Positions 1-41,471 of a stretch of 41,471 nucleotides of DNA are shown one piece after another. Under the pieces are notes generated by a model. The model did no database searches, was not told the DNA's origin, and saw only the letters and a program-made list of their open reading frames with translations. Position numbers and translations under genes: made by a program. Within the stretch, counting starts at the first letter, position 1. The number at the start of each line of letters is the position of its first letter. The stretch lies in contig JARGFK010000034.1 in the NCBI GenBank assembly GCA_029211065.1, positions 1 to 41,471 on the forward strand. The letters run 5' to 3'. This stretch comes from Desulfobacterales bacterium. GTDB lineage: Bacteria; Desulfobacterota; Desulfobacteria; Desulfobacterales; JARGFK01.

Positions 1-2
1 GC

Positions 3-101
3 GCTTTAAACCCCAAGTGTTTTTTGGTGTGCAACGGTGTTAGCCCCTACATAATCAGTGTCTTTGCAGAGGCTATACAACATCTAGATGCAAAAGCCTA
101 G
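3..101 (+). CDS. Possible 3' end of a gene entering from the left edge
   Basis: One plus-strand frame is open from the window edge for 32 codons and ends in TAG at 99-101. The tail reads FAEAIQHLDAKA, and a T-rich run (TTTTTTATTTTT) follows at once, as might end a transcript. The family is not recognised and the stretch is too short to prove coding. The rest of positions 102-310 shows no supported gene; it contains a G-rich run near 145-160. Confidence 0.2.
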   Translation, partial: ALNPKCFLVCNGVSPYIISVFAEAIQHLDAKA

Positions 102-310
102 TTTTTTATTTTTATAAATAATTACTATATGTTGTGGTGTTTTTGGGGTGGGGGTGGGTACTGGTCTGCATGGTCAGCGCCACTTCTGGCTTTACGAAAA
201 ATAGTTTGCCGATTGCTTCCCAAGTCCCATCAATCGGCACTTTACAAAATGACCGAGAATTGCTGGAGTTCTTTGAAAACGTCGCCAGATCCAAGTTCGC
301 GTTAAGGCGA

Positions 311-1513
311 CTATCTGGGTATCAACTGAATTTTCAAATGATTCAACGCGATTTCGGTTATGTTAATCCCGAATGCGCCATATGCTTTCAGCATCAGGAT
401 GGCGGCAAGCTTTTCGCCGTTTCCCTCAAAATCAATTATCAGCCTTATTTCATCCGGCCGCATTTCCTTTATTTGAAGGCCCCTGACCCCTTGCAGCTCC
501 ATCAGGGCCTGGCGAAACCTTTCAAAATACAACAGGTTGCTGCTGCCTTGAATGACAACCTCCACCAGGGTCGGCTGGCTCAATTCTTTATGCCAGACGC
601 TCAGAATCTGAGAAGCCAGATCTGTTCCTGCCTGGGCCCCCGCCTTAGAGAAGGCCGCTCTGACCCCTGCAAACTCATCGGCGCTTGCCGTAACCGCCGT
701 CTGCATGGAAGCCGCAATTTCTTCGCCGGTATCCAGCCGAACCGCCCGGGCCGTTACCATGCCCTGGTAGGATTTGACATTTCCCCTCATCGTGTTGGGA
801 ATCAGATGAACAATGGACCGGCCGATGATGACGACTTCCGCCTGCAGCCGACGCCCCAGTTCAATTGCCTCCGGGTTGCTCAAATCGGGTTTGTTCAGGT
901 CCATACCGATATCCTGCCAAGCGTCCATTGCTGCCGGTTCGATGATGGTAAAGCCCTTTTGTTTCATTGCTTCCGCCGCCTTGCTTTCCGCAAAACCTTT
1001 GCCCGCCGCAATGGTTTGCCCCCACCAGTACTGGGGCGGCATGTCGCTGCGGTTTTTTTCTGCGACAACAAACAGAATTTTAGGCAACGCTTTCCGGCCG
1101 AACATAATCCCGGCGCCCAATAACTGTTCTTCCAAACTGGCCAGTGAAACGGTGATTTGTGCCAATACACTGTATATCTGACCCGCTTTGGTTTCCGTTA
1201 AAACCTTGTAATCCTGAATAAATTTATCCCTATGGGTATGAACCAGCCGGTTGATGGGCTGAAAATTTTTCAGCAGCGTCTCCAGGGGGATTTCAGACAC
1301 CACCATTCGGCCCACCGCCCCATCCAGACTGCTGGAGATGGCCTGGTCACGGGCGGCCTCGACATTTTCACCCCGGATCAAACCGGTACCCATAACCGTT
1401 AAAGTTTTTGTTGTCGGCGGCGCTTCAGCAAAAACCGACAGGCTGCTGAGCATCACACCCACCGCCAGGATTACCCCTATGCATCTCTTAGGGGAGACTG
1501 CAAAAAAAGCCAT
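311..1513 (-). CDS. Secreted protein with FlgT-like N-terminal domain
   Basis: This is a 400-residue exported protein of unknown exact role. The ATG at 1513 is chosen over a GTG at 1525 because an AAGGTG ribosome site lies 9 bases upstream of it. Residues 1-29 form a Sec signal peptide with likely cleavage after VFA. The following region (about 36-75), with a VMGTG strand and an AARDQAISSSLDGAVGRMV helix, resembles the N-terminal domain of the flagellar protein FlgT and related LPP20-like periplasmic proteins. The rest alternates strands and helices without an enzyme motif I recognise. No flagellar gene is nearby, so a flagellar role is unproven. It lies 98 bases behind the polyprenyl synthase gene and is probably the last gene of the apbE-rimO operon. 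Confidence 0.75.
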   Translation of the reverse strand: MAFFAVSPKRCIGVILAVGVMLSSLSVFAEAPPTTKTLTVMGTGLIRGENVEAARDQAISSSLDGAVGRMVVSEIPLETLLKNFQPINRLVHTHRDKFIQDYKVLTETKAGQIYSVLAQITVSLASLEEQLLGAGIMFGRKALPKILFVVAEKNRSDMPPQYWWGQTIAAGKGFAESKAAEAMKQKGFTIIEPAAMDAWQDIGMDLNKPDLSNPEAIELGRRLQAEVVIIGRSIVHLIPNTMRGNVKSYQGMVTARAVRLDTGEEIAASMQTAVTASADEFAGVRAAFSKAGAQAGTDLASQILSVWHKELSQPTLVEVVIQGSSNLLYFERFRQALMELQGVRGLQIKEMRPDEIRLIIDFEGNGEKLAAILMLKAYGAFGINITEIALNHLKIQLIPR

Positions 1514-1611
1514 GTTGTTTTTCACCTTGAAATATTCCTATGTTTCCCCATATAATATGGAGTTGTATTAAAGGGCTCACAGATAAAAAAGGAGGCGCCG
1601 CCCTCAGTACA

Positions 1612-2592
1612 TCAGTTTTTTCTAATCAGCGCATAATCGGCAATATCTAACAGGAGGTCCCTGGTCTCTGTTGCGCCAAACACGGACAGAGCCTCTTTCG
1701 CGGCCAAAACCTTCTGGGCAGCTGCTTGATAAGTGTAATCAAGCCCCTTATATTTTTTTAATATATTTATCATCTTTTCAAAGACTTGAACAGAAAATTT
1801 TTTTTGGTTCAAAACCTTTTCAATAAAGGCGCGATCATCAGTTCCGGCCTTTGAATATGCATAAATAAGAGGTAATGTCAGTTTGCCTTCCCTTAAATCA
1901 GCACCGGTTTTTTTACCCAGTGCGTTTGTATCAGCGGTATAGTCAAGCAGGTCATCGACCATTTGAAAAGCCAGACCGAGATGCCGACCGTAAACGGAAA
2001 GGGCCTGCTCCTCCTTCTCCGGAGCGCCGGCGAATATAGCGCCCACCCGGCAGGCCCCCTCTATGAGCACGGCGGTCTTGCGGTAAATAACCGTCAGATA
2101 GTCCTCTTCTGAAAGGTTCAAATCGCCTTTATTGATTAACTGCTGGATCTCGCCCTGGGACATATGTTCCGTAATTTCTGCAATGATCTTGATGCTTTTC
2201 AGCGATCCGGTCGCCGCGGTAATGGAAAGCGCGCGCGCCAGCAGATAATCACCTGTCAAAACCGCAACCGCGTTGCCCCATTTCGTGTGGGCGACCGGAC
2301 TGCCCCGCCGGAATTCAGCACCGTCGACCAGATCATCGTGCAAAAGGGTGGCGGCATGAAGGTATTCAAATACACACGAAAAGGTCTTGTCATAATCGCC
2401 ATGATAGCCGCACAGCCGTGCCGAAAGAACCATCAGCAATGGCCTTAACCGTTTGCCGCCGCTGAATAGAATGTGCTTTGCCGTTCGGGCGACCAGGTCA
2501 AGATGCGGTCTTAAATTATTTGTCAGGGCGTTTTCAATTTCAACAAGATCATTTTCGGCCCTGTCCAAAATTTTCTGTTTTATATCGCTCAT
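1612..2592 (-). CDS. Polyprenyl diphosphate synthase (IspA/IspB family)
   Basis: This trans-isoprenyl diphosphate synthase condenses isopentenyl diphosphate with an allylic primer to make the polyprenyl chain of the quinone or another isoprenoid. The 326-residue length is normal. The hallmarks are GKRLRP (46-51), the first aspartate-rich motif DDLVD (86-90) followed by RRGSP, and the second, DDLLD (213-217). Small residues rather than bulky aromatics sit just before the first motif apart from Y78, compatible with a long-chain (octaprenyl-like) product, but product length cannot be fixed from sequence. The ATG overlaps the rimO stop by 4 bases (ATGA), so the two are translationally coupled. 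A menaquinone side-chain role is the simplest guess for an anaerobe. Confidence 0.9.
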   Translation of the reverse strand: MSDIKQKILDRAENDLVEIENALTNNLRPHLDLVARTAKHILFSGGKRLRPLLMVLSARLCGYHGDYDKTFSCVFEYLHAATLLHDDLVDGAEFRRGSPVAHTKWGNAVAVLTGDYLLARALSITAATGSLKSIKIIAEITEHMSQGEIQQLINKGDLNLSEEDYLTVIYRKTAVLIEGACRVGAIFAGAPEKEEQALSVYGRHLGLAFQMVDDLLDYTADTNALGKKTGADLREGKLTLPLIYAYSKAGTDDRAFIEKVLNQKKFSVQVFEKMINILKKYKGLDYTYQAAAQKVLAAKEALSVFGATETRDLLLDIADYALIRKN

Positions 2593-3905
2593 ATTGCCTC
2601 TCCGGTCAGGTCATAATCCTGGGCGTCGATTATTTTGACGCTGCAAAAGCAGCCCGTCTTCACCCCCCCGCCGCGAAGGGTGGTGATGCCGTCAACCTCA
2701 GGCGCCTGAAAAGCGGTGCGGCCGATAAATGTTTTCCCTCCCTCCTTTTTTTCGACCAGGACCTGATAGGTCTTGCCGACGTGTTTGCAGTTGTTTCTGT
2801 AAGAAATTTCGGCCTGTAAGGACATCAGCTGGTCCATGCGGTCCTGGGCTTTCTGGGCTGAAACATGGCCGGAAAGCCTGTGGGAAGGGAGGTCTTCAGA
2901 ATCAGAATAGGTGAATACCCCCAAGTGGTCAAACCGAACATGGTTGACAAAATCCATCAACTCCCTGAAGGCCCTGTCCGTTTCACCCGGAAACCCGACG
3001 ATAACGGTGGTCCGAAGGGCAGCGTCCGGACAAAGGGTTCGAATTTTTTCATAAAGCCGTTTGAGATCGTTCCCGGTATATTGTCGCCCCATCCGTTTTA
3101 AAACTTTCGGATCGGCATGTTGAATGGGGATGTCGAAATATGAGCATATATTCGGGTGATCTGCAACGGTTTGGATCATGGCCGGCCGGATACTTTCCGG
3201 ATGTCCGTACAGCACCCGGAACCATGTCTGATCCGACAGCGCTGCAAGTTCTTCCAGCAAACAGCTTAAATCTGTCGGCGGATTTAAATCCCGCCCATAG
3301 GCCGTGGTGTCCTGTGCCACCAAAATCAGCTCTTTAACACCGGATGATATCAGGCGAAGGGCTTCAGCCGCAATCGATCCGGGCGGGCGACTTTTTTGCT
3401 TCCCCCGGAGCGTCGGAATAATGCAATAGGTACAATGGCGGTCGCATCCCTCGGCGATTTTGATATAGGCCATATGCGTGCTGCTTTGAACCCTGGGAAG
3501 ATCATGCGTCTGCAGAAGGGATAAATTCGGGTCCGGCAAAATACATCCCGGTGTTCTCAGGGTCCCGTCGACCGCCTGAATAATTTTGTCATAGGCGCCG
3601 GTGCCCATAAATATATCGACCTCCGGCAGCGCCCCGACAATATCTTCCCGGTACCTTTCCGGGAGGCAGCCGGCGACTATCAGCTTGCGGCAGTTCCCGC
3701 TTTTTTTTTGCGCTGCCAGCGCCAGGATGGTATCGATGGATTCATTGACGGCAGACTCGATAAAGCTGCAGGTATTGACGATGATGGTCTCGGCTTCAGC
3801 CGGCTCTGTGGTAATGGTCCAGCCGGAATGCTTCAGCCGGCCCAGCATGACCTCGCTATCCACCAGATTTCGGGCGCAGCCCAGACTTGCCAAATATAAT
3901 TTCAT
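2589..3905 (-). CDS. rimO: Ribosomal protein S12 methylthiotransferase RimO
   Basis: RimO is a radical-SAM enzyme that methylthiolates a conserved aspartate of ribosomal protein S12. The 438-residue protein has the three domains in order. The N-terminal UPF0004 domain has cysteines C10, C46 and C80 for the auxiliary iron-sulfur cluster. The radical SAM core has CDRHCTYC (C154, C158, C161) followed by IIPTLRGKQKSR. A C-terminal TRAM domain covers about 370-438. The SLGCARNLVDSE start separates RimO from the tRNA enzyme MiaB. The gene overlaps apbE upstream and the polyprenyl synthase downstream by 4 bases each, so the three are one transcription unit. Confidence 0.95.
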   Translation of the reverse strand: MKLYLASLGCARNLVDSEVMLGRLKHSGWTITTEPAEAETIIVNTCSFIESAVNESIDTILALAAQKKSGNCRKLIVAGCLPERYREDIVGALPEVDIFMGTGAYDKIIQAVDGTLRTPGCILPDPNLSLLQTHDLPRVQSSTHMAYIKIAEGCDRHCTYCIIPTLRGKQKSRPPGSIAAEALRLISSGVKELILVAQDTTAYGRDLNPPTDLSCLLEELAALSDQTWFRVLYGHPESIRPAMIQTVADHPNICSYFDIPIQHADPKVLKRMGRQYTGNDLKRLYEKIRTLCPDAALRTTVIVGFPGETDRAFRELMDFVNHVRFDHLGVFTYSDSEDLPSHRLSGHVSAQKAQDRMDQLMSLQAEISYRNNCKHVGKTYQVLVEKKEGGKTFIGRTAFQAPEVDGITTLRGGGVKTGCFCSVKIIDAQDYDLTGEAI

Positions 3906-4930
3906 GGTAGTACCTTAACCGGGTTAAAACCCCTTGAGAAATAATCCGCCAGGCGCCCATCTGCCTGCTGGACAACGATCATGGCCTCAACATTTTCAAG
4001 ACGCTCAACCAGTTCAATACCTTTGTCAGGACCCAAGACCATCAGGGCGGTTGCCAGTCCATCCGCAAATGTGCAGGTTTGCGCCATGACGGAAGCACTG
4101 ACTACTGAATTGCGGACCGGGTGCCCGGTCCGGGGATCCAGCACATGGGAATAGCGCCGCCCCTCGATTTCAAAAAAATTGCGGTAATCGCCACTGGTTG
4201 CCAAGGCTAAGTTTTCCAGGGTAACCACCCGGTAAACCTGGCTGGGGGACGCGTCTTTTTGCGGTCGATTAATGCCGATCCGCCAGGGTTGTCTGTTTTT
4301 TTTAGTACCGGACGCATATACTTCACCCCCGACTTCCACCAGAAAGTTCTCAATGCCGTTTTCTTTGATCACGGCTGCGACCCGGTCAACCGCATAGCCC
4401 TTGGCAATCGAGTTTAAATCCAGCGACAGCGAGCGTTTTTTTTTTCGAATATGCCGGCTGTCCGAAATTTCAATGTGGCGGAAACCCACATCGATCAGCA
4501 ACCAATCGATATGTTGTTTTGCGGGAATCTTTTTTTGAGCCGACGGGCTGCCAAAGCCCCACAAATCCACCAGCGGTTTTATCGTGCCGTCCCAGGCGCC
4601 GTTTGTCAGGCGATACAATTTTTCAGCCGCTTTGGTGACGTTAAAAAAGTCCTCGGAAACGGCAAAGCGCTCTTCCGTATTTTGAATCGCGTTAAACCGG
4701 CTGATTTCGCTATCGGCCTTGTAAATCGACATGCTGTCATTGACTTCCTGCAGGCGTCGATCGATTTTTTCCTTCAGGTCGGAGATTCGATCAAAATACC
4801 CGGCGACAATCTTAATATGATAGGTGGTGCCCATGGTGTTGCCTTCAATGAGCACTTCGCGTTGCAACCGGCAGCCTGCCAGAATAATCATAAAAAAAGC
4901 AAATCCGGCGAACCGGATATATTTTTTCAT
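3902..4930 (-). CDS. apbE: FAD:protein FMN transferase ApbE (lipoprotein)
   Basis: ApbE attaches FMN covalently to threonine residues of target proteins such as subunits of Rnf and Nqr complexes, outside the cytoplasmic membrane. The start at 4930 (342 residues) puts a lipoprotein signal at the N terminus, with MKKYIRF, a hydrophobic stretch and the lipobox LAGC; a TTG start 45 bases upstream would bury it. Family motifs include TMGTTYHIK, WDGTIKPLVDLWGFG, LDLNSIAKGYAVD, HVLDPRTGHPV and the metal-binding ADGLATAL near the C terminus. It is the first gene of the apbE-rimO-polyprenyl synthase unit. No rnf or nqr genes are in the window, so its flavoprotein target is elsewhere. Confidence 0.93.
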   Translation of the reverse strand: MKKYIRFAGFAFFMIILAGCRLQREVLIEGNTMGTTYHIKIVAGYFDRISDLKEKIDRRLQEVNDSMSIYKADSEISRFNAIQNTEERFAVSEDFFNVTKAAEKLYRLTNGAWDGTIKPLVDLWGFGSPSAQKKIPAKQHIDWLLIDVGFRHIEISDSRHIRKKKRSLSLDLNSIAKGYAVDRVAAVIKENGIENFLVEVGGEVYASGTKKNRQPWRIGINRPQKDASPSQVYRVVTLENLALATSGDYRNFFEIEGRRYSHVLDPRTGHPVRNSVVSASVMAQTCTFADGLATALMVLGPDKGIELVERLENVEAMIVVQQADGRLADYFSRGFNPVKVLP

Positions 4931-5027
4931 AACCCGCCCTGAATCTATAAAATAAAATTTTCCGCTGTCACCCAAAACCTAACTTCCGATCCCTGGAATT
5001 TTGCCCCTTGATCACCCGAGCAGGTAT

Positions 5028-5056
5028 ATCCTATCAGGAGCGCTTCGCCGGGTCAA
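5028..5056 (-). promoter_or_regulatory. Candidate sigma70-type promoter for the apbE operon
   Basis: Reading the minus strand, TTGACC (5056-5051) and TAGGAT (5033-5028) are separated by 17 bases, and the -10 box is preceded by TGA as in an extended -10. It would start transcription about 90 bases before the apbE ATG. Confidence 0.5.
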
Positions 5057-5060
5057 CATC

Positions 5061-5074
5061 GTTACAGGTGTAAC
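5061..5074. promoter_or_regulatory. Palindrome GTTACAGGTGTAAC, candidate operator
   Basis: Two perfect 6-base half sites, GTTACA and TGTAAC, flank a GG centre. The site is 4 bases upstream of the -35 box of the apbE promoter and lies in the divergent region shared with the gene starting at 5174. The regulator is unknown. Confidence 0.35.
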
Positions 5075-5173
5075 AAAATTGTACTTGCATGCCGCCGGAA
5101 TCCAAAGTATGGATTGAAACGGTTTCATGAAACTCAGCCGATCTAACCTTCAACAAACGGATTTTCGCTAATA

Positions 5174-6229
5174 ATGATGAAAGATATAGGCACTTCGATA
5201 ACCAAAACCTCGCCCTACCGGGAAATCCTTCCACTTGACATCGACTTTGCCGCCGCCATGATTGTTAAAGCCCAAAGGGAAAATGGTGAAATCCCCTGGA
5301 GCAAGGGATTAAAAACAGATCCCTGGGATCATGTTGAAGCTGCCATGGGGCTCTGTATCGCCGGGTACCACCGGGAGGCCCGCATGGCATTCAGGTGGCT
5401 TGCGAGCACCCAGCTCAAGGAGGGCTGCTGGTACGCCGCCTATAAAGACGGCATTCCGGAAGACACCACCCTGGACACCAACATGTCCGCCTATGTTGCC
5501 GTCGGCCTGTTGCATTTCTACCTGGCAACCGGTGATATTTCCTTTTTAAACGATATGTGGGAAACGGTCTCTGCCGCCATGGAATTTGTTCTGCGGATGC
5601 AGGCAACCGAAGGTGAGATTTATTGGGCGATCAGCCCGGAAGGAAAGATCGACACCATGGCGCTGCTGGCGGGATCAAGCTCCATTTGTATGAGCCTGCG
5701 GTGTGCCCTGGTGATTGCAAACCAGTTGGGCCGCCATCAGCCGGCCTGGAAAGCAGCGCTGAAAAAACTCGAAACAGCCATTTGCACCCGCCCGCACCTG
5801 TTTAACATGACCAAATCGCGCTACGCCATGGACTGGTACTACCCGGTCCTTTGCGGTATTTTTACACTTTCCGCGGCCCAGCGCCGAATCGATCAGTATT
5901 GGAAAAAATTCGTCATCAACGGCCAGGGTGTCCGCTGTGTATCCGACCGGCCCTGGGTGACGGTGGCGGAAACCTCGGAACTGTCACTCGCACTTTCCGC
6001 CATGGGAAACCCGGGTCTTGCCAAAATCGTGTTCAGCTGGATTTGTGATAAAACCTATGAAGACGGTTCCTACTGGTGCGGCTTTACTTTTCCGGACCTG
6101 GTGATCTGGCCCGAAGACAAAACCACCTGGACCAACGCGGTCGTACTGATGGCAGCCGATGCCCTGTATAACCTGACACCGGCCGGCCAGTTGTTCAATC
6201 ACCGGTTCTGGCAAACAATTGATTTATGA
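5174..6229 (+). CDS. Terpene-cyclase-fold 'prenyltransferase' family protein
   Basis: This soluble 351-residue protein belongs to the family annotated as prenyltransferase or 'phenyltransferase domain', which has an alpha/alpha barrel related to squalene cyclases and six-hairpin glycosidases. Visible marks are DPWDHVEAAMGL (about 50-61), ARMAFRWLASTQ, a tryptophan-rich YAMDWYYPVL (about 216-225), WVTVAETSELSLAL and a C-terminal IWPEDKTTWTNA stretch. The squalene-cyclase DXDD motif is not seen. The substrate is unknown; relatives often neighbour glycosyl- or methyltransferase genes. Two adjacent ATGs (5174 and 5177) are possible starts and neither has a clear ribosome site. It is followed almost directly by an acyltransferase gene, which suggests work on a common glycan or lipid. 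Confidence 0.75.
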   Translation: MMKDIGTSITKTSPYREILPLDIDFAAAMIVKAQRENGEIPWSKGLKTDPWDHVEAAMGLCIAGYHREARMAFRWLASTQLKEGCWYAAYKDGIPEDTTLDTNMSAYVAVGLLHFYLATGDISFLNDMWETVSAAMEFVLRMQATEGEIYWAISPEGKIDTMALLAGSSSICMSLRCALVIANQLGRHQPAWKAALKKLETAICTRPHLFNMTKSRYAMDWYYPVLCGIFTLSAAQRRIDQYWKKFVINGQGVRCVSDRPWVTVAETSELSLALSAMGNPGLAKIVFSWICDKTYEDGSYWCGFTFPDLVIWPEDKTTWTNAVVLMAADALYNLTPAGQLFNHRFWQTIDL

Positions 6230-6230
6230 T

Positions 6231-6950
6231 ATGCGAAGAGATCATCGCCCCTATTTTATCAAAAAATTACATCTGGGGTTTCAGCAGTTTTACACCCGCC
6301 GATTTATAGAGCCGCAGCTGGAATCCCTGGGAAAGGGCTGCCTTTTCATCAAGCCCTGGCACGTGGACATCTTCGGCGCGCCCATTGAAATCGGCGACTA
6401 TGCCATGGTGGTGGCCACTCCCGATAAAAAAATCAGGCTTTCGATCTGGTCTCAAAAAAAAGGCCTGGGCCGCATCACCATCGGAAATTACAGTTTAATC
6501 TGCCCGGGCGTCCGGCTTGGCTCCGCCGCTGAAATCACCATTGCCGACAACTGCATGCTGGCCAGCAGCGTCTACATAACCGATGCGGACTGGCACGATA
6601 TTTACAACCGGGTCGCCATCGGCAGAACAGCCCCGGTGCGGATTGAAAAAAATGTTTGGATCGGCGACAGCGTCATTATCTGCAAAGGGGTCACCATCGG
6701 TGAAAACAGTATTATCGGCGCCGGCGCAATTGTTGTGGATTCCGTGCCCCCCAACACCATTGCCGCCGGAAACCCGGCAAAGGTCGTCAAAGAGTTGGAC
6801 CCCCGGGAAGAGATCACAACCCGGGCGCATTTTTATTCAGATCCGGCCAAGCTGTTTAAGGATTTTGATCAGTTTGACAGAGACATGTTGCGGAACAACT
6901 CGATCCTGGGCTGGCTGCGTCATCTCCTTTTTCCGCTTAAAGGGGAGTAA
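6231..6950 (+). CDS. Left-handed beta-helix (hexapeptide) acyltransferase
   Basis: This protein of about 239 residues is of the hexapeptide-repeat O-acyltransferase class, which moves acetyl or other acyl groups from CoA or ACP to sugars or xenobiotics. Imperfect hexapeptides run from about residue 60 to 190, including ITIGNY, ITIADN, VWIGDS, VTIGEN and SIIGAGAIV, closing with PPNTIAAGNPAKVV, the usual end of the trimeric beta helix. The catalytic-type histidine is in the DADWHDIYN loop. A C-terminal helical extension follows. The ATG at 6231 is one base after the stop of the preceding gene; a TTG at 6219 would overlap it. The two genes are clearly co-transcribed. The substrate is not known. 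Confidence 0.85.
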   Translation: MRRDHRPYFIKKLHLGFQQFYTRRFIEPQLESLGKGCLFIKPWHVDIFGAPIEIGDYAMVVATPDKKIRLSIWSQKKGLGRITIGNYSLICPGVRLGSAAEITIADNCMLASSVYITDADWHDIYNRVAIGRTAPVRIEKNVWIGDSVIICKGVTIGENSIIGAGAIVVDSVPPNTIAAGNPAKVVKELDPREEITTRAHFYSDPAKLFKDFDQFDRDMLRNNSILGWLRHLLFPLKGE

Positions 6951-6977
6951 AGACAAGTGGGCGGGTTGATTGCCTCA

Positions 6978-8162
6978 TTAGCGTATTAATTCCCTGTGGT
7001 TTTCCTTTATAGCAAACCTTTTCATCAGCACCCCCCCGGCCGCCGCAATCAAGCTGCTGATTAAAAAAAGACCGGCTGTTTCCATTCGTTCATATAGATA
7101 CCCGCTTATCAAAAAACCAACCATCAACCCGGTTCCGTATGAAACCGCGTTATTGACCGCCTGACCCATTGTTTTATTTTCAATCGGCGTCAGCAGATCA
7201 ATATAAAGAATACTGGCCATATGAAAGGTTCCATAACTAAATGCGTGCAATACCTGGGTCACTAAAATCAGCAGCGGTGACTGAACATAGCAAAGTGTCA
7301 ACCATCGAATGGCAGCTGCCATAAATGAGAAAAAAAGCACATTGACCAGTGAAAATCGCCTGAATATCCGATTCGAGGCGATCATCACCAAAATTTCGGC
7401 TGTCGATGCCAGGGCCCAGCTTGCTCCGATGAAAGTGCTGCCGTAACCCAGTTTTTCAAGATGAATGGAAAAAAAGCCGTAATAGGCCCCGTGACTGACC
7501 AGCATCAAAAAACCGCAAATCAGGAAAACCAGGACCCGTCGGTTTAGAAATGCGTCGACCTGTTTACGGAAAGATTTTCCCTGATGCTTGCGCACCGCCG
7601 GAACACGGACTGAAATGGCTGCCATCAGAGCGGATCCGGCGAATATCAGCACGATAATGATCTGGATCGAATACAGGTCGATGATTTTGCCGATCCCCAC
7701 AACGACCAAAATAAAACTGATGGATCCCCAGGCGCGCACTTTTCCATAGCTGTTTTTTTCATGACCAAGGACTTCCATGCTGAATGCTTCCAGAAAGGAA
7801 ATAATCGGTGCGTAAAATATTCCATAAAACATGGTTATCATCAGCATAAACCAGAAATCGACGGTGAACAGATAGAAAGACCACAACGCAGCGCTCACCA
7901 GGTTGCAGCCGACATAGATGGCGCGCCGTTTCTGGTATCGGTCGGCCAGGCCGCTCCACAACAGCGGAAACACAATCAACGCCATCGAACGCAGGGCCGA
8001 CAGTGCACCGATTTGAAGCCCATTAAATCCAAGGTGGTAACAGTATAGATTAAAATAGGGCAGGAATATCCCCATCACGCCAAAATAGACGAAATACTGT
8101 GCACCGATGATGAATCTTCCGGAGGGGTTAAAGGCTTTCAGCATACCCCGGTCATACGGCAT
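6978..8162 (-). CDS. MFS transporter, MFS_1-like (PPP/HcaT-type) family
   Basis: This 394-residue integral membrane protein has about 12 predicted helices. The N terminus (FVYFGVMGIFLPYFNLYCYH, then LGFNGLQIGALSAL) matches the phenyl-propionate-permease branch of the major facilitator superfamily, which also covers nucleoside:proton symporters and LacY-like proteins. The loop between helices 2 and 3 reads GLADRYQKRR, the family's basic MFS signature. A cytoplasmic loop rich in basic residues (about 195-210) separates the two halves. It is convergent with the acyltransferase gene, only 27 bases away. Two in-frame starts (8162 and 8144) cannot be told apart because neither has a good ribosome site. 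The substrate is unknown. Confidence 0.85.
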   Translation of the reverse strand: MPYDRGMLKAFNPSGRFIIGAQYFVYFGVMGIFLPYFNLYCYHLGFNGLQIGALSALRSMALIVFPLLWSGLADRYQKRRAIYVGCNLVSAALWSFYLFTVDFWFMLMITMFYGIFYAPIISFLEAFSMEVLGHEKNSYGKVRAWGSISFILVVVGIGKIIDLYSIQIIIVLIFAGSALMAAISVRVPAVRKHQGKSFRKQVDAFLNRRVLVFLICGFLMLVSHGAYYGFFSIHLEKLGYGSTFIGASWALASTAEILVMIASNRIFRRFSLVNVLFFSFMAAAIRWLTLCYVQSPLLILVTQVLHAFSYGTFHMASILYIDLLTPIENKTMGQAVNNAVSYGTGLMVGFLISGYLYERMETAGLFLISSLIAAAGGVLMKRFAIKENHRELIR

Positions 8163-8285
8163 TTAGGCTAAAATCGCAATTTGATATTGATTTCTTTTCT
8201 TTACAAAACCTGCCGGGAATGTTAATTTTTTAACCCAATTGCGCCACCCAAAAAATATCGCATCCGCAACAATTTGCTCGGAAAA

Positions 8286-8314
8286 TTGAACATTGCACCC
8301 GGTTCGGGTCTAAT
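8286..8314 (+). promoter_or_regulatory. Candidate promoter of hsp20-lon
   Basis: TTGAAC (8286-8291) and TCTAAT (8309-8314) are spaced by exactly 17 bases, about 110 bases before the hsp20 ATG. The spacer ends in the imperfect palindrome ACCCGGTTCGGGT (8297-8309), which touches the -10 box and could bind a repressor. It does not match the sigma32 consensus. Confidence 0.45.
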
Positions 8315-8426
8315 GGTTAAGCGTGTTAATTGCGAGTTTTTGCCCAACAAAACAAATTTGTCCGGCGGCGAAACTGAACGTTTTTTTCAACCGATAGAAT
8401 CGCTAAAACAGGCAGGAGCAAGGCAA

Positions 8427-8873
8427 ATGGACTTTATTAAAATACGTTTTTCTAATGATTTTGAAGATTTGAGTTCCGAGTTGGATAAATCCTTTGAGGA
8501 AATCTTCCGCTCCATGAAACCGATGTTCACCCTATCCGAGCGGTCCTGGAAACCTCAAATGGATATTTATGAAACAGTCGAAGAAATCATTATCCGGGCT
8601 GAAATTGCCGGAGTGGATAAGGAAAATCTCGAAGTGGAGATCAGCGGGAAAGCCGTTAGGATTTACGGACACCGTTCCGAGCTTCCCCGGGTTGACAGCG
8701 GCACGTATCGGTTGGCTGAAATTCAGTATGGCAGGTTTGAACGCATTTTATATCTGCCGGCGCCCATTGACACCGAAGTGGTGTCTACCGCCTACTCCAA
8801 TGGTTTTCTTCAGATTCGCCTGGCCAAGCTTCAACTGGACAAAACCCACAAGATCCCCATCTCGGATGGATGA
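8427..8873 (+). CDS. Small heat shock protein, Hsp20/alpha-crystallin family
   Basis: This 148-residue ATP-independent holdase binds unfolding proteins during stress and hands them to refolding or degrading machines. The start at 8427 is preceded by AGGAG with an 8-base spacer; a longer frame to 8274 has no such site. The alpha-crystallin domain spans about 45-145, with WKPQMDIYETVEEIIIRAEIAG opening it in two parts, then EVEISGKAVRIYGHR and the conserved NGFLQIRLAK near the end. The last residues form an IPI-like oligomerisation tail (HKIPIS). It sits 91 bases before lon and is probably co-expressed with it. Confidence 0.92.
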   Translation: MDFIKIRFSNDFEDLSSELDKSFEEIFRSMKPMFTLSERSWKPQMDIYETVEEIIIRAEIAGVDKENLEVEISGKAVRIYGHRSELPRVDSGTYRLAEIQYGRFERILYLPAPIDTEVVSTAYSNGFLQIRLAKLQLDKTHKIPISDG

Positions 8874-8964
8874 TGGATTTTTGGTGCTGCTGCCGGACAT
8901 GCGCTGATGAATATGACAACCCCCCATTTACGATACATTGCTTGAATTTACCTTTGGAGGTATC

Positions 8965-11313
8965 ATGACTGATCCAAAACCGTTCACCGATATTGATGCT
9001 GAAAAACTGCCGGACATCCTTCCGATTATGCCGCTTTTTGATGCGGCCTTGTTTCCCAAAATGGTATTGCCGTTGATGGTGATGCAGGGTGAGTCGGTCC
9101 GGCTGGTTGATGAAGCCATGTCAAAGGACCGGATGATTGGGCTGCTGGTATCAAAAAAGCCTGAAGAGAAAAGCAAACTTCCCCAGGATGATTTATACAC
9201 CATCGGTACCAGCGCCTTGATACTCAAAATGGCCAAAACAGAGGACAATAGGACCCAATTGCTGGTTCAGGGGCTCGGCCGGTTCAAAGCCGCCGAGTTT
9301 GTAGAGAGCAAACCTTACTTAAAAGCGCGGATTGAGCATATCCGGGAAACACAACCCAAAGACAAAGAATCCCAGGCCCTGGTATCGAACATCCTCAGCC
9401 AGTTTACAAAAATTGTGGAATTGTCCCCGGGATTGCCCCCGGAAATAGCTGCAATGGCCAAAACCATCAAAGAGCCCGGCATACTGGCGGACATGATTGC
9501 TTCCACCATCAACTCCTCCCTTGAAGAAAAGCAGAAGATTCTTGAAACCAATGATGTCAAAGACCGCTTGCAAGAAGTTACCCGCCTGCTCAATTATCAA
9601 CTGGAAATTCTTGAATTGGGGCACAAAATCCAGTCTCAGGTGAAAGGGGACATGGATAAACGCCAGCGCGAATATTATCTGCGCCAGCAGCTGGAAGCGA
9701 TAAAGGAAGAACTGGGCGAAAAGGACGAACCCTCGGTTGAATTGGACGAATACAAGGCCAAGTTAAAGGAAAAGAATCTACCCCAGGAAGCACTGAAAGA
9801 AGCAGAGCGTGAAATCAGCCGGCTTTCCCGCATGCACCCTTCTTCGGCCGAATACACGGTGGCGTTAACCTACCTGGATTGGCTGACATCGCTACCCTGG
9901 AATGATAGTACCGTGGATAATCTCGATATCAAGAAGGCACGAAAAATCCTTGATGAAGACCATTTTGGATTGGAAAAGGCCAAAAAACGGATCGTCGAAT
10001 TTTTAGCGGTGCGCAAACTCAAACCGGAGTCCAAAGGACCCATTTTGTGCTTTGCCGGCCCCCCCGGCACCGGCAAGACGTCCCTGGGGCAATCCATCGC
10101 CCGGGCATTGGGACGGAAATTTATTCGGATTTCACTGGGAGGCGTCCGGGATGAGGCTGAAATCCGCGGCCATCGCCGCACTTATGTCGGTGCGCTGCCC
10201 GGGCGAATTGTTCAAGGTCTTCGCCGGGCCGAATCAAACAATCCGGTTTTCATGCTGGATGAAATCGACAAAGTCGGCAGCGATTTCAGGGGGGATCCTT
10301 CATCCGCCCTGCTGGAAGTGCTGGATCCGGAACAGAACTTTTCCTTTTCAGACCATTATCTGGATGTTTCCTTTGACTTGTCGAAAGTCATGTTTATCAC
10401 AACGGCCAATATTCTCGATACCATCCCGCCGGCCCTGCGGGACCGGATGGAAGTGCTGGAGCTTCTGGGGTACACCGAAGACGAAAAGATCAAGATCGCA
10501 AATCGCTACCTGATTCCGCGCCGGCGAAAGGCCCACGGTTTAAAGGCCGGTCAGATCAACTTTACCAAAGCCGCGGTCAAACAGATGATTTCCGGCTATA
10601 CCCGTGAAGCCGGTCTGCGTAACCTGGAACGCGAAATCGCCAACGTCTGTCGCGGCGTTGCCAGTAAGGTCGCCGCCGGCGAAGCCAAGTCCGTAACCAT
10701 CAAAATCGTCAACCTGTTCAAGTATCTGGGGCCGGTGCGCCTGTCCAACGAAGCCAGGTCCCGGGTTTCGACTCCGGGCGTGGCCATGGGCTTGGCCTGG
10801 ACCCCGGCAGGCGGAGAACTTCTGTTTATTGAAGCCACCGCCATGAAAGGCAAAAAAGGACTTACCTTGACCGGTCAGTTGGGCGACGTCATGAAAGAAT
10901 CCGTCACTGCCGCTTTAAGCTTTATCCGGACAAACGCTGTAACACTCGGCATCGATGAAGATTTTTTCGACAAGTACGACATTCACGTCCATGTACCGGC
11001 AGGCGCCATTCCCAAGGACGGACCCTCTGCCGGGGTGACCATGCTGACGGCCCTGTCCTCGCTCTTGACGCATAAAACCATTCGAAAAGACCTTGCCATG
11101 ACCGGTGAAATAACGCTGCGCGGCCAAGTGCTGCCGGTCGGCGGGGTTAAGGAAAAAATTCTTGCCGCCCACCGGGCCGGGATTAAAACGCTGATTTTAC
11201 CTAAATGGAATGAAAAGGATCTTTACGAAATCCCCAAAAAGGTCCAAAAGGATATCAAGTTTCACTTTGTTGAAAAAATGATGGATGTGCTGAAAATCGC
11301 CCTTAATAAATAA
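8965..11313 (+). CDS. lon: ATP-dependent protease Lon
   Basis: Lon is a homo-hexameric AAA+ serine protease that degrades misfolded and some regulatory proteins in the cytoplasm. The 782-residue form begins at the ATG at 8965, which has TTTGGAGG four bases upstream. An N-terminal substrate-binding domain spans about 20-215, then coiled coil, then the AAA+ module with Walker [10 protein letters not shown] (about 364-372) and Walker [12 protein letters not shown] (about 427-437). The C-terminal protease domain has the Ser-Lys dyad: Ser688 in PKDGPSAGV and Lys729 in GGVKEKIL. No transmembrane segment is present, so this is the bacterial LonA type. Confidence 0.97.
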
Positions 11314-11339
11314 CCAACTCGAAGGGGCCGGCATTGGTT

Positions 11340-11585
11340 ATGCCCAGGGGGATTTGCTTTATTAGAATTTCATTCACTTATTGAAATTCCTAATGTTATA
11401 TTCCAAATATCTAACGGTTCGGCCGGCTCACCGCCCTGAGCCGGGTCGAAGGGAAAATTCAAATGACCGAAATTCGAAAATTTAAACAATATGTCGTCCT
11501 TGAAAGTTTTGCTCATTGAACATTGGAATTTGAGTATTGTTTGTAATTTGGTTTTTGGAAATTGTAATTTTAGACATTCAATGGT
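11340..11585. repeat. AT-rich dispersed element, copy 1
   Basis: This stretch is built from variants of AATTCCAAAT and its complement ATTTGGAATT. The part at about 11461-11575 (AAATGACCGAAATTCGAAAA through TTGTTTGTAATTTGGTTTTT) aligns along its length with the flanks of the composite at 37510-37825. Left and right portions are complementary, so a long imperfect hairpin is possible. The copy is interrupted at 11415-11453 by a GC-rich palindrome. No gene is seen in the 277 bases between lon and rlpA. Confidence 0.7.
11415..11453. repeat. TTCGGCC palindromic element, copy 1
   Basis: A GC-rich hairpin with outer arms TTCGGCC and GGGTCGAA and inner arms GGCTCA and TGAGCC lies inside the AT-rich element. 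The same vocabulary (GTTCGGCC, CCTGAGC, CGAAGGG) recurs at 30259-30288. Confidence 0.6.
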
Positions 11586-11590
11586 TTTAA

Positions 11591-12412
11591 ATGAACTATA
11601 TCCCAAAAAAATCTAACCCCCACTCCCACCACCTGAGCTCGTTAAAGTGTTACATCTCACGCTATCGCCGGCCGGCTGTCGTTTGGGTTCTCCTGCTGAC
11701 ACTTGGCTACGGTTGTGCAACGGTTGAACCGCCACCGCCGCCGCCGGCCCCGACAGGCTATCCCAAACCTTATAAAGTCCTGGGAAAATGGTATCAGCCC
11801 TTGCCCCACGCCAAATATTTCAGCCAGCGCGGCATCGCTTCCTGGTATGGTGAAGATTTCCATGGCAAAAAAACATCCAACGGTGAAATTTATGATATGC
11901 ATGCCATGACCGCCGCCCACAAAACTTTGCCCCTGGGCACATATGTGCAGGTAACCAATCTATCCAACAACCGTGTAACGCAGGTCCGGATTAACGACCG
12001 GGGGCCGTTTGTGCGCGGCCGCATCATTGATCTGTCTTACAGTGCGGCCCGAACCCTCGAGGTGGTCGGACCGGGGACGGCCCCGGTTGAAGTCGTTGCC
12101 CTGGGAACCAGGGTGACGCCGGAGTCGGCCGGCAAACCGGGCGGCATGTATCTGCCGGTGGATTATTACTCCGGCAACTTTACGATCCAGGTCGGCGCCT
12201 TCAGGGACCGCAACAACGCCGAACGGCTTAAAAACAAGCTGGATCAAAAATTTAAAAATGCGCATATCACCGTCTATGACACCGGCAAAGAGACTTTTTA
12301 CCGCGTCCGCGTGGGCCTCTGCACAACCCTGCAACAGGCGGACGAATATGAAGCCGTTATGATCAAGGAAGGCTTTAAGGACGCATTCGCCGTTGCCGAA
12401 GACCTGAAATAA
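11591..12412 (+). CDS. rlpA: RlpA family septal-ring lipoprotein with SPOR domain
   Basis: RlpA proteins are outer-membrane lipoproteins bound to denuded septal peptidoglycan; some act as lytic transglycosylases. This 273-residue protein has a basic N terminus, a hydrophobic segment (29-41) and a lipobox cysteine at residue 42 (TLGYGC). A proline-rich linker with eight near-consecutive prolines follows. The double-psi beta-barrel domain covers about 78-165: GIASWYGEDFHGKKTSNGE, HKTLPLGT, and VRINDRGPF with the catalytic-type Asp and the conserved NDRGPF. A SPOR domain (about 196-270), starting at FTIQVGAF, should bind glycan strands. The ATG lacks a clear ribosome site and the 28-residue lead before the membrane segment is long, so a later non-ATG start remains possible. 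Confidence 0.93.
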   Translation: MNYIPKKSNPHSHHLSSLKCYISRYRRPAVVWVLLLTLGYGCATVEPPPPPPAPTGYPKPYKVLGKWYQPLPHAKYFSQRGIASWYGEDFHGKKTSNGEIYDMHAMTAAHKTLPLGTYVQVTNLSNNRVTQVRINDRGPFVRGRIIDLSYSAARTLEVVGPGTAPVEVVALGTRVTPESAGKPGGMYLPVDYYSGNFTIQVGAFRDRNNAERLKNKLDQKFKNAHITVYDTGKETFYRVRVGLCTTLQQADEYEAVMIKEGFKDAFAVAEDLK

Positions 12413-12630
12413 AGGTGTCGGGGGCCGGGGATCAGGAGCGTTCGTGTCGCGTCCCAGATTTTTGGTGTAAATTATTCCTGACTGTTCTTGAAATAAGTAA
12501 GTCCGTCATTCCCTCGCAGGCGGGAATCCAGTTATCATTTTTCTGGGCCCCCTCCGCAGTTTATCCCGCACTTGATGCGGGGCTGGAGTGACTATTTAAT
12601 TCTGACACCTGAACCCTTTTTCCTATTTAT
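12413..12630. repeat. Composite repeat between rlpA and gmhB
   Basis: The outer arms AGGTGTC (12414-12420) and GACACCT (12604-12610) are complementary and carry words of the GGGGATCAGG/CCCTTTTTCCTATT family also found at 29334-29438. Nested inside at 12505-12592 is a GTCATTCCC element: GTCATTCCCTCGCAGGCGGG is followed by a partner segment, CCCGCACTTGATGCGGGGC then TGGAGTGAC. The outer element starts right at the rlpA stop and may end its transcript. Confidence 0.65.
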
Positions 12631-12654
12631 CCAAGGGAAGAAATATTAAGAATT

Positions 12655-13248
12655 ATGCAAAGCCGCAAAACCGCCAAACAAAAGCCTCACAAGGTTGTCT
12701 TCCTCGACCGCGACGGCGTGATCAACCGGGATTCGCCCGATTACATCAAAAGCTGGTCCGAATTCGATTTTTTGCCCGGCAGCCTGGGGGCCTTAAAGCG
12801 GCTGACACAAAAAGGGTTTACCATCATTGTCATTACCAACCAATCGGCTGTCAACCGCGGGATGATCCCGATTAAAGATTTGGAATTCATGCATTCCAAT
12901 ATGCGTTCGGCCGTCAACGCCAACGGCGGCAAAGTATACGATATTTTTTTCTGCCCCCATACCCCCGATGATCACTGCAGCTGCCGCAAACCCAAACCGG
13001 GACTGATACACCAGGCCCAAAGCCGTTATGCCCTTGATATAAAAAGCGCTTATATGGTGGGCGACAGCGCCAAGGATGTCGAGTGCGCTCGAAATGCCGG
13101 GTGCGGTTATGCAATCTTGGTGCAAACCGGCAACGGCGCTGAAGCTGAAACGATTTTAACCCGAAAAAACATATTGCCTGATTATGTAGCCGCTGACCTC
13201 GATGACGCTGCAAGCTGGATAATAGCTCATGACCCAGAGCACGCTTGA
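12655..13248 (+). CDS. gmhB: D-glycero-D-manno-heptose 1,7-bisphosphate 7-phosphatase
   Basis: GmhB is a HAD-superfamily phosphatase that removes the 7-phosphate from heptose bisphosphate on the way to ADP-heptose for lipopolysaccharide core. The 197-residue length fits. It shows the HAD motif I FLDRDGVIN (D18, D20), motif II ITNQS (60-64), the family zinc site (C100, H102, C108, C110 in CPHTPDDHCSC), and motif III/IV RKPKPG plus GDSAKDVE (D137, D141). No other heptose genes are nearby. Histidinol-phosphate phosphatases share the fold and zinc loop, so a related substrate cannot be fully excluded. Its 3' end overlaps the next gene by 20 bases. Confidence 0.88.
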   Translation: MQSRKTAKQKPHKVVFLDRDGVINRDSPDYIKSWSEFDFLPGSLGALKRLTQKGFTIIVITNQSAVNRGMIPIKDLEFMHSNMRSAVNANGGKVYDIFFCPHTPDDHCSCRKPKPGLIHQAQSRYALDIKSAYMVGDSAKDVECARNAGCGYAILVQTGNGAEAETILTRKNILPDYVAADLDDAASWIIAHDPEHA

Positions 13249-15400
13249 AGGACGGCTGGAACGGATCACTTTTTTTAATCCGGAAAACCATTATACCATC
13301 GCAGTTTTAAAACCCCACCAGTCCCAAAACCCGGTAACGATTGTCGGCTTCATGGCGACGCTGCGCCCCGGCGAAACGCTGAAAATCACCGGAACATGGG
13401 AGACCCATCCCCGTTTCGGCCAGCAGTTTAAAGTTTCTTCATACGCCACGGTCCTGCCGGACGCTTCCGAAGACATTCGAATATATCTGGAATCGGGTAT
13501 CATCAAGGGTATCGGTCCGGTCACTGCACGACGACTGGTGGACCGTTTTGGACCCGATACCCTCGACATCATCGCGCAACATCCGCAAAAATTATGTGAA
13601 GTGGACGGTATCGGCAAAGCAACTGCCGAAATTATCGCCAAAGCCTGGAACGACCATCACGTCATCGACAGCTTAATGCAGTTTTTACAGACCGTCGGTC
13701 TTAAAAATGCTTTTTGCGCCAAAATCATTAAGGCATACGGTGGCGAAGCCATGGAAATCATTCGCGCCAACCCATATCGTCTGGCCCATGACATCGGCGG
13801 CATCAGTTTTTTTATGGCGGATGCGGTTGCACAGAATTTGGGAATGGCGGAAACCGAACCGGAGCGCATCCAAGCCTGTGTCCGCCATCTCATAGCGCAA
13901 TCCGTAAAAGACGGTCATATGTTTATAAGCCAGGAACGCCTCCAGGAACAGTCTCTGCAGCTTTTCAACGTTACCCCGGATGCCGCCGCAGCCGCCGTCA
14001 GCGCCATGGTCGCTTCCCAGGAGCTTGTTTTAGAAGCTGCCGGGGAAGATAACACCGCCGCCGTATTCCTTAAAACACTTCACCTGGCCGAAACCGGCCT
14101 GGCAGCCCGATTGAAGGCCCTGCTGTCGGTTCCGGTTCCACCGGTTGGCATTGATGCTGAAAATATTCTGCATGCCGTCCAGAAAAAACTGACCATCAAG
14201 CTTTCGACCGAACAACTCAACGCCCTGGAAGCAATCCTTTCCCGTCGGGCGGTGGTCATAACCGGCGGCCCTGGAACCGGCAAAACGACCCTGATACGGT
14301 CCGTCAATGCCATATTTGAAACGCTGTCCAAACAGGTACTGCTGACTGCGCCAACCGGCCGGGCGGCCCGGCGCCTGTCGGAGATCACCCGCAGGGAGGC
14401 CTGGACCATTCACAAGGCATTGGGATATAATTTTGAAACCGGGCATTTCGACAGAAATCCGGACTACCCCCTTGAGGCAGACGCCTTAATTGTCGACGAA
14501 GCTTCAATGGTGGATACGCTCCTGATGTTCCATCTGCTGCGGGCCATGCCGCTTACGGCCCACCTGGTTCTGGTGGGAGATATTTTCCAGCTGCCGCCGG
14601 TGGGTCCCGGCAATGTGCTCGCCGATATCATTTCCTCAGCCAGAATTCCGGCATATTACCTCAACCAGATTTTCCGGCAGTCGCAAGAAAGTCCCATTAT
14701 TATGAACGCCCACAGGGTCCGCCAGGGAAACCCCCTGGATCTGACAGCCCTGACGGACCCCGCCGCGGTTTCAGAATTCTGTTTTCTGGAAGAACCTCAT
14801 CCCCAAAAAGTGGTTGACGCCATTGTTGAGCTGACTACCCGAATCATTCCGCAACGGTTTTCCCTGGACCCCTTCAACGACATTCAGGTTTTAAGCCCGA
14901 TGCACAAAGGGGCCGCCGGAATCATCAACCTGAATCAGGTCCTGCAAAAAGTTTTAAATCCGAACCCCGCCGGCATTGAAAACATGGGCAGCACGTTTCG
15001 ACCCGGCGATAAGGTCATGCATTTGAAAAACAACTACCAAAAGGATGTCTTTAACGGTGACATCGGCGTCATCACCGCCATGGATAGGAAAAACGGCCTG
15101 CTGTCGGTGGATTATGACGGTAGAAGTGTGCCCTACGAAATGAGCGAAATGGATGAACTCGCCCTGGCATATGCCATCTCCGTTCACAAATCCCAGGGTT
15201 CCGAATATCCTGCCGTGATTGTGCCCCTCACCACACAGCACTTTCCGCTGCTGCAACGCAACCTGCTGTACACGGCCATGACCCGGGGAGAGAAGGTGGT
15301 CGTGCTCGTCGGTTCGACCAAAGCGCTCCAGCTGGCCCTGGCAAACGACAAGCCCCGCCGACGCCTGTCGCGGCTGGCTGATCGGCTAAGAGATCGATAG
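13229..15400 (+). CDS. recD2: RecD2-type ATP-dependent DNA helicase
   Basis: RecD2 is a superfamily 1B 5'-3' DNA helicase that acts without RecB and RecC in DNA repair. The 723-residue protein has the long RecD2-specific N terminus: a beta-rich domain (1-75), helix-hairpin-helix repeats (about 85-135, GIGPVTARRLVDRFG and GIGKATAEIIAKAW), then the helicase core with Walker A ITGGPGTGKTT (about 343-353), the Walker B box DEASMVD (about 417-423), GDIFQLPPVGPG and the C-terminal motif HKSQGSEYPAVIVPL (about 653-667), followed by LLYTAMTRGEK. The ATG lies within the end of gmhB (20-base overlap), implying translational coupling of two functionally unrelated genes. All motifs look intact. Confidence 0.93.
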   Translation: MTQSTLEGRLERITFFNPENHYTIAVLKPHQSQNPVTIVGFMATLRPGETLKITGTWETHPRFGQQFKVSSYATVLPDASEDIRIYLESGIIKGIGPVTARRLVDRFGPDTLDIIAQHPQKLCEVDGIGKATAEIIAKAWNDHHVIDSLMQFLQTVGLKNAFCAKIIKAYGGEAMEIIRANPYRLAHDIGGISFFMADAVAQNLGMAETEPERIQACVRHLIAQSVKDGHMFISQERLQEQSLQLFNVTPDAAAAAVSAMVASQELVLEAAGEDNTAAVFLKTLHLAETGLAARLKALLSVPVPPVGIDAENILHAVQKKLTIKLSTEQLNALEAILSRRAVVITGGPGTGKTTLIRSVNAIFETLSKQVLLTAPTGRAARRLSEITRREAWTIHKALGYNFETGHFDRNPDYPLEADALIVDEASMVDTLLMFHLLRAMPLTAHLVLVGDIFQLPPVGPGNVLADIISSARIPAYYLNQIFRQSQESPIIMNAHRVRQGNPLDLTALTDPAAVSEFCFLEEPHPQKVVDAIVELTTRIIPQRFSLDPFNDIQVLSPMHKGAAGIINLNQVLQKVLNPNPAGIENMGSTFRPGDKVMHLKNNYQKDVFNGDIGVITAMDRKNGLLSVDYDGRSVPYEMSEMDELALAYAISVHKSQGSEYPAVIVPLTTQHFPLLQRNLLYTAMTRGEKVVVLVGSTKALQLALANDKPRRRLSRLADRLRDR

Positions 15401-15557
15401 GTTCCACTGAATATATAACAAAATTGTTTTTTTATAATCTGGAACGCTCATTCAGGTGACACTTTGTAGAGTTAATTCTTCTTGACAAAAACAGATGGAA
15501 TTGACATTTATGAAGACCATAGCATCCAGTAAAAATATTCATTGTTCTCAAGAACTA

Positions 15558-15587
15558 TTGGGGCCTCTTCACAATAGAACTTATAAT
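15558..15587 (+). promoter_or_regulatory. Candidate promoter of liv module 1
   Basis: A perfect TATAAT (15582-15587) lies 18 bases after a weak TTGGGG (15558-15563). Two TTGACA boxes (15482-15487 and 15501-15506) also lie upstream but without good -10 partners. Otherwise the 317 bases between recD2 and livK show nothing recognisable. Confidence 0.35.
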
Positions 15588-15717
15588 AAACAGCGCACAT
15601 TATAGACTGCACGCTTCTGATTGCAGGCGCATTCCTTTTATTGCAACATACTTGTTCATTTTTAAAACGTGAATTCCCTCACACTTTACCGAAGCATACA
15701 AAAAAAGGAGAACGCTC

Positions 15718-16998
15718 ATGAAAATGCATGTAAGGTTGTTGGGTTTCTTATTTTCAATCGTACTGGTCTGTTCTGTTTTAAGCAGCGTCGGCAATGCCCA
15801 GGAGCCGATTGTTATCGGTATCCCAACCTCTCTGGGATTTCTGGAGGGCAAAGAGTCTTTAAGCGCGGTTGAGATGGCGGTGGATGAAATTAACGCTGCC
15901 GGCGGCGTCAAGGTGGGAGCTTCAAAAAAGCCCTTTAAAGTCGAGTCCATCGACCTGCGTGATGCAGCCCCCGGCGTTCCGGTTCCCGAAGCGCTTTTGG
16001 GTCTTGAAAAGATAATTCTGGAAAAAAAGCCCGCGGCCCTCGTGGTGGGTCCCTTTCGCTCCGAGGCCCTGATGGCCGGCATGGACATTATTGCAAAATA
16101 TAAGGTCCCCCTGCTGGGCACCATCGCCATGTCGCCGGGGTCCGAGAAAAAGATCCAGGAAGATCCGGCAAAGTACAAGTATGTTTTTCGGACCTGCTTG
16201 AACGCGGTCCATCTGGTCAAATATCTTTCCGGGACCATGGGACTGATCAACAAGGAATTCGGATTCAACAAGGTCTATATCATGCACCAGGACGTGGCCT
16301 GGGCCCGGGCCACCGCCGAGCTTGTAAAAAAACTTTATTTCGACACGGCCGGGTGGACCGTCGTGGGACTGGAAAGCTATCCCACCGGCACGTCCGATTT
16401 TTCTTCCGCCTTAATGAAGATCCGGTCCCAGGGGGCGCAAGTCATCATGCCGGTTTTTGATATGCCCCAGAGCGGCACCCTGGTCAAACAGTGGAACGCC
16501 ATGAAGGTCCCTGCTATTCTTTCCGGGTTTATTTCACCTTTGGCCGGTTCGGGCGCATGGAATACGTTTGACGGAAAAATCGGCGGCGCCACCAACACGA
16601 TTTTCGAACTGGGCAGCGGAATCGGTTCCGACAAACACCCGCCGTCCAAAGATTTCTACGATAACTACATGAAAAAATACGGCAAAGAAATCCAGGCCGG
16701 CCACGGCCCGGCCCCCTCCTATGAATCGGTCTATATCCTCAAGGAGGCCATAGAGCGGGCGGGAAGTCTCGATCCGGACGCAATCGTGGCTGAACTGGAA
16801 AAGACCGACCGCAACGGCGTGATGGGCCGCGTCAAATTCGATGCAGGACATCAGGTGGTCTACGCCTTTGATCCCCAGGAAGCCAGCGTGTCGACCGTTT
16901 TTCAATGGAACGACAACGGCCGGCGGGTCATTGTCTTTCCCGAAACGATTGCCGAAGGCAAAATTCAACTCCCCAAGGGGCTTAAATCTTTAAAATAG
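15718..16998 (+). CDS. Liv-type ABC transporter substrate-binding protein (module 1)
   Basis: This 426-residue periplasmic solute receptor belongs to the Leu/Ile/Val-binding (Peripla_BP_6) family, delivering ligand to the permeases encoded next. The ATG follows AAAAGGAG with a good spacer. A Sec signal peptide covers about 1-24 (cleavage near GNA-QE). The mature part starts with VIGIPTSLGFLEGKESLSAV and contains the family's domain-swap core (AVEMAVDEINAAGGV, ALVVGPFRSEA). Ligand specificity cannot be read; relatives bind branched amino acids, amides, urea and aromatic or short carboxylic acids. The neighbouring acyl-CoA ligase favours a carboxylic acid. A CG-rich perfect palindrome at 17010-17023 just after the stop could damp transcription into the permease genes. 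Confidence 0.9.
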   Translation: MKMHVRLLGFLFSIVLVCSVLSSVGNAQEPIVIGIPTSLGFLEGKESLSAVEMAVDEINAAGGVKVGASKKPFKVESIDLRDAAPGVPVPEALLGLEKIILEKKPAALVVGPFRSEALMAGMDIIAKYKVPLLGTIAMSPGSEKKIQEDPAKYKYVFRTCLNAVHLVKYLSGTMGLINKEFGFNKVYIMHQDVAWARATAELVKKLYFDTAGWTVVGLESYPTGTSDFSSALMKIRSQGAQVIMPVFDMPQSGTLVKQWNAMKVPAILSGFISPLAGSGAWNTFDGKIGGATNTIFELGSGIGSDKHPPSKDFYDNYMKKYGKEIQAGHGPAPSYESVYILKEAIERAGSLDPDAIVAELEKTDRNGVMGRVKFDAGHQVVYAFDPQEASVSTVFQWNDNGRRVIVFPETIAEGKIQLPKGLKSLK

Positions 16999-17076
16999 CC
17001 TGCCTTACTCCGGCGGCCGCCGGCCTCTGATGGTGCCGGCGGTCGCTTGGGTCCGACCCTGCGATGGAGTTTGTTC

Positions 17077-17949
17077 ATGTTTATCGGTACGATCATCTAC
17101 GCCGTCATCAACAGTTTTATACTCATTATGCTGGCGATGGGCTTTAATCTCACCTTCGGCATCAGCGGTGTTGCCAATTTTGCCTACGGCGCCCTTTACG
17201 TGCTTTCCGCCTATACAAGCTGGATTCTCTTGAACCTGCTGAAAATGCCGTATTTACTATCTGTGATGATTTCAATCCTGCTGACGGCGCTCCTCGGCGG
17301 CCTGATATACCGCCTGGTACTGGTGAGGGTCCGCGGGCAGGCCCTGTCTGAAGTTATCGCCACGTTCGGCATCGGCCTGGCGATTGTGGAACTGTTCAGC
17401 TACTTCGGCCTGGTCGGTTTTGAATATACCCTTCCGGTCTTTATAGACCACAGCTTCCTGATTGCCGGAACTTACGTGGACGCCCAGCGGCTTTTTATCG
17501 TGGGCATCGGTCTGGTTCTGGTCTTGGGCCTGTGGCTGTTCACGCATCATACGTCAATCGGTCTGGCCTTTCGCGGCATTGCCCAGGACGAACGCACGGC
17601 GTTAACGTTCGGGATCGACTCGGACCGCATCGCCACCCTGAGCATGTCTTTGGGGGCCGGCCTGGCCGCCATCGCCGCCACCATCATCTTCCCCCTGGGA
17701 AGCATCGCTCCGGCCGAAGGCTATGATGTGCTCATTAAGGCCCTGGCCGTCTGCATCATCGGGGGGCTCGGCAGCAGCGGCGGCGTCATTGTGGCCGGCT
17801 TCGTCATCGGTTTTGCTGAACGTTTCACAGACACTTACATCGGCAGCCACTGGACCATGATTATCAGCCTGATGGCGATCCTGCTGGTCCTGGTGATCAA
17901 GCCGTCCGGTCTGTTCGGAAAGCAAAAAGAACTAGAGGAAAGGATTTAG
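17077..17949 (+). CDS. livH: Liv-type ABC permease, LivH family (module 1)
   Basis: This integral membrane subunit of about 290 residues, with roughly eight helices, forms the inner-membrane channel with LivM. The ATG at 17077 is preferred because GGAG lies 7 bases before it; a TTG at 17047 would add ten residues. The LivH landmarks are GFNLTFGISGVANFAYGALY near the N terminus, RGIAQDERTALTFGI in the cytoplasmic loop that contacts the ATPase, and the C-terminal VCIIGGLGSSGGVIVAGFVIG. The gene ends 5 bases before livM. Confidence 0.92.
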   Translation: MFIGTIIYAVINSFILIMLAMGFNLTFGISGVANFAYGALYVLSAYTSWILLNLLKMPYLLSVMISILLTALLGGLIYRLVLVRVRGQALSEVIATFGIGLAIVELFSYFGLVGFEYTLPVFIDHSFLIAGTYVDAQRLFIVGIGLVLVLGLWLFTHHTSIGLAFRGIAQDERTALTFGIDSDRIATLSMSLGAGLAAIAATIIFPLGSIAPAEGYDVLIKALAVCIIGGLGSSGGVIVAGFVIGFAERFTDTYIGSHWTMIISLMAILLVLVIKPSGLFGKQKELEERI

Positions 17950-17954
17950 ACGGA

Positions 17955-18956
17955 TTGAAAAAGCGCAAAGAACGCATCGATCGGGGAATTAAAGCCCGTT
18001 CCGGAGACGTCTTCACCCTCTGTTCCTGGCGTGAGATGCTTTATCTGGCCCTCCCGCGGCTTCTGCCCATCATCGTTTTTCTGCTCCTTCCGCCCTTATT
18101 GAGCGTATACTGGCAGAAAGTGTTCATTTCTCTGGCGGTTTTTGCCCTCCTGGCGATCAGCTGGGATTTGCTGGCCCAGAGCGGAATGATATCTCTGGGC
18201 CAGGCCCTCTTTTTCGGTATGGGCGCCTATCTTTCGGGTATCGCCGATCACTATTTCGGGCTAACGCCCCTGGTTGCCATCCCGCTGGCATCCATACTGG
18301 GCGGCGCAGCCAGCACCCTGTTGCTATTGCCGGTGCTGCGGCTTCGGGGAATCTATTTTTCCATGGTTACCCTGGTCATCCCGCTCATGCTGGTGCGCAT
18401 TATCGAGGCAACCCGTATCTTTGGCGGAACCGAAGGGTTGACCGGCATGACCCCGCTGCCGTCAAAATGGGTAGAACTGTATCTGGTTATCATTGTTCTA
18501 CTCTGCCTCTTGTTCGGATTCAGGCGCATGATGGCGTCGGATTACGGGCTGGTGCTGAAAGGGATCTGTGACAATGATCGTTCCGTGACCAATGCCGGCA
18601 TCAACATATACTGGTTTAAAGCCCAGGCGCTTTTCCTGGCCAGTACCGTGGGCGCTTTTTCCGGAGCGTGCATGACCCATGTGTACCTGTTCACCGGTAT
18701 GCCGGTCTTTGCGCTGGACTACTCTATTCTTCCCATTGCCGCCGCAGTTGTCGGCGGCCCTGGAAGCTTTGCCGGTGCGACCCTGGGCGCCGCCATACTG
18801 GTACCCCTGTCGGAACTGCTGAGAGGCATCGGAGGGCTGCGCATTGTTTTTTACGGAATATTTCTGGTCGTCTTCATCGTGGCCCTGCCCGAAGGCATTT
18901 TTCATTACATCCAGCGAAAATATCATCAATTTGAACGATGGGTCGAGGTTGAATAA
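17955..18956 (+). CDS. livM: Liv-type ABC permease, LivM family (module 1)
   Basis: This is the second permease subunit, 333 residues. The TTG at 17955 follows an AGGAAAGGA stretch located at the end of livH; there is no closer ATG, although M28 is in frame. After a basic lead of about 35 residues come eight to nine helices with LivM landmarks: ISWDLLAQSGMISLGQALFFGMGAY, split over the first core helices, then LRLRGIYFSMVTL, ICDNDRSVTNAGINIYWFK in the coupling loop and VVGGPGSFAGATLGA. The stop TAA shares a base with the livG start. Confidence 0.9.
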   Translation: MKKRKERIDRGIKARSGDVFTLCSWREMLYLALPRLLPIIVFLLLPPLLSVYWQKVFISLAVFALLAISWDLLAQSGMISLGQALFFGMGAYLSGIADHYFGLTPLVAIPLASILGGAASTLLLLPVLRLRGIYFSMVTLVIPLMLVRIIEATRIFGGTEGLTGMTPLPSKWVELYLVIIVLLCLLFGFRRMMASDYGLVLKGICDNDRSVTNAGINIYWFKAQALFLASTVGAFSGACMTHVYLFTGMPVFALDYSILPIAAAVVGGPGSFAGATLGAAILVPLSELLRGIGGLRIVFYGIFLVVFIVALPEGIFHYIQRKYHQFERWVEVE

Positions 18957-19705
18957 TGAACCGGACGCCGCTTTTGCAGGTTATGGAGTTATGCAAGTCC
19001 TTTGGAGGGGTTCAGGCGGTACACTTGGTCAATTTTGACCTTTATGAAGGCGAACTTTTGGGAGTAATCGGTCCCAACGGATCCGGCAAAACCACGCTGG
19101 CCAACCTGATTACCCGCTTTGTTAAGCCCAGCAAAGGCAAGGTCCTGTACAAAGGCCGGCCGATTCAGCACCTGGCCCCATTTGAAATTGTGCGGCTGGG
19201 AATCGCCCGTACCTTTCAGATGGTACGTCCCTTTTACCAGTTGCCGGCGTACAAAAACATGATCATTCCTTTGTATTCGCCGCGGGTGAAGAAACTTGTG
19301 GGCGGCAAGTATGGAGATCGGAACGCCGTAGCCCTGGACTTGCTGGAGGAGGTCGGTTTTGAACGCGATGCGTTTGTTGCCTACAAACCGGCCGGCGCCC
19401 TCCCCCAAGGATATCTCAAGCGCCTGGAACTGGCAAAAGCCATCGCCCTGCAACCGGATCTGATCATTCTCGATGAGCTTTTCTCGGGACTCAGTCTGGC
19501 CGAAGTCGCCGGTATGGTTCCGATCATTGAAAAGCTCCGGCATCAGGGCAAAACCATCATTATGATCGAGCACCGCCTGAAGGAGCTGTTTAGGATCGCT
19601 GATCGCGTCCTGGTCATGAACTACGGGGAGAAAATCGCCGACGGAGCGCCCAAGGATGTCATGGAGCAGGACGCGGTCAAAAGCGCTTATTTGGGGAGTG
19701 AATAA
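18956..19705 (+). CDS. livG: Liv-type ABC ATPase, LivG family, with atypical signature motif (module 1)
   Basis: This 249-residue ATP-binding subunit powers the module 1 transporter. Walker A is GPNGSGKTT (39-47). The Q-loop region TFQMVRPFYQLPAYKNM is intact, as are the Walker B glutamate (LIILDELFSGL) and the H-loop (IMIEHRLKELF). Two places are odd. The ABC signature reads LPQGYLKRLELAKA, where LivG proteins usually have LPYGQQRRLEIARA. The residue after the catalytic Glu is Leu instead of Pro. The start overlaps the livM stop by one base. The protein is full length, so I read it as functional but divergent. Confidence 0.88.
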   Translation: MNRTPLLQVMELCKSFGGVQAVHLVNFDLYEGELLGVIGPNGSGKTTLANLITRFVKPSKGKVLYKGRPIQHLAPFEIVRLGIARTFQMVRPFYQLPAYKNMIIPLYSPRVKKLVGGKYGDRNAVALDLLEEVGFERDAFVAYKPAGALPQGYLKRLELAKAIALQPDLIILDELFSGLSLAEVAGMVPIIEKLRHQGKTIIMIEHRLKELFRIADRVLVMNYGEKIADGAPKDVMEQDAVKSAYLGSE

Positions 19706-19729
19706 TAGTACGTTATCTTAACTTACAGA

Positions 19730-19903
19730 CTTCGCGCTATCATTTTATTAAGACCCCAATCGAGCAAAGCGATATCAATGTCCGTTGTGGGTTGTCTGTT
19801 GTCCGTAACTGAGATAGCGTGACTTGAGTTATTTCCAGCCTCAGAATTATCTTTAGGCTGGAGGAAAAATATAAATTTTCAACTGACAATTGACCACGGA
19901 CAT
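19730..19903. repeat. Nested inverted repeats inside liv operon 1
   Basis: The 279-base gap between livG and livF holds no gene. The arms at 19778-19801 (ATGTCCGTTGTGGGTTGTCT onward) and 19880-19903 (CAACTGACAATTGACCACGG onward) are complementary at about 20 of 24 positions. Inside them, CCAGCCT (19835-19841) and AGGCTGG (19855-19861) form a perfect 7-base stem. A variant of the right arm recurs at 25920-25943 before the livG of module 2. Confidence 0.7.
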
Positions 19904-19984
19904 CTGGTTAATTAGGTTTTTAATTCAATTATAAATAGATAGTTTTAACAACTTTACGTTTGCGAAGAAAGAAACGGTATCGCC

Positions 19985-20731
19985 GTGCTGGTTATCGAAA
20001 ACTTAATGGTATTCTTTGAAAACGCCCTGGCGGTAAACGGGTTGAGCATGACCGTCCACAAGGATGAAATTGTGGGGGTCATCGGGCCCAACAGTGCCGG
20101 AAAGACCACTCTGATGAACACCGTTTCAGGACTCATCATTGATATGCGGATCAAGGAAAAGCGCAAGGGCGGTGAGCGCATTACCGTATACGGCTCGGTA
20201 ACGTACAACGGTGAAGAGATAACCGAGCTTCCCCCGGACGTCCGGGTACGCAAAGGGATCGTGCTCTCCAGGGAACGGCATCCGGTCTTTCCGGAAAGCA
20301 GCGTTCTGGAGAATTTCAAAATCGCCGGATACCTGAGAAAAAAACACGAAATCGCCGAGTCCATCGATTACGCCTTTGAACTCTTTCCCGCCCTTAAAAA
20401 ACTGCAAAAAAGAAAAGCCGGTTTTTTAAGCGGGGGAGAGCAGCAGATGCTGGCCATCAGCATGGCCCTGGTGGTTCGTCCCAAGCTGCTGCTGCTGGAT
20501 GAGCCGCTGCTGGGTCTGAGCCCGCTCCTGCAAAAGGCCGTTGTCGATGCCATTGTCAGACTGAAAGAAACTTCCGGAATTACGGTGGTCATCTGTGAGC
20601 AGTTCGCCAGACCCGTCCTGCCCATCATCGATCGGGGCTACGTCGTCGAAAACGGCATGCTGACGTTAAGTGGAACGGGAACGGAGCTGATGAACAATCC
20701 GGAAATAAAGGCAGCCTATTTCGGGGTTTAG
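19985..20731 (+). CDS. livF: Liv-type ABC ATPase, LivF family (module 1)
   Basis: This is the second ATP-binding subunit, 248 residues, from a GTG start at 19985 that has no strong ribosome site; the long repeat-filled leader before it is unusual for a liv operon. Walker A is GPNSAGKTT, with Ser in place of the usual Gly. The signature LSGGEQQMLAI and Walker B LLLLDEPLLGLSP are intact. The H-loop position reads ICEQFARP, and Gln after Glu is normal for LivF. An insertion around 50-70 (MRIKEKRKGGERITV) makes the region after Walker A longer than in typical LivF. It is followed by the ligase gene after three bases. Confidence 0.9.
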   Translation: MLVIENLMVFFENALAVNGLSMTVHKDEIVGVIGPNSAGKTTLMNTVSGLIIDMRIKEKRKGGERITVYGSVTYNGEEITELPPDVRVRKGIVLSRERHPVFPESSVLENFKIAGYLRKKHEIAESIDYAFELFPALKKLQKRKAGFLSGGEQQMLAISMALVVRPKLLLLDEPLLGLSPLLQKAVVDAIVRLKETSGITVVICEQFARPVLPIIDRGYVVENGMLTLSGTGTELMNNPEIKAAYFGV

Positions 20732-20734
20732 TCC

Positions 20735-22372
20735 ATGCAGGAAAATATCGAACGCAACATATACACGACCTTTGAAAGGATGGCGGCCGAACGATCGACG
20801 GCCACGGCCGTCATCTATCTGGGAACCCGTTTCAGCTATGCCCGGGTAAAGGACCTTTCCGAAAGATTCGCAGCTGCGCTGATCGATCTGGGCGTGGCCC
20901 CCCGGGAAAAGGTGATTATTTACCTTCCCAACAGCATCCAGTGGGTTGTCGCCTGGCTTGGGGCGCTGCGCGCCGGTGCTGTTTGTGTACCGATCACCCC
21001 CATCTACACCCCCCATGACTTGAACTATATCGCCACGGATTGCAACGCCGAAACCATCATCTGCGCCGACGCCAACTACGGTTACGTTCAAAATGTGATG
21101 GCCTCAACCAGTTTAAAACGGATCATCGTCGCCCGCATGACCGGCCTGCTCCCCTGGTGGAAGCGGTTTTTCGGAACACTCTTTGATGTTGCCCCCACCG
21201 GCAAAGTGGCCCGGGATGAAAAAACCCATTCGATCCGCAAACTGTTGTCCAAATACAAGGACGTAACTCCCCCGCATATCCCTCCCGACGGCCAGGCAGC
21301 GGCCGAGATTCTCTACACGGGCGGAACCACCAAATTCCCCAAAGGCGTCCCCATTACCCATGACCTGTTTTTGGTGTCGGCCCTGGAGCAAATCCGTGTC
21401 AGCGAACCCCTCGTGCCGGTGGCGCAAAACATAATTTTCGGCAACGCGCCCCTGTTTCATATTCTGGGACAGACCTGCAGCCTGGCAACCCTTCTGGTGG
21501 GCGGGACGCTGTTGATTCAGCCAAAGATCAACCTGGATGCGACCTTTGAGGCCATCCGGCGGTTTAAAGCCAAAACGATGATAGGCGTCCCCACCCTGTA
21601 TCGCATGATGCTGGAACATGTTCGCCTGGATCAATATGACCTCAGCTCCGTTGTATACTGGTACAGCGCCGGCGACGTTCTGCCGGTTGAGGTCGGCAAA
21701 CGCTGGTTTGAAAAATTCGGCAAATGCATCTACCAGGGGTACGGCGCCACCGAGACCTGCGGCGGCGTGTCCATGTGCCCCGCGGACTGCGACAACCCGC
21801 CCAAAAGCGTCGGCAAAATTGTGGCGAGCAAGCGGGTTAAAATCGTTGACCCGGCCTTCCTGGAACCGGTGGCCCCGGGAGATCCCGGAGAATTGATCGT
21901 TCATTCCGAACACATGGTGTCGGCCTACTTGAACAAACCCGAGGAAACCCAATCGTCTTTTATTGAGCAGGATGGCTGCCGCTGGTATCGTACCGCGGAC
22001 ATCATGACTATGGACGAAGCCGGCAACCTGTTTTTTGTGGACCGCACGGTAGACACCATCAAACACAAAGGCTACCGGGTTTCCGCCTCGGAGATCGAAG
22101 CCGTGCTCCAGGAACACCCGGCCGTTATCAGCACCTGTGTGGTGGGCGTGCCGGACGAGAAGGTCGGAGAGCGAATCAAGGCTTATGTGGTTTTAAAAGA
22201 AGACATCAAGGGAATCACCGGATATGATCTCCTCAAGTGGTGCCGCCGGACATTGGTTTCCTACAAGGTCCCCCAGTACATCGAATTTCGCGACATGCTT
22301 CCCAAATCAAAAGTCGGCAAACTGCTGCGCCGTGAAATCCGCAGCGAAGAAAAAAGAAGAAAAGATTTATAG
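20735..22372 (+). CDS. AMP-forming acyl-CoA synthetase (module 1)
   Basis: This 545-residue ANL-superfamily adenylating enzyme should activate a carboxylic acid to its acyl-CoA via an acyl-AMP. The core motifs are present: the P-loop YTGGTTKFPKG (about 193-203), YQGYGATETCGG (A5), WYRTADIMTMD (A7, with Ala where Gly is usual), DRTVDTIKHKGYRVSASEIE (A8) and the catalytic lysine in PKSKVGKLLRRE (A10). Substrate class cannot be fixed; medium-chain or aromatic acids are plausible. Its place as the last gene of a liv operon suggests it traps the imported acid as a CoA thioester. Confidence 0.88.
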   Translation: MQENIERNIYTTFERMAAERSTATAVIYLGTRFSYARVKDLSERFAAALIDLGVAPREKVIIYLPNSIQWVVAWLGALRAGAVCVPITPIYTPHDLNYIATDCNAETIICADANYGYVQNVMASTSLKRIIVARMTGLLPWWKRFFGTLFDVAPTGKVARDEKTHSIRKLLSKYKDVTPPHIPPDGQAAAEILYTGGTTKFPKGVPITHDLFLVSALEQIRVSEPLVPVAQNIIFGNAPLFHILGQTCSLATLLVGGTLLIQPKINLDATFEAIRRFKAKTMIGVPTLYRMMLEHVRLDQYDLSSVVYWYSAGDVLPVEVGKRWFEKFGKCIYQGYGATETCGGVSMCPADCDNPPKSVGKIVASKRVKIVDPAFLEPVAPGDPGELIVHSEHMVSAYLNKPEETQSSFIEQDGCRWYRTADIMTMDEAGNLFFVDRTVDTIKHKGYRVSASEIEAVLQEHPAVISTCVVGVPDEKVGERIKAYVVLKEDIKGITGYDLLKWCRRTLVSYKVPQYIEFRDMLPKSKVGKLLRREIRSEEKRRKDL

Positions 22373-22412
22373 AACCCGCCTTAAATCCATGCTGCCGCCG
22401 GCAGATATCCCA

Positions 22413-22441
22413 TTGACATTTCAATCCGTTCTTTCTATAAA
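22413..22441 (+). promoter_or_regulatory. Near-consensus promoter before liv module 2
   Basis: TTGACA (22413-22418) and TATAAA (22436-22441) are spaced by 17 bases, about 95 bases before the livM ATG. This is the best sigma70-type promoter in the window and indicates that module 2 can be transcribed independently of module 1. Confidence 0.65.
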
Positions 22442-22535
22442 GGACAAGACCCTCGCTTTTAATTCCCAATCGTTCATATTTACGTTTTCGGCGAAACTTT
22501 TTCTTTTTGAAAATCTTATGTAGGAGACGTTGGCC

Positions 22536-23585
22536 ATGGACATGAAACGGGACTATTATGAAGATGTGCAACTGTTTACCTCCGGGGTTGCCGTCTTCTG
22601 GTTTGGCTTGTTGATTGTTTTCCTGGCCGCATTCCCTTTTTTATTTAAAAACTATTACGTTTATGTGGCCAACTACATGGCGATTAATGTGATCGTCGCC
22701 ATCGGCCTCAATCTTTTAGTGGGCTATACCGGCCAGATATCCCTCGGACATGCCGGCTTTTTCGCCATCGGTGCATACGGTACGCTTATATTCATGACCA
22801 AACTGCACCTCCCCTTTCTGGTTGCCCTGCCGGCGGCGGCGCTGGTGGCGGCGCTTTTCGGCCTGCTGCTGGGGCTGCCGGCCCTGCGGCTGGAGGGGCC
22901 CTATCTTTCCATTGCCACCCTCGGTTTCGGGTTGACCATTACCCAGGTCATCGGCAGAATCAATCTTTTCGGCGGCCGGCAGGGTCTGCACGCCCCTGAA
23001 TTATGGATCGGTCCGTGGCATCTCGATTCCGACCGCGACTTTTACTATCTGTTGATGACCCTAACGGTCATACTTGCCCTGGGTGCCAGAAACCTGGTAA
23101 AAACCCGCGTCGGTCGGGCATTTATCGCTATCCGCGATGCCGATATCGCTGCGGAAACCATCGGGGTCAACCTGATGCTTTATAAATCCATGGCCTTTGC
23201 GGTCAGCGCTTTTTATGCCGGCATCGCCGGCGGACTGTATGCCTTTGTCCTGCGGTTTATCGAACCGGAAATTTTTACCCTGCTCATGTCCATTCTTTTT
23301 CTGGCCATGGTTGTCGTGGGGGGGTTGGGCTCCATCTTCGGCGCCATTACCGGCGCCTGCCTGCTCAGCTGGCTGGATCTGCAGCTGCGCAACATCCTGA
23401 GCATCCCCTATGTTGGAGACTGGCTGGAAGCATTATCCAAAAGCTACTTTTCCATTACCGGGGTGTCCAACATTCAATTTATCATTTTCGGGCTGATAAT
23501 GGTGCTGATCATGCTGTTTGAGCCCTATGGAATATTCGGGTTCTGGATACGAACGAAAAAATACTGGAAAACCTGGCCGTTCTAA
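22536..23585 (+). CDS. livM: Liv-type ABC permease, LivM family (module 2)
   Basis: This 349-residue permease subunit starts at the ATG at 22536, with GGAG nine bases upstream. About nine helices are visible. LivM landmarks are GLNLLVGYTGQISLGHAGFF, LRLEGPYLSIATLGFG, ITQVIGRINLFGGRQGL, the coupling loop AIRDADIAAETIGVNLMLYK and VVGGLGSIFGAITGA. The motifs fit the canonical LivM pattern more closely than those of module 1. It opens the second operon, an order (M-H-K-G-F) different from module 1. Confidence 0.93.
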   Translation: MDMKRDYYEDVQLFTSGVAVFWFGLLIVFLAAFPFLFKNYYVYVANYMAINVIVAIGLNLLVGYTGQISLGHAGFFAIGAYGTLIFMTKLHLPFLVALPAAALVAALFGLLLGLPALRLEGPYLSIATLGFGLTITQVIGRINLFGGRQGLHAPELWIGPWHLDSDRDFYYLLMTLTVILALGARNLVKTRVGRAFIAIRDADIAAETIGVNLMLYKSMAFAVSAFYAGIAGGLYAFVLRFIEPEIFTLLMSILFLAMVVVGGLGSIFGAITGACLLSWLDLQLRNILSIPYVGDWLEALSKSYFSITGVSNIQFIIFGLIMVLIMLFEPYGIFGFWIRTKKYWKTWPF

Positions 23586-23593
23586 GGAGCAAC

Positions 23594-24469
23594 ATGATCG
23601 ACTTTTTGCAAATGATTGTCAGTGGAATTGCCGTGGGAAGTTCTTACGCCCTCATGGGGCTTGCCATGGTAATCATCTACAAAACCTCCGAGGTCGTAAA
23701 TTTCGCCCAGGGGGAAATGGCGCTGCTGTCATCATTTTTTACATTTATGCTGCTGGAATACCACCAGATCCCCTTTTACCTGACAATTCCCATTACCCTC
23801 GTCTTTTCCGTTCTCTTGGGATTTTTACTTGAATTCACGATCCTGCGGCGCGCCAAGGAGCCCACGGTCTTGGGGATGATCATCATCACCATCGGGCTGG
23901 AGATGATACTGATGGGCGTTGTCTCCTGGAAATTCGGCGCCGATCATAAATCCATGCCCTTTCCGATTTCACCATACGACAGCCTTGCCATGGGCAAGAT
24001 TTTCATCAGCAAGCTGGAATTACTGACGCTGCTGGTCGCCCTGGTCCTGATGCTGACCCTCTTTCTATTCTTCCGGTTTTCCAAGTTGGGAGTTGCCATG
24101 AAAGCGACCCAGCAAAACCTCACGGCCGCACGTATCATGGGAATCCGCACCAACCGGATCTTGATGATCACCTGGGGCATCTCCTCCCTAGTGGGTTGCT
24201 GCGCCGGGCTTTTGATCGCCCCGGTTATTCTACACCCGTACATGATGTGGGATCCGATGCTCAAGGGCTTTGCAGCGGCGGTGATGGGCGGCATGACCTC
24301 TTTGCCGGGGTCGGTTTTCGGCGCTTATCTGCTGGGGATAATCGAAAACCTGTTCGGGGGTTATGTGTCCATTGAGTTCAAATCCATCGTGGCCTTTGTC
24401 ATTATCGTCTTGGTGCTTTGTTTTAAACCCAGCGGGCTTTTCGCGCGGCATTATACTAAAAAGGTTTAA
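23594..24469 (+). CDS. livH: Liv-type ABC permease, LivH family (module 2)
   Basis: This 291-residue permease subunit starts at an ATG preceded by AAGGAG, eight bases after livM. Landmarks are GSSYALMGLAMVIIYKTSEV with NFAQGEMALL, the coupling loop MKATQQNLTAARIMGI, GISSLVGCCAGLL, and the C-terminal AVMGGMTSLPGSVFGAYLLG. It pairs with the preceding LivM to form the membrane channel of transporter 2. Confidence 0.93.
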   Translation: MIDFLQMIVSGIAVGSSYALMGLAMVIIYKTSEVVNFAQGEMALLSSFFTFMLLEYHQIPFYLTIPITLVFSVLLGFLLEFTILRRAKEPTVLGMIIITIGLEMILMGVVSWKFGADHKSMPFPISPYDSLAMGKIFISKLELLTLLVALVLMLTLFLFFRFSKLGVAMKATQQNLTAARIMGIRTNRILMITWGISSLVGCCAGLLIAPVILHPYMMWDPMLKGFAAAVMGGMTSLPGSVFGAYLLGIIENLFGGYVSIEFKSIVAFVIIVLVLCFKPSGLFARHYTKKV

Positions 24470-24481
24470 GCCCTGACGTAT

Positions 24482-24490
24482 TGTTATAAT
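24482..24490 (+). promoter_or_regulatory. Extended -10 element before livK of module 2
   Basis: TGTTATAAT is a perfect extended -10 box 45 bases before the livK ATG, with no good -35. It could give extra transcription of the receptor gene, which is normally needed in excess over the permeases. Confidence 0.35.
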
Positions 24491-24534
24491 GGTCCTTTAC
24501 ATTCTTAACCACTTATCAGGAAAGGAGTGCAGCC

Positions 24535-25725
24535 ATGAAAAAGAAACTTTGGGTGATACTGTTGGTTGTGGCCATGATCGCCGGGTTAGGCGTTGCCGCG
24601 GTCGCCGAAGAAGGCGTGACCGATACCGAAATTCACATCGGCCAGTGGGGGCCCCAAACAGGTCCGGCCGCGGCCTGGGGGTCGGTGGCCAGGGGCACCG
24701 ATGCTTACTTTAAAATGATCAATGACCAGGGCGGCATTCACGGCCGCAAGCTGATTCACCACATGTTTGACGATGCCTATAACCCGGCCAAGACCATGGC
24801 CGGTGTCAAGGAGTTGCAGGAAGGCACGGGCATGTTCGCCTGGGTTTCCGGTGTCGGCACCGCCCCCGGGCTGGCAGTAAAGGACTATCTGATGGAGCGC
24901 AAAATCCCGTGGGTGGGTCCATCGGCCGGTTCCCAGCACTGGATTACCCCGCCGCAAAAAAATCTGTTTGCGGTCTACCCCCTCTATTACATCGAAGCCC
25001 AGGCCCTGTGCCGCTATGCCGTCAACAATCTGGGTAAAAAGCGGATCGCCATGGCCTATCAGAACGATGATTACGGCAAGAATGGACTGCAGGGGGCCAC
25101 GGAAGAACTGGCCCGCCTGGGGCTGAAGCTGGTGGCCAGTGTTCCGGTGGAAATAACCGATACGGACGTAAAACCCCATGTAATGGAGCTGAAAAATTCC
25201 GACGCCGATGTGGTTCTTTTATGGACCAGCGTCAGTCATGCGGTTCGGCTTGTGGGAACCAGCGCCGCCATGCAGTTTAAACCGCAATTTATGAGCACCA
25301 GCACCTGCTCGGACTTTCCCCTCATGATCCATATCAGTAAAGGCCTGTGGGCCGGCGTGATTGCGGCCACGTTCGGCGAATTGCCGGATTCAACCGATCC
25401 GCTGTTGCAGAAGTATAAAAAGGAAGCTTTTGATAAATTTGCCGCCAAGGACGAACGCTGGGGATTATTCTACTATGCCGGGATCCTCTTTGCCGAACCG
25501 CTGGTGGAGGGTCTCAAGCGTGTCGGCCGGGATCTGACACGGGAGAAACTGGTGCAGACCATGGAGGGACTTTCCAATTTTAAGGGAATCGGCGGAAGCA
25601 TCAGCTACAAACCCTTTGATCCCAAAGATCCCATGTCCCGGCAGGGCATGAAGGAAGTTTTCCTGGTTCAATGCGAAGCGGACGGAAAGGGCAAGAAACT
25701 CACCGACTGGATGGAGATCAAATAA
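24535..25725 (+). CDS. Liv-type ABC transporter substrate-binding protein (module 2)
   Basis: This 396-residue periplasmic receptor of the Peripla_BP_6 family has an AAAGGAG ribosome site. The signal peptide is MKKKLWVILL through AAVAEE, cleaved near residue 24. The mature start TDTEIHIGQWGPQTGPAAAW and the following INDQGGIHGRKL are typical of the amide/carboxylate-binding branch rather than classical leucine-binding protein. YQNDDYGKNGLQGA matches the strand and helix of lobe 2. It differs widely from the module 1 receptor, so the two transporters probably take different ligands. Confidence 0.92.
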   Translation: MKKKLWVILLVVAMIAGLGVAAVAEEGVTDTEIHIGQWGPQTGPAAAWGSVARGTDAYFKMINDQGGIHGRKLIHHMFDDAYNPAKTMAGVKELQEGTGMFAWVSGVGTAPGLAVKDYLMERKIPWVGPSAGSQHWITPPQKNLFAVYPLYYIEAQALCRYAVNNLGKKRIAMAYQNDDYGKNGLQGATEELARLGLKLVASVPVEITDTDVKPHVMELKNSDADVVLLWTSVSHAVRLVGTSAAMQFKPQFMSTSTCSDFPLMIHISKGLWAGVIAATFGELPDSTDPLLQKYKKEAFDKFAAKDERWGLFYYAGILFAEPLVEGLKRVGRDLTREKLVQTMEGLSNFKGIGGSISYKPFDPKDPMSRQGMKEVFLVQCEADGKGKKLTDWMEIK

Positions 25726-25732
25726 CAGGATC

Positions 25733-25943
25733 CAGGGGTCGGGGTTCAGGGGCCAGGAAAAGGCAATTGGGCTGAAGGTGGATAGACTGAAGGCTGAAGG
25801 TTTATCAAATTTATAAAGTGACAAGTGAATAGTGACGAGTGACGAGAAAAAACCGGGCGTCTGATCCTTGTCACTTGTCACTCGTTACTCGTCACTTTCA
25901 CCTTCTAAAGGAATTTGCTACGGACAACTGACAACGGACATCG
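25733..25943. repeat. Cluster of repeat arms between livK and livG of module 2
   Basis: The 251-base gap holds no gene. It begins with GATCCAGGGGTCGGGG-type words, then an imperfect inverted repeat with 32-base arms at 25815-25846 (AAAGTGACAAGTGAATAGTG onward) and 25867-25898 (CTTGTCACTTGTCACTCGTT onward) around a 20-base loop. CACCTTC after the right arm pairs with GAAGGTG further left (near 25774). It ends with ACGGACAACTGACAACGGAC, the same arm as at 19880-19903. A transcript would form a strong stem at 25815-25898. Confidence 0.75.
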
Positions 25944-25976
25944 CACGTTTCGCGAAATTCGCTATAGGAACCAATT

Positions 25977-26771
25977 GTGGATTTTTTTCAAGTCGACAAT
26001 CTTTCGATCTCATTCGGCGGCCTGATGGCCCTGGACGATATTTCCTTCAAGGCAGCGCAGGGTGAAATACTTGCCATTATCGGCCCCAACGGCGCCGGCA
26101 AGACCACCCTGTTTAACTGTATCAACGGCATCTACCGCCCAAACAAAGGGCAGATCCGCTTTAAGGGACAATCCATCCAGGGCCGAAAACCGGATAGAAT
26201 CGCCCGGATGAAAATTGCCCGCACCTTTCAAAACATCGAGCTTTTCAGCCACTTGAACACCATGGAAAATATCATGCTGGGGCGCCACATTTACATCAAA
26301 ACCGGCCTCATCCGGGGCGCTTTGATGTGGGGCAGGCGCTCCTTTGCCGGCCGGGAAGAGATTATACACCGGCGCAAGGTTGAGGAAATCATCGACCTGC
26401 TGGATCTTCAGTCCGTTCGAAACAAGCTGGTGGGGGGTCTTCCTTACGGCACCCAGAAGCAGATTGAACTGGCCAGGGCCCTGGCCCTGGAACCGGAGCT
26501 GCTATTGCTGGACGAACCCTGCGCCGGCATGAATTCGGAGGAAAAGCAGGACATGATCTTCTGGGTCAAAGATATCCAGGATGAACTGGGTGTCACCATC
26601 CTGCTGATCGAGCACGACATGAACATGGTCATGGACATTTCCGATCGGATCATCGTTTTAAATTTCGGCAGCAAGATAGCGGAAGGACCGCCCCGGGCCG
26701 TGCAGCAGCACCCGGAGGTCCTCAAAGCGTATCTGGGAGAAGAAGAGCTTGAACGCACTGCTCCAAATTAA
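25977..26771 (+). CDS. livG: Liv-type ABC ATPase, LivG family (module 2)
   Basis: This 264-residue ATP-binding subunit uses a GTG start at 25977 with AGGAA about 7 bases before it. Walker A is GPNGAGKTT, the Q-loop region ARTFQNIELFSHLNTMENIM, signature LPYGTQKQIELARAL, Walker B LLLLDEPCAGMN and H-loop LLIEHDMNMVM. All match canonical LivG, unlike the divergent LivG of module 1. The 3' end overlaps the next gene by 23 bases. Confidence 0.93.
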   Translation: MDFFQVDNLSISFGGLMALDDISFKAAQGEILAIIGPNGAGKTTLFNCINGIYRPNKGQIRFKGQSIQGRKPDRIARMKIARTFQNIELFSHLNTMENIMLGRHIYIKTGLIRGALMWGRRSFAGREEIIHRRKVEEIIDLLDLQSVRNKLVGGLPYGTQKQIELARALALEPELLLLDEPCAGMNSEEKQDMIFWVKDIQDELGVTILLIEHDMNMVMDISDRIIVLNFGSKIAEGPPRAVQQHPEVLKAYLGEEELERTAPN

Positions 26772-27525
26772 AAATATTGAGACCTATTATGATTTAATTT
26801 ACGCAATCCGCGGCGTCTCCCTGACGGTCGTCGAAGGGACCATTACAACCATTCTGGGAAACAACGGCGCCGGCAAATCCACCATATTAAAAACCGTCAT
26901 GGGGCTGCTGAAAGACCAGCCGGACAAGGGAACCATCGAGTTTATGGGCAACCGCATCGATGGCAGGGATACGGATGAAATCGTCCGGATGGGCATTTCC
27001 TATGTTCCCGAGGGACGCGAGGTATTTGAAGAGCTCACCGTCAAAGAAAATTTGATGATGGGCGCCTACACCCGCAAAAACCGGTCGGAAATAAAAGAAG
27101 ACATCGCGCGGGTGTACCGCTATTTCCCCATATTTATGGAAAGACAGCATCAATGGGCCGGAACCCTATCGGGCGGCGAACAGCAGATGCTGGCCATCGG
27201 CCGCGCCCTGATGAGCCGCCCCAAACTTCTTTTTCTGGACGAACCCTCTCTGGGCCTGTCACCCATTTTGGTTAAAGAAATATTTCGTATCATCACCGCC
27301 ATCCGGAATGAAGGCGTTACCATTCTGCTGGTGGAGCAGAACGCCCGCATGGCATTGTCCATTTCCGATTTTGGTCTCATTCTGGAAAACGGCCGCTTTG
27401 TCATGAAAGGAAGCGCCCGGGAACTCATGGATGACAAGGACGTTAAGGAATTTTATATGGGTGTCCGCTCGGAAGCGTCCGCCAAAGGGTATCAACGCTG
27501 GAAAAGAAAGAAACGCTGGAGATAA
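26749..27525 (+). CDS. livF: Liv-type ABC ATPase, LivF family (module 2)
   Basis: This 258-residue ATP-binding subunit uses a TTG start at 26749 inside the end of livG, behind a GGGAGAAGAAG stretch. Walker A is GNNGAGKST, signature LSGGEQQMLAIGRAL, Walker B LLFLDEPSLGLSP, and the switch region LLVEQNARMAL is typical LivF. The last 15 residues are strongly basic (RWKRKKRWR at the end), beyond the usual LivF terminus. It completes transporter 2 and is followed four bases later by the ligase start. Confidence 0.92.
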   Translation: MNALLQIKNIETYYDLIYAIRGVSLTVVEGTITTILGNNGAGKSTILKTVMGLLKDQPDKGTIEFMGNRIDGRDTDEIVRMGISYVPEGREVFEELTVKENLMMGAYTRKNRSEIKEDIARVYRYFPIFMERQHQWAGTLSGGEQQMLAIGRALMSRPKLLFLDEPSLGLSPILVKEIFRIITAIRNEGVTILLVEQNARMALSISDFGLILENGRFVMKGSARELMDDKDVKEFYMGVRSEASAKGYQRWKRKKRWR

Positions 27526-27529
27526 TACC

Positions 27530-29335
27530 GTGACCGTCGAAACCGTCGTTCCCCGGGTTTTTAAAGACACCGTCCAAAAATACGGCGACCGCACCGCCAT
27601 GCGTAAAAAGGAATTCGGCCTCTGGCACGACATCAGCTGGAACGATTATTACCGGATGGCCGCCCAGGTCGGCGCCGCCTTGGTTTCCATGGGGCTTGAA
27701 AAGGGCGACTGCGTTTCGATCATCGGAGACAACTGCTCGGAATGGGTCATTATCGATATGGGCATCCAGTGCGCCGGCGGGATAACCGCCGGTGTTTATG
27801 CCACCAATGCCTGGGAGCAGGTGGCCTACATCGTCCAGAATTCCGAATCCAAATTTTTCTTTGTGGAAAATGAGGAGCAGCTGGACAAATGGTTGATGTT
27901 CAGGGACAGCGCGCCTCATCTGAAAAAGATGATCGTCTGGGATCTGGAAGGCCTTCGGAATTTTAATGACCCCATGGTGATCAGCTTCGATGAATTGCTG
28001 ACGGCAGGAAGCCGCGTCCTCCAAAAAAATCCCCGGTTGATTGAAGATTGCATCGATGGGATCGCGCCGGAAGACACTTCCATGCTGATTTATACCTCCG
28101 GCACCACCGGTCCGCCCAAAGGCGCCATGCTGACCCACCGCAATCTCATGTGGATGGGTCAGGCCATCACCACCGACAATCCCATGTTTGACAAGGATGA
28201 GGTCCTTTCATTTCTTCCCCTTTGCCACGTTTTTGAACAGCTTTTTTCGGTCATGGGCCATATCACCCATGGATACATCGTTAATTTCATCGAAAGCGTC
28301 GACACCGTTACCGACAACATGAAGGAGGTCTCACCGACGGTGGGATATGCCGTGCCGCGCATCTGGGAGAAATATTATTCCGCCATTTACATCAGAATGT
28401 CGGACACCACCTGGTTTAAACGGATGATCTTTCATGTGGCCCTTAAGATCGGAAAAAAACGGGCGGGGTTAAAAATGAATTTTCAAAAAATCCCCCTTCC
28501 CCTGGAACTCTTATACCGGCTGGCCTACCTGGCGGTTTTCCGCAAATTAAAGGAACGGCTGGGTTTTGACCGGCTGCGGGTGGCTTATTCCGGGGCAGCC
28601 CCCATTTCACCCGACGTGCTGTTGTTTTTTCAGTCCATCGGCGTCAACCTGATCGAAGGATATGGCCAGACCGAAGGCACCGGTGTCACCTGTATTTCCC
28701 GGATGGGGAAAATAAAATTCGGATATGTGGGACCTCCCCTCACGGGGGCAGAGATAAAGATTGCCGAGGACGGCGAGATCCTGCTGAAATCCCCCGGCGT
28801 TTTCAAGGGGTATTTCAAAAACCCGGAAGCCACGGCCGAAACCATTAAAGACGGCTGGCTCCATTCCGGCGATGTGGGCGAGATTGACGCAGACGGTTTC
28901 TTAAAGATTACCGACCGCAAAAAGGACATCATTGTTACGGCCGGCGGCAAGAATATCACGCCTCAATACATTGAAAACAAGCTGAAATTCAGCCCCTATA
29001 TCAATGATGCCGTCGTTATCGGCGACGGCCGCAAATATCTTGCCAGCCTGATCATGATCGACGAAGACAACGTGGTCAAATACGCCCAGGATCATAAAAT
29101 CCAGTTCTCAACCTACAAAGATCTCACCCAGCACCCGGAAATCATCAAGTTGATTCACGCAGAAGTGGAAGAGGTCAATCAATCCCTTTCCCGGGTGGAA
29201 CAGGTAAAAAAATTCACGCTGCTGCCCAAAAAACTTTACGAGGAAGACGGCGAAGTAACCCCCACCATGAAGGTCAAACGCAAGTACGTCAATAAGGCGT
29301 TCAGCGACTTGATTGAAAAGATGTACAAGGGGTAA
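27530..29335 (+). CDS. Long-chain-type acyl-CoA synthetase (module 2)
   Basis: This 601-residue AMP-forming ligase belongs to the FadD15/long-chain branch of the ANL superfamily. The GTG at 27530 follows TGGAGA and the livF stop by four bases; a longer frame would overlap livF. Motifs are the P-loop YTSGTTGPPKG (about 188-198), EGYGQTEGTGVTC, WLHSGDVGEIDADG (A7), DRKKDIIVTAGGKNITPQYI (A8), and a C-terminal tail TPTMKVKRKYVNKAF characteristic of this branch. It differs from the module 1 ligase in the long insertion after the P-loop (about 270-345). Likely substrates are longer or branched carboxylic acids, but this is an inference. Confidence 0.9.
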   Translation: MTVETVVPRVFKDTVQKYGDRTAMRKKEFGLWHDISWNDYYRMAAQVGAALVSMGLEKGDCVSIIGDNCSEWVIIDMGIQCAGGITAGVYATNAWEQVAYIVQNSESKFFFVENEEQLDKWLMFRDSAPHLKKMIVWDLEGLRNFNDPMVISFDELLTAGSRVLQKNPRLIEDCIDGIAPEDTSMLIYTSGTTGPPKGAMLTHRNLMWMGQAITTDNPMFDKDEVLSFLPLCHVFEQLFSVMGHITHGYIVNFIESVDTVTDNMKEVSPTVGYAVPRIWEKYYSAIYIRMSDTTWFKRMIFHVALKIGKKRAGLKMNFQKIPLPLELLYRLAYLAVFRKLKERLGFDRLRVAYSGAAPISPDVLLFFQSIGVNLIEGYGQTEGTGVTCISRMGKIKFGYVGPPLTGAEIKIAEDGEILLKSPGVFKGYFKNPEATAETIKDGWLHSGDVGEIDADGFLKITDRKKDIIVTAGGKNITPQYIENKLKFSPYINDAVVIGDGRKYLASLIMIDEDNVVKYAQDHKIQFSTYKDLTQHPEIIKLIHAEVEEVNQSLSRVEQVKKFTLLPKKLYEEDGEVTPTMKVKRKYVNKAFSDLIEKMYKG

Positions 29336-29438
29336 TAGGAAATAGGGATCAGGGGTCGGGTGTCAGGGAAAGGAAAATTCGCTTTGAATCCCTGGCATCC
29401 AAAACCTTAGCCCCGACCCCTGATCCCTATTTCCTATT
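29334..29438. terminator. 27-base perfect inverted repeat between convergent genes
   Basis: The left arm 29334-29360 and right arm 29412-29438 are exact reverse complements; inner arms TGTCAGGGA (29361-29369) and TCCCTGGCA (29389-29397) pair except for one position. The left arm begins in the ligase stop codon (29333-29335) and the right arm covers the stop codon of the minus-strand cbiO (29434-29436). It can fold on either transcript, so a bidirectional terminator is likely, although no long T-run follows. Confidence 0.7.
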
Positions 29439-30183
29439 TACAACACACCGGACACCCCTGAATCCGCAGCGGCTTTTCCAGATGGCTTTCCGCCAAAAGC
29501 GCATCGTTCTGGAATATCTCAGTAGTCGGTCCGTCGGCGGTCACGCGCCCGTTGTGCATCACGATGGTGCGTTCACACAGATCGATCACCATGTCCAGAT
29601 CGTGGGTTGCGATGATTTTGGTATGCTTGAATGTTTTCAGAAGTTCGATCAGCTGCCGTCGGGCTTTGGGGTCCAAATTCGAAGTGGGTTCATCCATCAC
29701 CAGGATATCCGGTGACATGGAAAGAACCGTTGCAATCGAAACAGCCCGTTTTTCACCGCCGGAAAGTTTGTAGGGCGGACGATTTTTCAAATGGCCGGCG
29801 CCTACGATGGAAAGAGCGTTCGTGACCCGGGCATCGACGTCCCGGGGGGTAAGCCCCAGGTTCAGAGGACCGAAGGCCACATCATCATAAACGGTCGGCA
29901 TAAACAGCTGATCGTCCGGATCCTGGAATACCATGCCGACGGTCCGACGGACCAGTTTGAGAGTCTCCTTGGTCAACGGAAAATCCCCGATCTGGATGGC
30001 GCCCTTTGCCGGCGCCAGATATCCGTTTAAGTGCAGCAGCAGGGTGGACTTGCCGGCGCCGTTGGCGCCGACGATGGCCATGGATTCACCATGGGCAACC
30101 CGAAAGGAAACCCCCTGCAGGGCCGGCGTTCCGTCCGGATAGGCATATTCAAGGTCACGCACTTCAACAATATGATGGGACAT
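29434..30183 (-). CDS. cbiO: CbiO/EcfA-type ABC ATPase without visible permease genes
   Basis: This 249-residue ATPase of the energy-coupling-factor type normally drives cobalt, nickel or vitamin uptake with CbiM/CbiQ or an S-component. The start is supported by TTGGAGA 7 bases upstream. Walker A is GANGAGKST (39-47), Q-loop FQDPDDQLFMPTVYDDVAFG (the group's diagnostic stretch), signature LSGGEKRAVSIA, Walker B LVMDEPTSNLD and H-loop IIATHDLD. The C terminus ends RIQGCPVCCK, a cysteine-rich tail. The upstream DNA on this strand is non-coding and repeat-filled, so cbiMQ partners are missing here; they are elsewhere or lost. Confidence 0.9.
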   Translation of the reverse strand: MSHHIVEVRDLEYAYPDGTPALQGVSFRVAHGESMAIVGANGAGKSTLLLHLNGYLAPAKGAIQIGDFPLTKETLKLVRRTVGMVFQDPDDQLFMPTVYDDVAFGPLNLGLTPRDVDARVTNALSIVGAGHLKNRPPYKLSGGEKRAVSIATVLSMSPDILVMDEPTSNLDPKARRQLIELLKTFKHTKIIATHDLDMVIDLCERTIVMHNGRVTADGPTTEIFQNDALLAESHLEKPLRIQGCPVCCK

Positions 30184-30258
30184 ATCTTCATCTCCAAATA
30201 AATCTAATATTCAGAAAAAATCCCCCTTGCTCCCTTTCATAAAGCGGCTCGACATTAG

Positions 30259-30288
30259 CCGTTCGGCCCTGAGCTCACGGCCGAAGGG
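30259..30288. repeat. TTCGGCC palindromic element, copy 2
   Basis: TTCGGCC, C, TGAGCTCA, C and GGCCGAA form a 24-base near-perfect palindrome at 30262-30285, followed by GGGCTCGCCGAATG which pairs partly with CATTAGCCG on the left. It is related to the element at 11415-11453. The gene-free stretch 30184-30651 contains this element and the larger one at 30381-30658; nothing else is seen. Confidence 0.6.
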
Positions 30289-30380
30289 CTCGCCGAATGT
30301 GGAGGCCGGGAGAGATTTTAAAATGTTGTCGTATTTATGAAATTCCGAACTAAACCGTCTTATTACCCCGTCTCAGTCAA

Positions 30381-30658
30381 TTACTAATGGGTGCGAAATT
30401 ATTTAGACATGGCCGCGTAAGCGGTGACCGGGGCGGCCGCGTTTCGGAGCGGGAAACTGTTTGAACGCATTAGAGCGCGTTGGGCCGAACAGCGCGACGG
30501 ATTCCCGCATAAAAGACTGGCGTCAATGAACCTCCTAATACCCTCTGTCGGTCCGGGTCCTGTTCGGCCCTACGCGCGCTTATGCGTGAGTTTTTCACGA
30601 TTCGAAACGCGGCCGCCCCGGTCGCCTTATGTACATTTAATTATGTACCCCTTAGTAA
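30381..30658. repeat. 278-base element with long imperfect inverted arms
   Basis: The ends TTACTAA (30381-30387) and TTAGTAA (30652-30658) are exact complements. The left arm runs to 30492 and the right arm from 30560, about 112 and 99 bases. The best paired block is CGGGGCGGCCGCGTTTCG (left, from 30430) against CGAAACGCGGCCGCCCCG (right, to 30620), and GGCCGAACAG against CTGTTCGGCC near the loop. The loop of about 67 bases has no reading frame. It looks like a MITE-type element or a large structured RNA. No target duplication was evident by eye. Its right end supplies the stop codon of the amidohydrolase gene. Confidence 0.7.
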
Positions 30659-31881
30659 GTCCCGGACGGCACAGCTGCGGAATCGTAAAAAACCCCTTTA
30701 ATGCATATTTTTTTTATTGAAAGCAGGCTGTCCGGCAATCCATCCGGGCCGCCCGTTACAACAATAAACGACGCCGGCAAACCCCGGCACAGCAAAGAGG
30801 GGGCCGGCAGATTTAAAAGCCGGGCGCCATTGGCGGTGGCGCACTGGATCGCCTCCTGGATAGACAAACCGGCCTGTTTCAGAATGATCAACTCCTGAAC
30901 AATCCCACTGCCATGCTGAACGCCGATGCTGCCGGCGTCTGTGCCAACCGCAATGGGAACCCTCAGATTCCTTGCAGCAGCGATTTGTTCCATCTGGTCT
31001 TCCAGATTCCGGCGGGCCACATCCTGATTTTCACCGATCCGCTCCAAATGCTCACAATAGGCCTTCATGGTTGCGGCTGTGGGAATCCAGAATATGTCCT
31101 TTTCAGCCATTTGCTTTAAATTTTCATTTCCCATGAAAAACCCATGTTCAATCGAATGGCAGCCGGCTGAAACTGATATTTCAACCGGAATTTTTCCATT
31201 GGCATGAGCCATGACAAAAAGCCCTTTACGCCGAGCGGCCCCAACAGCCGCTTTCATCTCACCGAGACTGAATTGCGGGGGTGTTTGATACCCGAACTTG
31301 ACCAGGCTGTTCAACCCGGAATTAACGATTTTAACATGGTCGATTGTTGCATCTTCTGCGGCGATGGCTTCTGCAAGTGAACGATCGTCAGCAGGCGCCC
31401 GGCCGATCAGCCTGCCGTAGCGGCCCTGACGATGCCAGGCCCTGCCGGCCGCTTGAAGCTGAAAGGGGGTTGCGTCCTTATCCAGGCAATCATCTCTGTA
31501 GCGCAGCGCATGGGCGTGATGGTCGCCGCCGTCTCTGACGGCAGTGACACCGGACATCAGATGGGCCGCGATATGACGGGCAATCACTTTTTTTGTGTCG
31601 CTGAAGGGGGCATCCATCTGCCGGGCCCGAATATTCAAATCCGATGTGCCCGACATAAAGAGATGGACATGGCTGTCCACCAGACAGGGTAAAATAGTAT
31701 CTCCGCTCAGGTCCAGAACTGCCGACCGCTCTTCACAGCTTTGCGCCGATGCCCCGATGGCCGCAATCAACCCGTTTTGAATACGAAGCCTAACATTTTC
31801 CTGAACAGCGTCTCCGCTGCCGTCAATCACCCATCCGGCGCAAATCGTCAGCAAGTCCTTGGATTTTTGCGGGCTGCTCAT
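30652..31881 (-). CDS. Imidazolonepropionase-like metal-dependent amidohydrolase
   Basis: This 409-residue hydrolase of the amidohydrolase superfamily resembles HutI-like and Xaa-Pro dipeptidase-type enzymes that open amide or lactam bonds with a one- or two-metal centre. The TIM-barrel ligands are visible: HVH (H71, H73), K184 in DHVKIVNSG, H226 in VMAHANG, H246 in SIEHGFF and D315 in VGTDAG. N- and C-terminal strands form the usual beta-sandwich. It has no signal peptide, so it acts in the cytoplasm. The substrate is unknown. It starts 9 bases after cinA and is co-transcribed with it. The last two codons, TAC and TAA, lie in the terminal repeat of the 278-base element, so the original C terminus may have been replaced. 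Confidence 0.85.
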   Translation of the reverse strand: MSSPQKSKDLLTICAGWVIDGSGDAVQENVRLRIQNGLIAAIGASAQSCEERSAVLDLSGDTILPCLVDSHVHLFMSGTSDLNIRARQMDAPFSDTKKVIARHIAAHLMSGVTAVRDGGDHHAHALRYRDDCLDKDATPFQLQAAGRAWHRQGRYGRLIGRAPADDRSLAEAIAAEDATIDHVKIVNSGLNSLVKFGYQTPPQFSLGEMKAAVGAARRKGLFVMAHANGKIPVEISVSAGCHSIEHGFFMGNENLKQMAEKDIFWIPTAATMKAYCEHLERIGENQDVARRNLEDQMEQIAAARNLRVPIAVGTDAGSIGVQHGSGIVQELIILKQAGLSIQEAIQCATANGARLLNLPAPSLLCRGLPASFIVVTGGPDGLPDSLLSIKKICIKGVFYDSAAVPSGTY

Positions 31882-31890
31882 AGAATCCCG

Positions 31891-33159
31891 TTAAAAGACG
31901 TACCGGTCCAAAAAGGATTTCATCAGCGCTCGCCGCAGCACATCCAATGCGCTTGCAGCAAAGACCTCTTTGTTTCTCAACCGGTGGCCGAACGGAAAAT
32001 AGTAGCGCTGCCCTGTGAGTGCATCGGGTGTCGCCAGCCCGATGCAGACCGTCCCCACCGGTTTCTCTGCGGTTCCGCCGTCCGGTCCGGCAATGCCGCT
32101 GGTGGCAAGGCCGTAAGTCGCCCCGGCAATTCGTCGAACGCTTGCCGCCATTTCCTTGACCGTCTCTTCGCTGACGGCGCCATATTGTTTTAACGTATCC
32201 GGAGATACAGCCAGAATTTTGGTTTTGGCATCATTCGAATAGGTGACGCCTGAAAAGAGAAAGTAGTCCGAGCTTCCCGGAACATTTGTCAGCCAGTCCG
32301 ATATCAGTCCGCCGGTACAGCTTTCCGCAACCGCCAGAGTAGCCCCCTGTTGTTTTAAAAGACGGCCCACCACCTTTTCGATGGAGCTGCCGTCAACACA
32401 AAGCACTTTTTCCCCCAGCTGCGTTGTCACCCAATCCGTGGCTGTTTGCAGCGTTGCGGCAAGGGAGCGCTCATCCTGACCGCGCATATAGAGTTTGACA
32501 TGAATTTCCGGAAACTTGACCCGAAACCCCAGCTTCACCCCGGGGAACATTGCTTCATATCCGGCCAAACGCTCACCGGTGGCCGATTCGGTCAACCCGA
32601 ACGTCGTTATGGTTCGTGAAAGGGCATACGCCTTGTCTTTGCCTTGAATGATTTCCAGCCGCGGCAGTACAATCTCCGAAAGCATTCGTCGCATCTCAGC
32701 AGGAACTCCGGGAAGAAAGAAAAAGCGACAGCCATCAATTTGACAGCAGAATCCCGGGGCTGTCCCGATCGGATTCATGAGGGGTTCAGCGCCTGCGGGG
32801 AAGAACGCCTGCTTTTCATTGGAACGGCTCATCGTCCGTTGGCGCGAGCTAAAATACGACCTGACGGCATCGAGCGCTCCAGGATTGAGCACCAGTTCAA
32901 CCCCGGCGGCACGGGCGGCAGCGGCAGCGGTCAAGTCGTCAACCGTGGGCCCGAGGCCGCCGGTAACCACAGCGGTTTGCGCTCGGCGACCGATTTCTTG
33001 CAACACCGAAACCAGGGCTGCCATATCATCACCCACACAGGTATGCCGCACCACATCCATTCCTGCCTGCTCCAGTTTTTGGGCAATATAAGCGGAATTG
33101 GTGTCCACTGTTGCACCCGACCGGATTTCTTCGCGTGTTGAAAGTATTTCCGCAATCAT
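31891..33159 (-). CDS. cinA: CinA family protein (MoCF domain plus NMN amidohydrolase domain)
   Basis: This 422-residue two-domain protein combines an N-terminal molybdopterin-binding-like domain (about 1-170), which in relatives is an ADP-ribose pyrophosphatase, with a C-terminal PncC-type domain (about 255-415) that hydrolyses nicotinamide mononucleotide for NAD salvage. VTGGLGPTVDDLT (65-77) marks the first domain; VAESCTGGLISDWLT and TSGIAGPDGGTAEKPVGTV mark the second. The usual IGTELL near the N terminus reads LSTREEI, so the first domain may be altered. The product's role in competence, suggested by the name, is not implied here. Confidence 0.92.
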   Translation of the reverse strand: MIAEILSTREEIRSGATVDTNSAYIAQKLEQAGMDVVRHTCVGDDMAALVSVLQEIGRRAQTAVVTGGLGPTVDDLTAAAAARAAGVELVLNPGALDAVRSYFSSRQRTMSRSNEKQAFFPAGAEPLMNPIGTAPGFCCQIDGCRFFFLPGVPAEMRRMLSEIVLPRLEIIQGKDKAYALSRTITTFGLTESATGERLAGYEAMFPGVKLGFRVKFPEIHVKLYMRGQDERSLAATLQTATDWVTTQLGEKVLCVDGSSIEKVVGRLLKQQGATLAVAESCTGGLISDWLTNVPGSSDYFLFSGVTYSNDAKTKILAVSPDTLKQYGAVSEETVKEMAASVRRIAGATYGLATSGIAGPDGGTAEKPVGTVCIGLATPDALTGQRYYFPFGHRLRNKEVFAASALDVLRRALMKSFLDRYVF

Positions 33160-33293
33160 AGCTGAATTTATACCCCGATTATCTGGTGATACGACCGTAA
33201 CAGCAATTTTCAGCGAATTTCAAAACGCGATCAACCGGTGCTCTTTATGTGTTGGCCGTCTTCACCGATAATTGCAGATCGTAAAATATATAC

Positions 33294-33322
33294 TTGACAA
33301 ATTCACCTGAACTTCATATGGT
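33294..33322 (+). promoter_or_regulatory. Promoter of the trp operon
   Basis: A consensus TTGACA (33294-33299) is followed after 17 bases by TATGGT (33317-33322). It is about 27 bases before the leader-peptide start, as expected for an attenuated trp operon. No TrpR-like palindrome was recognised around it. Confidence 0.6.
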
Positions 33323-33348
33323 CACATTCAATTCAGGAGTAAAACTAA

Positions 33349-33447
33349 TTGATTTCAACGATGAGCGCAAGCAGAAACAGCAGAAATACTTTTAAGGGCT
33401 GGTGGTGGTGGAACCACAGGGAGGGGTCTGCCGACGGAACCGCTTAA
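33349..33447 (+). CDS. trpL: trp operon leader peptide
   Basis: This 32-codon open frame has four consecutive UGG (Trp) codons at codons 18-21 (33400-33411). The TTG start at 33349 is chosen because AGGAG (33335-33339) lies 9 bases before it; an in-frame ATG at 33361 would be 21 bases from that site and give 28 codons. The reading ends GSADGTA then TAA. Ribosome stalling at the Trp codons when charged tRNA-Trp is scarce should control the hairpins that follow. It is too short for ordinary gene calling. Confidence 0.85.
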   Translation: MISTMSASRNSRNTFKGWWWWNHREGSADGTA

Positions 33448-33515
33448 GCCTGATGCAACACATAGGCAAACAATTCAAGGACCGTGGGCAGTCAACCCCA
33501 CGGTCCTTTTTGTTT
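33428..33515 (+). terminator. trp attenuator with intrinsic terminator
   Basis: The terminator stem pairs AAGGACCGTGGG (33477-33488) with CCCACGGTCCTT (33497-33508) around an 8-base loop and runs into TTTTTGTTT. Upstream, CTGCCGACGGAACC (33428-33441), at the end of the leader frame, can pair with GGACCGTGGGCAG (33479-33491): CTGCC with GGCAG, ACGG with CCGT, CC with GG. That gives the antiterminator that would form when the ribosome stalls at the Trp codons. The stem is seen directly; the switch is inferred from the E. coli model. Confidence 0.85.
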
Positions 33516-33520
33516 GGTCA

Positions 33521-33549
33521 AAGGGCCGTGGAAAACCACACGGCCTTTT
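33521..33549 (+). terminator. Second terminator-like hairpin before trpE
   Basis: AAGGGCCGTGG (33521-33531) and CCACACGGCCTTTT (33536-33549) form a stem with a two-base bulge and an AAAA loop, ending in a short T-run. It lies 22 bases before the trpE ATG. Its left arm GGGCCGTGG can instead pair with CCACGGTCC, the right arm of the first terminator. Confidence 0.6.
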
Positions 33550-33571
33550 GTCGTTAAAAGAAAGGAACACC

Positions 33572-35047
33572 ATGCTGCTTTCACAATTTCCGGAACTGAG
33601 CGAATTTAAAAAACTGGCACAACAGTTTAATGTCATACCGGTATGTGTTGAAATTCTGGCGGATACTGAAACGCCGGTTTCGCTGCTCAGAAAAGTACAC
33701 CACAGCCAAAAGCCCGCTTTTCTTTTTGAGAGTGTTGAAGGCGGTGAACGCTGGGGGCGTTACAGTTTTCTGAGCACTTCCATCCGTAGCCATGTGCGGG
33801 TATACGCCGAATACGTTGAAATAGAGCAGGAAGGTCAGAAACAACAACTCCCCCATGGGGGAAATCCGCTTTCGGTTTTAAGGATGCTGATGAGCCGATA
33901 CCGGGCAGCCCAGGTGCCCGGCCTGCCCCGTTTCTGGGGAGGGCTGGTGGGGTATATGACCTATGAAATGGTATCCTTCTTTGAAGCGATCCCCAACCGA
34001 ATGCCTCCGGAAAAGCCCATTGCCCATTTTATTATACCGGACGGCCTCCTGATTTTTGACAACATCCGCCACACCCTGCTTGCAGTGAGAATCTGTTTTC
34101 TGGACGAGCAGGTAAATCTTGATAAGGTTTTTGGGGAAGCCCGGGAAAAAATCAACGCCTTCCTGGACAAAATGGAACAGCACTTGCCGGAAAAACAAAA
34201 ACATCCGAACCCGGCCGGATGTCATCTTGCGGCGCTGTGGGAAGATGACCGCTATTGTTCGCTGGTCCACAAGGTAAAGGAATACATTCTGGCAGGAGAT
34301 GTCATCCAGACGGTCATCTCCCAGCCGTTTGGCTGCAGCCCGGCCCCTGATCTTTGGTCGCTATACCGCGCCCAGAGATTTATCAACCCTTCCCCCTATC
34401 TTTACTTTCTCCATCTGGACGATACCACCCTGATCGGTTCATCTCCGGAAACAATGGTTCGCCTGGAAAACGGCATCGCCACCCTGCGCCCCATTGCCGG
34501 AACCCGACCCAGAGGCAAAACCGAGCAGGAAGACCGATCCCTGGCGGATGAACTGCTCTCCGATGTAAAAGAACGGGCCGAACATCTCATGCTGGTGGAC
34601 CTGGGCCGCAACGACCTGGGGCGCGTGGCTGAAACCGGAACCGTTCAGGTGACGGACCTGATGGTTGTGGAGCGTTATTCACATGTGATGCATCTGGTCT
34701 CAAACATCTGCTGCGACGTCAAACCGAAATTCGATGCCTGGGATTTATTACAGGCAACCTTTCCGGCAGGGACCCTGTCCGGTGCGCCCAAGGTCAGGGC
34801 CATGGAAATTATCGCGGAACAGGAGCAGGGCCCCAGAGGCCCCTACGGCGGCGCCGTGGGGTATGTATCCTTTTCCGGCAACATGGACATGGCCATTACG
34901 ATCCGCACCGCCTGCGTTGAGAATGATCATTTGACGGTTCGGGCCGGCGCCGGCATCGTGGCGGATTCCGATCCGGAACGGGAACGCATTGAAACTGAAA
35001 ATAAAGCCATGGCCATTCAAAAAGCATTGCAGCTGATTCGGGCCTGA
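33572..35047 (+). CDS. trpE: Anthranilate synthase component I
   Basis: TrpE converts chorismate to anthranilate using ammonia from TrpG. The 491-residue form starts at the ATG at 33572 behind AAAGGAA. The N-terminal half holds the Trp feedback-inhibition region (FLFESVEGGERWGRYSFLS). The C-terminal chorismate-binding half has VISQPFG, LIGSSPETMVRL, the PIAGTRPRGKT box, LVDLGRNDLGRV and GTLSGAPKVRAMEII. The start lies downstream of the attenuator, so the gene is under leader control. The 13-base gap to trpG suggests coupled expression of the complex. Confidence 0.97.
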   Translation: MLLSQFPELSEFKKLAQQFNVIPVCVEILADTETPVSLLRKVHHSQKPAFLFESVEGGERWGRYSFLSTSIRSHVRVYAEYVEIEQEGQKQQLPHGGNPLSVLRMLMSRYRAAQVPGLPRFWGGLVGYMTYEMVSFFEAIPNRMPPEKPIAHFIIPDGLLIFDNIRHTLLAVRICFLDEQVNLDKVFGEAREKINAFLDKMEQHLPEKQKHPNPAGCHLAALWEDDRYCSLVHKVKEYILAGDVIQTVISQPFGCSPAPDLWSLYRAQRFINPSPYLYFLHLDDTTLIGSSPETMVRLENGIATLRPIAGTRPRGKTEQEDRSLADELLSDVKERAEHLMLVDLGRNDLGRVAETGTVQVTDLMVVERYSHVMHLVSNICCDVKPKFDAWDLLQATFPAGTLSGAPKVRAMEIIAEQEQGPRGPYGGAVGYVSFSGNMDMAITIRTACVENDHLTVRAGAGIVADSDPERERIETENKAMAIQKALQLIRA

Positions 35048-35060
35048 TGGAGGAAAACCG

Positions 35061-35663
35061 ATGATTGTTATGATTGACAACTATGATTCGTTTACCTACA
35101 ACCTGGTGCAATACCTTGAAGAACTGGGTGCACCGGTAAGCGTCTTTCGAAACGACAAGATCACGGTCGCCGAAATCGAGGCGCTGCAGCCTGCCGGGAT
35201 CGTCATTTCTCCGGGACCGGGGCGCCCCGAATCCGCAGGGATATCCATAGACGTGCTCAAGCATTTTTCCGGCAAAATACCCGTTCTCGGGGTCTGCCTG
35301 GGACATCAGGCCTTTGGCGAGGCCTTTGGCGCAAAGGTTGTCCCTGCTAAAAGACTGATGCACGGAAAGACGTCCACAATCAGTGCCGACGGCAAGGGCA
35401 TTTACCAGGGAATCCATAATCCCTTCCAGGCCATGCGTTATCACTCGCTGGCCGTCTCCCGGGATAATTTGCCGGACTGTTTGATGATCAGCGCGGAATC
35501 CGAAGACGGCGAAATCATGGGAATCCGTCATCGGGAACACGCCACTGAAGGGATTCAATTCCACCCGGAATCCATCATGACGCCGGTGGGTAAACGGCTG
35601 CTCAGAAATTTTTTTAATTTGACAAAGGAGGACACCCCGCATGTTTCGCGAAAATCTGAATAA
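35061..35663 (+). CDS. trpG: Anthranilate synthase component II (glutamine amidotransferase)
   Basis: TrpG is the class I glutaminase that supplies ammonia to TrpE. The 200-residue protein begins MIVMIDNYDSFTYNLVQYLE, typical of TrpG/PabA. The catalytic triad is C79 in GVCLGHQAFG, with H168 and E170 in IQFHPES. It is a stand-alone subunit and not fused to TrpD. Its last 23 bases overlap trpD, and the AAAGGAGG ribosome site of trpD lies within the trpG 3' end. Confidence 0.96.
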   Translation: MIVMIDNYDSFTYNLVQYLEELGAPVSVFRNDKITVAEIEALQPAGIVISPGPGRPESAGISIDVLKHFSGKIPVLGVCLGHQAFGEAFGAKVVPAKRLMHGKTSTISADGKGIYQGIHNPFQAMRYHSLAVSRDNLPDCLMISAESEDGEIMGIRHREHATEGIQFHPESIMTPVGKRLLRNFFNLTKEDTPHVSRKSE

Positions 35664-36657
35664 AATTATTCAAAGAAAAAACCTGAATGAAACAGAAATG
35701 TCGCAAATGATAACGGAAATATTCTCCGGCGACATAACCGATGCCCAAACCGGCGCATTCATGGCCGCTCTGGCAACCAAGGGCGAAACTTTTGAAGAAC
35801 TGGCCGGCGCAGCCAAAGCCATGCGGCGCAAGGCCCGCCGGATTCAGAATTCTTCAGCTACCGTTGTGGACACTTGCGGAACCGGCGGCGATGGCGCCAA
35901 CACCTTCAACATATCCACCACCACCGCCTTTGTGGTGGCCGGCTGCGGTGTAACCGTCGCCAAGCACGGCAACCGTTCGGTTTCAAGCCGGTGCGGCAGT
36001 GCCGATCTGCTGGAAGCCCTGGGTGTAAAGATCGATACGGAACCTGAACTGGTGGAAGAAGCGGTTGCTGAAATCGGCATCGGCTTTCTATTTGCACCCA
36101 TTTTCCACGGCGCCATGCGCTTTGCCGCCAAAGCCAGAAAAGAAGTCGGGCTTCGTTCCATCTTCAACATGCTGGGTCCCCTCACCAATCCGGCAGCAGC
36201 CAACTGCCAGCTTTTAGGCGTGTATCGGCCCGAACTGACGGAAATGTTTGCAAATGCCCTGAAGCTGCTGGGGGCCAAAAGAGCCTTCGTTGTTCACGGC
36301 CATGACGGCATGGATGAAATCAGCACCTGCGCTCCTACCCGGGTTTCCGAGCTCACGGGTGGTATGATCCGCACATACGATATTACCCCCGCGCAGTTCG
36401 ATATCAAGCAGGCGGGCCCCGCTGAATTAACCGGCGGGGATCCCCAAACAAACGCCGATATCACAAACAGGATTCTGAAAGGCGAAAAAGGCCCCAAACG
36501 GAACATTGTGCTACTGAATGCCGCCGCCGCCCTGGTGGCCGCCGGCAAGGCCCAAGACTTCAAAGCGGGTATTCGGTTGGCTGAAAATTCAATTGATACG
36601 GGCGCCGCGCTGGGCAAGCTGCAAGCGCTGGTCCGTTTTACCCAAGACAACGCTTAA
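35641..36657 (+). CDS. trpD: Anthranilate phosphoribosyltransferase
   Basis: TrpD joins anthranilate to phosphoribosyl pyrophosphate. The 338-residue length is standard. The PRPP-binding loop DTCGTGGDGANTFNIST is near residues 78-94, followed by VAKHGNRSVSSRCGSADLLE, FLFAPIFHGAMR (anthranilate site) and LGPLTNPA. The gene begins inside trpG and ends three bases before trpC. Confidence 0.97.
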   Translation: MFRENLNKIIQRKNLNETEMSQMITEIFSGDITDAQTGAFMAALATKGETFEELAGAAKAMRRKARRIQNSSATVVDTCGTGGDGANTFNISTTTAFVVAGCGVTVAKHGNRSVSSRCGSADLLEALGVKIDTEPELVEEAVAEIGIGFLFAPIFHGAMRFAAKARKEVGLRSIFNMLGPLTNPAAANCQLLGVYRPELTEMFANALKLLGAKRAFVVHGHDGMDEISTCAPTRVSELTGGMIRTYDITPAQFDIKQAGPAELTGGDPQTNADITNRILKGEKGPKRNIVLLNAAAALVAAGKAQDFKAGIRLAENSIDTGAALGKLQALVRFTQDNA

Positions 36658-36660
36658 AAC

Positions 36661-37458
36661 ATGAAAACAGATTTTTTAACCCGGATCATTGAAGATAAAA
36701 AACTGGCCGTGGCGGCAGCCAAAAAGAAAACCCCTGAGAACCGCCTGCGGGACGATGCTTTCCAACCCAGAGCGCGCCGACCGTTTAGGGAACGCTTTAC
36801 ACAGCCCGGTCCGGCGGGCATTAACATCGTCGCCGAAATCAAACGGGCCTCACCTTCAAAGGGGGTGATCCGTCCGGACCTGGATCCGGTGCAGTATGCC
36901 CGGGCTTTTGAGCGCGGCGGCGCTGCCGCGCTCTCGGTTCTGACGGAAAAGCACTATTTTCACGGCAGCGTCACAGATCTGACTGCCGCACGCGAAGCGA
37001 CTTCGCTGCCGGTCCTGCGAAAGGATTTTATCGTCTCAACCTACCAGCTATATGAATCCGCGCTGCTCAACGCCGATGCGGTTCTCCTGATCGTACGAAT
37101 CCTTTCACGGCAGCAATTGCAGGAATATCTTGATCTTTGCCGCCTGCTTCAACTGGATGCCCTGGTGGAAGTGCATTCTGAAAAGGATATTGAAACAGCC
37201 AATTGGTCCGGCGCCGAACTTATCGGTATCAACAACCGCAATTTAAGTTCTTTTAAAACCGACATCCAAACCGCCGTCCGGATAAAATCGCTCCTGCAGC
37301 CGCAGCAAGTGGCTATTGCTGCCAGCGGTATCGCCACGCGCCTGGACATCGTAAAAAATCTACAGGCCGGTATATGGAATTTTCTGATCGGTGAGAGCCT
37401 GGTACGGGCCAATGATCCGGAAAGGTTTCTTAAGAGACTGATGCCGGATACAGGCTGA
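36661..37458 (+). CDS. trpC: Indole-3-glycerol phosphate synthase
   Basis: TrpC closes the indole ring from carboxyphenylamino-deoxyribulose phosphate. This 265-residue TIM barrel is monofunctional. Motifs are VAEIKRASPSKG (catalytic Glu and Lys near the N terminus), VLTEKHYFHGS, PVLRKDFIVSTYQLYES with the catalytic Lys, ALVEVHSEKDI, GINNRNLSSF and SGIATRLDI, ending LIGESLVRAND. The ATG has no clear ribosome site and lies three bases after trpD, so it relies on translational coupling. A weak GGCAT/ATGCC hairpin with a TTTTGTTT tail (37466-37488) follows the gene. Confidence 0.97.
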   Translation: MKTDFLTRIIEDKKLAVAAAKKKTPENRLRDDAFQPRARRPFRERFTQPGPAGINIVAEIKRASPSKGVIRPDLDPVQYARAFERGGAAALSVLTEKHYFHGSVTDLTAAREATSLPVLRKDFIVSTYQLYESALLNADAVLLIVRILSRQQLQEYLDLCRLLQLDALVEVHSEKDIETANWSGAELIGINNRNLSSFKTDIQTAVRIKSLLQPQQVAIAASGIATRLDIVKNLQAGIWNFLIGESLVRANDPERFLKRLMPDTG

Positions 37459-37509
37459 AATATCAGGCATCAAAAATGCCGGCTTTTGTTTCCCCCGGAG
37501 GGGATTCGC

Positions 37510-37825
37510 ATTGATGTAATCTCCATCACTTGTTAAAATTACAAGTATCAAATTCCAAATGTCAAATAATTACCAATGACCAAAATTCGAAAATCCAAAT
37601 AATGATTCGTTCCGGAAAGTTTTGAACATTGATGATCTTGTAAAAAGTCGAAAATGCGCCTCTTTCGTCATTCCCGCGAAGGCGGGAATCCAATAATTTC
37701 AGACGGTTCTGGATTCCGGATCAAGTCCGGCATGACAATTGGAGTACTTTTTACGAATTCATCAACATTCGAATTTGAGATTTGTTTGTAATTTGGTACT
37801 TGAAATTTGAATTTTTATACACAAA
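37510..37825. repeat. AT-rich dispersed element, copy 2, split by an insert, inside the trp operon
   Basis: The left part (about 37530-37635; AATTACAAGTATCAAATTCC, CCAATGACCAAAATTCGAAA) and right part (about 37760-37820; GAATTTGAGATTTGTTTGTA, ATTTGGTACTTGAAATTTGA) are mutually complementary and align with copy 1 at 11340-11585. They are separated by about 125 bases. That insert has its own complementary ends, TGATGATCTTGTAAAAAGTC on the left and GTACTTTTTACGAATTCATC on the right, and holds the GTCATTCCC element. No gene is seen in the whole 37459-37893 gap. Confidence 0.75.
37667..37736. repeat. GTCATTCCC inverted-repeat element
   Basis: GTCATTCCCGCGAAGGCGGG onward (37667-37692) is followed by CTGGATTCCGGATCAAGTCC onward, ending CATGAC (37709-37736). 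Its ends GTCAT and ATGAC are complementary, and each half also contains its own short hairpin (CCCGCGAAGGCGGG; CCGGATCAAGTCCGG). A second copy is at 12505-12592. This type is widespread in proteobacterial intergenic DNA. Confidence 0.8.
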
Positions 37826-37893
37826 AACCAAGGATAAACCGGTTAACTCTGACGTGGCCCGAGGACCAGTTTTTCTATACTGGAACAAACAAT

Positions 37894-38571
37894 ATGAAAC
37901 CTTCACCAACTGAATTATATAGACCTCAAGTCAAAATCTGCGGCCTAACCTCCCCGGAAGCAGCATTGGCCTGCGCGGAACTGGGTGTCGACGCCATCGG
38001 GTGTGTATTTTTTCCCAAAAGCCCACGCCATTTGAGCGAAAGGCAGGCCAGGGAAATTTGCGCTGTTTTGCCTCCGGAAGTTAAGAAAGTGGGCGTGTTT
38101 GTAAACGAAACTTACTTGCATATCATGCAAAAGGTGGAACGCTGCGGATTAACAGTCGTTCAGCTGCACGGTCAGGAATCACCGGAATTGGTCCATGAGA
38201 TACTCAATAAAAATATTCCGGTCATCAAGGCCCTTTTTACCGCAGGCGTCCCGTCCTTTTCGGACGCTCAAAAATACCGGGCATCGGCCTTTCTGGTGGA
38301 ATGCGGCAGCGGGATACTGCCCGGCGGCAATGCCCTGACATGGGACTGGCAGCAGGCCCGAAAAATCAGCGAAACCTACCCCCTCATCCTAGCCGGCGGA
38401 CTTTCGCCTGATAATGTCTCGCAGGCCATCGCCGCCTGCCGTCCGGCAGCCGTGGATGTCAGTTCCGGCGTGGAAAAAGCTCCCGGCATAAAGGACCTCA
38501 CAAAGGTAAAGGCTTTTCTTGATTCGGTTTTTTGCAGTAAATATAAGGAAAAATTAAACAAGGTATTTTAA
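37894..38571 (+). CDS. trpF: Phosphoribosylanthranilate isomerase
   Basis: TrpF catalyses the Amadori rearrangement before TrpC. The ATG at 37894 gives 225 residues, the normal length; a frame extending to 37807 runs into the repeat and is not credible. The general base is C16 in VKICGLT. Further motifs are GCVFFPKSPRHLS, VGVFVNE, VVQLHGQES, LILAGGLSPDNV and AVDVSSGVEKAPGIKD. The general-acid position, usually Asp in LLDS, reads LVEC with Glu136. It follows trpC after 435 repeat-filled bases and no trpB or trpA follows; the next gene is convergent dctM. Confidence 0.94.
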   Translation: MKPSPTELYRPQVKICGLTSPEAALACAELGVDAIGCVFFPKSPRHLSERQAREICAVLPPEVKKVGVFVNETYLHIMQKVERCGLTVVQLHGQESPELVHEILNKNIPVIKALFTAGVPSFSDAQKYRASAFLVECGSGILPGGNALTWDWQQARKISETYPLILAGGLSPDNVSQAIAACRPAAVDVSSGVEKAPGIKDLTKVKAFLDSVFCSKYKEKLNKVF

Positions 38572-38617
38572 AAATCAGAACGGTTTTTATTCCGACTGAA
38601 CGTATCATGGAATAAAG

Positions 38618-39927
38618 TTAAACAGAACCTCCCTCACTTGAAAAACCCAGTATCCGCGGCAGCCACAAAACCCAATCCGGCAGATAGGTCATGAGAAAAA
38701 GCACAATCAACTGAATGATCAGGAAGGGTATCACGGCACGGGTGACGTAGATGATATCACGGTTGGCAATTGCTCCGGTTATGTAAAGACTGACACCGAC
38801 CGGCGGCGTGCAATTTCCGATGGCCATGTTGACGGTCATGATCAAACCAAAGTGCATCAGGTCCACGTTGAATTCTTTGAGCATCGGCAAAAACACCGGG
38901 GTAAGGATCAGGGTCGCCGAGATGATATCCATGAACATGCCGTCCACCAGCAGCATCACATTGATAACCAGCAGGAAAACAACCGGGGAATGAACCGTTG
39001 CAAGAATGGCTTCCGAAACCTTGCTTGGGATGTCTTTCATGGTAAGCAGCATGCCAAAGGAACTTGCACCGGCAACAATAAAGAGAAGGGTTGCAGAAGT
39101 AACCGCCGACTGCACTGTAATGCGTTTCACATCAGACAATTTGATTGCTTTGTGAATATAAAGCTCCAAGAAAAAAGCATAGACGCATGCCACCACGGCA
39201 GCTTCATTGGCAGTGAATATGCCGGAATAGATGCCGCCGAAAATGATGACCGGCAACGTTAATGACCAGAATCCATCTTTCAGAATGAGCAGCAGTTCCC
39301 TTGGGCTTGATAGGTATGAACGCGGGATCCGATTGTCATTTTTAAAAATAAAATAGGTATAGAGACAAGTCCCGATCATGATCAGGATACCGGGTAGGAA
39401 CCCGGTCAGAAACAGGCCTTCAAGCGATACGTTGGTGACCATGCAGTAAAGAATCATGCTGATGCTGGGGGGTATGATCACTCCAAGATTCGGCGCCGAT
39501 GTCATCAGCCCGATGGTGTACTTCTCAGGATAGCCGTACGACAGCAACGCCGGAATCATGAATCCGCCGAGCGCCACGACAGTGGCTACAGTGGATCCTG
39601 AGATGGCGCCGTAAAGTCCGCAGGCAAGAACACCGGCCATTCCCAGCCCGCCGGCAGCCAGCTGACGAGCGCGTTGGCAACTTTGATGAGCTTTGAGACA
39701 ATGGCGCCGGCTGTCATGATATTGCCGCACAGAATAAAAAAAAGCACCACCACCAGGGCAAACTTGTCCATGCTGCGGAACATGGTCTGCACCAGCATCA
39801 GCATGGGCATGCCTCCAAAGATCAATATCCCAATGGTCGCGGTCATAAACAGACAAATACCCACCGGAATGTAAACCGCTAGCCCCCCTAACAAAATCAT
39901 AAGAATGATAATGCTGATAGTATCCAT
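38618..39927 (-). pseudogene. dctM: TRAP transporter large permease DctM, frameshifted
   Basis: DctM is the 12-helix membrane subunit of TRAP carboxylate transporters. The N-terminal part (MDTISIIILMILLGGLAVYI from 39927, with GGAG upstream) is typical through ALVSWLP. The frame then shifts by one base at about 39648-39655, and the other frame continues as GLGMAGVLACGLYGAISGST and is intact to 38618. Joined, the two frames give about 436 residues, the normal size. Adding one G in the GGCGGG run would restore LPGGLG, the family sequence. This is either a real recent mutation or a sequence error. The DctQ small permease and DctP receptor genes normally found with it are absent; upstream DNA is non-coding. 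Confidence 0.85.
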
Positions 39928-40484
39928 CGTAACTCGTCTCCTTGCGCGTCATGCTCAGATATTTCATGCCACGGGTTTTATGCTTCTTGTACTCTTTGCA
40001 TCGTCCGGTCCATACTTTTACCAGCCAAGATCAAACGATGCATAAGTGCAAGTGGTAAAAATGTTGATTGGGAATATAGACGAACCGATCTGATCACCTG
40101 AAAATTGTTCCAGACAAAACGGACCGGCCGAAAGGAGGCCATTAGCAAGGAAGGCTTTTGTTCGGCACGATGCAGCAGACTGTAAAAGTAGGCTAACTCC
40201 GGCCCTAAGACGGGACCATCCCGTCAAATGGAACGTATATGTATCAGGATCAACCTGAATAATCAAATGAATTTTATGGCTGTCAATCCCTGACTCACCG
40301 ACTTACCTTTTGCCGGCAACATCACCAGAGTGAGAGAGTAGGGAAAACCCGACTACAGACTGCCAATGCCGAAACAGTCCGGGTTGTTACTGAGCCGTAG
40401 AACCCGAGGCTTAACAAGCGGCGATCCCCTGACCAAACCGTTCAAAAAAGCGCGAATAGACCGTCGAACCAGAATATGTGGGGA
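39928..40484. other. Non-coding stretch with hairpins, no gene found
   Basis: Neither strand has a convincing gene. Short stems are visible: GACGG/CCGTC in GACGGGACCATCCCGTC (40208-40224), and CGGGTT with AACCCG (40380-40385 and 40401-40406). Runs such as GGGAAAACCCGACTACAGAC followed by TGCCAATGCCGAAACAG have the look of a structured RNA and faintly recall group II intron domain I, but no reverse transcriptase or domain V was found, so no family is assigned. Confidence 0.4.
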
Positions 40485-40513
40485 TTGACTATTATGTCAC
40501 TATGTGGTATTTT
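40485..40513 (+). promoter_or_regulatory. Promoter of the DsrE-like cluster
   Basis: TTGACT (40485-40490) and TATTTT (40508-40513) are separated by 17 bases, 57 bases before the first ATG of the cluster. Confidence 0.5.
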
Positions 40514-40569
40514 ATCAACGTAAGATCAAAAGGGTCAGTCCGATTCAATAATGGAGGAAATTGCAAAAG

Positions 40570-40857
40570 ATGCGCAAGGTAGCGGTGCTCATTAATGATG
40601 TAAACCAGCAGTATGAGGGATTGCGTTCCAGCCTGGGAATGCTGCTTTACAACACTCAGGTTCGAATGTTTGTCCTCAACCACGAAATCGCCAGCATGGA
40701 CGAGGCCTATGAAGACAACATGGGATTCTTAGATGAAATGGAAGGTGAACGATTCTCCAATAATCTCGCAAATGTTGAAAAATACGGATTTAAATTTAAA
40801 ACCATTGACGAGATCGCCGCCATGCTTCGGGAGGCTGACCTCGTCATTCCTTTCTAA
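40570..40857 (+). CDS. DsrE-family-like small protein, cysteine-free
   Basis: This 95-residue protein has an alternating beta/alpha pattern. It opens RKVAVLINDVNQQYEGLRSS and has VRMFVLNHEIASMDEAYEDN and a C-terminal helix and strand (READLVIPF), as in the DsrE/DsrF/TusD fold of sulfur-relay proteins. No cysteine is present, so it cannot itself carry sulfane sulfur through the classical Cys; it may be a structural partner in a heteromer. The ribosome site GGAGG lies 12 bases before this ATG and only 3 before an alternative TTG at 40561, so the start is uncertain by three codons. It is the first of three small genes. Confidence 0.7.
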   Translation: MRKVAVLINDVNQQYEGLRSSLGMLLYNTQVRMFVLNHEIASMDEAYEDNMGFLDEMEGERFSNNLANVEKYGFKFKTIDEIAAMLREADLVIPF

Positions 40858-40869
40858 AGGGGAAACAAC

Positions 40870-41043
40870 ATGAAGATACTCAATATTCTCAGAAATGAAC
40901 CTGATGATACCGTAAACAAAATTATGGAAGTCATTTCCAAAGACAACATGGTCAACGTTGTTTCCCTGAATGGTGGCAAAGTGGACTGGTCACACCTAGT
41001 AGATGAAATTTTCTCGCATGATAAAGTCATTTCCTGGTGGTAA
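40870..41043 (+). CDS. 57-residue protein, possible DsrH/TusB-like
   Basis: A short frame follows the first DsrE-like gene by 12 bases, with AAAGGGGAAAC before the ATG. It begins MKILNILRNEPDDTVNKIME and ends DKVISWW. It has a leading hydrophobic strand, an amphipathic helix, a second strand (MVNVVSLN) and a helix, a half-size alpha/beta pattern like DsrH/TusB. There is no cysteine. The family assignment is by context and pattern only. The position, ribosome site and strand all support a real gene although it is below usual size cut-offs. Confidence 0.65.
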   Translation: MKILNILRNEPDDTVNKIMEVISKDNMVNVVSLNGGKVDWSHLVDEIFSHDKVISWW

Positions 41044-41152
41044 TTTGTTCTGTCGCTATCGGATTAACTGCGTCTGCTATCCAACATGCCTCCTGGACGC
41101 ATGGGATTTTTCTTGAATCGATCGCTTAGACAATAAATGGAAGAAGAACACC

Positions 41153-41413
41153 ATGAATAAAACTTTGGGAATTCTGGTGAGTTCAGACAAGCACCTTGAT
41201 CATATCATCAACTTGACCACCTCAGCACATGCTAAAGGTAAAGAAGTTGAGATTTTCTTTACCGGCAATGGGGTCCGCCTCACCCAGTCGCCGGATTTTA
41301 TCAAGCTCATCGGAAAAGCCAAATTGAGTATGTGTGACGTCAGTTTTCGCGCCTTGGGTTTTAAGGGGGAAGTTCCGGGTTTGGGTTTTAAAGATTACTG
41401 GGTATGCAGTTAA
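41153..41413 (+). CDS. DsrE-family protein with cysteine, apparently truncated
   Basis: This 86-residue protein resembles DsrE/peroxiredoxin-like sulfur-carrier proteins: TLGILVSSDKHLDHIINLT, EVEIFFTGNGVRL and the single motif SMCDVSFRALG with Cys61, the position expected to bind sulfane sulfur. Relatives as I remember them continue after VPGLGFKD with about 25 more residues forming a last helix and strand. Here the frame turns to YWVCS and stops at 41411, and the DNA beyond does not look coding. An insertion or rearrangement at about 41393 may have cut the gene. The ATG at 41153 lies 110 bases after the 57-codon gene. Confidence 0.7.
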   Translation: MNKTLGILVSSDKHLDHIINLTTSAHAKGKEVEIFFTGNGVRLTQSPDFIKLIGKAKLSMCDVSFRALGFKGEVPGLGFKDYWVCS

Positions 41414-41471
41414 CTCAACCGCCCACTATATGTAGAGGGTTGCCTCCAATAATCATTTGGCGCGACACAGG

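Follow-up and report, generated by a model that had tools for sequence, protein, structure and literature searches.

A leader in front of the trpE gene of a Desulfobacterales bacterium probably acts as a ribosome-stalling tryptophan attenuator in which two sequential terminators are joined as a five-arm relay (arms 2 to 6). The helices of this relay (2:3, 3:4, 4:5 and 5:6) can be laid out in the window, by which we mean the whole 41,471-nucleotide stretch of DNA that was analysed, and at the level of sequence they are conserved and covary in its relatives. The genome, of 4.94 Mb, includes the window as contig C34 and is the sole representative of its family in our comparison set.

The trp leader and its two hairpins

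The original prediction had recognised in this leader a frame with four consecutive Trp codons, a U-tailed hairpin of 12 bp and an antiterminator arm, and its coordinates for all of these hold. It made no mention of a second hairpin, at 33520-33549, which is complementary to the first. The features of the region are as follows.

33294..33322, + strand: sigma-70-like promoter, TTGACA - 17 nt - TATGGT, 10 of 12 consensus matches
33335..33339, + strand: leader Shine-Dalgarno sequence AGGAG, 9 nt before TTG
33349..33447, + strand: leader frame MISTMSASRNSRNTFKGWWWWNHREGSADGTA*, 32 codons, from TTG (33349-33351) to TAA (33445-33447)
33400..33411, + strand: four consecutive Trp codons (UGG); Trp runs also in relatives
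33428..33441, + strand: arm 2, antiterminator arm in the 3' end of the leader, downstream of the predicted ribosome stall; pairs with arm 3
33477..33493, + strand: arm 3, 5' arm of terminator 1 plus the loop bases used by the antiterminator
33477..33508, + strand: hairpin 3:4, terminator 1, 12 bp, -22.2 kcal/mol, then a U-run; from scan, folding and covariation
33498..33509, + strand: arm 4 in its alternative pairing with arm 5, 12 bp, -18.1 to -19.6 kcal/mol according to the stretch folded
33520..33531, + strand: arm 5, 5' arm of hairpin 2, complementary to arm 4
33520..33549, + strand: hairpin 5:6, terminator 2, 11-12 bp, U tail UUUUG (run of 4)
33572..35047, + strand: trpE, anthranilate synthase component I; TIGR00564, E 1.5e-147, 492.3 bits, below the equivalog cut-off of 517.7
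35061..35663, + strand: trpG
35641..36657, + strand: trpD
36661..37458, + strand: trpC

One sigma-70-like promoter was seen near the leader against 0.5 expected by chance, and transcription would start at about 33329. An alternative ATG in the leader, at 33361, has no visible Shine-Dalgarno sequence. The TTG start had been called less common, and the candidate TTG is indeed unusual: under a rule that adds a bonus for ATG to the length of the Shine-Dalgarno match, it was the best start in four (window included) of the 129 trpE leaders with two U-tailed hairpins that are described below, ATG being best in 118, GTG in five and none in two. L162, one of the four TTG loci, is without a Shine-Dalgarno sequence. 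If used, the TTG of the window may keep leader synthesis low, as had been suggested. The same had been said of four adjacent Trp codons, and here the relatives speak against the prediction, since the maximum Trp count per seven codons was four in 50 of the 169 loci with a hairpin pair, three in 90, two in 26 and five in three.

Arm 2 pairs with 33479-33491 in a duplex of -20.5 kcal/mol. A 1:2 protector hairpin, which would free the terminator when the leader is not translated, is not clearly seen in the fold of the window, where the Trp codons are joined to the bases that directly follow them rather than to arm 2. Helices 3:4, 4:5 and 5:6 (11-12 bp each) compete with one another and 2:3 competes with 3:4; the energy of 5:6 is -18.4 kcal/mol (33520-33551), or -20.3 for a slightly longer stretch. 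A 481-base scan returned four terminator-like sites against 0.6 expected, two of the four being the opposite strand of hairpin 3:4. RNA folding had been proposed earlier as a check; the leader (33349-33530) folded more stably than its shuffled versions, of which 3 in 200 reached as low an energy (z -2.36). The U tail of hairpin 2, a run of four in the window, is longer in 111 of the 129 loci with two U-tailed hairpins; because of this short tail the second check, even if genuine in the family, may have little force in this organism.

A divergent cinA-like gene lies upstream of the leader. Downstream, trpF (open frame 37807-38571) is separated from trpC by 0.35 kb or more, in which no second attenuator was seen by eye and in which a repeated element lies. 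This element is an inverted repeat of MITE-like form at 37621-37773, and the stretch 37640-37780 matches its own genome at 43 places, counting itself, with 93-97% identity in the nine that rank next. A search of 58 genomes for TrpR (PF01371) found none in 51, the window's own genome among them, and PF01371 scored above its cut-off in 67 of 241 genomes of the class. Among loci assigned to a genome, both hairpins were U-tailed in 5 of 16 TrpR-positive against 85 of 122 TrpR-negative loci (Fisher p 0.004), a comparison that ignores phylogeny and is a lead only, because TrpR is concentrated in a few families.

Conservation and covariation in relatives

We collected 232 loci with a trpE start, of which 213 were non-identical and had at least 110 nt upstream. 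A frame with at least two Trp codons in seven, a permissive criterion that also picks up fragments of genes lying upstream, was present in 201 of these 213 regions and was followed by a U-tailed hairpin in 188; 13 regions had the frame without such a hairpin and 12 had no frame. Two adjacent hairpins were found in 169, and both were U-tailed in 129. In the 40 further pairs with one U-tailed member, it was the first hairpin that scored without a U-run in 27 and the second in 13, and 19 of the 188 loci were parsed with a single hairpin, some of them wrongly. Because all these remaining groups hold parse errors (by eye, two hairpins are visible in L003, L090 and L098), we relied on the 129 both-U-tailed loci. 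Earlier parses of the hairpin pair had been rejected for mis-assigning loci, the window included; they failed because long alternative hairpins took up the U-run.

In the both-U-tailed loci the arm-2 stretch begins a median of 14 nt past the last Trp codon. When upstream DNA was base-shuffled, at least three Trp codons in eight appeared in 5 of 1290 trials (129 loci of the phylum-wide set described in the last section). A chance origin of the putative leader attenuator is excluded, mainly by its conservation. Beyond Desulfobacterota, Trp-rich frames precede trpE in L076 (bacterium; GYGWWRTRYSRGR), L079 (Verrucomicrobia; QDWWWRNRYSRSR) and L082 (Phycisphaerales; TRFWWWRTW); a clear U-tailed hairpin pair was not seen at these three loci, which are possible Trp attenuators outside the phylum.

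The helices were examined by an arm-swap test, which asks whether an arm binds its own partner better than the partner from a paired species. It used 64 pairs from the 129 both-U-tailed loci, taken as disjoint on a rough tree built from the first 15 TrpE residues and from k-mers upstream of the Trp codons. The native partner was better in 39 pairs and worse in 5 for helix 3:4, and better in 43 and worse in 3 for 5:6, while a control pairing, 2:5, gave 23 against 26. Among informative pairs, 37 of 50 favoured the native partner for 2:3 and 13 did not (p 0.0005); for 4:5 the figures were 29 of 37 and 8 (p 0.0004). The result for 2:3 is partly post hoc, since the extended arm 3 was picked after the pairing in the window was known. 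With a shorter arm 3 the outcome for 2:3 was 21 against 24, a failure that followed from cutting the arm before the loop bases used by the antiterminator. The 4:5 result is not post hoc, as its arms were identical in both versions of the test, and the 4:5 duplex was reached by none of 100 shuffles in 92 of the 129 loci, or 94 in a repeat.

Alignment gave a similar picture of 4:5. In a MAFFT alignment of 56 both-U-tailed loci, picked for diversity, 91.0% of the 664 cells of 4:5 were paired, with double changes at 8 of its 12 pairs and a covariation score of 0.387 against 0.294 for shuffles, none of 500 being as high; as many doubly changed pairs as in the native alignment were seen in 16 of 500 shuffles, and as many pair types in 22 of 500. 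Sliding the register by one column lowered pairing to 57.6% and 53.4%. Helices 3:4 and 5:6 were paired in 93.5% and 94.3% of the same alignment. A reverse-complement control was dropped as meaningless for a hairpin, whose 5' arm it retains.

The hairpin pairs at non-trp loci, which belong to the wider set, were aligned separately (68 of 71 available pairs; L257, L355 and L268 were left out). Here 92.1% of 746 cells of 4:5 were paired, double changes fell at 8 of 11 pairs, and covariation was 0.344 against 0.260, again with none of 500 shuffles as high (8 of 500 matched the native doubly changed pairs and 38 of 500 the pair types). Where the core switches from CCGTGG to CCATGG, the 4:5 pair 44/87 becomes U-A in nine sequences and the hairpins carry A-U, in ten sequences for hairpin 1 and nine for hairpin 2. 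A nearest-neighbour swap test of 4:5 at the non-trp loci showed no signal for this helix (7 against 8, with 15 ties).

Control by translation of a Trp leader peptide, as originally predicted, is supported by the site ahead of trpEGDC, by the Trp runs in relatives and by the covarying terminator and 2:3 helix. The check proposed for the leader in related genomes likewise bears the prediction out, the Trp-rich frames being kept and the terminator and antiterminator arms covarying. The description of the attenuator as classical is right for leader-peptide attenuation and incomplete beyond it, for two hairpins and a third alternative helix are common in relatives.

The proposed relay and its alternatives

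We infer the order of folding, termination at both sites and the response to tryptophan as follows. When charged Trp-tRNA is low, a ribosome would stall on the UGG codons at 33400-33411 and leave arm 2 free to pair with arm 3. Terminator 1 (3:4) would then be avoided and arm 4 freed, and arm 4 in turn could pair with arm 5, block hairpin 5:6 and let polymerase enter trpE. When tryptophan is plentiful the ribosome would reach the stop codon at 33445 and cover arm 2, so that 3:4 and then 5:6 form. A single stall would in this way be read twice: should the ribosome restart between the two checks, 3:4 may re-form, releasing arm 5 and leading to termination at the second site.

Energy calculations are consistent with a part for arm 5. 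With the ribosome placed at the Trp codons, 8 of 129 loci had a 2:3 state no higher in energy than the 3:4 state before arm 5 was made, against 95 of 129 afterwards; with a shuffled arm 5 the figure was 14 of 129 (mean of 20 shuffles), and the native arm 5 beat all 20 shuffles in 109 of the 129 both-U-tailed loci. Arm 5 is made too late to affect terminator 1, but it can still act on terminator 2 and on how stable 2:3 is; the relay and the second check are proposed on this basis. In the window, arm 5 shrinks the gap between the 3:4 and 2:3 states from 14.0 to 1.8 kcal/mol, or from 11.8 to 2.8 by a second method. The terminated state is still the more stable in these models, so the switch would have to be kinetic.

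Loci whose first hairpin is without a U-run offer a further view of the relay, because at these only the second hairpin can terminate and the relay would be the sole route of control. They are L182, L187, L201, L225 and L230, all from one genus (g91, with TrpR in 5 of its 8 genomes), and L024, L051 and L108. Helix 4:5 reached the 5% shuffle level in six of the eight: of 500 shuffles, those as low numbered 2 in L201, 16 in L230, 21 in each of L182 and L024, 0 in L051 and 4 in L108. It failed at that level in L225 (100 of 500) and L187 (246 of 500), so this group supports the relay in part only.

The simplest alternative is a classical attenuator with one regulated terminator (2:3 against 3:4), behind which hairpin 2 is a plain fail-safe that does not pair with the first hairpin in vivo. 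Hairpin 3:4 alone would account for the window, where the U tail of hairpin 2 is short; 19 of 188 relatives were parsed with one terminator, and the nearest-neighbour swap test did not detect 4:5 at non-trp loci. Yet a constitutive second terminator would defeat induction, and a fail-safe places no demand on arm 5 to match arm 4, whereas 4:5 covaries and is kept even where the core has changed, as with GGCTGC in place of GGCCGTGG in Desulfobacula-type loci. We consider this explanation unlikely, if the strongest of the competitors. A special case of it, also without a function for 4:5, would make hairpin 2 a duplicate of hairpin 1 that conversion has kept alike. The CCGTGG/CCACGG core that the two hairpins share in many loci would fit such a history, but consistent differences separate them at sites that still let arm 4 pair with both: columns 45/82 form a U-G wobble in 40 of the 56 aligned sequences, with A-U in hairpin 1 in 46 and G-C in hairpin 2 in 43. 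Their loops and lengths differ too, and duplication with no pairing function appears improbable.

Control might also owe nothing to ribosome stalling, and work through a leader RNA or peptide acting in trans, a Trp-binding protein or a riboswitch. A role in trans is reported for the trp leader peptide of Sinorhizobium (S. meliloti) in the available part of PMC7298713. Against such schemes, the codon runs track the pathway (Trp as opposed to Tyr/Phe) at similar hairpin pairs, for which codon reading is the simple explanation; the window had no Rfam match at gathering threshold, and TrpR was not found in its genome. We regard this group of explanations as very improbable.

The relay that we favour resembles known systems in its parts. 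In textbook attenuation a single decision is taken at a single terminator. The E. coli trp attenuator has a leader with two adjacent UGG codons, an antiterminator 2:3 and a terminator 3:4 before trpE. The window shares with it (RF00513) the Trp-codon leader peptide, the opposition of 2:3 and 3:4 and the site before trpE; it differs in its second terminator hairpin, coupled through 4:5, in having four UGG codons rather than two, and in a leader stop that lies past arm 2. Rfam 15 gave nothing for the window at gathering thresholds and five chance-level matches (E >=3.1) near the leader; RF00513 (Trp_leader) was absent among matches up to E 10 in 33250-33620. The his attenuator of Salmonella and E. 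coli has six arms, which pair as A:B, C:D and E:F or as B:C and D:E, and only its last hairpin is a terminator. The likeness would lie in the register-shift relay, an alternative helix handing the state on to the next hairpin. Unlike his, both hairpins are U-tailed in 129 of the 213 trpE regions, and the five g91 loci listed above, whose first hairpin is without a U-run, look his-like.

The Trp attenuator itself is not claimed as unreported, and leader-peptide attenuation and register-shift relays of the his kind are already known. The attenuation screen of Lopatovskaya et al. 2010, reportedly a large one, may list single delta-proteobacterial trp attenuators. That study is cited in PMC4833913, the available part of which mentions 'chains of RNA helices'. 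Two terminators in series before one operon occur also in the Desulfovibrio thiSGHFE operon, which has tandem THI-elements each followed by a terminator (PMC545781, in the portion available); there each terminator has its own sensor, whereas here a single stalled ribosome seems to govern the two of them. The Corynebacterium ilvB attenuator, as presented in the accessible part of PMC11109978, is similar in having an upstream frame rich in codons for the product amino acids together with a terminator and an antiterminator, and differs in its amino acids, its phylum and the one terminator described. A leader-peptide attenuator with two coupled terminators was not described in the available portions of the literature searched (including PMC4833913, PMC3766115, PMC11109978 and PMC545781), nor was a same-phylum aromatic set with Tyr/Phe-run leaders. 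If the relay is real, applying one stall to two terminators could sharpen the response or reject brief stalls. Comparison of the variants found in nature, with changed cores, lost U-runs or single terminators, offers a way to study what the second terminator is for.

Tandem hairpins elsewhere in the phylum

R1, a covariance model describing the hairpin pair, was built from the trp loci with their sequence included, so that a likeness of its matches to trp hairpins is built in; it takes no account of leader codons or downstream genes. In the window's own genome it gave three strong matches, of 69.5 bits (the window), 59.6 and 56.5, and among the matches listed the other eight scored at most 33.7 bits, several being the opposite strand of the strong three. 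The two new loci are these.

G000:C2:20573-20646 (L235): before a DAHP synthase gene (TIGR01361, above cut-off); 59.6 bits; leader MIRSKTRGFFWRWWWISENAGSAIGFFST (FFWRWWW)
G000:C102:4014-4095 (L236): before an ADH synthase gene (TIGR01949, above cut-off); 56.5 bits; leader VNQTTSGRFYFWYYYYGTGLPVVL (FYFWYYYY), with an apparent GTG start; a partial DHQ synthase II frame lies behind the ADH synthase

At E 0.01 the model matched 330 of 394 genomes of the phylum, a count that includes chance matches, as six of eight genomes from other phyla, a small control, were matched at E 0.1 (best E 4e-7, 39.2 bits); only strong matches were therefore used. The set comprised 29 best-per-genome loci, 100 further strong matches from the top of the list and the two new own-genome loci, making 131 loci in 99 genomes. 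These 100 are the top of that list once three trpE places already collected, the two own-genome loci, G290:C1 and G369:C66 are passed over. A downstream protein was obtained at 129 of the 131 (L343 and L344 gave none), and 117 of these 129 genes fell in amino-acid classes: TrpE 40, DAHP synthase 34, ADH synthase 15, TrpD 8, aminotransferase 7, TrpB 5, acetolactate synthase 4, periplasmic binding protein 3 and chorismate-mutase/prephenate 1. Outside these were two nitronate monooxygenases and ten others, some of them wrong-frame calls such as L257, which is trpE-type by its leader (SNNNWWWW). Six loci of the family scanned against Rfam 15 had no match at gathering thresholds.

The aromatic codons of the leader mostly match the pathway of the downstream gene. 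At least three Trp codons in eight were present in 48 of 53 trp loci and in none of the 15 ADH synthase loci, all 15 of which had at least four Phe+Tyr codons. This second rule was also passed by all seven AroFGH-type DAHP synthase loci, six of seven aminotransferase loci, all three binding-protein loci and two of eight trpD loci, and by shuffled DNA in 57 of 1290 trials; the other 27 DAHP synthase loci divided into 18 with Trp and nine with Phe/Tyr leaders.

A tentative reading, to which we give slightly less than even weight, is that of a Desulfobacterota-wide family of two-checkpoint attenuators, in which a 4:5-coupled pair of terminators would be combined with interchangeable leaders and the same stall checked twice. 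On this reading Trp leaders would serve trp genes and many DAHP synthases, and Tyr/Phe leaders ADH synthase, AroFGH-type DAHP synthase, aminotransferases and uptake proteins; Ile/Leu/Val-rich frames, recognised only by eye, would serve acetolactate synthase. If the family is real, the double check would amount to proofreading: short pauses would be rejected and the range of control widened, in genomes mostly without TrpR. For this large phylum of environmental importance, the set would then chart how aromatic amino-acid synthesis is regulated.

Tyr/Phe-run leaders and tandem hairpins stand before the periplasmic binding protein genes of L298, L305 and L354, which suggests attenuated uptake of amino acids. 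Phe-run frames (FFFWGFFF and FAGGFFGFF) occur with tandem hairpins in L370 and L297, where the genes behind resemble, by eye, a phenylacetate-CoA ligase and an AMP-binding enzyme and are not obvious biosynthesis genes. In L330 and L339 a Leu-rich frame (RLLSLLLGLVLKG) and tandem hairpins precede a gene of the nitronate-monooxygenase family.
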